From Anaerolineae bacterium (GTDB lineage: Bacteria > Chloroflexota > Anaerolineae > Anaerolineales > UBA11579): DNA of 64,000 nucleotides. The notes beneath the pieces are model-generated. The model had not been told where the DNA came from and made no database searches. It saw only the letters and a program-made list of their open reading frames with translations. This document shows positions 1-64,000 of the stretch, piece after piece. Both the position numbers and the translations under genes were made by a program. The stretch spans positions 1-64,000 of the forward strand of contig SCUK01000077.1 in assembly GCA_004297445.1 (NCBI GenBank). Reading direction: 5' to 3'. Position 1 is the stretch's first letter, and each line of letters begins with the position of its first letter.

Positions 1-45
1 TAAACAGGGTGGGGGGGCGCAGGTTAAGTGCGCGAATGATGAAGA

Positions 46-66
46 GGGCCGGTCTCAGACCGGCCC
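46..66. repeat. REP-like palindrome GGGCCGGTCTCAGACCGGCCC, copy 1
   Basis: Perfect 10-bp arms around 1 nt; the identical 21-mer followed by CTAC recurs at 9027-9047. Confidence 0.7.
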
Positions 67-122
67 CTACAGAGTTGGCAATGGACACTTCGCGTTTCGG
101 AATTGAATGCCCCTCCCGTTGG

Positions 123-413
123 CTATGAATCTCTTCGCGGTTGATGTTGTTTACAGTATGCAGATCCAATCATAGGGAAGTTGCTACATCTCTCTCCCGT
201 CTTATTGTTCGCCCCTCTACATCTTATTCCTTCTAATCTCGCTGCAACTTTCTCCAGCCTTCTCCGTGCGAGAGATTGCGCCCTCCTAGTAATCTTTGGT
301 ACATACCCAGGCTTTTGACTCTCCCGCAACCTCTTAATTCGTGTATTGTGCTTTTTGCAGTATACCCTTCCAGGTTGTGCGGCCCTTCCACACATTTTAC
401 AAATATCGATCAT
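123..413 (-). CDS. Small Cys/His-rich (zinc-finger-like) hypothetical protein
   Basis: 96 aa with CKMC...YCKKH and CRGANNKTGERC...YCKQH; ATG 3 nt after the Rieske gene stop; no clear Shine-Dalgarno. Confidence 0.6.
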   Translation of the reverse strand: MIDICKMCGRAAQPGRVYCKKHNTRIKRLRESQKPGYVPKITRRAQSLARRRLEKVAARLEGIRCRGANNKTGERCSNFPMIGSAYCKQHQPRRDS

Positions 414-416
414 GTG

Positions 417-1547
417 TCAAATGCTTACATTTGGGGTGTGGCCGAGGGCGGCGAGGTAGTTGCGGTCCAGGGCGGGGAGGAGAGATTCCTGGCCGGAGTA
501 GGGCGAGGGGGAGTAGCGGGAAGACAGCACGCCCAGCTGGGCGCGTTCGCACATTTCCCAGTCCTGGCGGTTGACGGTGTCCCAGAAGTCGGCGGCGTCG
601 TTGGGATTGAAATCCGGTTTGTCGAAAGCAGACGGGTGGAACATCCACTCACAGGTGACGAGGGTGCGGCGGAGGCCGCGCGGCCAGAGGGTGTGAAGCA
701 TGACGTAGTCCGGGTGGGGACTGATGAGAGCGTTGGGAAAGACAGTGTAGTAATAGACGCGCTGGAGGTCACTTCCCCCGATGCCGGTGAGGGGGTCAGC
801 GACGCGATTGGTACTGATGGACAGACTGGGGTAGTTCATGTTCATGTAGCCGCCCAGGAAGGGACCCTCGGTGAGGTCGTTCATGCCGCCCAGATAGGGG
901 GTGCGTTCGGCGAGGTCAGGGTGGACGAGCGGGCAATGGTAGCACTCGGAGTAGTTCTGGGCGATGATTTTCCAGTTGGCGGCGACGTCGTAGACCACTT
1001 TGCGGGCGGTGCGGAGGTCGGCCAAACCCCATTTGGGGAGACGAGCGATGAGGGGGGCGAACCATTCCGCGAAGGGCTGGGGGTCCGGATGGAGGTTGAG
1101 AAAGAGAAAGCCTTCCCACTCAACGAGGTGGGCCTCGTGAAGGGAGTAATCGGCTTTGTCGAAGTCCTGCACCATATCCATGTGGGGCGCGCCGATGAGC
1201 AAACCGTCGAGGGCGTAGGTCCAGGCGTGGTAGGGGCATTGGATGGATTGAGCAAGCTGACCGGACTCCTCGACGCAGAGTTTGGTACCGCGGTGGCGGC
1301 ACAGGTTGAAGAACGCGTGGGGGATGCCGTCTTTGTCGCGGGTGAGGATGAGGGATTCATGTTCCAGTTCGAGGAGAACGTATTGGCCGGGCTTTTCAAT
1401 CTGTTCGGCGCGGCCGGCGCAGAGCCAGTAACGTCCAAAGATGCGTTCGTGCTCGAGGGCGTAGATATCAGGGGAGGTGAAGTATTCGCGCGAAAGAGTG
1501 CGGGAGCCCTGTTTGAAGGACTGGGCGGTGCGGATGAAGTCGGTCAT
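417..1547 (-). CDS. Rieske non-heme iron oxygenase alpha subunit (glycine betaine/carnitine-oxygenase-like)
   Basis: Rieske motif CRHRGTKLC...CPYHAWTY; mononuclear iron site NYSECYHCPLVHPD and NRQDWEMCERAQLG; AGGAG upstream of ATG. Confidence 0.9.
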   Translation of the reverse strand: MTDFIRTAQSFKQGSRTLSREYFTSPDIYALEHERIFGRYWLCAGRAEQIEKPGQYVLLELEHESLILTRDKDGIPHAFFNLCRHRGTKLCVEESGQLAQSIQCPYHAWTYALDGLLIGAPHMDMVQDFDKADYSLHEAHLVEWEGFLFLNLHPDPQPFAEWFAPLIARLPKWGLADLRTARKVVYDVAANWKIIAQNYSECYHCPLVHPDLAERTPYLGGMNDLTEGPFLGGYMNMNYPSLSISTNRVADPLTGIGGSDLQRVYYYTVFPNALISPHPDYVMLHTLWPRGLRRTLVTCEWMFHPSAFDKPDFNPNDAADFWDTVNRQDWEMCERAQLGVLSSRYSPSPYSGQESLLPALDRNYLAALGHTPNVSI

Positions 1548-1593
1548 GGGCGGACTCCTGTTTCGCAGCGTCGGTCTACTAGGAACGACAAGA

Positions 1594-3186
1594 TTAACTC
1601 CGTCGATTCTTGAGTATCGCGCGGGCAGCGTTGCGGCCGGGGAGGCCGGTTAGGCCGCCGCCGGGGTGGGTGCCAGCGCCGCAGAGGAAGAGGCCGGGAA
1701 TTTCGGTGGCGTACCGGGCGAAGCCAGCAACCGGGCGGCCGATGAGCCACTGGTCGAGGGCCATCTGGCCGTGCATGATGCCGCCTTCGGTGGCGGCGAA
1801 GTCGGATTCGAGGCTGGCGGGGGTGCGCAAGTGGTTGTGCTTAACAAGCGATTTGAAGCCGGGGGCGTAAGCGTCGAGAGTCTTGATGACGAGGTCGGTG
1901 AGGCGTTTACCCTCTTTGGCCCAGGACGCGCCTTTCAGGTCGTAGGGAGTGAATTGGATGGTGATGGACACCAGGTGCTGACCGGCGGGGGCGAGGGCGG
2001 CGTCATGGAGGGAGGGGAAGTGAAGTTCCAACGCGGGATTGGCGGAAATACGCCCGTACTTGGCGTCGTCGTAGGCTTTCTCGAGATAGTCGAGGGAGGG
2101 GCAGATGAGCGTGTAGCCGGTGAGGTGATCGTGGCCGTCCGGCGCCCCCTTGAATTTTGGCAGGCCGGAGAGGGCGAGGGTGAGACGGCTGGTGCTGCCC
2201 TTGAAGCGGATGTTGCGGACGCGGCGCATGAGGCGCGGGTTGAGTTGTTGCGGGCCGACGAGGCCAAAGAGAGTGCGGCGGGGGTCGAGGTTGGAGACGA
2301 TGACTGGGGCGCGCAGGAGATCGCCATCGGCTAGTTCAACGCCGACGGCGCGACCGTTTTCGAGTAGGACGCGGGCGACGGGTGTATCGGTGAGGATTTC
2401 GACGCCGTGCGACTCGGCGGCGCGGGTCAGGGCGGCAATCACGGCGCCGACGCCGCCACGGGCGAAGCGGGCGGAACGGTATCCAGCGTTGGGCACACCC
2501 ATTTGCTGATAAAGAAGCATGTAGGCCGAGCCGGAGGATTGCGGGCCGAGCATACTGCCGGTGACGGAGTGCGCTCCGAGGGCGGCTTGCACGACGGGCG
2601 ATTCAAACCATTCGTTCAGCCATTCCTGGGCGGTCATGGGCAGGAGGCGCAGGAAGTCCATCATGTCTGCGCGGCCAAGGCGGCGCGCCTTGAGGGCAAC
2701 CCGGGCCCATGGGAAGAGGTCGTTGAGGGATGGCGAGATGATGTTCGGGGGAATCTCGGCGGCGGTGGCGGCGAGGACAGCGGCGAGGCGGGCAGTGACG
2801 CGCAGGTATTCGGGATAACGTTCGGCGTCCCTGGCGGAAAATCGGGCGATCTCGGCCTTGGCGCGGGCGGGGTCGCGCCAGAGAGTCAGGGCGCGGCCAT
2901 CCGGCTGGGGGGCGAAGACGGCGGCAGGGACATCATGAAAGGCGAGGCCGTGCGACTCGAGGCGCAGATCTTTGATGACCTGTGGCGAGAAGAGGCCGGC
3001 ATCGGCATGGCCGACGGGGGCGTGGAAGCCGGGGAAGAGTTCTTCTGTGCCGGCGAGGCCGCCGAGGTGAGAGCGGGCTTCGAGGAGGAGGACCTTGCGG
3101 CCAGCTTTGGCGAGATACGCGGCGGCGACGAGGCCATTGTGCCCGCCGCCGATGAGGATGACGTCGTAGTGGGTGGAGGGGCTCAT
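1594..3186 (-). CDS. Phytoene-desaturase-like/PYROXD2-like FAD-dependent oxidoreductase
   Basis: Start at MSPSTHYDVILIGGGHNGLVAAAYLAKAG (dinucleotide-binding motif); C-terminal GAGTHPGGGLTGLPGRNAA; ATGA overlap with upstream gene. Confidence 0.88.
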   Translation of the reverse strand: MSPSTHYDVILIGGGHNGLVAAAYLAKAGRKVLLLEARSHLGGLAGTEELFPGFHAPVGHADAGLFSPQVIKDLRLESHGLAFHDVPAAVFAPQPDGRALTLWRDPARAKAEIARFSARDAERYPEYLRVTARLAAVLAATAAEIPPNIISPSLNDLFPWARVALKARRLGRADMMDFLRLLPMTAQEWLNEWFESPVVQAALGAHSVTGSMLGPQSSGSAYMLLYQQMGVPNAGYRSARFARGGVGAVIAALTRAAESHGVEILTDTPVARVLLENGRAVGVELADGDLLRAPVIVSNLDPRRTLFGLVGPQQLNPRLMRRVRNIRFKGSTSRLTLALSGLPKFKGAPDGHDHLTGYTLICPSLDYLEKAYDDAKYGRISANPALELHFPSLHDAALAPAGQHLVSITIQFTPYDLKGASWAKEGKRLTDLVIKTLDAYAPGFKSLVKHNHLRTPASLESDFAATEGGIMHGQMALDQWLIGRPVAGFARYATEIPGLFLCGAGTHPGGGLTGLPGRNAARAILKNRRS

Positions 3187-4769
3187 TTGCCAAGATCCTT
3201 GAGGATTTCGAGGGCGGCCAGGCGGCCGGGCGCTCCGGTGATGCCGCCGCCGGGGTGAGTGCCGGAGCCGCACTGATAGTAATTGTCAATCGGGGTGCGG
3301 AACTTGGCCCAGCCAGCAGCGGGGCGCAGGAAGAACAACTGGGAGAGGGAGAGTTCGCCCTGGAAGATGTTGCCCTGGGTGATGCCAATCTTCTGCTCGA
3401 TGTCCCAGGGGGTGATGACCTGGCGATGGAGGATGTGCTTCTTGATGCCGGGGAAGTATTTGGCAAGGGTATTGACCACATTGTCGCCGAATTCCTCGCG
3501 GCGCTTTTCCCAGGTTCCTTCGCGCAGTTGGTAAGGGGCATATTGGACGAAGCAGGACATGACGTGCTTGCCGGGAGGCGCCATGTCCGGGTCGATGGCC
3601 GACGGGAAGATGATGTCGATGTAGGGATTCTTCGGGATGTCGCCGTACTTGGCGTCATCGTAAGCCTGCTCGATGTAATCGACGCTGGGGCTGATGGAGA
3701 TGGCGCCGCGCATGTGGGGGCCGGCTCCCTTGAGGACGCCGAGGTCGGGGAGGCGGTCCAGAGCGAGGTTAACCTTGCCGGAGGAGCCGCGAATGTTGAA
3801 GGCGCGGATGTCTTCGACGAGGCCGGCGGGCAGGTGGGACTCGCCAATCATCTTAAGGAAGGTGAGTTTGGGATCGAGGCTGGAGACGATGGTCTTGGCG
3901 TAAATCTCCTCGCCAGACTGGAGGGCGACGCCGACGGCGCGGCCGTTCTTGTGGATGACCTCGGCGACGGGAGCCTCGGTGCGGATTTCGGCGCCGAATT
4001 CGCGAGCGGCCGAAGCGATGGCGTTGGAGATGGCGCCGGTGCCACCCTTGGCGAAGCCCCAGGCGCGGAATGCGCCGTCAATCTCGCCCATGTAATGATG
4101 CAAAAGGACGTAGGCGGTGCCCGGGGAGCGCGGACCGAGGAACGTGCCGATGATACCGCTGGATGACAGGGTGGCGATGAGCGGGTCGGTCTCGAACCAT
4201 TCTTCAAGGAATTCGGCGGAAGACATGGTCATGAGCTTGACGAGGGTGTAGAACTGCTCTTCGCCGATGCTCAAGAAGTGGCGAGCCATCTTGAGTAGTT
4301 CGAGGAGTTCGAGCGGATTGAGCGACGCCGGGTCGGGCGGGACGATGCCCAAGACGTATTTGACAGCCTTGGCCATGAAGTACATCATGTGGCCGTATTC
4401 TTTGTATGAGTCGGCGTCGCGGCGGCTGAACTGCTGGATGTTGCGGTAGGTGGCGCCGGCATCGCCATCGCGATAAATGTAGCGACCGTCCGGCAGGGGA
4501 GTCAGGGTGCTTTCGAGCGGCAGGATGGTGAGGCCGTGTTTGGGCAGGTTGAGGTCGCGGATGATTTCCGGGCGAAGGAGACTGACGACGTAAGAAAAGA
4601 CGGTGAACTTGAAGCCGGGGTAAATCTCCTCGGTGACGGCGGCGCCGCCGAGCACGTGACGCTGTTCGAGGACGAGGGTCTTCAGGCCGCGGCGGGCGAG
4701 GTAGGCGGCGGTGGTGAGACCGTTGTGGCCGCCGCCGATGATGATGGAGTCGTAGCGGTCGCGGCTCAT
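3183..4769 (-). CDS. Phytoene-desaturase-like/PYROXD2-like FAD-dependent oxidoreductase (paralog)
   Basis: MSRDRYDSIIIGGGHNGLTTAAYLARRG; GSGTHPGGGITGAPGRLAA; ATGA overlaps on both sides. Confidence 0.88.
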   Translation of the reverse strand: MSRDRYDSIIIGGGHNGLTTAAYLARRGLKTLVLEQRHVLGGAAVTEEIYPGFKFTVFSYVVSLLRPEIIRDLNLPKHGLTILPLESTLTPLPDGRYIYRDGDAGATYRNIQQFSRRDADSYKEYGHMMYFMAKAVKYVLGIVPPDPASLNPLELLELLKMARHFLSIGEEQFYTLVKLMTMSSAEFLEEWFETDPLIATLSSSGIIGTFLGPRSPGTAYVLLHHYMGEIDGAFRAWGFAKGGTGAISNAIASAAREFGAEIRTEAPVAEVIHKNGRAVGVALQSGEEIYAKTIVSSLDPKLTFLKMIGESHLPAGLVEDIRAFNIRGSSGKVNLALDRLPDLGVLKGAGPHMRGAISISPSVDYIEQAYDDAKYGDIPKNPYIDIIFPSAIDPDMAPPGKHVMSCFVQYAPYQLREGTWEKRREEFGDNVVNTLAKYFPGIKKHILHRQVITPWDIEQKIGITQGNIFQGELSLSQLFFLRPAAGWAKFRTPIDNYYQCGSGTHPGGGITGAPGRLAALEILKDLGK

Positions 4770-5971
4770 GCCAGCACCTCGCGTTTGCGTTTGGGATTGA
4801 AGAAGGAACTCTTGACCACGCATGCCCGGGCCTGCTGGCGGGAAAACTCGACGGTGGTTTCGAGGTGGACGTCATCGCCGAAGGCGGCGTATTGAGTCTT
4901 GAGCGTGGCAAGTGCGATGTATTTCTTGAGGAGGGGGGAGAAGGTGATGCTGGTGGCCTGGCCGACCTGATAGCCGTCCTTGTAGACCGGGACGGCGGCG
5001 CGGGAGGCCATGCCGAGCACTTTGGGGGGCAGGTTGTGGGTGGCGAAGAGGCTTTCGAGGTGCGGCCAGTCAATTTCCAGGCCGCAGAAGAACCATTCGC
5101 TGCCGTGTTTGAGTTCGCGCTGAAGGGCGGGTTTGCCGATGAAGTCCGCGCCGTCCAGGTCCACGGCCCAGCTGAGGCCAATTTCGTAGGGGGTGGATTT
5201 TTGGGATTCGATGTCGGCCTTGGTGGCGGCGATGTAGTCCACGTCGATGAGCAGGAGGCCGGCTTCGATGCGCAGCATGTCCAGCGCGACGAGACCGAGG
5301 GGCATGAGGCCATATTTTCGGCCGGTATCGTAGAGTGAGTCGTAGACTTTTTCGGCGTAACGGCGCTCGACCCAGATTTCGTAGCCGAGGTCGCCGGTGT
5401 AGCCGGTGCGGGTGATGGTGACGGGGATGCGGTCGATCTTTGCCGGGGTGAGGTAATAGTATTTGAGGGCATCCAGCGAATCGTCGGATTGGGTGACGAT
5501 CTGTTTAAGGATTTCGCGGGACTTGGGGCCTTGCAGGGCGAGCGCGCCCAGGTCGGCGGAGAGGTCACGGATTTGTGCATTGAGGCCGTAGCCGACATCC
5601 TGAAACCAGCGCAGGGAGGGGTCAGCGGCGGTGATGCGGAAGTGCTGGGGCCCGAATCGCTGGATGGTGCCATCGTCGATGGTCTGACCGTCCTCGTCAC
5701 ACCAGGGGGAGTACATGACCTGACCGACGGCGCACTTGGCGATGTCGCGGGTCATGATGCGGTCGACGAGGCGGGCGGCATCCGGCCCGGTGATTTCGTA
5801 TTTGAAGAGGGGGGAGACATCCAGAAGGCCGGCGCCGGAACGAACGGCGTAGTATTCGGCGTCATGGGTGGCGGCATAGCGGGCAACGGAAAGATAGCCG
5901 GACCAGTCGCGCCACTCGTGGCTGACGCTGAGCGCCGCGGTGCGGCTGTGGAACGGGGTGGGAATGGGCAT
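4766..5971 (-). CDS. GcvT-family aminomethyltransferase / folate-dependent demethylase-like protein
   Basis: VRSGAGLLDVSPLFKYEITGPDAARLVDRIMTRD and TRTGYTGDLGYEIW motifs; GAGGAGGGCGCATG ribosome binding site. Confidence 0.85.
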   Translation of the reverse strand: MPIPTPFHSRTAALSVSHEWRDWSGYLSVARYAATHDAEYYAVRSGAGLLDVSPLFKYEITGPDAARLVDRIMTRDIAKCAVGQVMYSPWCDEDGQTIDDGTIQRFGPQHFRITAADPSLRWFQDVGYGLNAQIRDLSADLGALALQGPKSREILKQIVTQSDDSLDALKYYYLTPAKIDRIPVTITRTGYTGDLGYEIWVERRYAEKVYDSLYDTGRKYGLMPLGLVALDMLRIEAGLLLIDVDYIAATKADIESQKSTPYEIGLSWAVDLDGADFIGKPALQRELKHGSEWFFCGLEIDWPHLESLFATHNLPPKVLGMASRAAVPVYKDGYQVGQATSITFSPLLKKYIALATLKTQYAAFGDDVHLETTVEFSRQQARACVVKSSFFNPKRKREVLA

Positions 5972-6278
5972 GCGCCCTCCTCGATGGGTATGGCGTTGCG
6001 GGGTGGGTGGATTGTAGCGCGCGGCGGGAGGAAGGTCAAGAAGGGGGCGGGGTGGAGGAGGAAGAGCAATAACAAGCTCACGCAAAGAGCGCAAAGAAAG
6101 AATCTTGACCAAAGATTTCGCAGGTAGAGCAATACATCAAATCAAGTAGATTGCTCTCTTGCAGGAAGTCCAATGTGCCGAGCCCAACACCAGGCAATGC
6201 CGAAGGCATTTGCCGACAGAGTATCGCGAGTCGGGTTGTTTTCCAGTGAGCCGGTCTGAAAAAGGGTGTGAATCGGGA

Positions 6279-6330
6279 TTTCCTTCACTTCGTTCAGGAC
6301 AGGCTCTCACTTCGTTCGGAATGACAAGAT
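6279..6330. repeat. Dispersed repeat of the CTTCRACTTCGCTCAGGACAGGCTC...GGAATGACA type, copy 1
   Basis: Shares TTCCTTC.ACTTCG.TCAG and GAATGACA blocks with copies near 11187 and 55676. Confidence 0.55.
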
Positions 6331-6423
6331 TTGGCGGAATAGGCGTGTGCAGCAGGCGATATTTTGTTGTAAGAAATTGGGTGTATAGTGTATCTATTGG
6401 ATATGAAGCGAAAGGTCAATGAG

Positions 6424-7152
6424 ATGAATACAATTGATGCAGCGTTGGTGCTGGTGGATATCAGCGGGTACACGCGGTTCGTGAACTTCCATTCGGTGAG
6501 CCAGGTGCATGCCGAGGAAATCATCACGCAACTGCTGGAAGCGGTAATTGACGCGGCGGAGTTCCCGCTGGTGCTGAACAAGCTGGAAGGAGATGCGGTG
6601 TTTCTTTACACCAACGCGAGTGCCGGGCCGCATGACCGGGTGGCAAAAGATGTCCTGAATCAGGTGAATGGGCTGTTCAGCGCGTTTCGGGCGAAGCAGA
6701 ATGAACTTATTGATGGCGGACGAAATGGCTGTCCATGTGATGCCTGCGAAAACATCGATACGTTGAAATTGAAGGCCATCCTGCATTTTGGCAATGTGGT
6801 GGTAAAGCAAATCCGGCAATTCACGGAGTTGGCGGGGAATGAAGTCATCCTGATTCACCGGCTGCTGAAGAACAGCGTGGGGATGCCGGAATACATGCTC
6901 ATCACGGATGCGTTCCTGAAGTTGTCCAGCGTGCCGAAGGGGTGGGCGGGACAGGCGGTGACGGAGAAGTATGACGACCTGGCGGAAGTGACGGGGCAGG
7001 CGTTCCCGGTGCAGTATGGCGCGCCGGTGGCGGAGCGCAAGGCGACGTTGATGCCGCGCGAGGTGGTTGGGAAAGTGGACCGGAAATTGTGGTGGGCGCA
7101 GTTGCCGAAGCGGTTGTTTGGGAAAAGGGCGTTCAAGAATTTGCCCGGTTGA
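6424..7152 (+). CDS. DUF2652-like protein with class III nucleotide cyclase-like fold
   Basis: MNTIDAALVLVDISGYTRFV, LEGDAVFLYTN, CPCDACENI, HFGNVVVKQI...ELAGNEVILIHRLLKN. Confidence 0.7.
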   Translation: MNTIDAALVLVDISGYTRFVNFHSVSQVHAEEIITQLLEAVIDAAEFPLVLNKLEGDAVFLYTNASAGPHDRVAKDVLNQVNGLFSAFRAKQNELIDGGRNGCPCDACENIDTLKLKAILHFGNVVVKQIRQFTELAGNEVILIHRLLKNSVGMPEYMLITDAFLKLSSVPKGWAGQAVTEKYDDLAEVTGQAFPVQYGAPVAERKATLMPREVVGKVDRKLWWAQLPKRLFGKRAFKNLPG

Positions 7153-7162
7153 AGCGGACGAT

Positions 7163-8431
7163 TCAGGTCACTTTTGGGAGGGTGATTTGAAACGGTATGT
7201 AGGATTTTGAGGCGGTAAGTTCAACAAGGGCGCGGGCGGCGCGAAAAACTTCTTCAAAGGTGGTGTAAAGCGGGGAAAAGCCGAAGCGGATGACATTTGG
7301 GGGGCGGAAATCCGGGATGATGGCATGGGCGTGAATCAGTGCCTGGTCAATGGCGGCGGCGTGGGGGTGGGACAGGGCGACGTGCGCGCCGCGGCTAGTG
7401 GGGTCGGTGGGGGATTGAAGAGCGAAGTCCAACGGTTTGAGAAGCGATTCCCACAGGTCGATGAAGTAGGCTGTTTGGGCCGCCGATTTGGCGCGGATGT
7501 TTTCGATTCCGGCTTCCAGAATCAAATCGAGGCCGGGTTCGATGAGAGCGGAAGAGAAGATGGGCGGCGTGCCGGTGAGGAAACGGCGCAGGCTAGGGTC
7601 CGGGGCGTACTGGGGTTGAAAACCGAACATGTCGTCGCGGCCCATCCAGCCGGGAATGGGATTGTGGAGGTCGGATTGGAGCTCCGAGCGAATGCAGATG
7701 TAGGCCGGTGAGCCGGGGCCGCCGTTGAGGTGCTTGTACGTGCAGCCGACGGCGAGGTCGGCGCGGGCGAGCGAAAGATTCACCGGCAATGCACCGGCGG
7801 AGTGGGATAAATCCCAGAGAACGAGTGCGCCAACGGCATGGGCGGCGGCGGTGAGCGCGGCGAGGTCGTAGGTGAAGCCGCTTCTGTAAATGGTGTGGGA
7901 CAGGGAAAGCAGGGCGGTGTCTTCGTCCAGGGCGGCAAGCAATCCGGCTAGCGGGCCGTGGATGCCATCCGGGGAGGGGATGCGCTCCAGCGTGTGGCCC
8001 TGACCGAGAAGGGCAGAGGCTTCCTGCAGGATATAGAAATCGGAGGGGAAGTTCAGGTCATCGGTGAGGATTTTCGTTCGGCCGGGGCGGGCGCGCAGGG
8101 CGGCGACGGCCAGTTTGAAGAGGTTGACGGAAGTGGAGTCGGCGAGAATGACCTCGGATGGTTGGGCGCCAAGGATGGCAGCGAGTTTTGCTCCGATGCG
8201 CTCAGGCAGCTCGAGCCAGCCGTGATTCCAGGCGCGGATGAGGTCATTTCCCCATTGGCGTTCGACGAGGTCGTGGGCGAGAGCGGACGCGACCAATGGC
8301 TGGCGGCCGAGACTGTTGCCATCGAGATAAATGAGCAAAGGGTCAGGGATGGCGAAACGGGCGCGGAATTGCGCAAGTGAATCGGCCGCGTCCAGCGAGC
8401 GGGCATGGTCGAGCGAAAAGGTCGCGGTCAT
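7163..8431 (-). CDS. kynU: Kynureninase
   Basis: PLP fold-type I; YLDGNSLGRQPL, DLSHSAGALPVNL, GCTYKHLNGGPGSPA. Confidence 0.88.
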   Translation of the reverse strand: MTATFSLDHARSLDAADSLAQFRARFAIPDPLLIYLDGNSLGRQPLVASALAHDLVERQWGNDLIRAWNHGWLELPERIGAKLAAILGAQPSEVILADSTSVNLFKLAVAALRARPGRTKILTDDLNFPSDFYILQEASALLGQGHTLERIPSPDGIHGPLAGLLAALDEDTALLSLSHTIYRSGFTYDLAALTAAAHAVGALVLWDLSHSAGALPVNLSLARADLAVGCTYKHLNGGPGSPAYICIRSELQSDLHNPIPGWMGRDDMFGFQPQYAPDPSLRRFLTGTPPIFSSALIEPGLDLILEAGIENIRAKSAAQTAYFIDLWESLLKPLDFALQSPTDPTSRGAHVALSHPHAAAIDQALIHAHAIIPDFRPPNVIRFGFSPLYTTFEEVFRAARALVELTASKSYIPFQITLPKVT

Positions 8432-8556
8432 GGGCCGATTATACGGTTGTTAATACGGCTCTAATGGAAACTCACAGAGGTTAATGGTTAAATGGTGGCG
8501 ATAGTTAATCATCGTTAAGTAATTTGTCTGGTGCAAGTGCAGTGAGAGGTCGTGAG

Positions 8557-9015
8557 ATGGCTGAAGACCCTGAAGTTTTTGAGCGAGCGTTGTACGAATG
8601 GAATGACATCGTCATGCGGCGGTCGATGCAAGCGTTCTGGCGCTTTGCGCGCGAGGCGGGATTGTCTATGCCGCAAATCCAGACGCTGATGCGGCTGCAT
8701 TATCACGGCGAATGCAGTGTGTCGGATGTGGGCAGCCACCTGGAAGTGTCCAATGCGGCGGCGTCGCAGATGGTACAGCGGCTGGTGGAAGATGGCTTGG
8801 TGAAGCGCGATGAAGACCCGGGTGACCGGCGCACGAAATTGCTGGGTCTGACGCCAAAAGCTGAACGGCTGGTGGCACAGGCGATTGCGGCGCGGCATGG
8901 CTGGATGGCAGAGATGGCGGAGGGATTGACTACGGAGGAGCGGAAGACGGTCGGGCCGGCGCTGGCGCGGTTGATCGCGGCGGCGCGCGAGGACGAGGAA
9001 GCCGGTCGAGCTTAA
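8557..9015 (+). CDS. MarR-family transcriptional regulator
   Basis: wHTH: VSDVGSHLEVSNAAASQMVQRLVEDGLVKRDEDPGDRRTKLLGLT. Confidence 0.9.
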   Translation: MAEDPEVFERALYEWNDIVMRRSMQAFWRFAREAGLSMPQIQTLMRLHYHGECSVSDVGSHLEVSNAAASQMVQRLVEDGLVKRDEDPGDRRTKLLGLTPKAERLVAQAIAARHGWMAEMAEGLTTEERKTVGPALARLIAAAREDEEAGRA

Positions 9016-9026
9016 CGGGCTGGAGC

Positions 9027-9047
9027 GGGCCGGTCTCAGACCGGCCC
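9027..9047. repeat. REP-like palindrome, copy 2
   Basis: Identical 21-mer to 46-66, 12 nt after the marR stop. Confidence 0.7.
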
Positions 9048-9166
9048 TACGAAGCATGCGGTGTACCCTGGTAACTCCTCCTGTGCCCTGCAAATGCAGA
9101 AGAAGCAACGGGATGAAGTTGTTGTAGAAGGGAAATTGGACTCATTGAACACAAGGAGAGCGTGAC

Positions 9167-11134
9167 TTGAAGAAGCCAAACGAAACGGGGCGGCGGGGGC
9201 GGCCCAAAATGGATACAAGCGCACTGAAGCGGACGGCGCGTTACCTGACGGCCTATAAGGGCGAGGCATTGCTGCCTTATCTGTTCCTGATTGTCGCGAC
9301 CGTATCGCAACTGGCGGTACCGCGGCTGGTGCGCAACATCATCGATGCGGTGACGAGCGGCGTGATTGCCAGCACGGTCATCGAACAATTGACGCAAATC
9401 CCGGAGGCGTTTGCGAGCCAGGCCTTGTCGCAAATCCTCGGATTCCTGGAATTGCCAGCGGATTGGACGATGGCGCAACTGAACGAACACCTGGCGGGAA
9501 TGATAGCGGACGCGCCGCGGGCGCTGGTGACGGCGGCGGTGGCCATCGTGCTGTTCGCGGCGGCACGCGGCGTGTTTGCGTTCCTGCAAGCGTATTGGGC
9601 GGAGCGCAACTCGCAGAGCGTGGCGTACGATCTGCGCAACGACATCTTCGCGAAAATCCAGCGGCTGTCTTTTTCCTACCATGACCAGAATCAGACCGGA
9701 CAGTTGATGATCCGGGCGACGGACGACGTTGAGAAGGTGCGGCTGTTCATCGGCCAGGGGCTGCTGCAACTGGTGGGAGCGTTCCTGCTCATCACAGGTA
9801 CGCTGGTGCTGCTCTTCACTACCAATGCCAAGCTGGCGCTGGTGGCCGTGCCAATCCTGCCGGTGGTATTCGCGCTGTTCATTGTCTTTGGGACCATCAG
9901 CCAGCCGCTGTTCGGGAAGGTGCAGATGAAGTTATCGGCACTGAATACCGTGTTGCAAGAGAATTTGGCGGGCATCAAGGTGGTCAAGGCATTCGTGCGC
10001 GAGCGTGAGCAGCAAGTGAAGTTCAAAGCGGCGGCGGACAACCTGATGAACCAGCAGATTTCCATCTCGCGACTGTTTTCGTTCCTGTTCCCGCTGGTGT
10101 TCCTAATCGCCAATATGGGACAGGCGGCCATCCTGTACTATGGCGGCCAACAAATTGTGGCGGGGACGCTATCGCTGGGGCAGTGGCAGGAATTCAGCCT
10201 GTATCTCATTTACCTGTTCTTTCCGGTAGCGCAGTTGGGGTTCGTCATCACCCAGATGGGGCAGGCGGCGGCTTCGGCGTCGCGGCTATTCGAAATCCTG
10301 GATGCGCAAAGCGATGTGACGGATAAGGATGGGGCCATCACGCTGCCCAATGCGGAGGGGGACGTGGCTTTTGAAAACGTAACCTTCCGCTACTACAGCA
10401 GCGGCGAGCCGGTACTGAAGAACATTAACTTCGCGACGCGGCCGGGCGAGACGGTGGCGTTACTGGGAGCGACGGGGTCAGGCAAGACGACAATCATTAA
10501 CCTCATCCCGCGCTTCTATGACCCGAGCGAGGGGCGAATTACGATTGGCGGGAACGACCTACGGGAGGTTACGCTGGACTCACTGCGCTCGCAAATCGGT
10601 ATCGTGCTGCAGGAGACGACGCTGTTTTCCGGGACGATTCGCGACAACATCGCCTTCGGGAAGCCGGATGCGACCATGGAGCAGGTGACGGCGGCGGCGA
10701 AAGCGGCGGCTGCGCATGACTTCATCGAGTCGTTCCCGGAGGGGTACAACACTCTGGTGGGTGAACGCGGCTCGACATTGAGCGGCGGGCAGAAGCAGCG
10801 CATTGCGATTGCGCGGGCGCTGTTGCTTAACCCGCGAATCTTGATACTGGATGATTCGACTTCCAGCGTGGACCTGGCGACGGAAGCAGAAATCCAGCGG
10901 GCGTTGGACCGACTGATGCAGGGGCGGACGAGTTTTGTCATCGCCCAACGGATCAGCACGGTGCGCAACGCGGACCAAATCCTTGTGCTGGAAAAGGGCG
11001 AGGTGGTGGCGCGAGGGCGGCATGCCGAACTGATGGAAGACAGCCCGCTGTATGCAGAAATTTACAATTCGCAGTTGGTGGAGGACGCGGCGGTGGAAGC
11101 GGGAACGTCAAGGGCCGTGAAAGCGCCGGAGTAA
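9167..11134 (+). CDS. ABC exporter, fused permease/ATP-binding protein
   Basis: TTG start after AAGGAGAGC; Walker A GATGSGKTT; signature LSGGQKQRIAIARALL; Walker B ILILDDSTSSVD. Confidence 0.93.
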   Translation: MKKPNETGRRGRPKMDTSALKRTARYLTAYKGEALLPYLFLIVATVSQLAVPRLVRNIIDAVTSGVIASTVIEQLTQIPEAFASQALSQILGFLELPADWTMAQLNEHLAGMIADAPRALVTAAVAIVLFAAARGVFAFLQAYWAERNSQSVAYDLRNDIFAKIQRLSFSYHDQNQTGQLMIRATDDVEKVRLFIGQGLLQLVGAFLLITGTLVLLFTTNAKLALVAVPILPVVFALFIVFGTISQPLFGKVQMKLSALNTVLQENLAGIKVVKAFVREREQQVKFKAAADNLMNQQISISRLFSFLFPLVFLIANMGQAAILYYGGQQIVAGTLSLGQWQEFSLYLIYLFFPVAQLGFVITQMGQAAASASRLFEILDAQSDVTDKDGAITLPNAEGDVAFENVTFRYYSSGEPVLKNINFATRPGETVALLGATGSGKTTIINLIPRFYDPSEGRITIGGNDLREVTLDSLRSQIGIVLQETTLFSGTIRDNIAFGKPDATMEQVTAAAKAAAAHDFIESFPEGYNTLVGERGSTLSGGQKQRIAIARALLLNPRILILDDSTSSVDLATEAEIQRALDRLMQGRTSFVIAQRISTVRNADQILVLEKGEVVARGRHAELMEDSPLYAEIYNSQLVEDAAVEAGTSRAVKAPE

Positions 11135-11186
11135 GCAGAGGGAGTTTTCCGACCGTGGAATCGCGAGAAGAATCTTTCGCTTCGCG

Positions 11187-11279
11187 AGATTTCCTTCGAC
11201 TTCGCTCAGTACATGCTTCGGTCGGGTTCATGTAAAGCGTAAAAGGGAGCTGAATTACCCTCCCTCAGAATGACAATGG
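11187..11279. repeat. Dispersed repeat, copy 2 (diverged or interrupted)
   Basis: GATTTCCTTCGACTTCGCTCAGT... and ...TCAGAATGACAATGG ends. Confidence 0.5.
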
Positions 11280-11289
11280 AGAACTGACT

Positions 11290-13311
11290 ATGTTTGGTGG
11301 ACCGCACGGGATGCGACGGCTGATGGAACAAGGCACGCTCAAGCCAGTGAGCGTGGCGAAGACCTTGAGCCGATTTGGAAAATACTTTAAACCGTACTGG
11401 CTGGCGCTGGCGTTTGTGGCGCTGCTGGTCATCATCACGACCTGGGCGCAGGTGACGGCGCCGGATGTCATCGGGCAGGTGGTGGATTGTTACTTGAATC
11501 CAGTGACGACGAACTCGTTTGCCGGGTTGGCCCCTGACGCAGAGGTGGCCGAGAGCAACTGCTGGATGGCGGGCGAGCCGAAAGGACTCTCGCAACGCAT
11601 CATCCTGGGGCTGCTGACGGCCGGGGACTTCCCGCAGCCCACGGAGGGGCTGGATGATGCTGCGCGGCTGGCGGGATTGGGGCGGGTGATCGCAATTGTG
11701 GTGGGGCTGTACTTCATCACCAGCGTATTGACCGGCCTGACCTTCTTCCTGATGAGCTGGTCCGGGCAACATGTGCTGCGGACCCTGCGGGTGGAGGTAT
11801 TCGAGCATCTGCACCGGCTGTCGCTGGGGTATTACGGCGAACATGAAGCCGGCGACTTGATGAGCCGAATCACGAACGATACAGAGACCATCCAACAGGC
11901 GATTTCGTTTGCGCTGGTGAATGTATTGAGCGGGCTGCTGCTGCTGGTGTGGATTGCGTACAACATGCTCACGCGCAGTTTGCCGTTTGCGCTCTTGAGC
12001 CTGACGGCGGCGCCGTTCATGATCGCGGCGACGCTGTGGCTGTCTGCCCAGGCGCGCAAGGCGTTCCGCAAGACACGGCTGGAGATGGGCAGCGTGAACG
12101 CGGAATTGCAGGAGACGATTTCAGCCGTGCGCGAGGTGCAGGCATTCAACCGGGCGGATGAGAACATTGAGAACTTCCGGGCGACGAACGCGGCCAACCG
12201 GGATGCGAACATCCAGGCGGTGGCGTATACCAGCGCGCTGGCGCCGACGCTGGAAGCGCTGGGGTATGTGGGTATGGCGGTGGTGGTGGGCGTGGGCGGT
12301 ATGGCACTCATCAATGGCAGTGACCTGATGGGCACGACTGTATCGCTGGGGCTGGTCATCACCTTCCTGGCGTATGTGCAACGCTTCAACCAGCCCATCC
12401 AGCAAATCTCGGTGCTGTGGACGAACATCCAGAGCGCCATCGCAGGCGGCGAGAGAATTTTTGGGCTGCTGGACGAGGACCCGGGCGTGCAGAGCCGGGC
12501 GGATGCCGTGCCGATGCCGCTAATCGAGGGCAGGGTCGTGTTTGAAGGGGTGAGCGCCGAATACAAGACCGGCGACCCGGTACTGCATGGCGTGGACTTC
12601 ACCGCCGAGGCAGGCCAGATGATGGCCATCGTGGGGCCGACGGGGGCGGGCAAGACGACAATTATTAACCTGATCCCGCGGTTTTATGATGTGACCGGCG
12701 GGAGCATCACGATTGATGGCAAGGATGTGCGCGAGGTGGACCTGCACAGCCTGCGCCGGCAAATCGGAATCGTGCTGCAGGATACGTTTCTATTCAGCGA
12801 CACGGTGATGGAGAATATCCGCTTCGGGCGACCGGACGCAACCGATGATGACGTCATCGCGGCGGCCAAACTTGCGCGGGCGGATACGTTCATCGAGATG
12901 CTACCGGAAAAGTATGCGACAGTGCTGGGCGAGCGCGGCAGCGGGTTGAGCCAGGGGCAGCGTCAGTTGCTTTCGATTGCCCGGGCGGCGCTGGCGGACC
13001 CGAGAATCCTGATCCTTGATGAGGCCACCTCCAGCGTGGATACGCGGACGGAGCGGCTGATTCAGGAGGCGTTTGACGTGCTGATGGCTGGGCGGACGTC
13101 GTTCGTCATCGCACACCGGCTGAGCACCATCCGCAATGCGGACCAGGTGCTGGTGCTGGACAAAGGTCAGATTGTGGAGCGCGGGCGGCACGCAGAGTTG
13201 CTGGCGAATAAGGGTTTCTACTACGATATCTATATGAGCCAATTCTGGCGCGAAGAGGATGAAGGTGCTGCCCAGAACAATGGGCGGGGGATGGCCGAAG
13301 CGGGGGCGTGA
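11290..13311 (+). CDS. ABC exporter, fused permease/ATP-binding protein (partner half)
   Basis: GPTGAGKTT; LSQGQRQLLSIARAAL; ILILDEATSSVD; directly follows the other ABC half. Confidence 0.93.
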   Translation: MFGGPHGMRRLMEQGTLKPVSVAKTLSRFGKYFKPYWLALAFVALLVIITTWAQVTAPDVIGQVVDCYLNPVTTNSFAGLAPDAEVAESNCWMAGEPKGLSQRIILGLLTAGDFPQPTEGLDDAARLAGLGRVIAIVVGLYFITSVLTGLTFFLMSWSGQHVLRTLRVEVFEHLHRLSLGYYGEHEAGDLMSRITNDTETIQQAISFALVNVLSGLLLLVWIAYNMLTRSLPFALLSLTAAPFMIAATLWLSAQARKAFRKTRLEMGSVNAELQETISAVREVQAFNRADENIENFRATNAANRDANIQAVAYTSALAPTLEALGYVGMAVVVGVGGMALINGSDLMGTTVSLGLVITFLAYVQRFNQPIQQISVLWTNIQSAIAGGERIFGLLDEDPGVQSRADAVPMPLIEGRVVFEGVSAEYKTGDPVLHGVDFTAEAGQMMAIVGPTGAGKTTIINLIPRFYDVTGGSITIDGKDVREVDLHSLRRQIGIVLQDTFLFSDTVMENIRFGRPDATDDDVIAAAKLARADTFIEMLPEKYATVLGERGSGLSQGQRQLLSIARAALADPRILILDEATSSVDTRTERLIQEAFDVLMAGRTSFVIAHRLSTIRNADQVLVLDKGQIVERGRHAELLANKGFYYDIYMSQFWREEDEGAAQNNGRGMAEAGA

Positions 13312-13336
13312 GAAGGCAGTGCCCTCCGGAAAAGTG

Positions 13337-13365
13337 AAAACCGGATGCTTCTGCATCCGGTTTTT
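13337..13365. terminator. Intrinsic terminator, probably bidirectional
   Basis: AAAACCGGATGC-TTCT-GCATCCGGTTTTT. Confidence 0.85.
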
Positions 13366-13375
13366 GTTTGGGTGG

Positions 13376-13451
13376 CGGTCCCGACGGGATTTGAACCCGC
13401 GATCTCTGCCTTGACAGGGCAGCATGTTAAGCCAAGCTACACCACGGGACC
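13376..13451 (-). tRNA. tRNA-Asp(GTC)
   Basis: Cloverleaf GGTCCCG...CTGCC-CTGTCAA-GGCAG...GCGGGTTCAAATCCCGT...CGGGACC-G; discriminator G. Confidence 0.95.
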
Positions 13452-13518
13452 GAGCCGATGAATGTTACCACAGCGGCAGGGGGGCGTCAAGAAATCCCGG
13501 GCGGACAGCAGCTTTATC

Positions 13519-13547
13519 TTGTTGGCCGATGGGGGGATGGTTATACT
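13519..13547 (+). promoter_or_regulatory. Sigma-70-type promoter for relA/spoT
   Basis: TTGTTG-17 bp-TATACT. Confidence 0.55.
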
Positions 13548-13560
13548 TAAGGCAAGATCT

Positions 13561-15786
13561 ATGACCACTCTCGAAATCAAATCCATTATTGAGAATCTGC
13601 CCGAGTACTACTCTCCGGCGGACGAAGACCTGATTCAACGGGCGTATTTGTTCGCGGAAAAGGTACACGAGGGCCAGAAACGGGCCTCAGGTGAGCCGTA
13701 CATCAACCATTGCATTGCGGTGGCGCAAATCCTTGCGGACCTGCGGGTGCCGGCGGTGGTGGTGGCGGCCGGACTGTTGCACGATTCGGTGGAAGATACG
13801 CCGGTGACGATCGCGGACATTGAGCGCGAATTCGGCGATGAAATCGCGCGGTTGGTGGATGGCGTGACCAAACTGGATACCCTGCCGCGGGTGTCGCGCA
13901 GCGATACTGGAGCCATCAGCGCGAAAGACGAGCAGACTGAGCGGGCACGTGAGCGCAGCCGCAAGGCGGAACTGGCGAATGAAACGCTGCGCAAGACGTT
14001 CCTGGCGATGGGCGAAGACGTGCGGGTGGTGATCATCAAGCTGGCGGACCGGCTGCATAACATGCGCACGCTGGGCTACATGCCGGAGGATAAACGACGG
14101 CGGATTGCCAAGCAGACACAGGAAATCTTTGCGCCGTTAGCCAGCCGCCTGGGCATCTGGCAGTTGAAGTGGGAATTGGAAGACCTGTCTTTCCGGTACA
14201 GCGAGCCGGATATTTACAAGGAAATCGCCAAAAGCCTGGCGGAGCGACGCAGCCAGCGCGAGACACAGGTAACGCGCATCGTTGACCAGATGAAGGCACT
14301 GCTGGCGGAGCATGGCATCGCGGCGGATGTATCCGGGCGTCCCAAGCATATCTATTCCATCTACAAGAAAATGTATCGCAAGGGCGTACCGTTTGAGCTG
14401 GTGCACGACGTGCGAGCAGTGCGGGTTATCGTCAAGGATGTGCCGACTTGCTACGTGGTGCTGGGTTTGATTCATACCCACTGGCGGCCGGTGCCTGGGG
14501 AATTCGATGATTACATCGCATCGCCAAAAGATAACTTCTACCAGAGTTTGCATACCGCGGTGATGTTTGAGGATGGAAACACGCTTGAGGTGCAAATCCG
14601 CACAAGCGACATGCACGAGAACGCGGAATACGGGATTGCAGCGCACTGGCGCTATAAAGAAGGGAAGTCGTCTCGAGATGAAAATTACGAGCGGCGGGTG
14701 GTGTACCTGCGGCAATTGATGGACTGGATTTCTGACGTTGACGATGCCAGTGAATTCGTAGATGGATTGAAAACGGACGTATTCGGCGACCGGGTGTATG
14801 CCTTTACGCCAGCGGGAGACATCATTGACCTCCCGGCGGGTGCAACATCAATCGATTTTGCCTACCATGTGCACACCGAGGTGGGACATCGTTGCCGGGG
14901 AGCGAAGGTGAACGGCAAGCTGGTGCCGCTGGACACTGTGCTCAAGACCGGCGATAAGGTGGAAATCCTGACCGCCAAGCGCGGCGGGCCGAGCCGGGAT
15001 TGGCTGAACAGCAATCTGGGGCTGGTGCGCACCAACCGGGCGCGTTCCAAAGTGAGCCACTGGTTTAAGCGGCAGGACATTGACCAAAATGTGAGCCAGG
15101 GGAAAGCGCAACTGGAGCGAGAACTGCGCCGCCTGGGCCTGACGGACCTCAATTTGGACCAGCTGGCGAGAGATTTCAATTACAAAGCGGCGGAGGACCT
15201 ATTCCTGGCGATTGGTATCGGGGATATCAATACGGGCCGAATCGTTAACCACCTGGCCCTCGCCGAGAAGGAAGCCCAGCGGGACCCGGACGAACTGCCG
15301 GCGTATTTGCGGGATGGTGGCCAGGCGGACAGCGTCACCTTTGGCGGCGAAGGTATTGCGGTGCAGGGGCTTAAAGGGCTGCTGACAGTGATGGGCAAGT
15401 GCTGCAGCCCGGCGCCGGGCGATGAGATCGTGGGATACATAACGCGCGGGCGCGGGGCGACCATTCACCGGACTGACTGCCCCAACGTGCTGCGGATGAA
15501 AGACCGCGAGCGGCTGGTGCGGGTGATGTGGGGCGAGCCAAAATCCACATATCCGGTGGCGGTGCGTATTCAGGCGTATGACCGGGATGGGCTCCTGCGA
15601 GATGTCTCGACGTTAATTTCGGAAGAAGGCATCAACATGAGCCAGGTCAAGGTGGATGTGAACGAAAACAAAGCGGTATTTGACCTGACGCTGGAAGTGG
15701 GGAACATCAGCCAGTTGAGCCGGGTGTTGAACAAACTAGAGAACCTGCCTAATGTGATGGAAGCGCGGCGGGTGAAACCCGGCTGA
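13561..15786 (+). CDS. relA: Bifunctional (p)ppGpp synthetase/hydrolase RelA/SpoT
   Basis: HD domain (PYINHCIAVAQILADL, LLHDSVEDT), synthetase domain, TGS (VYAFTPAGDIIDLPAGATSIDFAYHVHTEVGHRC), C-terminal ACT. Confidence 0.95.
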   Translation: MTTLEIKSIIENLPEYYSPADEDLIQRAYLFAEKVHEGQKRASGEPYINHCIAVAQILADLRVPAVVVAAGLLHDSVEDTPVTIADIEREFGDEIARLVDGVTKLDTLPRVSRSDTGAISAKDEQTERARERSRKAELANETLRKTFLAMGEDVRVVIIKLADRLHNMRTLGYMPEDKRRRIAKQTQEIFAPLASRLGIWQLKWELEDLSFRYSEPDIYKEIAKSLAERRSQRETQVTRIVDQMKALLAEHGIAADVSGRPKHIYSIYKKMYRKGVPFELVHDVRAVRVIVKDVPTCYVVLGLIHTHWRPVPGEFDDYIASPKDNFYQSLHTAVMFEDGNTLEVQIRTSDMHENAEYGIAAHWRYKEGKSSRDENYERRVVYLRQLMDWISDVDDASEFVDGLKTDVFGDRVYAFTPAGDIIDLPAGATSIDFAYHVHTEVGHRCRGAKVNGKLVPLDTVLKTGDKVEILTAKRGGPSRDWLNSNLGLVRTNRARSKVSHWFKRQDIDQNVSQGKAQLERELRRLGLTDLNLDQLARDFNYKAAEDLFLAIGIGDINTGRIVNHLALAEKEAQRDPDELPAYLRDGGQADSVTFGGEGIAVQGLKGLLTVMGKCCSPAPGDEIVGYITRGRGATIHRTDCPNVLRMKDRERLVRVMWGEPKSTYPVAVRIQAYDRDGLLRDVSTLISEEGINMSQVKVDVNENKAVFDLTLEVGNISQLSRVLNKLENLPNVMEARRVKPG

Positions 15787-17036
15787 TGAAGGCAGACCTG
15801 CTTGCAGTTGATGAAGCCCGCCGTCGGCTGATTGGCGGGATGGTACCCCTCGTTGCGGCCGAGGACATTGCGCTGGATGCGGCCGTGGGGCGAGTGCTGG
15901 CAATGGCCGTGCATGCCGAGGCCGACCATCCCTCCTTTGCGAATTCCAGCATGGATGGATTTGCCGTGCGCGCAGCCGATGTTGCAGGGGCGGCAATGGG
16001 AAAGCCGGTGACGTTAAGGGTGGTGGGGGACGCGCCCGCCGGGCGTGCGAGTCCGATAACCGTGGGGCCGGGCGAGGCGATTCGCATCATGACCGGGGCG
16101 ATGGTGCCGGAGGGCGCGGACGCAGTGGTGCCAGTGGAACAGACCGACGCCGGAGACCGTTCCCAATGGGGTGCGCTTCCAGATAGAGTGACCGTCCTGC
16201 GCGGGGAACAAACAGGCGCGAACATCCGGCCGCGGGGTCAGGACATCCGGGATGGCGACGCGGCGCTTGCAAGCGGTAAGCTCATCGGCCCGAAAGAAGC
16301 CGGATTGCTTGCGATGCTGGGCTACGACCGGGTCTCTGCAATCCGAAAACCACGAACTGCGGCCCTGGCTACCGGCGATGAACTGCGGGCGGCGGGGACG
16401 CGGCCGGAAGTTGGCGCGATCTATGACTCGAATTCGCCGATGGTGTCAGCGTTGCTGGTGGATGCGGGAGCAGACGTGGTGCGGCGCGGGAAAGTGGGCG
16501 ATGATGCGGCGGAAATCAGGAACTGGCTGGACGCGGCAGTGGAAGATGGCGTTGATCTTATCGTATCGACTGCTGGGGTGAGCGTGGGGTCGTATGATTA
16601 TGTGCGGGACGTATTAATGAAATACGGCAGCCTGGAGGGGTGGCGCGTGAACATGCGGCCAGGGAAACCGCTGGCCTTCGGGCGTTACCGGGAAGTGCCG
16701 TTCGTGGGACTGCCGGGTAACCCGGTGTCTGCATTTGTGGGGTTTGAGGTATTCGTGCGGCCGGCATTACGGCAGCTGGCAGGAGAAACCGGCTGGCAGC
16801 GACGGCGGGTGCGGGCGCGGTTGGCGGAAGCAGTGGAGTCTGATGGGCGAGAGAGTTACCTGCGCGGCACGCTGGAAGATGCCGCGGATGGCAGCGGACC
16901 GGTGGCGCGGCTGGCCGGGCACCAGGGGTCGGGAAACCTGTTTGGGTTGTCGCAATCGAACGCATTAATCGTGCTTGCGGCTGGTGTACAATCGATGGAG
17001 GAAGGCCAGCTGGTAGAGGTGTGGCCAATCTCATAA
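15786..17036 (+). CDS. moeA: Molybdopterin molybdenumtransferase MoeA
   Basis: SSMDGFAVRAADV, RIMTGAMVPEGADAVVPVE, PGKPLAFGRY...GLPGNPVSAFVGFEVFVRPAL; 1-nt overlap with relA. Confidence 0.93.
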   Translation: MKADLLAVDEARRRLIGGMVPLVAAEDIALDAAVGRVLAMAVHAEADHPSFANSSMDGFAVRAADVAGAAMGKPVTLRVVGDAPAGRASPITVGPGEAIRIMTGAMVPEGADAVVPVEQTDAGDRSQWGALPDRVTVLRGEQTGANIRPRGQDIRDGDAALASGKLIGPKEAGLLAMLGYDRVSAIRKPRTAALATGDELRAAGTRPEVGAIYDSNSPMVSALLVDAGADVVRRGKVGDDAAEIRNWLDAAVEDGVDLIVSTAGVSVGSYDYVRDVLMKYGSLEGWRVNMRPGKPLAFGRYREVPFVGLPGNPVSAFVGFEVFVRPALRQLAGETGWQRRRVRARLAEAVESDGRESYLRGTLEDAADGSGPVARLAGHQGSGNLFGLSQSNALIVLAAGVQSMEEGQLVEVWPIS

Positions 17037-17061
17037 CGGATTCATCGAGGAAATAACAAAC

Positions 17062-17493
17062 ATGACTGACCAAATTGCAAAGAGACTGGTTTATGTCCTG
17101 GCAGGAATCGGTTTGCTGGATTCGCTCTACCTTGCCTATTACAAGTTGGGGAACAACCCGGTTCTGTGTACGGGCATTGGAGGGTGCGACGTGGTGAATT
17201 CCAGCCCTTATGCCGTGGTCTGGGGCATCCCCATCGCGGTGTTGGGCGCGGGGGCGTATCTGGTACTCATCCTGCTGTTGGCACTGGAGGAACGGTCCGA
17301 TTTTGTGATGGATTATGGGCGGATGCTGACTCTTGGAATCACCCTTGCAGGAACGCTGTATTCGGCGTATCTTACTTATATTGAGGTCGCGGTGCTGAAA
17401 GCCATTTGTCCATTTTGCGTGGTCTCGGCAATTGCGATGGTGTTGTTGTTGGGCGTAGCCATTTGGCGTTACCGTCAGGACACCGGCGGGTAA
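17062..17493 (+). CDS. Vitamin K epoxide reductase (VKOR) family protein
   Basis: Four-TM protein; CTGIGGCDVVNSSPYAVVWGIPIAVLGAGAYL; CPFCVVSAIAM active site. Confidence 0.85.
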   Translation: MTDQIAKRLVYVLAGIGLLDSLYLAYYKLGNNPVLCTGIGGCDVVNSSPYAVVWGIPIAVLGAGAYLVLILLLALEERSDFVMDYGRMLTLGITLAGTLYSAYLTYIEVAVLKAICPFCVVSAIAMVLLLGVAIWRYRQDTGG

Positions 17494-17516
17494 GCAAACG
17501 CAAGAAAGGAGAACTC

Positions 17517-17750
17517 ATGCCGCGAATCAAATGCTTTTACGAGGACTGCATCCACCTGGAAAATGGGCTATGCGGAGCGGCCCTGATCGAGCTGGATCCG
17601 GATGACGGCTGCCTGACGTTCTCTGATGACCCGGCCGACCTGGAAGCGGTGGCTGAGGTGGAAGAGGTGGAGGAAGAGGTCGAGGACAGCTGGGATGACG
17701 AGGGATTTGAGGAATTGGAGGACCTGGACCTCGAAGATGAGGATTATTGA
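17517..17750 (+). CDS. Small Cys4, highly acidic hypothetical protein
   Basis: MPRIKCFYEDCIHLENGLCGAALIELDPDDGC plus D/E-rich tail; AGAAAGGAGAACTC ribosome binding site. Confidence 0.75.
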   Translation: MPRIKCFYEDCIHLENGLCGAALIELDPDDGCLTFSDDPADLEAVAEVEEVEEEVEDSWDDEGFEELEDLDLEDEDY

Positions 17751-17789
17751 GAGCAGAAGGGGCGAACATCGGTGGCTTAATTTGAATGC

Positions 17790-17823
17790 GGAATAGGCTC
17801 TGGATGTATAATTGGCCTATTCC
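17790..17823. promoter_or_regulatory. Inverted repeat flanking a TATAAT box
   Basis: GGAATAGGC-N16-GCCTATTCC with TATAAT at 17807-17812 in the spacer. Confidence 0.45.
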
Positions 17824-17864
17824 GTTATCTATTTACCAGCCTTGATTGGGAAGTTTATTCGTCT

Positions 17865-19880
17865 ATGGATGCAGCCACAAAGCAAGAGCTACAAAGGGCT
17901 TACGCCTATTTAAAATCCGGTGACAGGAAATCCGCCAGCCAGGTGGTGGTGGGGTTACTGAAGCGCGAACCGGACGTGGAACAGGCGTGGCTTATCCTAA
18001 GTTTGTCCGTTGATGACCGGGCGCGGCAGGTGTACGCGTTGCAACAGGTACTGCGGCTGAACCCCGGCAATGACAAGGCCCGCGAACGGCTGACCAAGTT
18101 GGGGGGCAGCGCGTTGCCAGCCAGCCCTTCGACCGCAGCGCGGCCAACAGCTTCAAAACCCGAACCGGTGACCAACTACGGAGACGATGCGCCCTTTGAA
18201 TCTGCGGGTGACTCCGATTTGTTGTCTTCGCGGTTGTTCGGCGAAGAGGCCAAGCCGGCCATTTCAACTCCGGCGTCTGCTGCTCCGACCTGGGGCGGGT
18301 TCAGTGACGATGCCCCGGATGATGAAGCACCTTTTGACCAACCCTTTGCCGCGGAGCCAACCAAAGAACCGACGAAGCCGCGCGGGCGGCGTGAGCGGCG
18401 AGAGCGAAAACCCGGCGCGCTGCGGCGAATCCTGATTTCTATCCTCTTGCTGTTGCTGCTGATTGTGGTGCTCGGGGGTGGGTACATGGGCTGGCAAAGC
18501 GGGCTGTTCGGCGGCACAGGGTCCGGCGGGGCGGGCGATGACGAGCCGACGAGCGAACCCAGCGCGACGGCCACCGATTCGGCGTTCCTTCTGCCGGCCA
18601 CCTGGACACCTACGGTGTTCGTGGCGCCGTCGGCGACGCCGAGCATTACACCGATGCCGACGGCATCGCCAACGCCGCTGGCCGACCTGCTCTCCGGGGA
18701 GGCGCAGACGAGTGCAGATACTATTGAGGACCAGGTGGCGGCCATCCGCGGAATTAGCAATGACCCAGCAGTGGGGCGGGCGATGGTATCTCAGGGCGCG
18801 ATGGAACAAATCCTTGCGGCGGAAACGCAGGGTGACGATTTCTGGCGACGCTCCGGGGATATCTCGGTTGTGTACGGGGCGTTCGGGCTGGTGACGCCGG
18901 GAACGAACCTGCAAACCTATTATCAGAACACGCAAATCCTGCCGTGGGGTGGGATGTACCTGACGGATGGCCCGAGCCTGTATGTGCTGGGAATCAACTT
19001 TGAGAGCCGCCAAGCCTACGGCTATGCTCACCTTTATGACCTGGCCCTGCTGGATTCGGAGTTTGACCTGGAATCGCTGGGCCTGCTGCCGGACTGCCTG
19101 CTGGCGCGGGACGAGTGCATTGCGCTGAACGCGCTGGTCCAGGGCGATGCGACGCTGGCGCGCCAGCAGTGGGCGGAGCGGTATCTGACCGCGGTGCAAG
19201 CGGCGGACCTCGGCGTGCTGGATGAACAGGTATCGTTCTTCCAGGATTTTACAAATAGTGCTTTTACGGAATCCGACCAGCGCTTCCCGTATGTGCAGGG
19301 GCTGGCGTTTGTGCAGTCATTGTTCGATGAAGGCGGCTGGGCGGCGGTGAATGAAGCGTATTCGAACCCGCCGGTGAGCAGTGAGCATATCCTGCACCCG
19401 GAAACCTACCTGGCCGGCGACCTGCCGATTGAGGTAGTTGACCCGCTGGTTGGCGAGAACTTCCCCTCCGGCTGGCGATTGATGGAACAGGGCACCCTGG
19501 GCGAATGGCGAACTCACCTGTTATTGGCATACAACAAGCTGGGCGAGTTTCCCATCGAACCGGCGGATGCGGCAGCCGCGGCGGCCGGCTGGGGCGGGGA
19601 CGGTTACCAGGTGTATTACGAGGACGCGACACGCAACACGGCTGTAATGGTGCACTGGATTTTTGATACGGCGGATGATGCCGAGGAATTTGATGCCGCG
19701 CTGGCCCTGCACCTGAGCGGGCGGTACCTGGGCGACGCGGATTCGTCACTCCAGGGTGTGTGCTACGGCAGCGGACCTGTGGCATGTACCCTGTTCATTG
19801 ATAATGAAGTGTTCTGGCTGGGGGCGCCAAATGCCGACCTGATGAGACTGATGCTTGAAGGGTTGGGTTTCGGGGGTTAA
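17865..19880 (+). CDS. Membrane-anchored protein with N-terminal TPR-like region, hypothetical
   Basis: TPR-like N-terminus, single TM ILISILLLLLLIVVLGGGYMGW, Ser/Thr/Pro linker, extracytoplasmic domain. Confidence 0.75.
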   Translation: MDAATKQELQRAYAYLKSGDRKSASQVVVGLLKREPDVEQAWLILSLSVDDRARQVYALQQVLRLNPGNDKARERLTKLGGSALPASPSTAARPTASKPEPVTNYGDDAPFESAGDSDLLSSRLFGEEAKPAISTPASAAPTWGGFSDDAPDDEAPFDQPFAAEPTKEPTKPRGRRERRERKPGALRRILISILLLLLLIVVLGGGYMGWQSGLFGGTGSGGAGDDEPTSEPSATATDSAFLLPATWTPTVFVAPSATPSITPMPTASPTPLADLLSGEAQTSADTIEDQVAAIRGISNDPAVGRAMVSQGAMEQILAAETQGDDFWRRSGDISVVYGAFGLVTPGTNLQTYYQNTQILPWGGMYLTDGPSLYVLGINFESRQAYGYAHLYDLALLDSEFDLESLGLLPDCLLARDECIALNALVQGDATLARQQWAERYLTAVQAADLGVLDEQVSFFQDFTNSAFTESDQRFPYVQGLAFVQSLFDEGGWAAVNEAYSNPPVSSEHILHPETYLAGDLPIEVVDPLVGENFPSGWRLMEQGTLGEWRTHLLLAYNKLGEFPIEPADAAAAAAGWGGDGYQVYYEDATRNTAVMVHWIFDTADDAEEFDAALALHLSGRYLGDADSSLQGVCYGSGPVACTLFIDNEVFWLGAPNADLMRLMLEGLGFGG

Positions 19881-19979
19881 AGCGCAGGGCTGGCGTGCGC
19901 AGTTTGGTCGCCAGGCCGGCCAATTCAAGAGGTGGAACAGACGCGAGGGTGGGATTCGGCGCCGAAATTCGGCGATTTA

Positions 19980-20008
19980 TTGACAATGATGCGTTGGCGC
20001 GGTAAACT
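19980..20008 (+). promoter_or_regulatory. Sigma-70 promoter of tRNA-CAT
   Basis: TTGACA-17 bp-TAAACT, 14 bp before the tRNA. Confidence 0.75.
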
Positions 20009-20021
20009 CTTTTGGCGAATT

Positions 20022-20094
20022 GACGAGGTAGCTCAACCGGCAGAGCAATGGACTCATAAGCCATTGGTTGAGGGTTCGAGTCCCTCCCTCGTCA
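20022..20094 (+). tRNA. tRNA with CAT anticodon (Met or lysidine-type Ile2)
   Basis: GACGAGG...ATGGA-CTCATAA-GCCAT...GAGGGTTCGAGTCCCTC...CCTCGTC-A. Confidence 0.93.
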
Positions 20095-20112
20095 CAGTTT
20101 CACCCACCTCCA

Positions 20113-20144
20113 ACTTCGAGGCCCGCGAAAGCGGGCCTCGAAGT
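20113..20144. terminator. Stable hairpin, terminator-like but without a long U-tract
   Basis: ACTTCGAGGCCCGC-GAAA-GCGGGCCTCGAAGT, perfect 14-bp stem with GNRA loop. Confidence 0.6.
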
Positions 20145-20164
20145 GTTTGGGATAGAATCGCGGC

Positions 20165-21712
20165 ATGCTGACACGGGAAGAGACGCTGGAACGCCTGCGG
20201 GCCGAGCCAGCCCTAGATGTTTTGGTGGTGGGTGGCGGAATCAACGGTGCAGGCGTCTTGCGCGACCTGGCGTTGAACGGCGTGCGGGTGCTGCTGGTGG
20301 ACCGAAGCGATTTCTGCGGTGGAGCGAGCGCGGCAAGCAGCCATATGGTGCACGGCGGACTGCGCTACCTTGAAAACGGGGAATTCCGGCTGGTGCATGA
20401 GGCGTTGATTGAGCGCAACCGCCTGCTGGCGAACGCGCCGGACTTTGTCGTTCCGCTCGAGACGGTGGTTCCAATTGAGCGGCTGTTCTCCGGGGTATTG
20501 AACGCACCGATGAAATTTTTGGGGTTGAGAGACCGGCCGGCAGAACGAGGGGCGTTGGTGGTGAAAATAGGATTGATGCTGTATGACTGGTATGCGCGAC
20601 GGGGAAACCCCATGCCACGTCACCGGATGTATGGGGAGAGGGAGGTTCGCAGCCAATTCCCCCAACTCGGTTCGCGAGTTCGCTGGGCGGCGACGTATTT
20701 CGACTCGCTGATGCCATTGCCGGAGCGGTTGTGCTGGCACGTGCTGCGGGATGGGCTGGAAACGAATGGAGCGGGGATGGCATTGAACTATTGCAGCGTG
20801 ATAGGAGGAGAGCAGAGCTCGGTCATCTTGAAGGATGAGGAGAGTGGAGAAACCCTGGGGGTCCAACCGAGGATGGTGATTAATGCGGCCGGGGCATGGA
20901 TTGACCGGGTCAACGAGCGGCTGGGAGCAGCGACGAAATGGATCGGCGGGACGAAGGGGTCGCACCTGGTGGTGGACCATCTGGGGCTGGTGGATGCCGT
21001 GGGGGGGCGGGAGTTCTTCTTCGAGAACGCGGATGGGCGAATCGTGCTGATTTGCCCGCTGGGGAACCGGGCGCTGGTGGGGACGACGGATATTCGCATA
21101 GAGGATGCAGACGAGGCGCGATGTACAGAGGAAGAAACGGACTATTTGCTTGGGATGATTGGCCGCGTGTTTCCAGATATCGACGTACGCGAAGAACATA
21201 TCGTGTACCACTTTTCCGGGGTGCGGCCACTGCCGGTTAGTGAAGCCGGGAGGACGGGCGGGATTTCGCGCGACCATAGTCTGCCGGTATTGGAAGCGGA
21301 GGCAGGACGGAGCATTGCCGTGATGGGGATGGTGGGCGGAAAGTGGACGACGTTCCGGGCCTTCGCAGAGCAGGCGGCGGACGAGGCGCTGAGGCGGCTG
21401 GGGAGGACGCGGGCCGCGGATACGCAGGAACGGTCTATCGGAAAGGGGGATGAGGTGGCGGCGGGGCTCACGGCGGGACAGTACGAGTTGAGCGACGTAT
21501 TGTTGCTCCAAATCTGTTTGGAAGAGCGAGTGGTGCATCTGGATGACCTTGCGCTGCGGAGAGTGCCTTTGGGGATGCTGGGGGCGCTGACGGAGGCGCG
21601 TATCGGGCGGATGGCAGACGCCGCGGCGGGGGCGCTGGGATGGGATGCGGGACGCAAAACGGCGGAGATGGCGCGGCTGAAGGGGATACTGGAAGAGAAG
21701 CATGGGGTGTAG
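20165..21712 (+). CDS. glpD: Aerobic glycerol-3-phosphate dehydrogenase
   Basis: DVLVVGGGINGAGVLRDLALNGVRVLLVDRSDFCGGASAASSHMVHGGLRYLENGEFRLV. Confidence 0.9.
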   Translation: MLTREETLERLRAEPALDVLVVGGGINGAGVLRDLALNGVRVLLVDRSDFCGGASAASSHMVHGGLRYLENGEFRLVHEALIERNRLLANAPDFVVPLETVVPIERLFSGVLNAPMKFLGLRDRPAERGALVVKIGLMLYDWYARRGNPMPRHRMYGEREVRSQFPQLGSRVRWAATYFDSLMPLPERLCWHVLRDGLETNGAGMALNYCSVIGGEQSSVILKDEESGETLGVQPRMVINAAGAWIDRVNERLGAATKWIGGTKGSHLVVDHLGLVDAVGGREFFFENADGRIVLICPLGNRALVGTTDIRIEDADEARCTEEETDYLLGMIGRVFPDIDVREEHIVYHFSGVRPLPVSEAGRTGGISRDHSLPVLEAEAGRSIAVMGMVGGKWTTFRAFAEQAADEALRRLGRTRAADTQERSIGKGDEVAAGLTAGQYELSDVLLLQICLEERVVHLDDLALRRVPLGMLGALTEARIGRMADAAAGALGWDAGRKTAEMARLKGILEEKHGV

Positions 21713-21937
21713 CCGATTGCAGCTGGCGACCAAGCTGCGCTTGTTATTAGCCCGCATTCTGGGAAAGGAGCGTAGGGTGACGGGAGGAGAGAAACCCCGC
21801 CCCTACTGCGGGAGAGGGCGAATTGTCCCTGAGATGTGGGGAAAGCTGACACTTCTAGTGGGATTTAGGCGGAGTCTATACTGGAGGGTAACTCCGGACT
21901 GGTTGGATCCTGGCAGAACGACGAGAAGAGAGACTTA

Positions 21938-24040
21938 ATGGATGAGACGTTAAAACCATTTTTTGCGCCCAAAGGCGTCGCGGTGCTGGGTGCATCGCAT
22001 CACCCTGAGAAGCTGGGGTACGGACTGGCGCGCAACCTGCTGATGAGCGATTACCAAGGGGCTATCCGATACGTAAACCCGAAGGGTGGCGAGCTGTTCG
22101 GGCAAACCATTTACAGGAATATTGAAGAAACCCCGGGTCCAGTAGATCTGGCGGTGCTGCTGGTGCCAGCAGAGGCTGTGGCGGAGAGCCTGGAAGCCTG
22201 CGGACGCGCCGGAATCCGGGCGGCAATCCTGGCTTCGGGAGGGTTCAGCGAGGTGGGGGCGGCAGGGGCTCTGCTGGAGGAAGAATGCAAGGCGGTGGCG
22301 GCGAAGTGGGGAATCCGCATGGTGGGACCGAATTGCATCGGAATCCTGGATACGCATTTGCCATTGGACACGACATTTCTGCCACCACCGGGGCCACCGC
22401 CGGGAAGCGTGGCGTTCATCTCGCACAGCGGGGCAATTTGCGCGGCGGTGATCGACTGGGCGCGGGGGCAGGGGTTTGGACTTTCGCGGTTGGTGAGTCT
22501 GGGCAACCAGGCTGATGTGACTGAAACCGACGTGCTCGGGCCGGTGGCGGAAGACCGGCATACGCGGGTCGTGACGATGTATTTGGAAGGGGTAAGCGAT
22601 GGGCGGAAGTTTGTGTCCGCGGCGCGGGCGGTGGCGAAGGAAAAACCGGTAATTGCGCTGAAGGTGGGGCGCTACGAAAGTGGGCAGCGGGCAGTTGCCT
22701 CACATACCGGTGCGCTGGCAGGGAGCGAAAAGGCATTCAACGCAGCGTTCCGGCGGGCGGGGGTCATCCGGGCGGAAACGAGTGAAGAGATGTTTGATTG
22801 GGCGCGGGCGCTGGCCTGGTGCCCTCTGCCGAACGGACGACGGGTGGCAGTGTTGACAAATGCCGGCGGGCCGGGGGTGACGGCGGCCGACGCGCTGGAG
22901 TCGCACAAATTGAGCCTGGCAGAACTGAGCGATGAAACCAAGGCGCGATTGCGGGAAGGATTACCGCCGGCGGCCAGCGTGCAGAACCCGGTGGATATGC
23001 TGGCATCGGCATCGCCGCAACACTATGCAGACTGCCTCCGAGTCCTGCTTGCCGATGAAGCCGTGGATGCCGTGATGGTCATCCTGCCGCCGCCGCCGAT
23101 GGCGACCGCGGCAGGGGTGGCGAATGCGATGGTGCCCATCATCCAGACGGCAAAGAAACCGGTGATCATCGCGCTGATGGGGGAGCGGCTCATTCAGGAG
23201 GCGGTGGAGCGCTTGCGGGCGGCGCACATTGTGGAATACCGATTCCCGGAACGGGCGGCCTCGGCGCTGGCGGTGCTGGCGGACCGAGCGGAGAGCGTTG
23301 GGCGGTGTGACGAAGATGACCTGCGGCGAACGGATGTGGACCCGGAGGCGGTGAGGAAAGTCCTGGGTCAAAGCCTACCGACTGAACAAGGATTCCTGGG
23401 CGAAGGAGACACTCTGGCGATTCTGGAGGCGTATGGTCTGCCGGGGTTGCGGCTGTTGAAGGCGACGACGGCAGAAGAGGCGGCGCGGGCGGCAGAAGAG
23501 ACAGGTTACCCGGTGGCAATGAAAATCGACTCGCCGGACTTGCCGCACAAATCGGATGTGGGTGGCGTTGCACTGAACCTGGCGAATGCCGATGCGGTGA
23601 TTGCTGAATACGCTGCCTTGATGGCGCGAGTGAAGACGGCGCGACCAGACGCTGAAATCCAAGGGGTGACCGTGCAACGGATGGCGCCGGCTGGGCAGGA
23701 GGTCATCCTGGGGGCGGTGCATGATGCGCAGTTCGGCGCGCTGGTGATGTTTGGGTCGGGTGGAATTGAGGTAGAAGGATTGGGCGATGTGGCGTTTGCG
23801 CTTGCACCACTCACTGAAACAGATTGTGAGCACCTGCTGGCGGCGACGTGGGCGGGGCGAAAACTTGCCGGGTTCCGCAGTCTTGCAGCGGCCGACCGGG
23901 CGGCGGTGAAGGATGCGCTGGTGAGGTTGGGGCAACTGGCGGCGGACTTTCCTGAAATCGTTGAAGTCGAGATAAATCCGTTACGAGTGTTAGGGGAAGG
24001 GGCAGTAGCGGTGGACGTCCGGGTAAGAATCCTCCAATAA
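21938..24040 (+). CDS. Acetate/acyl-CoA synthetase (ADP-forming), fused alpha-beta
   Basis: CoA-binding domain GVAVLGASHHPEKLGYGLARNLL, ISHSGA motif, C-terminal ATP-grasp (YPVAMKIDSPDLPHKSDVGGVALNL). Confidence 0.9.
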   Translation: MDETLKPFFAPKGVAVLGASHHPEKLGYGLARNLLMSDYQGAIRYVNPKGGELFGQTIYRNIEETPGPVDLAVLLVPAEAVAESLEACGRAGIRAAILASGGFSEVGAAGALLEEECKAVAAKWGIRMVGPNCIGILDTHLPLDTTFLPPPGPPPGSVAFISHSGAICAAVIDWARGQGFGLSRLVSLGNQADVTETDVLGPVAEDRHTRVVTMYLEGVSDGRKFVSAARAVAKEKPVIALKVGRYESGQRAVASHTGALAGSEKAFNAAFRRAGVIRAETSEEMFDWARALAWCPLPNGRRVAVLTNAGGPGVTAADALESHKLSLAELSDETKARLREGLPPAASVQNPVDMLASASPQHYADCLRVLLADEAVDAVMVILPPPPMATAAGVANAMVPIIQTAKKPVIIALMGERLIQEAVERLRAAHIVEYRFPERAASALAVLADRAESVGRCDEDDLRRTDVDPEAVRKVLGQSLPTEQGFLGEGDTLAILEAYGLPGLRLLKATTAEEAARAAEETGYPVAMKIDSPDLPHKSDVGGVALNLANADAVIAEYAALMARVKTARPDAEIQGVTVQRMAPAGQEVILGAVHDAQFGALVMFGSGGIEVEGLGDVAFALAPLTETDCEHLLAATWAGRKLAGFRSLAAADRAAVKDALVRLGQLAADFPEIVEVEINPLRVLGEGAVAVDVRVRILQ

Positions 24041-24054
24041 GTGAAATAAATCAC
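24041..24054. promoter_or_regulatory. CRP/FNR-type operator-like palindrome
   Basis: GTGA-AATAAA-TCAC, about 100 bp upstream of the formate/nitrite transporter. Confidence 0.4.
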
Positions 24055-24153
24055 AAATAGGGATGAATGCCCCGTCTGGTTTGGGCAGTACGCCCCATGT
24101 CCTTTCGGCGAGTAGCGGGATAATCAGGTCAAATCACTCTGTATGGAGGTCGA

Positions 24154-25020
24154 ATGGATTCTGCAAATGTTCCGATAGTTAACCTGGATTCGTTGATGCC
24201 CCAGGATATCGCTCTGAAAGCAGAAGCGGTGGGGGTGGCAAAGGCGAATTTGGGATATCGTCGATTGCTCGTCCTGGGCATACTGGCTGGCGCCTTCATC
24301 GGGATGGGCGCCATCTTTGCCACCACGGTAGCCACCGGCAGCAGTGCGTTGCCTTACGGCGTGGCGCGGCTGTTGATCGGGCTGGTGTTCAGCCTAGGAC
24401 TGATTCTGGTCATCGTGGGAGGAGCAGAACTGTTCACCGGCAATAATCTAATCGTGATGGCGTGGGCCAGCGGGCGAGTCCCGACGCGGCTGCTGCTGCG
24501 TAACTGGCTCTGGGTCTATGTTGGGAACTTCATCGGTTCGGTGGGAACAGCGGCGCTGGTTTTCCTGAGCGGGCAGTACAAGTTTGGCGGCGCGGCGGTG
24601 GGGACGACAGCACTTAATATCGCTGCCGGGAAAGTGCGGTTGGATTTCGTTGAAGCGCTGGTATTGGGAATCTTATGCAATGCGCTGGTTTGCCTGGCAG
24701 TGTGGCTAACAATGGGAGGACGGACGACGACAGACAAAATCCTGGCCATTCTGTTTCCCATCAGTGCGTTTGTGGCAGCAGGGTTTGAACACTCCATCGC
24801 CAATATGTATTTCATCCCGGTTGGAATCCTCATCAAGGACTTTGCGCCGCCAAAATTCTGGACAACTGCGGGACTGGATGCGCTGAATTATGCGGACCTG
24901 ACGTGGGGAGCGTTCTTTATGAATAACCTGTTGCCGGTAACGATTGGCAACATCATCGGCGGGGCGGTGCTGGTGGGCGTCGTGTACTGGGCAGTGTACT
25001 TGAGAAAACGCCCCAAATAG
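24154..25020 (+). CDS. Formate/nitrite transporter (FocA/NirC family)
   Basis: GAFIGMGAIFATTVATG, GAELFTGNNLIV, GILCNALVCLAVWLT, PITIGNIIGG-like motif. Confidence 0.9.
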   Translation: MDSANVPIVNLDSLMPQDIALKAEAVGVAKANLGYRRLLVLGILAGAFIGMGAIFATTVATGSSALPYGVARLLIGLVFSLGLILVIVGGAELFTGNNLIVMAWASGRVPTRLLLRNWLWVYVGNFIGSVGTAALVFLSGQYKFGGAAVGTTALNIAAGKVRLDFVEALVLGILCNALVCLAVWLTMGGRTTTDKILAILFPISAFVAAGFEHSIANMYFIPVGILIKDFAPPKFWTTAGLDALNYADLTWGAFFMNNLLPVTIGNIIGGAVLVGVVYWAVYLRKRPK

Positions 25021-25153
25021 GACATCTCTTCTCCTCCGAAGAGTTGGATAGGCAGGCCGCTGGCAGGGATGCTGGCGGCCTGCGATTCCAGCGGCTTGCA
25101 GGTGCGGCAAGGAGCTGGGGCGAAGGTTGACCGGCAAACGCTATAATTTGGGG

Positions 25154-25774
25154 ATGAAAGATTTGAGCGTGGTGATCCAGGCAGGGGGTCAGAGCCGGCG
25201 TATGGGAACGGATAAGGCACTGGTTTCTTTTGGGGGCGTGACTTTGGTCGAATATGTATTAATGCAACTGTCCGGTTGGGGTGAAGAGACGCTGATTATT
25301 TCCAATAATCCGGAATTCCCAGACCTCGGAGTACCAGTGGTCCGCGATGTGATACAGGGCGTAGGCGCGCTGGGCGGGTTGCATACCGCTCTCGTTCATG
25401 CGCGATTCGACAAGGTGATGTTGCTGGCGGTGGATATGCCCTTTGTACACAGGCCGCTGATGGAGCATCTGACCGGACTGGTGGAGAATTATGACGCGGT
25501 TATCCCGCGCTGGCAGGATGAGGAGTACGCCGAGCCGTTCCGGGCGGTGTATAAGCGGACTTGCCTGGAACCGGTGGCCGAAGCGCTGGGGCGCGGTGAA
25601 CGGCGGATGATCTCGTTCTACCCGCAGGTGGCGGTAAGACTGGTTGAGCCGGGCGAAGTGGCTGAATTCGACCCCAAGGGCTGGACATTCACCAACGCCA
25701 ATACACCTGAGGAACTGGCGGCGGCAGAAGCGCTAAGGCCTGAATTTGAGCGTGCACAAGCAGGGTGGGGATAG
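25154..25774 (+). CDS. mobA: Molybdenum cofactor guanylyltransferase
   Basis: MKDLSVVIQAGGQSRRMGTDKALVSFGGVTLVEYV; LLAVDMPFV; FTNANTPEEL. Confidence 0.88.
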   Translation: MKDLSVVIQAGGQSRRMGTDKALVSFGGVTLVEYVLMQLSGWGEETLIISNNPEFPDLGVPVVRDVIQGVGALGGLHTALVHARFDKVMLLAVDMPFVHRPLMEHLTGLVENYDAVIPRWQDEEYAEPFRAVYKRTCLEPVAEALGRGERRMISFYPQVAVRLVEPGEVAEFDPKGWTFTNANTPEELAAAEALRPEFERAQAGWG

Positions 25775-25857
25775 GGCAGCCAGACAGGCGGATGTGGCAG
25801 GCTGTGATAGACTAAAATGTAGCCCCGGAAACCCAATAATTTTGGAGGTCAGCCCGC

Positions 25858-28278
25858 ATGGCTGTGAAGAAACCGAAAACCGTCTCTCCTGAATTCACGC
25901 GCGAGACAGTGCTGGCGGACTACCGCATTGCGTACCAGAGCCGGCGCGCCTCGCTGGTGGGGCGGCGCGAAGTGCTGAGCGGCAAGGCCAAGTTCGGCAT
26001 CTTTGGGGATGGCAAGGAATTGGCGAATCTGGCGCTGGCGCATGTCTTCCAGAAGGGCGACTGGCGCTCCGGGTACTATCGCGACCAGACTTTTATGTTT
26101 GCGGTGGGGGAACACACGTTGAGCGAATACTTTGCTCAGTTGTATGCGCATACAGACGTGGACCATGATCCATCTTCAGCCGGGCGATCGATGAACGCCC
26201 ACTTTGCGACGCGCAGCCTGAACCCGGACGGCTCATGGCGGGACCTGATGGAACGGCATAACACTGCTCCGGACATCTCGCCGACGGGCTCACAGATGCC
26301 GCGGCTGGTGGGGCTGGCTTACGCATCGAAACTGTTTCGCCATCTGCCGGAACTGAAGCCGTTCAAGCAGTTCTCGCATAACGGAGATGAAGTGGCGTTC
26401 GGTACGATTGGCAATGCTTCGACTGCGGAGGGAATGTTCTGGGAATCGGTGAATGCCATCGGGGTTTTGCAGGCACCGGCGGTAATTTCAATCTGGGATG
26501 ACGGCTACGGAATCTCGGTCCCCAATGAATTCCAAATTACGCGCGACCTGAGTGACCTGCTTAGCGGATTTGCGCGCAAGGGCAACGGGGACCGGGGATA
26601 CGACCTGCACCGGGTGGCGGCGTGGGATTACCCGGCGCTGCTGGCGGTGTACCGCAAGGCAACAGACACCGCACGGCGCGAACATGTGCCGCAACTAATC
26701 CACGTAATTGAAGTGACCCAGCCCCAAGGGCACTCGACATCCGGCAGCCATGAGCGGTACAAGAGCGCGGAACGGATGCAATGGGAAAAAGATTACGATT
26801 GTGTGGAGAAGTTCAGGGAGTGGATCCTGACCGAGGGGCTGGCGACGGCGGAAGAAATGGGCGCATTGGAAAAAGACGACCGCGCCCTGGTGGAGAAAGT
26901 TCGAGAAGACGCCTGGGATGCCTTTAAGCGGCCCATCCTGGATGAAATCGGGCAGTTCTGCGACATCCTGGATGAAATTGCGGTGACTTCCAAGCACAAG
27001 ACCGAGTTGGCGCACATAAAGACGCAGTTAAACAGCCTCGACAACCCGCTGCGAATGCACCTGTATGCCAGCCTGGGGGCGGCGTTGATGGCGCTATGGG
27101 ATGAGGAGAGTTCGGGCAAGAATGTACTGCTGGATTGGAAGGCAGCGCAGGACGCACTTAACGAAGACCGAATCAGTTCACATTTGTACAGCGAGTCGAA
27201 GCAGTCGGCGCTGAATGTGCCGGAAGTGCGGCCGGCGTACAGCGAGGCTTCCAAGGTTGTGAACGGATTTGAAATTATGCAGGCATGCTTCGATGCGATT
27301 CTGACGCGGGAGCCGCGGGTCGTGGCGTTTGGCGAGGATGTGGGGCTGATTGGGGATGTGAATCAGGGATTCGCGGGCCTGCAGGAAAAGCATGGCGAAC
27401 TGCGGGTGGCGGATACCGGCATCCGCGAGACGACCATCATGGGTCAGGCTATTGGGCTGGCGTTGCGCGGCCTACGGCCTATTTGCGAAATCCAGTATCT
27501 GGATTATGTGTTGTATGCCATTCAGATCATATCAGATGACCTGGCTACGATGCATTGGCGGACGAAGGGCGGGCAGAAGGCGCCTGTCATCGTGCGGACG
27601 CGCGGACATCGTTTGGAAGGCATCTGGCACTCCGGGTCGCCGATGGCCGGGCTTATCCATCTGGTGCGTGGGATGCATGTGTGCGTGCCGCGTAATATGG
27701 TGCAGGCGGCCGGAATGTATAACACGCTCATCAAGGGCGACGAGCCGGCGGTTGTGGTGGAAGTGCTTAACGGTTACCGGCTGAAGGAGAAATTGCCGGA
27801 CAATATTGGCGAGTTCACCGTGCCGCTGGGCGTTCCCGAAGTGGTGCGCGAGGGGAGCGATGTGACGGTGGTGACGTACGGGCCGCTGGTACACATCGCC
27901 TGCAACGCTGGGGATGAACTGGAAAAGATGGGGATATCGGTGGAAGTGGTGGATGTGCAGACCTTGCTGCCGTTTGACCGGCATGGGCGAATTGTGGAAT
28001 CGCTGAAAAAGACCAACCGCATTCTGTTCCTTGACGAGGATGTGCCGGGTGGGGCCAGCGCGTATATGCTGCAGGAAGTACTGGAAAAGCAAGGGGGGTA
28101 CTACTGGTTGGATTCAGAGCCGCGGACACTGTCGGCGAAGGCGCACCGGCCGGCGTATGGGTCGGACGGGAACTACTTCTCGAAGCCGAGTATGGAGGAT
28201 GTGATCTATGCGGTGGCGGAGATGATGTACGAAGTGGACCCTGCGGCGCACCCATTGTTTTTCAGGAAAGCCGATTAG
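25858..28278 (+). CDS. 2-oxoacid dehydrogenase E1, fused alpha-beta
   Basis: E1-alpha half GTIGNASTAEGMFWESVNAIGVLQAPAVISIWDDGYGISV; transketolase-like beta half VAFGEDVGLIGDVNQGFAGLQEKHGELRVADTGIRE; GGAGG ribosome binding site. Confidence 0.9.
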   Translation: MAVKKPKTVSPEFTRETVLADYRIAYQSRRASLVGRREVLSGKAKFGIFGDGKELANLALAHVFQKGDWRSGYYRDQTFMFAVGEHTLSEYFAQLYAHTDVDHDPSSAGRSMNAHFATRSLNPDGSWRDLMERHNTAPDISPTGSQMPRLVGLAYASKLFRHLPELKPFKQFSHNGDEVAFGTIGNASTAEGMFWESVNAIGVLQAPAVISIWDDGYGISVPNEFQITRDLSDLLSGFARKGNGDRGYDLHRVAAWDYPALLAVYRKATDTARREHVPQLIHVIEVTQPQGHSTSGSHERYKSAERMQWEKDYDCVEKFREWILTEGLATAEEMGALEKDDRALVEKVREDAWDAFKRPILDEIGQFCDILDEIAVTSKHKTELAHIKTQLNSLDNPLRMHLYASLGAALMALWDEESSGKNVLLDWKAAQDALNEDRISSHLYSESKQSALNVPEVRPAYSEASKVVNGFEIMQACFDAILTREPRVVAFGEDVGLIGDVNQGFAGLQEKHGELRVADTGIRETTIMGQAIGLALRGLRPICEIQYLDYVLYAIQIISDDLATMHWRTKGGQKAPVIVRTRGHRLEGIWHSGSPMAGLIHLVRGMHVCVPRNMVQAAGMYNTLIKGDEPAVVVEVLNGYRLKEKLPDNIGEFTVPLGVPEVVREGSDVTVVTYGPLVHIACNAGDELEKMGISVEVVDVQTLLPFDRHGRIVESLKKTNRILFLDEDVPGGASAYMLQEVLEKQGGYYWLDSEPRTLSAKAHRPAYGSDGNYFSKPSMEDVIYAVAEMMYEVDPAAHPLFFRKAD

Positions 28279-28362
28279 CCGCTCCGGCGGTAATCAGGGG
28301 CACGGAACTGATACGATTTGTGCTGCGAGGGGGAGTGGTTCTGTCGTAAAATAGACCTTACG

Positions 28363-29592
28363 ATGCGCGTTAGCGAGATGTTAAAGGAAATCCGCGGGCC
28401 ATGGCTCAAGCGGGTATCGCATACTTTAATGCGGGGCGAAGAGGGGCGGGAAGCGCTGGAGCAGACGCTTAACCGTTACTATGACCTGCTGTTGCAGGCT
28501 GTGGCGACGGGCGACCCGGGCTGGCTCAAACCGCTGCTCATCGAGTGGGCATCCCTGCGTACGGAGGACGAACTTCAGGAAGTCGACCTTTCGCTTTCGC
28601 CGGTGATGGCGGCGATGATTGGCGAGACGTTCAATGTGGCGCGTGAAGTACTGGAACCCGAGGCAGCGTTGGAGTTGTATGAAGCGTTACTCCCAGTCTA
28701 TACCTATTCCTATACCGAAATTGCGCGGCACGAAATCCTGCTGCGGGTTAGTTACGTATCCTCGCAACTTGACAAGGTTAAAGATGAACTTCAGCGGCTG
28801 GACCGCAGCAAATCAGATTTCATTTCGGTGGCGGCACACGAGCTCAAGACACCGTTGACCCTGATCGAGGGGTACGCGGCGATGCTGCGTGAACAGATTC
28901 GCAAGGAAGAAGAGACATCGCCAATTGTGTTGATGTTACGGGGTGTGAACAATGGCACCACGCGGCTGGGCGAAATCATCAATGACATGATCGACGTGTC
29001 TCTAATCGACAATAACCTGCTGACGCTGTCTTTCCAACCTACCTGGGTGAACCGACTGATTGAACACCTGGTGGAAGAAACGACAACCCTGGCAACTGAC
29101 CGAGGGCAGAGCATTGACGTGATACCGTTTGACGGGTGGGAGAAGCAAACCTTTGCGGATACCGAGCGCATCTTCCAGGCGCTGCGGAATGTGATGACCA
29201 ATGCCATCAAGTACACGCCGGATGGCGGAAAAATCACTGTGAGCGGGCGAACGCTGCCGGGCTTTCTGGAAGTTACGATTTCAGATAGCGGGATTGGCAT
29301 TGACCCGGAGGACCAGTCGATGATCTTCCGCAAGTTCGGGCGACTGGGGGCAGTGGCGACACACTCCAGCGGCAAGACGAAATTCAAGGGCGGGGGGCCA
29401 GGATTGGGGCTGCCCATCACCAAGGGCATCCTGGAAGCGCACGGCGGGACCATCTGGGTCGAGTCTGACGGGTATGACGAACAGGCACTCCCGGGCGCGA
29501 CGTTCCATGTGCTGTTGCCGCTGCGCAACGAGCCGCCAGATGCCAAGGCGGCCAAGTTGTTCCGGAGCGCCGAAGAAAATCTGGACTCTTAG
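28363..29592 (+). CDS. Soluble sensor histidine kinase
   Basis: HisKA FISVAAHELKTPLTLIEGYAAML; HATPase NAIKYTPDGGKITVSG, GGPGLGLPITKGI. Confidence 0.88.
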   Translation: MRVSEMLKEIRGPWLKRVSHTLMRGEEGREALEQTLNRYYDLLLQAVATGDPGWLKPLLIEWASLRTEDELQEVDLSLSPVMAAMIGETFNVAREVLEPEAALELYEALLPVYTYSYTEIARHEILLRVSYVSSQLDKVKDELQRLDRSKSDFISVAAHELKTPLTLIEGYAAMLREQIRKEEETSPIVLMLRGVNNGTTRLGEIINDMIDVSLIDNNLLTLSFQPTWVNRLIEHLVEETTTLATDRGQSIDVIPFDGWEKQTFADTERIFQALRNVMTNAIKYTPDGGKITVSGRTLPGFLEVTISDSGIGIDPEDQSMIFRKFGRLGAVATHSSGKTKFKGGGPGLGLPITKGILEAHGGTIWVESDGYDEQALPGATFHVLLPLRNEPPDAKAAKLFRSAEENLDS

Positions 29593-29627
29593 TGAAAACC
29601 ACTTTATTGGTATCGGAGACCTCCTTC

Positions 29628-30800
29628 ATGCAACCTGCTGACCGAGTATCGGCGTCAAAACCGTACTTCTTCGCACAACTGGGGAAGCGCATTAACCAAT
29701 TGAAAGCCAATGGCGTCGATGTGATTCGTCTGGATATGGGTTCGCCTGACCTGCCGCCCGCTGACTTCATCATTGACGCCATGGCGAATGAAATCCGCAA
29801 GCCGGATGTGCACGGGTATACGCTCGGGGGCGGTGTGCAGAAGTTCCGGCAGGCAGTGACGAATTTCTATTCGCGGCGTTTTGGCGTCGAACTAGACCCG
29901 ATGACGGAAGTCATCGACCTGATTGGCTCCAAGGAAGGCCTGTTCATCATTTCGCAGGTGCTGGTAAACCGGGGCGATGTTGCGCTGGTGCCAGACCCGG
30001 GATATGGCGTGTATGCGGCGGGCGCGGAAGTGGCGGGGGCGGACGTGGTGGCGATGCCTCTGCTGGCCGAAAATGAGTTTCTGCCGGACCTGGGCGCCAT
30101 CCCGACTGATGCGGCAAGACGGGCGAAGGTCATGTTTCTTAATTACCCCAACAACCCGACCGGAGCCACGGCCAACCTGGCGTTCTTTGAAAAAGTCGTC
30201 GCTTTTGCGAAGGAGTACGATATCCTGGTGGCGCACGACGCGCCGTATGCGGATGTTGCCTTTGATGCTTACCGTGCACCAAGCATCCTGCAGATTGCCG
30301 GCGCAAAGGATGTGGCAGTAGAGTTCAACTCGTTTTCAAAAATCTATAATATGGCCGGCTGGCGCCTGGGGATGGCGCTGGGCAATCGGGATGTATTGGG
30401 CTATATTGAAAATTACAAGAGTTTGCAGGACTCGGCGATGTTTGGGCCAATCATGACTGCAGGGGTGGCGGCGTTGCAGGGAGACCAGGAATGGATCGAA
30501 GAGCGAAACCAAGTATACCAGGAGCGACGGGATATCGCACTGAGCGGGCTGCGGGCAGCAGGATTTGAGGTTGCCACTCCAAAAGCGGCGCTGTACCTGT
30601 GGATCCGTCTTCCTGAAGGCGAGGACAGTACCGATTTCTGTGCCCGCCTGCTGGATGAAACCGGGGTAAGCCTGACGCCGGGGGTAGTGTTCGGGAAACA
30701 CGGAGAAGGCTACATGCGACTTTCCCTGGTGACGGCGACGGAACGCATCACCGAAGGCGTGAATCGCATTTGCGATTGGATGAAAACAGGAAAAAGCTGA
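29628..30800 (+). CDS. LL-diaminopimelate aminotransferase-like class I/II aminotransferase
   Basis: IRLDMGSPDLPPADFI, LNYPNNPTGATA, EFNSFSKIYNMAGWRLGMALG; an alternative GTG start lies at 29592. Confidence 0.85.
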   Translation: MQPADRVSASKPYFFAQLGKRINQLKANGVDVIRLDMGSPDLPPADFIIDAMANEIRKPDVHGYTLGGGVQKFRQAVTNFYSRRFGVELDPMTEVIDLIGSKEGLFIISQVLVNRGDVALVPDPGYGVYAAGAEVAGADVVAMPLLAENEFLPDLGAIPTDAARRAKVMFLNYPNNPTGATANLAFFEKVVAFAKEYDILVAHDAPYADVAFDAYRAPSILQIAGAKDVAVEFNSFSKIYNMAGWRLGMALGNRDVLGYIENYKSLQDSAMFGPIMTAGVAALQGDQEWIEERNQVYQERRDIALSGLRAAGFEVATPKAALYLWIRLPEGEDSTDFCARLLDETGVSLTPGVVFGKHGEGYMRLSLVTATERITEGVNRICDWMKTGKS

Positions 30801-32155
30801 TGTCTAAAAAAGAACCTTTGCCGACCCAGATGCCGCGCGAGCGGGCATTTCTGATCGGCGTTGAAATCCGGGGCGAAGAAGGGCTGCTGCCGCTGGAGGA
30901 GAGCCTGGACGAACTGGCGCTGCTGGCGAAAACCGCAGGCCTGAACGTGGTTGGCGAGGCCAGCCAGCGACTCGAAAATAGAAATCCGAAAACGCTGATT
31001 GGGGCGGGCAAGCTGGAAGAAGTGGAAGCGCTGGCGGAAGAAATGCGGGCCGAAGTGCTCATCTTTGATGATGAACTTTCCCCGCGCCACCAGCGCGAAC
31101 TTGAAAACGTGTTCACGGACAAGGTGCGGGTGCTGGACCGGACGGCGCTAATCCTGGATATCTTTGCGCAACACGCAAGTACACATGAGGGCGCCCTGCA
31201 GGTAGAACTGGCGCAATACGAATACCGTCTGCCCAGATTGACACGGGCATGGACGCACCTGGCACGCCAGGCCGGCGGCGGCGGGGGTCGTACCGGCAAT
31301 GGCGGCGTGGGCCTGCGCGGCCCCGGCGAAAAACAACTGGAAGTGGACCGCCGAGATATCCGGCGGCGAATCGACCAATTGAAAGGCGAGCTTGAGAAGG
31401 TGCGAGCGCACCGCGGCCGACACCGCGAAAAGCGCAAGCGCGCTCGCATTCCCGTAGTGGCGGTGGTGGGCTACACCAACGCCGGCAAGTCGACGTTGTT
31501 AAATCGAATCGCGGGGGCAGATGTGCTAACGGCTGACCAGCTGTTTGCGACGCTGGACCCGACCACGCGGCGGGTGGAACTCTCCGGCGGGCGGGTGGCG
31601 TTGTTCACGGATACAGTCGGGTTCATCCAAAAGCTGCCGACCACGCTGGTGGCGGCTTTCCGGGCGACGCTGGAAGAAATCTCGGAAGCGGAATTGCTGT
31701 TGCATGTGATTGATGCGACGCACCCAAGCGCGCTGGCGCAGTCCGAGGCGGTGCTGGAGACGCTGGCCGATATTTCGGCGGAGCACATCCCGATGCTGAC
31801 GGTGCTGAACAAGGTTGACCGGTTTGCGGACGATGCTGACCTAGCGGCGTTGATGGAGGATTTCCCGGGAGGCGTGCAGGTTTCCGCGTTAACCGGCGCG
31901 GGGATGGAGGCGTTGCTGGATGCGGTCCATCGAAAATTGTACGAGTCGTTCACGGAAGTCTCGGTGCACCTGCCTTTCCAGGAGGGCGCGTTGATCGCCC
32001 TGTTCCATGAGCAGGGGCAGGTGGATAAGGTGGAGCATACGCGCCGCGGCGTGCGGATGGAAGGGCGACTGCCCGGCCGGCTGTTAGCGCGGTTCATGCC
32101 ATTTGAGACAACCAATGTAATTGAAGTCCTTGAGGAAGAAGAGGAGGATGCCTGA
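30800..32155 (+). CDS. hflX: GTPase HflX
   Basis: GKLEEVEAL, LDRTALILDIFAQHASTHEGALQVELAQYEYRLPRL, GGRTGNGGVGLRGPGEKQLEVDRR, GYTNAGKST. Confidence 0.95.
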   Translation: MSKKEPLPTQMPRERAFLIGVEIRGEEGLLPLEESLDELALLAKTAGLNVVGEASQRLENRNPKTLIGAGKLEEVEALAEEMRAEVLIFDDELSPRHQRELENVFTDKVRVLDRTALILDIFAQHASTHEGALQVELAQYEYRLPRLTRAWTHLARQAGGGGGRTGNGGVGLRGPGEKQLEVDRRDIRRRIDQLKGELEKVRAHRGRHREKRKRARIPVVAVVGYTNAGKSTLLNRIAGADVLTADQLFATLDPTTRRVELSGGRVALFTDTVGFIQKLPTTLVAAFRATLEEISEAELLLHVIDATHPSALAQSEAVLETLADISAEHIPMLTVLNKVDRFADDADLAALMEDFPGGVQVSALTGAGMEALLDAVHRKLYESFTEVSVHLPFQEGALIALFHEQGQVDKVEHTRRGVRMEGRLPGRLLARFMPFETTNVIEVLEEEEEDA

Positions 32156-32364
32156 TGGGTGGTTTATCGCGATTGCTGGATGTATTGTCTGAGTACCTGG
32201 CGCACCGGAAAGGGCTGTTGCCGGGGCTGGGAATCCTGCTGGTTTTGGCGAACCTGATCCTTGGCATGATCCCGGGGATGGGGTTCCTGGCGGAGAGCGA
32301 CCTGCTGCTGCATCTGGGGGTGGTGGTTGGGCTGCTGGGGTTGATGCTGGCACGGGCGCTCTAG
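32155..32364 (+). CDS. Small (69 aa) membrane protein
   Basis: Two hydrophobic segments; TGATG overlap with the hflX stop. Confidence 0.65.
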   Translation: MGGLSRLLDVLSEYLAHRKGLLPGLGILLVLANLILGMIPGMGFLAESDLLLHLGVVVGLLGLMLARAL

Positions 32365-32463
32365 CCTGCGAAAATACGATCTACAGAGGCGCGCTGTAGT
32401 TTGGAAGGGAAGTGGTTGAGCAATTTGCGAAAGTGGGTACCCTTCTTTGGAATGACACCGATG

Positions 32464-32500
32464 AAAATGCCTTGCGAGGGAGACCACGCAGGGCATTTTT
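32464..32500 (+). terminator. Intrinsic terminator 10 nt before the next start codon
   Basis: AAAATGCCTTGCG-N10-CGCAGGGCATTTT with TTTTT tract. Confidence 0.75.
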
Positions 32501-32510
32501 GTAAGGATGG

Positions 32511-35438
32511 ATGATGAGCCAGGAACAGTTGCGAGATGTAACCGAAGATCTGCGCAAGGCCATTGAGGGGGAAGTGCGGACAGACCCGGCCAGCCGGATG
32601 CTGTATGCGACCGATGGCAGCATCTACCAGATTCTGCCGCTGGGCGTTGTTTTCCCGAAGACACAGGATGAACTCTCGGCGGTGGTCGAAATCGCGGGGC
32701 GGCACGGCGTGCCGGTGCTGCCCCGCGGGTCGGGGTCAAGCCTGGCCGGGCAAAGCATCGGGGCGGCGCTGGTCATCGACTGTACACGGCATCTCAATCG
32801 AATTGTGAACATAGACGGGGAGCAACGGACGGCGACGGTGGAGCCCGGGGTGGTGTTAAACGCGTTCAACAATGCAGCGGCGAAACACGGCCTGCAGTTC
32901 GGGCCGGACCCGGCCTCGGCGGATAGGGCGACGTTTGGAGGGATGATTGGAAACAATTCCACCGGCGCACATTCGATCCTGTATGGGATGACGGCGGACC
33001 ATGTGATAGGGCTGGATGTGGCGCTGGCAGATGGGACGACTGCGCGGCTGGAAGATGTGAGTGTGCGGGAGGCGGAGCGGCGGGCGGGAATGGGAATGCT
33101 GGAAGGCGCGCTGTATGCGGCAAGCCTGAAGGTGCGGGATGAGTACGCGGATGAAATCCGCGCCCGCTGGCCGAAGACGTGGCGGCGGGCATCCGGTTAT
33201 GCGCTGAATTACCTGCTGGGCTGGTCGGCGAGCGCGCCACCACGTTGGGAAGAGAGCGGCCTTGGGCACAACTATCCTCCGCTGGGCGCGGGGCGTATTA
33301 ATCTGGCGCAATTGATGGTGGGTTCCGAAGGGACGCTGGCGGCGTTCCGGCAGGCAACCTTTCACCTAGTTCCCACCCCGGAGCATACCTGCCTGGGGGT
33401 GCTGGCGTTTGACAGTATTGTGGCGGCGTGCGAAGCCACGCCAGGCTTGCTGGAGAGGCAGCCTACGGCGGTGGAACTGATCCCGCGGGCGCTCATAAAC
33501 CGCGCCCGGGCGGTGCCCGCCTATGCGGCGCGACTGGGGTTCGTGCAGGGCGACCCGGCGGCAATCCTCGTGGTGGAGTTCGCGGGCGGTGAAGCGGCAA
33601 GATTGCGAGAGAAGGTGCAGGCGTTGGGGGTGGGCGGGGTGGTCGCCGAGACGGCGGCACAGCAGGCTGAAGTGTGGGCCGTGCGCAAGGTCGGGCTGGG
33701 ATTATTGATGTCGGTAAAAGGGGATGCTAAGCCACTGCCATTTGTGGAGGACATGGCGGTGCCGGTGGAGCGGCTGGCGGAATTCGTACGCGGGTTTGAG
33801 CGCATTCTGGCGGAGCACGGGACGGGCGGGGACTTTTACGCCCATGCCTCAGCGGGGTGTTTGCATGTGCGGCCGTTGATAAACTTGAAAACCGAACAGG
33901 GTATTGAACTGATGAGGAGCATCAGCCGGGCGGTGGTGGACTTGACGCTGGGGCTGGGCGGGGCGTTGAGCGGCGAGCACGGGGACGGACTGTCCCATGC
34001 GGAGTGGCTGGAACGCGGGTATGGGCCGCGCCTGACCGAGGCATTTGAGGTCATCAAGCGGGCGGCCGACCCCAAGGGGCTGCTCAACCCGGGAAAGGTG
34101 ATCGATGCGCAGAAAATGCACGAGAACCTGCGCTACGGCGCGAACTACAAGGCCGAGACATGGAAACCGGTGCTGGACTTCACCGGGCAGGAGACCCTGC
34201 TGGGGGCGATTGAGATGTGCAACGGGGCGGGCGTATGCCGCAAAGACGGTGGCGTGATGTGCCCGTCGTTCCAGGCGACACGCGAGGAAATGCACAGCAC
34301 GCGCGGGCGGGCGAACCTGCTGCGGGGCATGCTCTCCGGGCGGTTCCCGATGGCGGAGCTGGCGGAGGAAGCGGTGCATGGCGCGCTGGACCTGTGCCTG
34401 GAGTGCAAGGGTTGTAAAGCAGAGTGCCCGTCCGGCGTGGACATGGCGAAAATCAAATATGAATACCTGCATCATTACCACCAGTCGCATCGGAGGCCGC
34501 TGCGCGACTACCTGTTCGGCTATATCGGGACGTTGGGGCGGTTGGGGAGGGTGGCGACGCCGGTCGCGAATTTGACTATGAGGTTAGTGCCCAAGAAAGC
34601 GATGGGATTGGCGAAGGAAAGGAGTCTGCCGCGACTTGCAGGGAAGAAATTTAGCGCTGGCGGGCAAAGGGGCGGGGACGGGGTACTGTTTCTATCCGAT
34701 GCCTTTACGGAATATTTCTATCCGGAGGTGGGCGCGGCAGCCGTGGACATGTTGCAGGCGGCGGGCTATCGGGTGGTGAAGATTCCGGTGGTCGGCGCGG
34801 GCCGGACGTTAATCTCCAAGGGATTCCTGCCGCAGGCCAGACGGCATGCCGAACGGGTATTGACGGCGATTGAATTGATTGACCCACTGGGGGAGATGCC
34901 GGTAGTGGGCGTGGAGCCGTCCGAGTTGCTGACCTTGCGGGATGAATATCTGGACCTGCTGCCGGGAAATGAAAAGGCGAGGGGCCTGTCCTGGCGCGCT
35001 TATTTGATTGATGAATTCATGGTGCGACCCGGGAAAGATGGGCGGCTGCGGTTTGAGGCGTTGGCGGGGGTTGGACGGGGGGAGAAGGTGCTGTTCCACG
35101 GGCATTGCTACCAGAAGGCGCAGCCGCCGGCGGAGGACGGCTACCCCAGCGGACCGGCGGCGACGCGGGCGTTTCTGGAAGGGATGGGGTATGAGGCGGA
35201 GATGATTCAGGCGGGGTGCTGTGGGATGGCCGGGTCATTTGGCTACGAGGCGGAGCATTACGAGGTCTCGATGCAAGTAGGGGAACTGGCGCTGTTTCCA
35301 GCGGTGCGAGCGGCAGGGGACGTGAGACTGGCAGCGTCAGGCGTTTCGTGCCGAACGCAGATCGAAGCGGGGACGGGGCGGAAGGCGGTGCATCCGGTGA
35401 TGCTGGGGCGGCAAGACGCCATTGCGGCAGACGAGTAA
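32511..35438 (+). CDS. FAD-linked oxidase / Fe-S dehydrogenase (D-lactate/glycolate dehydrogenase-like, GlcD plus Fe-S fusion)
   Basis: PCMH FAD domain (VLPRGSGSSLAGQSIG, GGMIGNNSTGAHSILYG), GEHGDGLSHAEW, CLECKGCKAECPSGVDM, CCxx motifs (HCYQKA...GCCGMAGSFG). Confidence 0.9.
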   Translation: MMSQEQLRDVTEDLRKAIEGEVRTDPASRMLYATDGSIYQILPLGVVFPKTQDELSAVVEIAGRHGVPVLPRGSGSSLAGQSIGAALVIDCTRHLNRIVNIDGEQRTATVEPGVVLNAFNNAAAKHGLQFGPDPASADRATFGGMIGNNSTGAHSILYGMTADHVIGLDVALADGTTARLEDVSVREAERRAGMGMLEGALYAASLKVRDEYADEIRARWPKTWRRASGYALNYLLGWSASAPPRWEESGLGHNYPPLGAGRINLAQLMVGSEGTLAAFRQATFHLVPTPEHTCLGVLAFDSIVAACEATPGLLERQPTAVELIPRALINRARAVPAYAARLGFVQGDPAAILVVEFAGGEAARLREKVQALGVGGVVAETAAQQAEVWAVRKVGLGLLMSVKGDAKPLPFVEDMAVPVERLAEFVRGFERILAEHGTGGDFYAHASAGCLHVRPLINLKTEQGIELMRSISRAVVDLTLGLGGALSGEHGDGLSHAEWLERGYGPRLTEAFEVIKRAADPKGLLNPGKVIDAQKMHENLRYGANYKAETWKPVLDFTGQETLLGAIEMCNGAGVCRKDGGVMCPSFQATREEMHSTRGRANLLRGMLSGRFPMAELAEEAVHGALDLCLECKGCKAECPSGVDMAKIKYEYLHHYHQSHRRPLRDYLFGYIGTLGRLGRVATPVANLTMRLVPKKAMGLAKERSLPRLAGKKFSAGGQRGGDGVLFLSDAFTEYFYPEVGAAAVDMLQAAGYRVVKIPVVGAGRTLISKGFLPQARRHAERVLTAIELIDPLGEMPVVGVEPSELLTLRDEYLDLLPGNEKARGLSWRAYLIDEFMVRPGKDGRLRFEALAGVGRGEKVLFHGHCYQKAQPPAEDGYPSGPAATRAFLEGMGYEAEMIQAGCCGMAGSFGYEAEHYEVSMQVGELALFPAVRAAGDVRLAASGVSCRTQIEAGTGRKAVHPVMLGRQDAIAADE

Positions 35439-35618
35439 GGAAAGAGAATGGGTCCGCGGGAGCTCACGCCCTATGATGAGATGTATGTCGATGGCGCGGG
35501 CGTTAATTGAGTACGTTCTGGCGCGGGAACCGCACGGCGCGGCTGGTGACCCACCAGGCAGGAGTTCATAGATTCGGCAGGAATTTGCGGGCAGTATGAA
35601 AGCGATGGGCGTTAAGGG

Positions 35619-38600
35619 TTAGCCAACGGGATGGCTTTCAAGAGCCGGGTCGATAGGCAGGGCGACGCGGAAGGTGGTACCGAAGTTGAGCCGGCTCTGG
35701 ACAGTGACCGTGCCGCTGTGTTTTTCGCAGATTTCCTTGACGAGAGCGAGGCCGAGGCCGGTGCCACCGTGCTTGCGGGTGCTGCTCCCGTCAATCTGAT
35801 AGAAACGCTCGAAGATACGGTCCAGTTCGGATTCCGGGATGCCGGAACCCGTGTCTGAGACTTCCAGAACAATTTCATTATCTTGGCGAAAGAGACGGAC
35901 AGCGATTGTGCCGCGAACGGGGGTGAACTTGAGGGCATTGCCGAGCAGGTTGTCCAGCACGCGGCGCAGCATTTCCGGGTCACCGCGCAAGGCGGGAATC
36001 TCGGGAGCGAGCTGGCGTTTCAGGTTCAGGCGCGCCCGTTCAGCAACGACGGCGAAGTCTTCGAGTTGAAACTCCACCAGGCTGCGAAGGTCGACCATCT
36101 GGGGGCGCAAGCCTACATTTTCGGTTTCCAGGAGGGCGGTAAGGTCGCTAATCATTTTGTTGAGCATATCGACGCGACGGCGAATGATGCCGATGGGTTC
36201 GCCGAAGTCCGGGGGCATCTCGCCCAGTTCACCTGAGTCGAGCAGTTCGATGTAGCCTTTGATAATCGAGAGCGGCGTTCGGAGTTCGTGCGATACGTTT
36301 TGAACAAACTCCGATTTAAGCCGGTCCAGTTCTTCCTGTTTGGCGAGGGCGCGGGCAAGGTCGATGGCGCGCTCCTGGGCGTCTGCATAGAGGCGGGTGT
36401 TTTCGATGACGGCTGCGGCCTGGCTGGAAAAGACAGCCAGCAGGCGGGTGTCATCGTCGGTGAAGCCGCCGCGTTTGTTGAGGGCAAATACGACGCCAAG
36501 AAAGCGTTCGTTGCGCGACATGGGCGCGGCGAGAAGGTTTTGAATTGGAAGGAAGGAAGACAGTGTCTCGAAGATGACGGGGTTTTCCGATGGGGAATTG
36601 CTGTGATGTACATCCAGGGCGCGGGCGTTCCAAAGCCTACCGGCAGTGGTGGGCGAGATGCTGACCTGATTCAGGACTTCGTCTGTGACACCAAAGCCTG
36701 GTTTTTGGGCGATGAGGTAACCGGTAATGGGGTCGATGAGAGCAACAATGCAAGTGTCGGCGCCGAGGAGGCGAGCGAGGCGCTCAACCAGCGTGCCGTA
36801 GGTTTCCTGGACGTCGGTCATGGTTTTGAACGCTTCGGCAATTTCGTATAAGCCGCGCAGTTCCGAAGCGCGCCGCTCTTCTTCCTTACTCAAACGAAGC
36901 TTCTCGATCACTATCCCAACCTGGGCGGCGACGGTGGTAAGGAGACGCTCATCATCCTCGCTGAAGGCATTGATGCGATGGTTTTCGGTATTGATCACGC
37001 CTTCGACCTGACCCGCGACATAAAGAGGAACGCATAACTCCGAGCGGGTATGGGGGTCAATCTCGACATAGTCTTCGAGGGTGCGGACATCGGCAACGCG
37101 CTGGGGTCGGGCGGCGCGAGCGACTTCCCAGCATAGACCGCGGGAGAGAGCGGGAATCGGAGGGCTTTTGTGTTCGCCTTCCCAATAGGATGGATGGTGC
37201 AAGAGCTGCTGCCGGTTTTCGGAATATGTGAGGAAGCCGAAATTATCCGGATAGAGCGTCCGGCCGATGAGAGTGGTTGCGCGGCGAATGAGCTCATCTT
37301 CGTCAACGGCTTCAAGCCCGGCGAGGCTGATGCCCTGAAGGACGGTCAGCTCGTCCACTCGACGGCGGGTGGCGCGGAACAAGCGGGCGTTGTCCATGGT
37401 GGATGCAATCTGACTGGCGAACAATTGCGCGGCTTCCTGGTCAGCGGGGGTGAAGCGGTGAGCGGAATGACTATCCAGCAGGACGAGAGAGCCGAGACAG
37501 ACATCGCCGTGGAGGAGCGGTACGCCCATGATGGCGCGAGCATTAAACGTGTGGACCAGAGAGGTGCTAACCAGCTCTGATGTTCGAGCATCGTTAACAA
37601 TGTAGGCGCGACGTTCGCGAATGACACGAACGCCGAGAGTTTCCTGGTCATCCAGTGGAAGGCGAAGTTTGACGAAGTCTTCCCGCCCGGGGCCGTTGCC
37701 AGCAAAGCCCACTACGTCCAGACCGTCCAGAAGCCAAATAAAGGCCGAATCAATTCCGAATACTGACCGAGCTTCATTGCAAATCGTATCCAGAAGTGAT
37801 TGCAGGTCGATCGAGGCGGTGAGGGCGCTACCGACCCTAGCCAGCGAGGCGAGGAGCCGGTTGCGTTCCTGGGCTTCATCCAAGAGAAAGGCGTTTTGGA
37901 TGGCGATGGCAACTTGATCCGCGAGGACGCTGAGGAATTTTACACTTTCCGGATTCAGCGCGTTCGGCTGATTGCTCTGAACATCCAATACACCATATTG
38001 GGTATTACCAGCAATCAGCGGCAGAGCCAATTCAGCGCGGGTGTTGGGGAGGAGCGGATTGAGGCGATGGAGTGGATCTGTGCGGGTATCCGGGGAAACA
38101 TGCAGCTGACCGGACATGCCCACCTGACTAATGATGCCGTGATCGCCGAGGTTGTAGCCGTGGCCTCCGGAAATCATCTGCCGGCCGGCGCTGCTGTTGG
38201 CGGCGCGCATCACAAGACGCTTGCCAGAGCGATCGTTTAGATAGATTGAAACGTGGTAAAAGTCGAAACGCTCGCCGATGAGCCGGGTAACTTTTGGGAG
38301 AAGTTCGTCCAGACTGTGAAAGGAGGCGGCGGCGCGACCGACTTCGGCAGCAGCTTCGAGACCGGTAGCTCGCTCGTGCAGCGCAGAATGGGCCTCGCTG
38401 GTGCCTGCCAACGTGTGGGTTAGATCACGTAAGCCGATGTAGATGATAGCCGAAGCAAACGCGAACGTGAGCGTAAGAAGAATAAGCAGTTCACCGGGTG
38501 TGAAGGCGAGTTCCGGGACGGGGAGCAGGCCGCGGCTTTCCATGATGAACAGAATCAGCCCCAAGAGACCTGAAGCACCCGTGAATGCAAGGCTGGCGCG

Positions 38601-38951
38601 CAGGCCAAACAAAGCGCCCGCGCACATGATTGCCACAATCAGTGCCAGGAAGAATGGACTGGCCAGACCGCCGTGCTGGTAGGCGCTGGCCGCCAAAAGA
38701 CCCCAAAGAATTGAAACATAGACACGGGCTACGGTAAGAACAAAGCGCGTTCGTGCTGCCAAAAGGATAATTGCATGCAGACCGATGGAAATCAGTGGGC
38801 TGATGGACTGCCCAGTCGCTGGGAATAGCGCAACCAGCAAACCATAGCCGAGCGAAGCGAGCAGTCCGGCGAGGGCAATTGAGTGCAAGCTGCGCGCAAG
38901 GCGGCTGATTGATGGGTCGTCAAATTGCGGGGGTCGAAGAAGTGTGCTCAT
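35619..38951 (-). CDS. Multi-GAF sensor histidine kinase
   Basis: N-terminal TM region, several GAF domains, [45 protein letters not shown]. Confidence 0.9.
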   Translation of the reverse strand: MSTLLRPPQFDDPSISRLARSLHSIALAGLLASLGYGLLVALFPATGQSISPLISIGLHAIILLAARTRFVLTVARVYVSILWGLLAASAYQHGGLASPFFLALIVAIMCAGALFGLRASLAFTGASGLLGLILFIMESRGLLPVPELAFTPGELLILLTLTFAFASAIIYIGLRDLTHTLAGTSEAHSALHERATGLEAAAEVGRAAASFHSLDELLPKVTRLIGERFDFYHVSIYLNDRSGKRLVMRAANSSAGRQMISGGHGYNLGDHGIISQVGMSGQLHVSPDTRTDPLHRLNPLLPNTRAELALPLIAGNTQYGVLDVQSNQPNALNPESVKFLSVLADQVAIAIQNAFLLDEAQERNRLLASLARVGSALTASIDLQSLLDTICNEARSVFGIDSAFIWLLDGLDVVGFAGNGPGREDFVKLRLPLDDQETLGVRVIRERRAYIVNDARTSELVSTSLVHTFNARAIMGVPLLHGDVCLGSLVLLDSHSAHRFTPADQEAAQLFASQIASTMDNARLFRATRRRVDELTVLQGISLAGLEAVDEDELIRRATTLIGRTLYPDNFGFLTYSENRQQLLHHPSYWEGEHKSPPIPALSRGLCWEVARAARPQRVADVRTLEDYVEIDPHTRSELCVPLYVAGQVEGVINTENHRINAFSEDDERLLTTVAAQVGIVIEKLRLSKEEERRASELRGLYEIAEAFKTMTDVQETYGTLVERLARLLGADTCIVALIDPITGYLIAQKPGFGVTDEVLNQVSISPTTAGRLWNARALDVHHSNSPSENPVIFETLSSFLPIQNLLAAPMSRNERFLGVVFALNKRGGFTDDDTRLLAVFSSQAAAVIENTRLYADAQERAIDLARALAKQEELDRLKSEFVQNVSHELRTPLSIIKGYIELLDSGELGEMPPDFGEPIGIIRRRVDMLNKMISDLTALLETENVGLRPQMVDLRSLVEFQLEDFAVVAERARLNLKRQLAPEIPALRGDPEMLRRVLDNLLGNALKFTPVRGTIAVRLFRQDNEIVLEVSDTGSGIPESELDRIFERFYQIDGSSTRKHGGTGLGLALVKEICEKHSGTVTVQSRLNFGTTFRVALPIDPALESHPVG

Positions 38952-39131
38952 CTTGAAGGGGCAAATCTCTATTCAGTATAGGGGCAGTGTGGGATGTGTC
39001 AAGATGCGGGGGAAGAATAGCACTTATCAAATCGGTTGGGTGAGCCCGATCAGGAAATCAAAAGCTGAAGGCAAGAGGTGGCTCACGTTTGGACGACAAA
39101 GGGCCTTGAAATAGAACAGCCTGTGTAAAGA

Positions 39132-39171
39132 AAACAAGGTCAGACTCTGGATACAGTTTCTGACCTTGTTT
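39132..39171 (-). terminator. Intrinsic terminator downstream of tatA
   Basis: AAACAAGGTCAGA-N14-TCTGACCTTGTTT. Confidence 0.75.
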
Positions 39172-39200
39172 GTATGCGGGGAGAGAGATACCGAGCCGAC

Positions 39201-39395
39201 CTATCCGCTTTTGGCCGGTGGATCAACTTCTTTGGCTTCTTCTTCCGCCTGATCGCCTTTCAAGCCCTCACGGAAGGAACGAATGCCAGAGCCGAGTTCA
39301 CCGGCGACCTTAGAGATTCGTCCTATTCCGAAGACCAGGACAACGATGAAGAGGATAACGAGCAACTCGGGGAGACCGAGACCTAAAATGCGCAT
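39201..39395 (-). CDS. tatA: Twin-arginine translocase subunit TatA/E
   Basis: LGLPELLVILFIVVLVFGIGRISKVAGELGSGIRSFREGLKG. Confidence 0.9.
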   Translation of the reverse strand: MRILGLGLPELLVILFIVVLVFGIGRISKVAGELGSGIRSFREGLKGDQAEEEAKEVDPPAKSG

Positions 39396-39613
39396 AGCCA
39401 AACTCCTGTTGTGTTGTTCGGGCGATGGAGATGCCGCGAGCGTCGTTGTGTACCTCCTATTTTACTCCCAATGGGCGTAGCAACGAATGGACCGTTGAGC
39501 GTTTCGTTTGGTCCAGCCTCAAAATCTGGGGCTTTCGCATGCTAAGAAAGCTTGGAAGGACCCAAATCCACTGGCGTGGCGATACTTTACGCACCTGCCT
39601 TTCTCTACTGTGG

Positions 39614-40795
39614 TCAGGCGGCGAATTCCGGGCGGGCGAGTTCGGCAGGCAGGTGGGCGATATCGATCTCGGCATCTTCACAATAGAGGAGTGCGTGCTC
39701 AATGGCATGTTTCAACTCGCGAATGTTGCCCGGCCAGTCGTAGGCAATCAATCGCTCCAGAGCGGCGGGAGTCACACCCTCTACGCTTGTACCTTTGCGG
39801 GGGTTCATCTCCTGCAGGAAAAAGCCAACCAGGCCGGGGATGTCCTGTTTGCGCTCGCGCAGGTCCGGTAGATGCAGATCAACGACCTTGAGGCGATAGT
39901 ACAAATCGTCGCGGAAGGTGCCGGCGGCAATCATTTTCTTGAGGTCACGGTTACTGGCGGCAAGGACGTGGACATCGACCTGAATTTCCTGGGTGCCGCC
40001 CATGCGGCGGAAGGTGTGGTCTTCCAGAGCGCGGAGGACCTTGGCCTGCATTTCCAACGGCATCGAAGATATTTCATCCAGGAACAGGACGCCACCATCG
40101 GCAACTTCCATGAGGCCAGCCTTGCGTTTGTCCGCGCCGGTGAACGCGCCCGCCTCATAGCCGAACAATTCCGACTCAAGGACAGTGCTTTGAATGGCGG
40201 CACAATTAATGGCGACAAAAGCTTCGCCGGAGCGGGGTCCCATGCGGTGAATGGCACGGGCGAGAATCTCTTTTCCGGTGCCGGTTTCGCCAGTGATGAG
40301 GACGGAGACTGACATTTTGGCGGCGCGCTGGGCTTTGTGCATGACCTCCGCCATCTGGGGACTATCGCCGATGACGAAGTTAAACTGGTCTATCTGGCTC
40401 TGCCGCAGATGGTGGAGTTCGCGGCGCATGCGGACAGTTTCGCCGGCACGAGCGATGACCTGGCCCAATCGGGTGAGGTCGATGGGTTTGCTGAAGAAGT
40501 AGTGCGCGCCGGCATCCATCGCTTCGACAGCCATGGGAACATCCGCATGGCCGGTGATGAGGATGATCGGCGGGCGGTTAATCATGTGGGCGGTTTCCTC
40601 GAGCAAACTAGGGCCGTGACCGTCCGGCAGGCGGGCGTCCAGCAAGACGACATCGGCGGCGGCGGAGTTGAGGACCTGGCGGGCCTCGGCGAGTGTGCCA
40701 GCTTGCAGTGGGGTGTAGCCCTGCTTTTCGAGAAACTTGCAGATGGTCTTGCGGAAATTCTCTTCATCATCAACAATCAATACGGTCAGACTCAT
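39614..40795 (-). CDS. NtrC-family sigma-54 response regulator lacking a C-terminal HTH
   Basis: Receiver [16 protein letters not shown]+ [49 protein letters not shown]; ends [43 protein letters not shown]-stop. Confidence 0.93.
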
Positions 40796-40807
40796 GATTT
40801 TCGCCTC

Positions 40808-42766
40808 TCAGAGTGGTTTGTTTTCATGGCGGATAGGGAGTTTGATCTTGAAGAGCGTACCTCCTGGAAACGATTCGAGATCAATGCGCCCATTGTGGGC
40901 ATTGACAATTTGCTGGGTAATGGCGAGACCGAGGCCGGTGCCGCGCAATTTGGTGGTGATGAACGGCGCGAAGACCTTGTCGGCCATATCCTGCGGGATG
41001 CCGGGGCCGGTATCGGACACATCAATGCCAACGAGGTTTTCTTCGCCGGGCTGGTCGCACGGACCGACGCGGATGCCGATAATGCCACCGGGGGCACTCA
41101 TCGCTTCCAACGCATTGCCGATGAGGTTGGTAAAAACCTGTTCGAAGGCGATGCGGTCTGCGGTGATGCTGTATTCCGTCTCAGGCATATGGAGGCGAAT
41201 CTCTGCGCCGGTGCGTGCGGCGCGCGAGCGCCAGCGCGGGACGAGCGCCTGCAGAAAGTGATTGAGTTCGAGGGCGTCCATCTGGTAGTTGCGCGAACCG
41301 GCAAATGACAACACCGAACGCATCAATTGTTCCAACCTTTCGCAATCGCCCTGCATGCGCTGGATTTCTTCCTGTAGCGCATCTTGCGGCGAGAGGGTCA
41401 TGCTGATGAGTTGGAGGGCTGAACTGATGTTGTTAATGGGGTTGCGAATCTCATGGGCGAGAACGGCGGTCAGCTCCCCGAGCTGGGCCTGCTGTTCCAG
41501 TTGCTGGGTGCGGCGGTCGAATTGCTCTTCGCGAGAGAGGTCGGTGACGACGATGGCGAGGCGCTGAATGGCCTGACCCATGAGGTAGGGTTTCAGACGG
41601 AGGTGAACGAGGATGGTCTGACCGTCGCGGCGGGTAAGGCGCAGGTTACCCAGGTCGCGCGGCGCGGGGTTGGCGAGAATCTCCTGAATTTCGGAGAGGA
41701 TGGGGCGAGAGGTAATGAGGATATCGGTCAACGGATGGCCATGGACCTCGTCCTGACCATAGCCGAGCAACGCTTCCGCCTTGGCGTTCAGATCGGTGAC
41801 GACGAGGGCGGGGGTGACAAACAGGAGGGCATCATTGACGACATCCTGAATGGACTCGGTCTGGCTCATGGTCTGCATCTGGCGCTGGAGTTTGGATTCG
41901 AGAACTCGCACGGTGCGCGTGTGACGTTCTGTGACTCCAATGGTAGAGGCCAGCAACTCCAGCATAGACTCGAAATGGTCGGGAGGGTCTCCAATCTGGT
42001 CAGCAACCACGAGGATGCCATCGTAGGCGGCCTGGGGGTCCAGCGGTGTAGAGGCGAGGTAGGCGAAGTCCTGAGTCTGGGCGCAGCGGTGGAGTTCTGA
42101 AAACGGCCTTGCCCCGGGCTGCCAGGTGTAGGTGACGCGGAGGTTTTCGGCTTCGTTGAGAGGCAGTTCGTCCGGGAGGCTTTCGGCAAGTCCCCAAATG
42201 TACTTGCGGCAAAGACGCTGGTGGTCAGAGTCAATCTGATAGAAAGCTAGGGTGGTGGCGCCGGTGAGCAACTGGCCGGCCTGAAGCGCCTGAAGGATGG
42301 CGGCGCGCAGGTCCGGCTGGCGCGGCACACCGGCGAGGACGGGTAGGGCCTGGAACCGCTGGGCGAGCATTTCGTCTTCCAGCGAAGAGCCGCGATGGGG
42401 CTGAAGGAGGAAAACGGCGAAGTCGCTCTCGGAGCCGAGGTGATGGGCAGAGACCTCGATGCGGGCCGGGCGGCCGGAGCCGGCGCGCAAGGGTGTATGC
42501 CAGGATGTCTTGTTGGCCGAAAAGCTTTTGGCCAACGCCTGCGGGGTGAGCTCAATCAGAATTTCGTTGAGCGGCCGACCGGATAACTGGCCGACGGAGA
42601 AATGGGTGAGGCTATGGGCGGCGGCATTGCCGAGGTGAATCTGGTGGGTGCGCAGGTCCACGAGCAGCGCGGCGGACGGAAGGAGATCAAACAGGAATGC
42701 CCACTCGGCGCGGCCGGGGGAACGTTTGAAAATAGCGGTGAGGTCGGGCAGGCTTCCGGTTCGCAT
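40808..42766 (-). CDS. Cytosolic NtrB-like PAS sensor histidine kinase
   Basis: No TM segment; PAS regions; [56 protein letters not shown]; 4-nt gap after rpoN. Confidence 0.9.
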   Translation of the reverse strand: MRTGSLPDLTAIFKRSPGRAEWAFLFDLLPSAALLVDLRTHQIHLGNAAAHSLTHFSVGQLSGRPLNEILIELTPQALAKSFSANKTSWHTPLRAGSGRPARIEVSAHHLGSESDFAVFLLQPHRGSSLEDEMLAQRFQALPVLAGVPRQPDLRAAILQALQAGQLLTGATTLAFYQIDSDHQRLCRKYIWGLAESLPDELPLNEAENLRVTYTWQPGARPFSELHRCAQTQDFAYLASTPLDPQAAYDGILVVADQIGDPPDHFESMLELLASTIGVTERHTRTVRVLESKLQRQMQTMSQTESIQDVVNDALLFVTPALVVTDLNAKAEALLGYGQDEVHGHPLTDILITSRPILSEIQEILANPAPRDLGNLRLTRRDGQTILVHLRLKPYLMGQAIQRLAIVVTDLSREEQFDRRTQQLEQQAQLGELTAVLAHEIRNPINNISSALQLISMTLSPQDALQEEIQRMQGDCERLEQLMRSVLSFAGSRNYQMDALELNHFLQALVPRWRSRAARTGAEIRLHMPETEYSITADRIAFEQVFTNLIGNALEAMSAPGGIIGIRVGPCDQPGEENLVGIDVSDTGPGIPQDMADKVFAPFITTKLRGTGLGLAITQQIVNAHNGRIDLESFPGGTLFKIKLPIRHENKPL

Positions 42767-42770
42767 GGGG

Positions 42771-44177
42771 TCAGCCGCGCTGGTGGGCGGGAAGAATCTT
42801 TTCCATTGAGCGGTATTTGGCGACGGTGCGGCGGGCGACTTCAAAACCTTGTTCGGAGAGCAGTTTGGCGAGCTTGGCGTCGCTGAGAGGCTTGTCTTCG
42901 TTTTCAATCAGGCCGCGCAGTACGGTGCGGACGTTGAGGCTGCGGTCGAAGAAGCGGGAAATTGGGATAATCTGGCCGTGAGGCAGCTGGATGGACTTGC
43001 CCTGAACGGCGCGGGAAATGGTGGATTCGTGCAGGCCCAGTTCCTCGGCAAGGCTGGCGCGGGTGAGGGGAAGCATCTGGGTGGCGCCGTGGAGGATGAA
43101 CTCGCGCTGATGGACGGCGAGACGGCCCATGAGGCGGACGAGGGTGTGATTGCGCTGGCTGAGGCACTTGACGAGGAGAGTAGCGCGCTCAATCATCGAG
43201 TCCCACTCCTCGGCTTTCTCCGGCGGGGCCAGTTTGGCGGCGGCGATAATCTCCGGGTTGACGCGCAGGGTGCCGCGCAATGGCCAGACGATTTCCACCT
43301 GAAGGCGGGGCTCGCCGGCTTCGGCAATGCAGGAGACGATGACATCCGGCTGGGAATAGCGCTGAAGGGACTGGCCGGCCGGTTGGCGGGTGGTGCCCCA
43401 ATTGGCGCGGGCGGGGTAGGGATTGAGGTTGTTGGTGATGAACTTGATGATTCTGCGGGCCTTGGGCAGGGTGACGCCCAGTTGTTTGGCGAGCCGGTCG
43501 GCGTGGTTACGAGTGAGGAGGGTAAGCGGTTCCTGGATGGCGCGGAAGATGTCCGGGTCGATGGCGCGGGACTCGGAGAGAAATTCGAGTTGAACGCGGA
43601 GGGCATCCTGATGGGTGGAAGACCCGACGCCCAGAGGCTCGCAGCGCTGGATGGCGCGCTGGATGGTTTCGGCGCGGGAAAGCGTGACGCGGCGGAACTG
43701 GGCAATCTCGACGAGAGGCACGGGGAGCAGACCGTCTTCGTCCAGACTGGTGAGAATCATCGTGACGACGGGGAAGTCTTCCTCATCGAGTTCAGTGGTC
43801 AGCTGGCGGCCGACAAAGGTGGCGAGGTCTTCAATCTCGGGTGAGTAATCTTCCGCAGGGGTGTAATCCTCGCGCGAGGAGGGACCAGGGTTGAAGTCTG
43901 AGGCGTTGGAGACAAAGACAACCGGCTCGTTGGGCGACAGACCGCGGGCGAATGAGCAGGTGGGGCAGATGCGCGGGCCATCGAGGCGGCGGCCACAGTT
44001 GGGACAGCGCCGTTCGTCCACGAGTTCCAGGGCGGGGTTCTGGGCAATCTCCCCGCCGACGCGTTCGTGCATCTCCTGACGGTTCAGTTCCAGCAGGGAC
44101 ATGGTCTGCGCCAGATGCGCGGTAACTACCTGACGCTGGCTCAGCCTCTGGTGTTGCTGGTGGGTATGGGATACCAT
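42771..44177 (-). CDS. rpoN: RNA polymerase sigma-54 factor with zinc-ribbon-like insertion
   Basis: Gln-rich N-terminus, IAQNPALE, LGLHESTISRAVQGKSIQLPHG, RpoN box ARRTVAKYRS; CPNCGRRLDGPRICPTC after region I. Confidence 0.93.
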   Translation of the reverse strand: MVSHTHQQHQRLSQRQVVTAHLAQTMSLLELNRQEMHERVGGEIAQNPALELVDERRCPNCGRRLDGPRICPTCSFARGLSPNEPVVFVSNASDFNPGPSSREDYTPAEDYSPEIEDLATFVGRQLTTELDEEDFPVVTMILTSLDEDGLLPVPLVEIAQFRRVTLSRAETIQRAIQRCEPLGVGSSTHQDALRVQLEFLSESRAIDPDIFRAIQEPLTLLTRNHADRLAKQLGVTLPKARRIIKFITNNLNPYPARANWGTTRQPAGQSLQRYSQPDVIVSCIAEAGEPRLQVEIVWPLRGTLRVNPEIIAAAKLAPPEKAEEWDSMIERATLLVKCLSQRNHTLVRLMGRLAVHQREFILHGATQMLPLTRASLAEELGLHESTISRAVQGKSIQLPHGQIIPISRFFDRSLNVRTVLRGLIENEDKPLSDAKLAKLLSEQGFEVARRTVAKYRSMEKILPAHQRG

Positions 44178-44266
44178 TTCGCCTCTCCTTGATTATAGTC
44201 TGCAAGTGGCCGAATCCAAGTGGGTCGATTGGGCTACCCAGGGGTCAGGTTTCGGTATCCAACCTA

Positions 44267-44283
44267 TTGCAAGGAATGTGCCA
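44267..44283 (-). promoter_or_regulatory. Sigma-54 (-24/-12) promoter upstream of rpoN
   Basis: Minus strand TGGCAC-ATTCC-TTGCAA; canonical GG-N10-GC spacing. Confidence 0.75.
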
Positions 44284-44287
44284 AGGA

Positions 44288-44304
44288 TGGCCGAATCCTT
44301 GCAA
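44288..44304 (+). promoter_or_regulatory. Sigma-54-like (-24/-12) element toward trmFO
   Basis: TGGCCG-AATCC-TTGCAA; inverted-repeat partner (14/17) of 44267-44283. Confidence 0.5.
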
Positions 44305-44447
44305 CAGGGGGCGAGCGGGTAGAATGTGATAACTGCAGGTGAACAGTAATTCGTAATGGGTAATTGGGGATGAGGTAGATTGGTATGCCAAAATGGTTTG
44401 CAAGAGTGAAAATAACTGAGAAATCGTGGAAGCGAGAGCGTTGACGA

Positions 44448-45809
44448 ATGGGCGAAGTTAATCTGACGGTGATTGGCGGGGGGCTGGCGGGAAGCGAGGC
44501 GGCGTGGCAGGCGGCAGAACGCGGACTGAAGGTTCGGCTCTATGAAATGCGGCCCAACGTGAAGACCGGGGCGCACGAAAGCAACTACCTGGCAGAGCTG
44601 GTGTGCTCGAACTCGCTGGGGTCGGACCTGCCAGACCGGGCCGGTGGGCTATTGAAAAACGAACTGCGGCGGCTGAATTGCCTGTTGCTGCGGCTGGCGG
44701 GAGAAACGGCTGTGCCGGCTGGCGGGGCGCTGGCAGTGGACCGCGAGGCGTTTGCCAGGCGAGTCTCGGAAGTAATTGAAGCGCACCCGAATATAGACGT
44801 GGTGAGGGAAGAGGTGCGAGATATTCCGGCCGGGCTGACGGTAGTGGCTTCCGGGCCGCTGACGAGCGCTACGCTTTCTGAATCGATCCGGGCGCTGAGT
44901 GGCGAGGAACACCTGTATTTCTTTGACGCCATCGCGCCGATTGTTGAGGCCGAGTCGATTGACATGTCGGTGGCGTTTCGAGCGTCGCGGTATGAGCGGG
45001 GCGACCAGGAGGACGGTGACTACGTTAACTGCCCGATGACGGAGGAAGAGTATCGGGCGTTCGTTGGCGCACTGCGAGCGGCCGAGCGAATTGAATTGAA
45101 GAGTTTTGAAGAGGTCATAGAACACGAAGGTGTAAAGGCGGGTGCACACACGTTTTTTGAAGGCTGCCTGCCGGTGGAAATCATTGCGCAACGCGGGGAG
45201 GATTCGCTGGCGTTTGGGCCGTTGCGGCCAGTGGGGCTGATCGACCCGCGGACGGGGCGGCGACCGTTTGCGGTGGTGCAATTGCGGCAGGATAACCTGG
45301 CGGGGACGATGTATAACCTGGTGGGCTTCCAGACCAACCTGACATTCACGGAGCAACGACGGGTGTTGAAGATGATTCCGGGGCTGGGCGCGGCACGATT
45401 CCTGCGGTACGGCCAAATGCACCGCAATACGTTCATCTATGCACCCAAACTATTGCGAGCGACGCTGCAATGGCACGACCGGGATGATTTGCTGTTCGCC
45501 GGACAAATCACGGGGATTGAGGGCTATGTGGGGAACATAGCCAGCGGGTTGCTGGCGGGTTGGAACGCGGCACGCGTGTGGAGGGGAGAGAAACCGGTGA
45601 CCCTGCCGCCCACGACTATGCTGGGGGCATTGTGCCACTATGTGACGCATGCGGCAGAGGCCGACTTCCAGCCGATGAAGGCCAATTTTGGCGTGATGCC
45701 GGAACTGACGGGGAAGAAAGTCAAAGGCAAGCGGGAACGGGCCAAAGCTTATGCGGAGCGGGCGCTGGCGGACCTGGACCGGATGCTGGAGAGCGTGGCG
45801 CTGGCATGA
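44448..45809 (+). CDS. trmFO: Methylenetetrahydrofolate-tRNA-(uracil-5-)-methyltransferase
   Basis: [64 protein letters not shown]. Confidence 0.95.
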
Positions 45810-46708
45810 CCACAACGCGGCGGGCAGTTGGAACTATCCTGGCAGTAGTGGGGCTGGTGGCGGTGTTGGGCGGTGTAGTGTTGGCAGGGCGGCAAACCAG
45901 CCCGCCGGACTATGGCGTGGTTTTCAGCGGGGAACGGGCGTATGAGGATGTGCTGACACAAATGAGCTTTGGGCCGCGATTTATAGGGAGCGAGGGCCAT
46001 GCCCTGACTGTGGAGTGGCTGGTGGAGACGTTGAGCGCGCTCGGATGGGAGACCGAGGTGCAGGAATTGGTAAGTGGAGGGCAATTGGTGCGCAATGTGA
46101 TTGCAAAACGGGGGGATGGCGAAGACTGGGTGGTGCTGGGGGCGCATTACGATACGCGGATGGTAGCGGACGAGGACCTTGACCCGGCTTTGCGGGGGGA
46201 ACCGGTTCCGGGGGCGAATGATGGCGCGTCCGGCGTGGCGGTGCTTCTGGAGCTGGCGAGGGTATTGCCGGATGACCTGGAAAAAGAAGTGTGGCTGGTG
46301 TTCTTCGATGCAGAGGACAACGGTCGAATAGAGGGCTGGGATTGGATCCTGGGTTCGCGGGCGTTTGTGGATGCGCTGATCGAGAAGCCGGACGCGGCGG
46401 TGATCGTGGATATGGTGGGCGACAGCGACCTGCAACTCTACTATGAAGGTAATTCAGACGATGCACTTCGCCAGGAGATATGGGAGACGGCTGCGGGGCT
46501 GGGATACGGACAATTCATCCTGCTGGAGAAGTACCATATGCTGGATGACCACACGCCGTTCCTGCAGGCGGGAATCCCGGCGGTGGATATCATTGATTTC
46601 GATTACCGCTATTGGCATACAACGGCGGATACCGCGGACAAAGTGTCGGCGGCGAGTTTGGAGGCGGTGGGGGCAACGGTGCTGGCGTGGTTGACCGGCG
46701 AGGAGTGA
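45806..46708 (+). CDS. M28-family metallopeptidase-like protein, membrane-anchored
   Basis: N-terminal [43 protein letters not shown] overlap with trmFO. Confidence 0.85.
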
Positions 46709-46720
46709 GGGCAGGGGGAA

Positions 46721-47527
46721 TCAGTCTTTCTTGTTTTCTTTTTCCTTGCGGCGCTTTTCACGGGCTTCATAAATTTTGACGGGGTCACCCTTGCTCAGTT
46801 CCCAGTCTTCATCCGACTCCAAGGTGATGACTTTGAAGGCTTCGGCGTACTCCATTTCCTTGCCCTTGGCGGTCTCGGCGGCCCACTTGCGCATTTCTTC
46901 GCCGGGGTCCCAGTCCATCATCTGGCTGGCGTGGGCGCGCAGGGCTTCAATCTTAATGTCCATGGTTTCCGAGATGTCCACAAACGTGGTGGCTTTGTCG
47001 TCCCAGGCGGTAATGTAGACCTTGCGCGGTTTGTGGGCTTTAAGTCCTTCGGCTTCCAGTTCTTGAAAGACGTGGGGCTGGCCGGTGGCGGGGAAGGCGG
47101 CATCGATGGCGGCGGTGGCGGAGGCGCGGTGGTCGGGGTGGTTGATGTAGGTATCGGACGGGAAGAAGACGGTGGGGTCACCACAAACGATGACTTCGGG
47201 CTTGAAACGACGAATCTCGCGGACGATGCGCTTGCGCAGTTCCATGGTGGCTTCGACCATGCCATCGGTCACGCGCAGGAAGGCGATGTCCTTGACGCCG
47301 GTAATCTCGGCGGCGCGGCGCGTTTCGGCTTCGCGGATAACCGTGGCATCTTCCTTGCTGATGGAAGGGTCGGCAATGCCGCCGTCGCCGCTGGTGATGA
47401 GGACGTAGCCAATGCGGGACCCTGCTTTGGCCCAACGGGCCATTGTGCCGCTGCAGGAAAATTCGATGTCATCGGGGTGGGCGGCGATGGCGATGGCGGA
47501 CTCGGGGATGTATAGGGTGGCGGGCAT
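46721..47527 (-). CDS. PIG-L/LmbE-family deacetylase
   Basis: [35 protein letters not shown]. Confidence 0.88.
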
Positions 47528-47608
47528 GGGGACTCCGGGATACGAGATTTGTAATTGGCCAATAGTAATTGATTAGAGGGTCGATTGGAAAGATTTAACG
47601 AAAGTACT

Positions 47609-48319
47609 TTATGTGCCACTTTCTGATGTGGCCGGGGGCGTGAGGTGTTGAAGGCCCTGCGGCCCGGCGAGGATGAGGTCGGTGGCCAGACTGATGAACA
47701 GGCCGTGGGCGAGGATACCGGCGCGGGCATCCAGTTGGGTGGCGAGGAACGATGGCGAATCGATGGGGCCAAAGTTGGCGTCGATGACGTAGTTGCCCTG
47801 GTCGGTGGTGTAGGCGGAGCCATCTGGGTTGCGGCGAAGAACGACGGCAGCGCCCAAGGATTCGAGGAACGCCGCCTGCGCTCCCCAGCCGAATGGCAGG
47901 ACTTCTATGGGCAGCGGCCAACGCTCGCCGAGGCGCGGCGAGAGCTTGGAGGCATCGGCGACGATGATTTCGCGGCGGCTGGCCTGGGCGACTATCTTCT
48001 CTCGCAGCAGTGCGCCACCGCCGCCTTTGATGAGATTGAGATACGGGTCAATTTCATCTGCACCGTCGATGGTCAGGTCAATGTATGGATGGTCTTCGAG
48101 CGTGGTGAGCGGAATGCCAGCGGCGAGGGCGGCGTTCTCGACGGCAAGGGAACAAGGGACGGCGAGCACGCCGGGCAGTTCGCCTGAACGAATGCGGGCG
48201 GCGATGCGATTCAGGGCGTGGATGGCGGTGGAGCCAACACCCAGGCCGACAACCATGCCGGGTTCGACGAGATCCGCGGCGTGTTCAGCGGCCTGTTGTT
48301 TAAAAGCGTCTGGGCTCAT
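47609..48319 (-). CDS. rpiA: Ribose-5-phosphate isomerase A
   Basis: GMVVGLGVGSTAIHAL, DLTIDGADEIDPYLNLIKGGGGALLREKIVA, DASKLSPRLGERWPLPIEVLPFG. Confidence 0.94.
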   Translation of the reverse strand: MSPDAFKQQAAEHAADLVEPGMVVGLGVGSTAIHALNRIAARIRSGELPGVLAVPCSLAVENAALAAGIPLTTLEDHPYIDLTIDGADEIDPYLNLIKGGGGALLREKIVAQASRREIIVADASKLSPRLGERWPLPIEVLPFGWGAQAAFLESLGAAVVLRRNPDGSAYTTDQGNYVIDANFGPIDSPSFLATQLDARAGILAHGLFISLATDLILAGPQGLQHLTPPATSESGT

Positions 48320-49947
48320 GGGTCGAGGAGGTCGGCAAGTTCAAGGATTGGGTCGAGGTCGTTTCCGGCCAGCGTGAAGGTGATGACCTTGCGACCCGCG
48401 TCTCTCAAGGCCCGGGCATCGCCATGGGCCTGAGCCTGCTTGAGCACACCGAATGAAATGGAGGAGTCCGGTTTGCCGGCTTCGTCTGGAATGGGGACAT
48501 CCGTTTCCGGGGTTGAGACGAATTGGATGAAGAGTCCCTTGCCGCCATCGCCCTTGTGGAGCTGACCGGTGGAGTGAAGGAAACGCGGACCGAAACCGAT
48601 GGTGCAGGCCATGCCGGTGCGGTGGACGATGGCTGTCTGTAGGGATTCCAGGGCGCGGGTAGCGGCGGGAGTGGGCTGGATGAAGGCCTGAAGTGCGACA
48701 TAGCTGCCGGGCTCTGACGTGCCAAGAAACGACTCAAGCGATTTGATGTCCAGCGGAGCGGAATCAATGGGCGGTAATTCGCCGCTGGCCTGGTAGGCCT
48801 TCACCATTTCCTGAGCACGGCGTTTGGCGGATTCGACATCCGGCTGGTCGAACGGGTTAACACCCATCATGTGGCAGGCGATAGCGACGGCAACTTCCCA
48901 GTGGAAAAAGAGGCCGCCAAGGTCATACTCGTCATCGAGGATGAGGCTGAGGGAGGGGGCGCGCAGGTTGGCGACGCGGCCGACGACGCCGGTTTCGTCT
49001 CCAAAGGCGAGGGCGACGAACTGGCGGTCTGGGCCGTAGAGGGTGTCATCAGAAATGGTTTCGGCCAGGAGGGGGAGGATGCCGACACCGGCTTTGCCGG
49101 TGCTTTCGGCGATGAGTTGTTCAGCCCAGTCCACGAATGGTTCGAGGTCGGGAGAGGCGATGAAGGTGAGTTTGTCGCGGTTCATGCCAAGGGCGTAGGC
49201 AATCAGCGCGCCCATGTTAAGGCCGAGGCTGCGGGGGGAATAGGGACTGTCGTTGTGGGCGGCGAAGCGCGCCTGTTCCAGAATTGCTCCCACATCGATG
49301 CCGAGGAGGGCGGCGGGGACGAGACCAAAGTAGGAGAGCGCAGAAAAGCGACCGCCGATGTTCGGGTCATTGAGGAAAACTTTGCGGAATTTGTATTGGC
49401 CCGCCAGGGATTCCAGAGAGGAGCCGGGATCGGTGATGGCGACGAAGTGGCTGCCGGCACCGGCAGCGCCGACGGCGGCATTGACCTGATTGTAGAAGTG
49501 CTTGAAGAATGACAGGGTTTCCACGGTGCCGCCGGACTTGGTGGAGACGATGTACAACGTGTCTTTGGGGTTCAGCGATTTGGTGTAGTGAAGAACGGCG
49601 GCGGGGTCGGTGCTGTCCAGAACGTGGAGGTCCGGGTAACCATCGAACGCGCCGAAGACGCGGGCGAAGAGTTCGGGGGCCAGACTCGAGCCGCCCATGC
49701 CGAGCAACAGCACATGTGAGAAATCCTGACGGACATCTTCGGCGAATTCGAGGATGGCGGGGAGGGCTTTGGTCATCTCGCGCGGGCTGTCCAGCCAGCC
49801 GAGGCGGTTGTCGATTTCGTCGGACGAGTCGCTCCACAGGGTGTGGTCGCGGTTCCAGAGGCGAAGCAAGACCTCGTTGGCTTCGAGTTCGTGGATGGGA
49901 GAGTGCTCGGAGATTTCATCGACGAGCAGGTTTGAGCGAATGGGCAT
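48316..49947 (-). CDS. pgi: Glucose-6-phosphate isomerase
   Basis: VLLLGMGGSSLAPELFARVFG, VSTKSGGTVETLSFFKHFYNQV, FRKVFLNDPNIGGRFSALSYFGLVP; ATGA overlap with rpiA. Confidence 0.88.
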   Translation of the reverse strand: MPIRSNLLVDEISEHSPIHELEANEVLLRLWNRDHTLWSDSSDEIDNRLGWLDSPREMTKALPAILEFAEDVRQDFSHVLLLGMGGSSLAPELFARVFGAFDGYPDLHVLDSTDPAAVLHYTKSLNPKDTLYIVSTKSGGTVETLSFFKHFYNQVNAAVGAAGAGSHFVAITDPGSSLESLAGQYKFRKVFLNDPNIGGRFSALSYFGLVPAALLGIDVGAILEQARFAAHNDSPYSPRSLGLNMGALIAYALGMNRDKLTFIASPDLEPFVDWAEQLIAESTGKAGVGILPLLAETISDDTLYGPDRQFVALAFGDETGVVGRVANLRAPSLSLILDDEYDLGGLFFHWEVAVAIACHMMGVNPFDQPDVESAKRRAQEMVKAYQASGELPPIDSAPLDIKSLESFLGTSEPGSYVALQAFIQPTPAATRALESLQTAIVHRTGMACTIGFGPRFLHSTGQLHKGDGGKGLFIQFVSTPETDVPIPDEAGKPDSSISFGVLKQAQAHGDARALRDAGRKVITFTLAGNDLDPILELADLLDP

Positions 49948-50015
49948 GGCAAGTCCTCTGCTGTATTTTAGCGCGGAAGAGGGGCATGCTGACCGGGAAC
50001 TCCGGCTAAATGAAA

Positions 50016-50609
50016 TCAAGAACCGGTATTGGAGAGGAACTCTTCCAGGTCCTTGCCGAGCTTGTGGAGAGGCAAGGCACGACCGGCAACCAGGTAGTAA
50101 ATTTCGTCAGCGACGCTGGCAATGCGCTGATTGGCCCAGCCGAGACCATCGCGGTAGGCGCGACCAAGGGGGTACGCCGGCACCACGCCGCTGCCTACTT
50201 CGTTGGTGACGAGCAGCCAGGTGGCGGCGCTGGCGGAAATGGCTTCCAGCAGCGAACGAATCTCGGACTGTACCGCGGTCAGTATAGGTTCTTGCGGCGG
50301 GTTTTCACTGCTGCAGGCGGTGGCGAGGAGGGTGTTGCTGACAAGCAGCGTGATGCAGTCGAGCAGGACGACAGGCGAGGCAGGCGGTTGGTTGAGGAGG
50401 GTGGGGCCAAGGTTCAATGGAATTTCCAGGGTGGGCCAGGCAGCCGGACGCGCACTGCGATGAACGCGGATGCGGTCGGCCATTTCGTCGTCCAGCGCCT
50501 GGGCCGTTGCGATGTAGGTGACATCCCGGGAAAGTTTTGCGGCGAGCGCTTCGGCAAAAGTGGATTTGCCGCTACGTGCGCCGCCGATGAACAAAATTAG
50601 CTTACCCAC
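50016..50609 (-). CDS. cobU: Adenosylcobinamide kinase / adenosylcobinamide-phosphate guanylyltransferase
   Basis: LILFIGGARSGKSTFAEALA, TYIATAQALDDEMADRI, LVTNEVGSGVVP. Confidence 0.92.
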   Translation of the reverse strand: MGKLILFIGGARSGKSTFAEALAAKLSRDVTYIATAQALDDEMADRIRVHRSARPAAWPTLEIPLNLGPTLLNQPPASPVVLLDCITLLVSNTLLATACSSENPPQEPILTAVQSEIRSLLEAISASAATWLLVTNEVGSGVVPAYPLGRAYRDGLGWANQRIASVADEIYYLVAGRALPLHKLGKDLEEFLSNTGS

Positions 50610-50614
50610 TATCT

Positions 50615-51385
50615 TTATCCAAGACTAAGTACCAGCAGAGCGATGATTTCGAGGATTTCGCAAATGGCCCCGTAAATATCGCCGGTGAGACCGGGGAGGC
50701 GGCGCAGAGTGAAGGCGGCCAGCGCCCAGGCTGACAAGCCGGCAATGACCAGAGCCAGCAAACCGGGCGGCCCGGCGAGAGTGAAACCCAGACCCGCGGC
50801 AATCGCTGATGCAACGGCGGCATGCAACGGGCGTGCGTGGGCTTTGACCATGCTGCCCAGCCCCTCTGGGCGGGCAGGCGGAAAGGCGACGATGACGACC
50901 GCCATGCCCCAGCGACCAGCCAGGGCGGCAACGGGAAGGGCCACCCAGCCGAGACCGGACTGGGCCAGCAGGGCGAACTTCATGAGGAGTGCCAAGCCGC
51001 CAGCCAGCGCGCCAAATGCACCAACACGTTCGTCCTTCATGATGAGCAGGCGCTGTTCCAGGTCATTACCGCCGAGCACGCCATCGGCGGAGTCCATCAA
51101 GCCATCCAAATGCAGGCCGCCGGTGAAGAGCACCCATGCCGTCAGAGTCAGGCCGGCCACGACCAGGAGGTCGAAGACGCGGCCAAGACCGAGCCACACC
51201 CCGGCCAGTACCAGCCCCAATAACGCGCCAATCAGGGGATAGAAAGCCACAGCGCGGCCAAGCTCCGGCAGGGTGAATGGCCGGCGGATGATGGCCGGGA
51301 CGGTGGTCAGGAATTGCAGGGAAGCGAAGAACGACCCACCCCATGAGCCGGGGCGGGTCAGTTCTTCCGGTAATTGGTCAGGCAA
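50615..51385 (-). CDS. cobS: Adenosylcobinamide-GDP ribazoletransferase
   Basis: LQFLTTVP, FYPLIGALLGL, GGLHLDGLMDSADGVLGG. Confidence 0.92.
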   Translation of the reverse strand: MPDQLPEELTRPGSWGGSFFASLQFLTTVPAIIRRPFTLPELGRAVAFYPLIGALLGLVLAGVWLGLGRVFDLLVVAGLTLTAWVLFTGGLHLDGLMDSADGVLGGNDLEQRLLIMKDERVGAFGALAGGLALLMKFALLAQSGLGWVALPVAALAGRWGMAVVIVAFPPARPEGLGSMVKAHARPLHAAVASAIAAGLGFTLAGPPGLLALVIAGLSAWALAAFTLRRLPGLTGDIYGAICEILEIIALLVLSLG

Positions 51386-52463
51386 CTTTTTCGTTTTCCT
51401 CTTTGTCCGTCACGCCAGCTTCCGCAAAGGTAGCCATCTCGGCGAGAAGTTTGCAGGCGGCCTCGACCAGCGGGAGGGCCAACACAGCGCCGGTGCCTTC
51501 GCCGAGGCGCAGGTCCAAATCGACCAGCGGCTCGAGGCCGAGCCACTCGAGCATCAAGCGGTGACCGCGTTCCTGCGAGCGATGACCGGCGATGAGGTAG
51601 GCACGAGCATTGGGTGCAAGGGTGACGGCGATGAGGGCAGCGGCCGTGGAGATGAAGCCGTCGATGACGACCGCCTTGCGGTGGGCGGCGGCGGCAAGGA
51701 TTGCCCCAGCGAGACCGGCGATTTCAAAGCCACCGACTGTGGTCAGGACTTCAAGGCCGTCTTTGGGGTCGGGCTTGTTGGTTTTGAGAGCAAGATTGAC
51801 CGCGGCCAACTTGCGGGTAAGGCCTTCCTCATCCACGCCGGTGCCACGCCCGACGATTTCCTCGGCGGGGCGCTGGAGGATGGCAGCGGCGATCGCGGCT
51901 GAAGGCGTGGTATTGCCGATGCCCATTTCGCCAGTCGCCAGTATGTCCAGACCTTCTGAGAGTTGAGCGGTTACGACGTCTGCACCTGCCAGCAGGGCCT
52001 GAATTGCCTGTTCGGGGCTCATCGCTGGGCCGCGGGCGATGTTCCGCGTGCCCTTGGCGACTTTCTTGTCAATCAGTTGGGGGTGCGTGGGAAGGTTGGC
52101 GGCCACGCCCATATCCACCAGGGCGATGCGCGCACCGTGGGCACGGGCGAGTACATTGATTGCTGCACCGCCGCCCAGCATGTTCAGCACCATCTGCGGG
52201 GTAACTTCCTGCGGGTAGGCGCTAACGCCTTCGGCGACCACACCATGGTCGCCGGCCATGACGGCCACGACCTTGTGCAGAATTCGAGGGATTGGCTGTC
52301 CAGTGATGCCAGCCATTTGAATTGAGAGTTTTTCGAGGCGACCGAGGCTGCCCGGCGGCTTGGTAAGGGTGTTCTGGCGGAACGCGGCGGACTGCATGGC
52401 GGCTTGGTCCAGCGGGAGGATGCGAGCGATCAGGTCTTGAAGGCGTTCGGTTTCGGTGGTCAT
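51378..52463 (-). CDS. cobT: Nicotinate-nucleotide-dimethylbenzimidazole phosphoribosyltransferase
   Basis: KPPGSLGRLEKLSIQMAGI, VMAGDHGVVAEGVSAYPQEVTPQMV, GEMGIGNTTPSAAI, DLRLGEGTGAVLALPLVEAA. Confidence 0.95.
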   Translation of the reverse strand: MTTETERLQDLIARILPLDQAAMQSAAFRQNTLTKPPGSLGRLEKLSIQMAGITGQPIPRILHKVVAVMAGDHGVVAEGVSAYPQEVTPQMVLNMLGGGAAINVLARAHGARIALVDMGVAANLPTHPQLIDKKVAKGTRNIARGPAMSPEQAIQALLAGADVVTAQLSEGLDILATGEMGIGNTTPSAAIAAAILQRPAEEIVGRGTGVDEEGLTRKLAAVNLALKTNKPDPKDGLEVLTTVGGFEIAGLAGAILAAAAHRKAVVIDGFISTAAALIAVTLAPNARAYLIAGHRSQERGHRLMLEWLGLEPLVDLDLRLGEGTGAVLALPLVEAACKLLAEMATFAEAGVTDKEENEKVA

Positions 52464-52475
52464 GGCTGTGTCCTT

Positions 52476-53246
52476 TCAGAGGTTCAGGAGCACCAGCGGA
52501 CGGCCAGTTTCCGGGTGCGGGGTTACTTTTACGGCGGCGTGATAGGCGCCCTGGATAATCTCCTCCGTCAGTACCTCCTCCGGGATACCGACATGAGTCA
52601 GTTCGCCGCCAACGAGCAGGGCGACGCGGTCTGCGAAAAGGGAAACAAGATTGAGGTCGTGCAGGGCGACCAGGACCGCCAGCTGACCCGTGGAAGTCAG
52701 TTCGCGAATTAGGCGGAGCAGGCTGGCCTGGTGTTGAAGGTCCAGGTGGTTGGTGGGTTCGTCCAGCAACATGATGCGGGTGTCCTGGGCGAGGGCGCGG
52801 GCGACGAGGACGCGCTGCTGCTCGCCGCCGGAAAGTTCAGCTACGCGGCGTTCGGAGAAGTCCGTGAGGCCGGTCATGCGGAGGGCATTGGCAACGCTGG
52901 TTTCATCGCGCTTGCCGGGTTTGCCGAGCCAGCCGAGGTAGGCGGTGCGGCCGAGCATCACGGTCTGGGCGACGGTGAAAGCGCCGCCTTCCTGTTTGGC
53001 CTGGGGTACGACGGCGAGCCGGCGGGCGCGCAGATGATCTGGCAGTTGGGTGATGTCCTCGCCTTCGCACCGGACACGGCCCTGGCGAGGCTTGAGGACC
53101 CCGCTGGCAGCTTTGATGAGGGTGGACTTGCCGGCGCCATTGGGGCCGATGAGTGCGACAATCTCACCGGCGTTGACTTCCAGCGAGACGCGGCGCAGCA
53201 CTTCGCGCGCGCCGTAATCGACGCTCAAATCTTCGACGTGCAGCAT
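52476..53246 (-). CDS. Cobalamin-type ABC transporter ATP-binding protein (BtuD-like)
   Basis: LIGPNGAGKSTLIKAASGVL, LSGGEQQRVLVARALAQD, MLLDEPTNHLD. Confidence 0.9.
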   Translation of the reverse strand: MLHVEDLSVDYGAREVLRRVSLEVNAGEIVALIGPNGAGKSTLIKAASGVLKPRQGRVRCEGEDITQLPDHLRARRLAVVPQAKQEGGAFTVAQTVMLGRTAYLGWLGKPGKRDETSVANALRMTGLTDFSERRVAELSGGEQQRVLVARALAQDTRIMLLDEPTNHLDLQHQASLLRLIRELTSTGQLAVLVALHDLNLVSLFADRVALLVGGELTHVGIPEEVLTEEIIQGAYHAAVKVTPHPETGRPLVLLNL

Positions 53247-53251
53247 GACGG

Positions 53252-54280
53252 TCACCAGAGTACCTCGCGCTTGGCGCGGCGCAGAATCCAGAGGAAAAAT
53301 GGCGCGCCAATCATGGCGGTGACGATGCCGACCGGGAGGCTTTGCGGCGCAATAATCAAACGCGCGCCGATGTCTGCAAGGAGGAGGGCAGCCGCCCCGC
53401 CGAGGATGGACATGGGAATCAGGTGGCGATAGTCCGGACCCCACAGGATGCGGAAGAGATGCGGGACGATGAGGCCAATGAAGCCGATGACACCGGAGAA
53501 TGCGACAGCGACAGCGGTGGTGAGCGAGGCGACAACCACGATAAAGACTTTGGCCCGGTCGACGTTGAGGCCCATCTGACGGGCCTGCTCCTCGCCGAAT
53601 TGCAGGACGTTGAGCGGATGACCGGATAGCGCGAGCAGGCCCAGCCCAATGGCAAAATAGGGCAAGGTGGCGAAGACCGGCTCCCAGCCGTTGACGGGTG
53701 ACCCGCCGAGCAAGAACGACAAGGCGCGGGTAACCATCTCACTGGAGCGCAACATGAGGAATGAGGTGGCGGCGGAGGCGAACGCGCCGACGGCAACCCC
53801 CGCGAGGATGAGGGTGGTAAGGGGGACGTAGCCGTTGACGCGGGCCAGGTTGTAGACCAGCACGACGGTGACGAGCGCGCCAAGGAAGGCGGCGGCGGGG
53901 ATGAAGTACATCCCCAACGGGTTGCTCGACCACTCGAATGAGAGAGCGACAACAGCACCCAGACCGGCTCCGGAGGCGACACCAATGAGATACGGGTCGG
54001 CGAGGGGGTTGCGGAAGAGGCCCTGATAGGCGGCACCGCTGCCGGCAAGGGCGGCGCCGGTGAGGGCGATGAGGACGGTGTGGGGCAGGCGGACCTGCAT
54101 CAGGATGGTGGTGAAGGCTGCGGGCCAATCCGGAATGATGGATGACCCCGGCCATTGTGCGGCGAGGATGCGCAGGATGGTGGCGGCCGGAATGGTTACC
54201 GCTCCCATCCCAACGCTCAGCGTTGAGGTGACGAGCAGCAGGCTAAAGACAATCAGGTACACCGACCCGGTACGTTTCAT
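53252..54280 (-). CDS. FecCD/BtuC-type ABC permease
   Basis: RLPHTVLIALTGAALAGSGAAYQGLFRNPLADPYLIGVASGAGLGA; IGLIVPHLFRILWGPDYRHLIP. Confidence 0.92.
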   Translation of the reverse strand: MKRTGSVYLIVFSLLLVTSTLSVGMGAVTIPAATILRILAAQWPGSSIIPDWPAAFTTILMQVRLPHTVLIALTGAALAGSGAAYQGLFRNPLADPYLIGVASGAGLGAVVALSFEWSSNPLGMYFIPAAAFLGALVTVVLVYNLARVNGYVPLTTLILAGVAVGAFASAATSFLMLRSSEMVTRALSFLLGGSPVNGWEPVFATLPYFAIGLGLLALSGHPLNVLQFGEEQARQMGLNVDRAKVFIVVVASLTTAVAVAFSGVIGFIGLIVPHLFRILWGPDYRHLIPMSILGGAAALLLADIGARLIIAPQSLPVGIVTAMIGAPFFLWILRRAKREVLW

Positions 54281-54359
54281 GCGACTTCTTCCACGTATAC
54301 TCGAATTCCAACGGCCCATCCTGAGGGACGCCCCTCAGGATGGGCCGAGATACATTTGG

Positions 54360-55316
54360 CTAGTCAAACAACTCGGGATGGATGATGCGGGCAACCGCTT
54401 CCAGACCATCCACGAGGCGGGGGCCGGGAACGCTCATCCAATTTGAGTTGATGGGGTAGATATCGCCATTTAAGACGGCGGCGGTCTGATCCCAGCCACC
54501 GCGGGCGGTTACCTGCTCGGCGGTTACGCCAAAGTCTGCATCCCCGAGGATTATGAAGTCCGGGTTGACAGCGATAAGCGCTTCCAGACTGAGCTGGGAG
54601 AAGGCGCCCTCGAGAGCCGCTGCGGCGTTGACACCGCCGGCGAATGTGATGATGTGGTCAACGAAGGTGCCAGACCCGGCTGTCCAGGGGTTGCTGGGGT
54701 CGGTGGCGTCCAGTTCGTAAAAGACGATGGGGGTCGTTTCAGCTGCGGAAACGGTTTCGAGGACACTGTTCACACGACTTTCCAGGTCGGCGACAAGGGC
54801 TTCGGCTTCCGTGGCGCGGCCGGTGAGGGTCGCAATCTCCTGGATATTTGCATACAAGTCTTCGAAGGTGATGGGGTTGGCCTGCCAGTAGACGGCGAGG
54901 CCGAGGTCTTCGAGGGCCTGCACCTGTTCAGCGGAGAGAATTTCGGCGGCCAGCACGAGGTCGGGTTGCATGCCGAGGATGGCTTCGGCAGGGAAGTCGC
55001 CCCAGAGTGTGCCGAAGGACGGCACGCTGGCGACAGTTTCGGGGTAGACGGAAAAATCGTCGCGGCCTACCAGCAGGTCGCCGGCGCCGATGGCGTAAAG
55101 GATTTCGGTGAGGGAGGCGGCAGTGCTGACGATGCGTTGCGGAGGGGCGGCAAGGGTGACGGTACGACCCATGTCATCGACAAGGGTGATGGTCGTGTCA
55201 ATCGGTTCGGCGGTTGGGACCGGGGTGTTTGCAGGGGCAGGCTGCGGGGAACACGCGGCCAGCAGTAAGGCCGCAATTGGAATTGTTACGAAGATACGGG
55301 CGATTTTCATGTTCAT
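54360..55316 (-). CDS. Periplasmic-binding lipoprotein (BtuF-like)
   Basis: Lipobox LLLAACSPQ; PQRIVSTAASLTEILYAIGAGDLLVGRDDFSVYP. Confidence 0.9.
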   Translation of the reverse strand: MNMKIARIFVTIPIAALLLAACSPQPAPANTPVPTAEPIDTTITLVDDMGRTVTLAAPPQRIVSTAASLTEILYAIGAGDLLVGRDDFSVYPETVASVPSFGTLWGDFPAEAILGMQPDLVLAAEILSAEQVQALEDLGLAVYWQANPITFEDLYANIQEIATLTGRATEAEALVADLESRVNSVLETVSAAETTPIVFYELDATDPSNPWTAGSGTFVDHIITFAGGVNAAAALEGAFSQLSLEALIAVNPDFIILGDADFGVTAEQVTARGGWDQTAAVLNGDIYPINSNWMSVPGPRLVDGLEAVARIIHPELFD

Positions 55317-55340
55317 GCTCCTTCTGGTAAAGAATCAAAA

Positions 55341-55362
55341 CCCCCTGCACGTGGGCAGGGGG
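55341..55362 (-). terminator. Terminator hairpin in the riboswitch expression platform
   Basis: Minus strand CCCCCTGCCCACGTGCAGGGGGTTTTGATT, 25 nt before the btuF-like start. Confidence 0.75.
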
Positions 55363-55426
55363 AGGGTTTGGGAACGTTAAGAAAATGGACGCGTTCACAC
55401 CTCCTTTCCACGAGGGCTAGTGAACT

Positions 55427-55544
55427 GGCTGAGGGGGTCGTCCTGGCTTGCCGCCTTGCGGCGACTTACAGTTGCGGGTCAGCGCCGGTCTTGCACCGGC
55501 TTCGCTATTATGCCTGCCCATCCGGGGCGCAGGCAACCTCAACC
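55427..55544 (-). ncRNA. Cobalamin (AdoCbl/B12) riboswitch
   Basis: Minus strand GAAGCCGGTGCAAGACCGGCGCTGACCCGCAACTGTAA...AAGCCAGGACGACC; closing stem GGTTGAGG/CCTCAGCC. Confidence 0.92.
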
Positions 55545-55675
55545 AATTGAGTTATGAGGTTAGTAAGGTTCAGACGTTACGATGCTATGTTAACCGATTT
55601 TCCACTCAACGGCGTCCAATTTTGGATGATTCCGTGTAAGGAAATTGCTGATAGGGTGCTGGCCGAAAGAATCTA

Positions 55676-55731
55676 TAGATTGCTTCCCTTCGACTACGCT
55701 CAGGGCAGGCGCTCCGCTCGCAATGACAAAT
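55676..55731. repeat. Dispersed repeat, copy 3
   Basis: AAAGAATCTATAGATTGCTTCCCTTCGACTACGCTCAGGGCAGGCGCTCCGCTCGCAATGACAAATC. Confidence 0.55.
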
Positions 55732-55745
55732 CATCTGGAGAAACG

Positions 55746-57587
55746 TTAGTCGTCGAGGTGATAGGCAACATCAATAATCACACGTCGCTTACCGTGAGCC
55801 GGTCGCCGGTACAGCAGGGCCGCCTTGAGCAGCCAGGCCGTCTGGTTATGCATCAGACCCTGCCACCATCTCGTCGGGACGAACTCCGGTAATACCAGAA
55901 CAGCCTGTTGGCCATCGTCGTGATCCTCGTCGTGTTTCCTGATGTAGCTTACGAGAGGAGCGACAATCGAGCGATACGGGGACGGCAGAATTTCCAGTGT
56001 TAGGTCCGGAAACCATTCGCTCATTTTCTTACTTATCTCTTCACTTGAACCCGGAGTCATTTCAACATATACAACAGTGACCTTGGTAGACAGGGAAAGC
56101 GCAAATCTGACCGCGTCCAGACTACCGCGGTGAATCCCGGAAATCGGAACGACCAGGCGCTGCTCCGGCAGTGCATGCAGGGACGGCGGGAGCCCGCGAA
56201 GGGTGAGCTGGGCGGCAACCTCCTTATAATGGTTTTGGATTCTCGTGAAGAGGACCACAATGCTAGGAATCAAGAAGATAGTTATCCAGGCGCCCTGACT
56301 GAATTTGCTGACACCAACTACAACCAAGGTGATTGCCGTAGCCAGAGCGCCAATTCCATTAAAAGCTGCTTTGAGACGCCAATTCCGCTCGTCAGCCCGG
56401 ACGCGCCACCAGTGGATGACCATCCCGGCTTGCGAGAGGGTAAATGCCAGAAAGACGCCGATTGCGAACAACGGAACCAGCGTGTGTGTGTCTCCCTGAA
56501 ATAGCACGATCAAGGCTCCTGCGCCAACCGAAAGCAGGAGGATCCCGTTGCCGAAGACAAGCCGGTCGCCTACATTGGTCAATTGACGTGGGAGGTAACT
56601 ATCCTTTGCAAGAATGGCAGCCACCCGAGGAAATCCGGTGAAACTTGTATTTGCGGCTACAGCCAGAATGAGCGTGGTCGAAATCTGAATTAGATAGTAC
56701 AGCGGACCAGTTCCGAGAAGGTGCCGAGCCAGGCCCGAAAGGATGGTCTCGTGCCCGGTTGTGGTGATCGCGAAGTACTGCGTCAAACCAATACTACCGA
56801 CGAAAAGAATCCCCATCAGCAACGCCATGGCTATCAACGTAGTTTGAGCATTCTTTTCCTGTGGGGTCTTGAATGAAGGAACACTATTGCTAATCGCCTC
56901 GATTCCGGTCAAGGCTGTGCAGCCGGAGGAAAATGCATGGAGGATAAGCAGAATGGTCAAAGGTTCTACTGGAGATGGGGCGGCGATGAAATCGCCAGGA
57001 CCGTCAATCAGGGCGCGGACCAGCCCATAGCCGAGCATCCCAAGATAGGTGAACAAGAACAGATAGACGGGGACTGCCATCACGACTCCGGTTTCCCGAA
57101 GGCCGCGCAGATTAAGAATGGTGATAATGCCGAGGATTGCCAAGCTGATGGTGACGCGATACGGTAAGAGTGATGGAAATGCAGAGATAATTGCGTCTAC
57201 TCCGGCAGTGAGACTAACCGCGGCGGTCAGTATGTAGTCAATGAGAAGAGCGGCGCCCGCCACCAGCCCGGGCTTTATCCCCAAGTTTTCCCGGGCAACC
57301 ATGTATGAACCACCACCAGATGGGTAACCCTGAATCGTCTGGTAATACGAAATCGATACAATAACTAACAGCAGGGCAATCGCCAGCCCGATTGGCCAGG
57401 CCAATACGAGGCCCGCGCTTCCAGCTACTACCAGCCCGAGGTAGATTTCCTGATTGGCGTAGGCAATCGACGACAACGCGTCTGGAGAGAAGGCAGCAAG
57501 AGCGCGTATCTTATCTAATCGACTCTCGTGGGCATCCTGAGTGCGCAAGGGAGAGCCGAGGAGGAAGAATCTCAATTTATTTAGCAT
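55746..57587 (-). CDS. APC-family permease, KimA(YdaO)-like potassium transporter
   Basis: FFLLGSPLRTQDAHESRLDKIRALAAFSPDALSSIAYANQEI, GYPSGGGSYMVARENLGIKPGLVAGAALLIDYILTAAVSLTAGVDAI, AFSSGCTALTGIEAISN. Confidence 0.85.
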   Translation of the reverse strand: MLNKLRFFLLGSPLRTQDAHESRLDKIRALAAFSPDALSSIAYANQEIYLGLVVAGSAGLVLAWPIGLAIALLLVIVSISYYQTIQGYPSGGGSYMVARENLGIKPGLVAGAALLIDYILTAAVSLTAGVDAIISAFPSLLPYRVTISLAILGIITILNLRGLRETGVVMAVPVYLFLFTYLGMLGYGLVRALIDGPGDFIAAPSPVEPLTILLILHAFSSGCTALTGIEAISNSVPSFKTPQEKNAQTTLIAMALLMGILFVGSIGLTQYFAITTTGHETILSGLARHLLGTGPLYYLIQISTTLILAVAANTSFTGFPRVAAILAKDSYLPRQLTNVGDRLVFGNGILLLSVGAGALIVLFQGDTHTLVPLFAIGVFLAFTLSQAGMVIHWWRVRADERNWRLKAAFNGIGALATAITLVVVGVSKFSQGAWITIFLIPSIVVLFTRIQNHYKEVAAQLTLRGLPPSLHALPEQRLVVPISGIHRGSLDAVRFALSLSTKVTVVYVEMTPGSSEEISKKMSEWFPDLTLEILPSPYRSIVAPLVSYIRKHDEDHDDGQQAVLVLPEFVPTRWWQGLMHNQTAWLLKAALLYRRPAHGKRRVIIDVAYHLDD

Positions 57588-57653
57588 GGCGGCGCTTTAG
57601 CAGTTCCTTTCAATCCAATACTAAATTGGCAGGCTGGAAAAGATACTCGTTCA

Positions 57654-59555
57654 TTATTCTTCGGCCAACACTATCAACTTGTCGCCGTTTTTGAGTGTCA
57701 CGGCATCTGATTTTCGGGGATTGGTATGCACCCCGTAATTGGCGGATGGGTCGCGGGCTTCGTGCAGCAGACGATAGCCCAGAGCGGTTTCACCGCGCTG
57801 ACGGGCGGCTTCCACCAGGGTGTAGAAATTGACAGGCTGGCCGAGGGTGACGTAGTCAGCGGCGGGCTTAAGGTAGATTTCGACGCCTTCGGGATCGAAG
57901 AGGTCAGTAAAGACATCGTAGAGCGCGCCGTTCTCGGAGAGCTGGGCGAGCATGAGGCTGATGAGGTGGTCGCTGACGATGAAGTCATCGACGCGGGCAG
58001 ATTCGGCCAACTGCCGGTTGCGCATATCCAACATCTCGCTGACGATGGAGAAGGGAGTCTCGTCGCGTTCGGCCATGTCGCGCATATGGAGGAGGGTGAC
58101 GAGGGTGCGGGCGTCGGCGTCCTGGATGGGGAGGGAGGTATCCGCAAGGACGATGACGTGGTCGTAGTCGGCCACTCCCAATGTATCCAGCAGGGCGCGG
58201 TCGGTGGTGTCGCCGGGATGGAAGGTAAGTTGCTGGCGAGTGAGGCCCTGGCAGACGCGGTCAATATCGGGCTGCTGGTTGGGGGAGGCAACCACGCTGA
58301 GGCGTGACCCCTGGACCACATAGCCTTCGAGTTCATTGACGATGGTACCGGCGCTGGCGTTCCAGCCGATGAGCAGAGCGCTTTCCGGGCGGGCGGGACT
58401 TGGGGGCGAACCGGCACGCAGGCTGGCCGCCTGGATAGCGGATGCGCCGGGGCCGCCCAGCACGATGGTGTCATCATCAGCAGAGATAGCGATGAGCCGG
58501 TCACCGGCCTCGATACGAGTGTCCATTTTGGGGCTGAGGGTGGGCGTGTCATTTTTCACCAGGCCAATGACCGTGGAATCTGGATAGGCGTGGAGAGCAT
58601 CGCTGTAGGTCTTGCCGGCGAGGGCCGGCTCGTCTTTGAAATAAATCTCGTCGCCGCCAAAATCCAGCAGTTCACTATAGACGACGGACAGACCGGATTG
58701 GCGGGAGGTCTGGGCGGTGATGCGGGCAATCAGTTCGCCGACAAGAATGGCGTGGACATTGTCATGAACACCAATCATTTTGACGACTTCCAGATTGCGC
58801 TGGTCGGCCATCTGCGTGACGATGTTGTAGGGTTCGGGGCGGCGGTTCGGATTGTTGGTGATGGCGAGGATGGTCTTGATGACGACCGAATCGGCGTCGC
58901 CTTCTTCGGGGGGCAGGACGATGATGGCGCGGGAGGAGTGCGGACTGGCGAGGTCAATATCGGTGGGGTCGACGGGCGAACCGGAGCGGCAGATGATGCG
59001 CGTGTTGCCGGAGTCCGGGATGCGGGAACGTATTTCGTCTTCCATTTCTACCTTGTCGCGGTCGGCGAGGACGACAATCACGGGACGTTTCTGGTTCTGG
59101 TTGGCAATGATGAGTTCGGGGATGATGGTGAACACCTGGGTAGACCAGCCGAGAATGATGGTGTGATTGGATTCGAGGACGAGGGAGCGGCCTTTGCGCA
59201 GTTCTTCCAATTTGCCTTCCACCCCGGCCCCCAGCACGCCGATGAGTGTGGAGACGACAAAGACGCCGCCGAGGGTGACGAAAAGCATGACGAGCCGGAA
59301 ACCGGAACCGGTGTCGCCTCCCATGGTGCCGGAGTCCAGGGTGCGCATGAGGCTGGCCCAGGCGGCTTCGCCGAAACTGAGCGAGCCGGATTCGCCCTCC
59401 TGATTGAAGCCCGCCATGGAAACGACGGCGGCGGCCAGAAAGATGACGGCCAAGGAGAGGGCGGCAAGCATACCGATCATGGCGGGAGTGCCAGCGGACA
59501 TAAGGTTATCGAACTGATAACGGATGCGCTGTGCCAGGGTGGGTTTGCGACTCAT
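57654..59555 (-). CDS. CASTOR/POLLUX-like ion channel with RCK/TrkA-N-type domains
   Basis: LMRTLDSGTMGGDTGSGFRLVMLFVTLGGVFVVSTLIGVLGAGVEGKLEELRKGRSLVLESNHTIILGWS; RSGSPVDPTDIDLASPHSSRAIIVLPPE. Confidence 0.85.
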   Translation of the reverse strand: MSRKPTLAQRIRYQFDNLMSAGTPAMIGMLAALSLAVIFLAAAVVSMAGFNQEGESGSLSFGEAAWASLMRTLDSGTMGGDTGSGFRLVMLFVTLGGVFVVSTLIGVLGAGVEGKLEELRKGRSLVLESNHTIILGWSTQVFTIIPELIIANQNQKRPVIVVLADRDKVEMEDEIRSRIPDSGNTRIICRSGSPVDPTDIDLASPHSSRAIIVLPPEEGDADSVVIKTILAITNNPNRRPEPYNIVTQMADQRNLEVVKMIGVHDNVHAILVGELIARITAQTSRQSGLSVVYSELLDFGGDEIYFKDEPALAGKTYSDALHAYPDSTVIGLVKNDTPTLSPKMDTRIEAGDRLIAISADDDTIVLGGPGASAIQAASLRAGSPPSPARPESALLIGWNASAGTIVNELEGYVVQGSRLSVVASPNQQPDIDRVCQGLTRQQLTFHPGDTTDRALLDTLGVADYDHVIVLADTSLPIQDADARTLVTLLHMRDMAERDETPFSIVSEMLDMRNRQLAESARVDDFIVSDHLISLMLAQLSENGALYDVFTDLFDPEGVEIYLKPAADYVTLGQPVNFYTLVEAARQRGETALGYRLLHEARDPSANYGVHTNPRKSDAVTLKNGDKLIVLAEE

Positions 59556-59657
59556 GATTGCTCCTGTTTCTTTTGCTTAAGGGATGATGGAATGTGCGCC
59601 AGCAGACCGACGCGGGCGAATGATACCACTATGAAAACTCGCGGAAGCCGGGAAATT

Positions 59658-60341
59658 CTAGGAGACCGAGAAGAGGTTGGACCGACCCTGTTTCCCTGCG
59701 TGGCTTAATGCGCCGGCGGTGCGGAGGGTCCAGGTCATTTTCCCGGCGAGACTGGTGGGGATGCGCAAAGCTGCCGCCAGCTGGGCGTTGGTGAACGGTG
59801 CGGCCAGGCCGGGTGGGAGCAACGCGAGATAATCGGAGAGGCCGGAGAGGCGGTGCTCATCCATCACGTGGATAAGCCGCCTAGCGGTGATGCTCCAGTG
59901 ACGCCGCCGCCAGGAACCCTGGCCATCGTCGGTCCAGTCTTCCTCCATTTCAATGAAGAGGAGGGTGACTGTCAGGTTGGGATCGGGCAGCAGGTCGGCA
60001 ATGCGCAGAAGCTCGCGAAACGCGTCCTCGATGCAGGCCTGTTTGGGCGAACGGCGACGTGGCCGGGCGGTGCCATCGGCGTCGATGCGTTGTATCCACT
60101 TGAGGCGTGCCAGTGGGTGGATGAGGTTGACCGGGTAGCGTGGCAGAAGGGCGGCGATTTTGGGGCGGATGGCAGCAAGATTGCGGGTTTGAATTTCGAT
60201 GATTTGGCCGGGGCGAAGGATATCGATAATGTACCCGTCAAGCCCGATTTCAAGCTGGTCACCGGGGCGGGCAATATGTTGCTTTAGAGCGGCGTGCAGC
60301 GCACTTTCGCCCAGCGTTCCGATGGCGTTGGCCGGCGTCAT
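59658..60341 (-). CDS. Hypothetical protein with PD-(D/E)XK-like N-terminus and possible C-terminal wHTH
   Basis: GTLGESALHAALKQHI...LEIGLDGYIIDILRPGQIIEIQTRNLAAIRPKI; FTNAQLAAALRIPTSLAGKMTWTLRTAGAL. Confidence 0.65.
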   Translation of the reverse strand: MTPANAIGTLGESALHAALKQHIARPGDQLEIGLDGYIIDILRPGQIIEIQTRNLAAIRPKIAALLPRYPVNLIHPLARLKWIQRIDADGTARPRRRSPKQACIEDAFRELLRIADLLPDPNLTVTLLFIEMEEDWTDDGQGSWRRRHWSITARRLIHVMDEHRLSGLSDYLALLPPGLAAPFTNAQLAAALRIPTSLAGKMTWTLRTAGALSHAGKQGRSNLFSVS

Positions 60342-60542
60342 GGGGTCATTGTATCCCAATGGGGGTCAAGAATTCTGACTTGAAACGCCGATATATTTTC
60401 CCCAAAAGTGCGGATTTTCAGGCTGGACTCATTGAAACAAAATCTTCCGGATGCTGCAAGGCGGCGGGTGTGTGATAGGTGTATAATCTGCGTGTTAGTT
60501 GGCCCTATACTGGTGAGGAACGTTCTACGGCGAGAACAACTT

Positions 60543-63227
60543 ATGCGACGATATCTTAGCATCCGTTGGAAGCTGCTGCTTCCATTCATCGTACTCATTG
60601 TCATGGTTCTGGTTGTGCTGTTGCCCGGTATCCGAACGTTGGCTGGCAACCGAATCGAAGGGGAGGCTGACCGGCGTTTGGGGACGCTGGCTGAATCGGT
60701 GGGTGCGCTCATCGTGGATTCGGAAAACCAGGCGTTTCTGAGCGCCAACTTTGCGGCGAATCTGAACGAACTGGTGCGGGCCGGGGACGATGTCGATGAA
60801 ATTGGGCCAATCCTTCAGACCACCAAAGAATCCCTGGGATTACAGGAACTGAGCTATTTTGGCTCCGACTACCAGCCGGGCGACCTGCCGCTGTATTATG
60901 GTGGACCGATTGTGGCGCGACGCCTTCAGGTGAGCGAGAAGACCACTCAATTGCGCGAGGCGTTGTTACGGGCAGTTGCGGAAAGCGGCATGACGACCAG
61001 CGGCGTCGTGTTGGCGCCGCAATCATCGCAAATCATTGGCGTGGCTCCGGTGGGTGGCGCCAACAACGGCATTGTGATGGCCGTGTTCTACATTGACGAA
61101 GCTTTTGTCCAGCGCATCAGCGATATCCTTGGGGCGGAGGTTGCTATCGTGGTGGACAACGCGATTGTGGCGAGCACCATCCCGATAGAAACTGGGTACG
61201 AAAGTCTGTTGACACTGGATTTCCTTGACCTTTCTGCTGGCCCCAGGGGTACCAATCTTTCGTTGGACGATGAAACCAGTCGTATGCTGGCGAGTACCCT
61301 GACGCTGGATGGCGATGAACAGGGCGTGGTGCTGGTTGCCCAGCCGACGCGCGATTTGTTACAAGTGCTTTCGGATATCCAATACCTTCTGCTGGTTTTC
61401 TCGATTGTGGTGGCGGTGAGCAGCCTGGTGTTTGGCCTAGGCATCCTTAGCAACTTCTCCAGGCCGATTCGCGAACTGGTGGAAGCCACAAACCGGGTAG
61501 CCGGAGGGGATTTCAATTACCGGCTGGTGCGGCTGCATAATTTTGTTAAAGATGAAATCATAGAACTCGGCGAGAATTTCAACACGATGACCGAGCGCCT
61601 GCACGGACTATATACCGGCCTGGAAGACCGGGTACAGGAACGGACGGAAGAATTGGAAGTGGCGCTGAGGGACCTTTCCGTGGCGCGTGACCAGGCGCTG
61701 GACGCCAGCCGAGCAAAAAGCACCTTCCTGGCGAACATGAGCCATGAACTGCGCACGCCGCTCAATGCCATCATCGGGTACAGCGAAATGCTGCTCGAAG
61801 ATGCGCAGGTGTCCGGTTATAACGACATGGAAAGCGACCTGGATCGCATCCTGGTTTCCAGCCGACACCTGCTGCAACTGATCAATGACGTGCTGGACCT
61901 TTCCAAGATCGAGGCCGGCAAGATGGATGTGTACCTCGAGACGTTTGACGTGCGGCTATTGGTGGGAGATACGGCCGGAACTGTGCAGACATTGATGAGC
62001 AAGAATTACAACGAATTCAAAGTAAATATGACCGGGGAATTGGGCGAGATGCTGTCGGATGCGACGAAAGTGCGGCAGGTGCTATTGAACCTGCTCAGCA
62101 ACTCGGCCAAGTTCACACAGAACGGCGTTATTACACTGGATGTGTGGCGCGAAAGTAACTGGCTGACCTTCCGGGTGGTGGACACCGGAATTGGTATGAC
62201 GCAGGAGCAAGTGGACCGGCTCTTTCAAGCGTTCCAGCAGGGGGATTCGTCAACGACGCGGAACTATGGGGGCACGGGCCTGGGCCTCGCCATTTGCAGG
62301 CACTACTGCCGCATGTTGGGCGGCGACATTGAAGTGCACAGCACCAAGGATGTGGGCTCCACGTTCACGGTGCGCGTTCCGGCGACGCTTGAACAGGTGA
62401 CGACGATGCCGGTGGAGTCCAAGCCGCGTAGCGACGAGGCTCGACCGCGCCCCGCTGGATTGGACACTAGCGCTGCCGATGGCCGGTGCACAGTGCTGGT
62501 TATCGACGACGACCCATCAGCACGCGACCTGATGGCCCGGTTCCTCGAGAAAGAGAATCTGCGAGTCATCACGGCGGAGAATGGCCGGTTGGGTCTTGAA
62601 ATGGCTCAGGAATTAAGACCGGATGTCATCACGCTAGATGTGGTGATGCCGGACCTGGACGGCTGGGCAATCCTCTCCACGATTAAGACGAACCCCGACC
62701 TGAAGGATATCCCGGTCATCATGGTGAGTATGCTGGGCGACCGGAATACCGGCTATATGTTGGGCGCGGCAGATTATCTCATCAAGCCGATTGACCGTGA
62801 ACAGCTTTCGCGTACGCTGCACAAATACCGCTGCGATGTGGGCGCGTGCAAATTATTGCTGGTGGAAGATGATGAGCCGACGCGTTCGATGATGCGCTCG
62901 TTGTTGACGCGCGAGGGGTGGCGCATTACCGAAGCTGAAAATGGCCGGGTGGGGCTGGACAAAGTGAAGAAAGAACTTCCGGACTTGATCCTACTGGACC
63001 TGATGATGCCGGAAATGGACGGCTTTGATTTCCTGCATGCTATCCGCACGGTGCCGGGAGCATCTACTGTGCCGGTGGTCATCCTGACGGCTAAGGACCT
63101 TACCGCGGAAGACCAACGGCGGTTGTCCGGCTATGTGGAATCGATTTATCAAAAAGGGTCTTACGCCAAGGAAGACTTGCTTTCGGAAATCCGCGACTTG
63201 ATTGCGGCACATACCAACACCAAATAG
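60543..63227 (+). CDS. Membrane hybrid sensor histidine kinase with two receiver domains
   Basis: Two TMs, [46 protein letters not shown], two REC domains ([28 protein letters not shown]). Confidence 0.93.
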
Positions 63228-63245
63228 AAAGCATCGAAGAGAGTC

Positions 63246-63617
63246 ATGGCGACAATACTGCTGGTTGAAGACAATGAAATGAACCGAGACATGCTGACCC
63301 GGCGCTTGCAGCGTACCGGGCACCAAGTATTGATTGCGACCAATGGCCAGGAGGGCTTGGACACGGCGCGCCAGGCGCGTCCCGATGTGGTGCTGATGGA
63401 TATGAGTCTGCCGGTGCTGGATGGCTGGGAGGCCAGCCGCCGCATGAAGAGTGACCCGGACCTGGGCGTGATTCCAATTATTGCGCTGACGGCGCATGCC
63501 ATGGCGGAAGACAGGCAGAAGGCCATTGACGCAGGCTGCGATGATTATCAGACCAAACCGATTGACTTCCCGATGCTGATGGAAAAAATTGAGCGGTTCC
63601 TGAAGCCTGCCGCTTAA
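63246..63617 (+). CDS. Stand-alone response regulator receiver protein
   Basis: MATILLVEDNEMNRDMLTRRL; DVVLMDMSLPVLDGWEASRRMK; ALTAHAM; no output domain. Confidence 0.93.
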   Translation: MATILLVEDNEMNRDMLTRRLQRTGHQVLIATNGQEGLDTARQARPDVVLMDMSLPVLDGWEASRRMKSDPDLGVIPIIALTAHAMAEDRQKAIDAGCDDYQTKPIDFPMLMEKIERFLKPAA

Positions 63618-63625
63618 CTCCCCGA

Positions 63626-64000
63626 ATGCACACGCAACAAGTTCAGTCTCCGAACGCAAAAGAATATTATTCACTTATGAGGCACGAACTGCGCACGCCG
63701 CTGAATGCCATTATTGGCTACGGCGAAATGCTGCAGGAAGACGCGCTCGATTACGGGTTGACTGAGTACCAGGAGTCCATCAACCAGGTGGTGGATTACG
63801 GCAAAGAACTCAACGCGATGGTGCAGGATTTGCTGACGACGCCTGACATCCGTGAAAACCCGGACGCGGTGGATGTGAGCGCTCTGCGGGGAAGCGTGGT
63901 GGAACGGCTGACGCCAACTGCGGAGAGCCTGATGGCTCTCAGCACACGACTGGTGTTGAAAGCCGGGGACGAAGACCAGACGCTGATGACGTCTAACCTG
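63626..64000 (+). CDS. Histidine kinase, 3' truncated by window end
   Basis: Open frame from ATG at 63626 to the window end: [40 protein letters not shown]... Confidence 0.8.
   Translation, partial: MHTQQVQSPNAKEYYSLMRHELRTPLNAIIGYGEMLQEDALDYGLTEYQESINQVVDYGKELNAMVQDLLTTPDIRENPDAVDVSALRGSVVERLTPTAESLMALSTRLVLKAGDEDQTLMTSNL

Follow-up and report, generated by a model that had tools for sequence, protein, structure and literature searches.

A conserved sigma-54 site upstream of rpoN in Anaerolineales is probably nested between two sigma-70 promoters and may serve autoregulation

Sigma-54 RNA polymerase forms a closed complex on its promoters and needs an AAA+ activator to open the DNA. To our knowledge, almost nothing has been tested of how the level of sigma-54 is set outside the Proteobacteria. 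In the window, as we call the whole 64-kb stretch of DNA analysed here, positions 44267 to 44304 between the divergent genes rpoN (minus strand) and trmFO (plus strand) read TTGCAAGGAATGTGCCA-AGGA-TGGCCGAATCCTTGCAA. The initial annotation took this 38-base near-palindrome for two back-to-back sigma-54 promoters, on which two holoenzymes would compete or cooperate, and the question is therefore whether it serves both genes, one of them or neither. The sequence was confirmed letter for letter, and a recount of the arms gave the same 14 identities in 17 positions around the same 4-base spacer. The identities of the flanking genes were likewise upheld, RpoN carrying the AID, core-binding and DNA-binding domains and TrmFO matching Pfam GIDA (Table 1). 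TTGCAA is its own reverse complement, so that any good -12 element already brings some of the symmetry with it, and the window holds inverted repeats of equal quality at roughly six separate locations. A strong inverted repeat, AACAAGGTCAGACTCTGGATACAGTTTCTGACCTTGTT, at window positions 39131-39172 downstream of the activator gene, is probably a terminator or an RNA hairpin.

Table 1. Features of the rpoN-trmFO locus, in window coordinates
Feature	Position	Strand	Basis or remark
Response regulator, sigma-54 AAA+, no DNA-binding domain	39614-40795	-	Pfam Response_reg, Sigma54_activat, AAA_lid_14; no HTH
PAS histidine kinase, operon gene 2	40808-42907	-	Pfam PAS, HisKA, HATPase_c
rpoN, sigma-54 factor, 468 aa	42771-44177	-	Pfam AID, CBD, DBD; invariant ARRTVAKYR box
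Cys4 motif CPNCGRRLDGPRICPTC in RpoN, residues 58-74, between AID and core-binding domain	43956-44006	-	conservation
TATAAT, putative sigma-70 -10 of rpoN	44192-44197	-	86 bases from the sigma-54 -24 T
Third partial copy TGGCCGAATCC, exact 11-mer repeat, without -12 element	44207-44217	+	sequence
Predicted sigma-54 -24/-12 promoter of rpoN, TGGCACATTCCTTGCAA	44283-44267	-	consensus match and conservation; predicted start 44257
trmFO-facing arm TGGCCGAATCCTTGCAA, weak sigma-54-like match, species-specific	44288-44304	+	predicted start 44314
TAGAAT, putative sigma-70 -10 of trmFO	44320-44325	+	counterpart of TGNTARAAT; TG absent here
trmFO (GidA family)	44448-45809	+	Pfam GIDA; divergent from rpoN

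The arm that faces rpoN is a near-perfect sigma-54 consensus: TGGCACATTCCTTGCA agrees with TGGCAY-N5-TTGCW, with GG and GC 10 bp apart, and its predicted start would give a leader of 80 nt up to the rpoN ATG at 44177. The genome was scanned for the motif, as had been suggested, by pattern searches of the 3.2-Mb draft assembly, and six exact TGGCAC-N5-TTGCA sites were found against none for the reversed control. Conservation was followed in 93 rpoN upstream regions from 92 genomes of 14 families, taken as the order Anaerolineales (Chloroflexota), a site being called when it scored at least 18.5 of 22 against the textbook sigma-54 consensus and lay at most 250 bases from the rpoN start. TGGCAC-N5-TTGCA or a close match was present in 90 of the 93 regions, and one of the three regions without a site is a contig end. 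Divergent trmFO is the neighbour of rpoN in 55 of the 93, and all 55 keep the rpoN-facing site. At a score of 19.5 or more, one of 70 rpoN loci from other phyla had a site, which argues that the conservation belongs to the Anaerolineales group and not to the scoring. The relatives are not independent of each other, although the register of the overlap with sigma-70 elements differs between families. Among named Anaerolineae loci, searched with an alignment as query, seven sites scored an exact 22/22 or 20.5 and above, mostly with TATAMT at +21 to +34. The promoter that had been proposed towards rpoN is thus supported, and conservation of this arm also speaks for the proposed autoregulation of the rpoN-kinase-activator operon by sigma-54. 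We consider it fairly likely that the rpoN-facing arm is a real and ancient sigma-54 promoter, a judgement made jointly with the whole explanation set out below. The three genomes of family f9 whose upstream sequence is complete (L097, L098, L101) each have three sigma-54 sites in tandem before rpoN, at intervals of about 26 and 55 bases.

The operon encodes, after rpoN, a kinase, whose true start probably lies inside the listed ORF, and a response regulator of the sigma-54 activator type. The latter ends just past the AAA+ lid, and this short C-terminus is common to the activators of the approximately 25 relatives examined. No other protein of the genome matches the sigma-54 activator family in full; two weak matches, at 36 and 30 bits, fall in open frames of about 845 residues and probably represent AAA+ proteins of another kind. 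The surveyed relatives mostly have one activator, nearly always within about 5 kb of rpoN and on the same strand, and in family f11 both rpoN and the activator are absent from all genomes. Having no DNA-binding domain, the activator is unable to work from its own enhancer site, and the finding that no upstream palindrome is conserved in the group fits such an activator. Helicobacter FlgR is a sigma-54 activator that likewise has no DNA-binding domain. Chlamydia CtcC is another (PMC7482065). The window's activator resembles both in joining a receiver to a sigma-54 AAA+ domain without HTH and in being the single activator of its genome, or nearly so; it differs in belonging to another phylum and in sharing an operon with rpoN under the rpoN sigma-54 promoter. 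It would act on sigma-54 polymerase without an enhancer site. Several families have a gene for a small membrane protein with two helices, which either comes after the activator or is preceded by its own sigma-54 site (L150, L155, L129). RpoN itself carries a CxxC-x9-CxxC motif that was found in 38 of 38 Anaerolineae sequences examined and in none of 72 from other phyla. The motif resembles a zinc knuckle placed within region II of sigma-54, and no description of it was found in a literature search.

A second kind of element, missed by the initial annotation, accompanies the sigma-54 site. An exact TATAAT or TATACT lies 16-75 bases past the site in 67 of the 90 regions (shuffles: mean 3.2, maximum 7), and the corresponding -35 is usually 17 bp from that -10 and coincides with the sigma-54 -12 (TTGCAA) or -24 (TTGGCA) element. 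In families f1, f8 and f13 (31 genomes) the -10 is at offset 34 and the -12 TTGCAA is the -35 hexamer at 17 bp; in f14 (7 genomes) it is at offset 22 and a TTGGCA overlapping the -24 is the -35, again at 17 bp. A -35/-10 pair spaced by 16-18 bp and overlapping the -24/-12 was thus found in all four. Family f5 has the -10 at 44-45 with TTGCGC or a similar -35 at 16-18 bp, and the -10 lies further downstream in f5, f2, f10 and f3. Among 31 other exact sigma-54 sites that were sampled, five had TATAMT, and three of these five are themselves rpoN promoters (L144, L163, L167). Towards trmFO, the extended -10 TGNTARAAT occurs within 60 bases of the sigma-54 site in 29 of the 55 regions (shuffles: mean 0.2). 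The conservation of these two motifs indicates a conserved design in which the sigma-54 site lies between two divergent sigma-70 promoters. As judged from these motifs, rpoN would typically be driven by interlocked sigma-54 and sigma-70 promoters.

The layout in the window differs from that of its congeners. G001 and G002 have a compact form with the sigma-54 site 54-55 bases before the rpoN ATG, whereas the window has about 52 extra bases between the sigma-54 -12 and TATAAT and shows no sigma-54/sigma-70 overlap; the rpoN-trmFO intergenic region measures 270 bp here against approximately 100 in the congeners. The window's ACTATAATCAAGGA aligns exactly with the congeners' TATAAT, which in those genomes is 17 bp from the sigma-54 -12 TTGCA region. 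The -35 of this rpoN promoter is poor in the window (TTGGAT at 16 bp), and a standard promoter scan of the region gave no full sigma-70 match. On the other side, TAGAAT at 44320 is likely the trmFO -10. A dispersed repeat was considered for the expanded segment and rejected, as no further copy was found in the genome. The third partial copy of the arm that had been described is present, but it is not a sigma-54-type promoter, since it has no -12 element; it falls within the spacer and -35 region of rpoN's sigma-70-like TATAAT.

The best explanation, which we consider rather likely as a whole, is a sigma-54 site placed between two sigma-70 promoters and an autoregulation that is switched by the activator; the elements, their spacing, the operon and the activator come from sequence and conservation, and we infer from them the binding, the sign of control and the phosphorylation. 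In most relatives, the predicted sigma-54 and sigma-70 elements of rpoN would physically overlap. On such compact promoters, idle sigma-54 polymerase, which binds but cannot open the DNA alone, would exclude the housekeeping polymerase and hold rpoN down. The kinase would phosphorylate the activator of the operon, and the latter, having no DNA-binding domain, would act without an enhancer site and fire the sigma-54 complex, so that rpoN, kinase and activator would all be raised in a positive feedback. Because the approximately 52 extra bases part the two rpoN promoters in the window, repression would be weaker there, and the sigma-54 site would be more an added upstream promoter giving positive feedback than a direct block. 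The sign of the autoregulation is not readable from the sequence. If the interlock works in this way, it would be a minimal conserved switch made of one sigma factor, one kinase and one DNA-binding-free activator, with sign-changing feedback from a single site, and it would predict directly where transcription starts and what the removal of rpoN does. The rpoN gene of the Anaerolineales would then lend itself to studying the control of sigma-54 levels outside the Proteobacteria. More tentatively, a single stretch of about 17 bases before rpoN might be both the sigma-54 promoter and the sigma-70 -35; sigma-54 would then repress its own gene as long as its sole activator, which has no DNA-binding domain, is off, and the feedback would change sign with the signal. 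This would amount to a self-contained switch built on a zinc-motif sigma-54 whose regulon is very small and takes in a second FtsZ-like protein, a possibility to which we give clearly less credence.

It is very unlikely that the near-palindrome carries two back-to-back sigma-54 promoters, for rpoN and trmFO, on which holoenzymes compete or cooperate. GG-N10-GC is kept on both strands, but the trmFO-facing -24 is TGGCCG and not TGGCAC, the AC being changed. This arm scores 18.5/22 on the consensus (shuffle P 0.005), and DNA sampled from this genome contains matches as good at approximately 0.15 per kb per strand. At that density the intergenic region should hold about 0.04 such matches and a tight back-to-back placement 0.003, a post-hoc figure that makes the spacing improbable by density alone and so favours the pair. 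When the conservation of both arms was followed, the rpoN-facing arm proved conserved but the trmFO-facing arm did not: a genuine back-to-back site was found in this genome only, of the 55 with the same gene pair. A degenerate CGGCGCAGAATATGCA is found at a comparable position in the congener G001, possibly a remnant of the arm, which counts for the pair, but no trmFO-facing site was found in G002 or in essentially all of the other relatives. Matches that were the rpoN site read in reverse (gap -17) or that shared the self-complementary TTGCAA (gap -28) were discounted, and in G043, G100 and G093 partial matches on the opposite strand overlap the rpoN site, an arrangement differing from that of the window. 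What faces trmFO among the relatives is instead the conserved sigma-70 extended -10. Moreover, as the -24 elements are 4 bp apart, two holoenzymes would collide and have no space to bind simultaneously. Held against the refuting conditions set out with the proposal, a loss of conservation in the arms or starts from sigma-70 elements, the palindrome fell, and the rpoN-facing arm taken singly stood. Neither the trmFO promoter nor the meeting of two holoenzymes on one palindrome could therefore be maintained, and paired promoters were rejected as a general feature; the palindrome, if functional, would matter for one species only. We find it quite probable that the second arm is a by-product of a short inverted duplication or of drift, either functionless or at most supplying, with its TTGCAA, a poor -35 for the TAGAAT at 44320. 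The enlargement of the intergenic region in this species, the 11-base copy at 44207 and the order of TTGCAA-N15-TAGAAT, which is correct for a weak sigma-70 promoter, agree with such an origin, whereas 15 bp is a short spacing for such a promoter, the enlarged segment is single-copy and one genome of the species is available for comparison. The arm would then probably be a recent change in this species and not a promoter.

An intergenic dyad of 14/17 positions might also be the operator of a dimeric regulator, or an RNA hairpin or terminator. This seems hardly credible, as the dyad is not conserved, the predicted transcripts begin outside it and, with regard to an operator, the only clear sigma-54 activator has no DNA-binding domain. 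A standard scan found neither a T run nor a terminator-like site at the palindrome, and a terminator or hairpin was rejected on these grounds. Doubtful, although far from negligible, is a purely positive feedback through the sigma-54 site, in which the sigma-70 overlap would be compact design and entail no repression. Such feedback would suffice to explain the conservation of the -24/-12, and the more distant -10 of the window and of f5, f2, f10 and f3 is in line with it. However, three different registers of bases shared between the sigma-54 site and the -35 are hard to reconcile with no interaction, and competition at overlaps of this kind is documented in E. coli (PMC4551910). A nested sigma-54 site with activator-switched autoregulation is therefore the reading that we retain.

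Several known systems resemble parts of this arrangement. Autoregulation of rpoN via its own sigma-54 promoter is reported in many classes (PMC12316311), a -24/-12 element before rpoN implying autoregulation there as here; the relevant passages of that work name no Chloroflexota, and in the present case the element is found almost throughout an order, with sigma-70 promoters interlocking on either side. By competing for binding, sigma-54 polymerase of E. coli can repress sigma-70 promoters that overlap its own (by 10-60% in vitro), and at argT, chaC, mdfA and patA a -24/-12 overlaps a -35/-10, so that competition would repress (PMC4551910). The E. coli targets are other genes, whereas here the target would be rpoN itself, a proposal backed by conservation rather than by experiment. 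Neisseria pilE has overlapping sigma-70 and sigma-N promoters, and sigma-N can hinder the sigma-70 promoter (PMC6755734), but this is again another gene, without autoregulation. Negative autoregulation of rpoN in Rhizobium leguminosarum, as cited in PMC3538637, is similar in that sigma-54 lowers its own expression, the likeness concerning the sign of control alone. The combination, conserved through a Chloroflexota order with a shifting overlap register, was not found described in a partial literature search. As far as that literature goes, rpoN autoregulation, overlapping promoters and DNA-binding-free activators are known parts, and their predicted combination in Anaerolineales appears to be new.

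Two of the six exact sigma-54 sites of the genome lie 48-62 bases before a gene for a second FtsZ-like protein (Pfam Tubulin, FtsZ_C) and the gene preceding it (L004:1501-2769 and L003:1501-3002, on G000 contig C28, with sites at 5641 and 7109; also L157 and L165). Both site sequences recur in the congener G001, and the orthologues in G008 and G015 also have sigma-54 sites. A sigma-54 site also stands 32-35 bases upstream of the start of a 349-aa protein that matches no Pfam family (L002:1501-2582; L159), both here and in G011.
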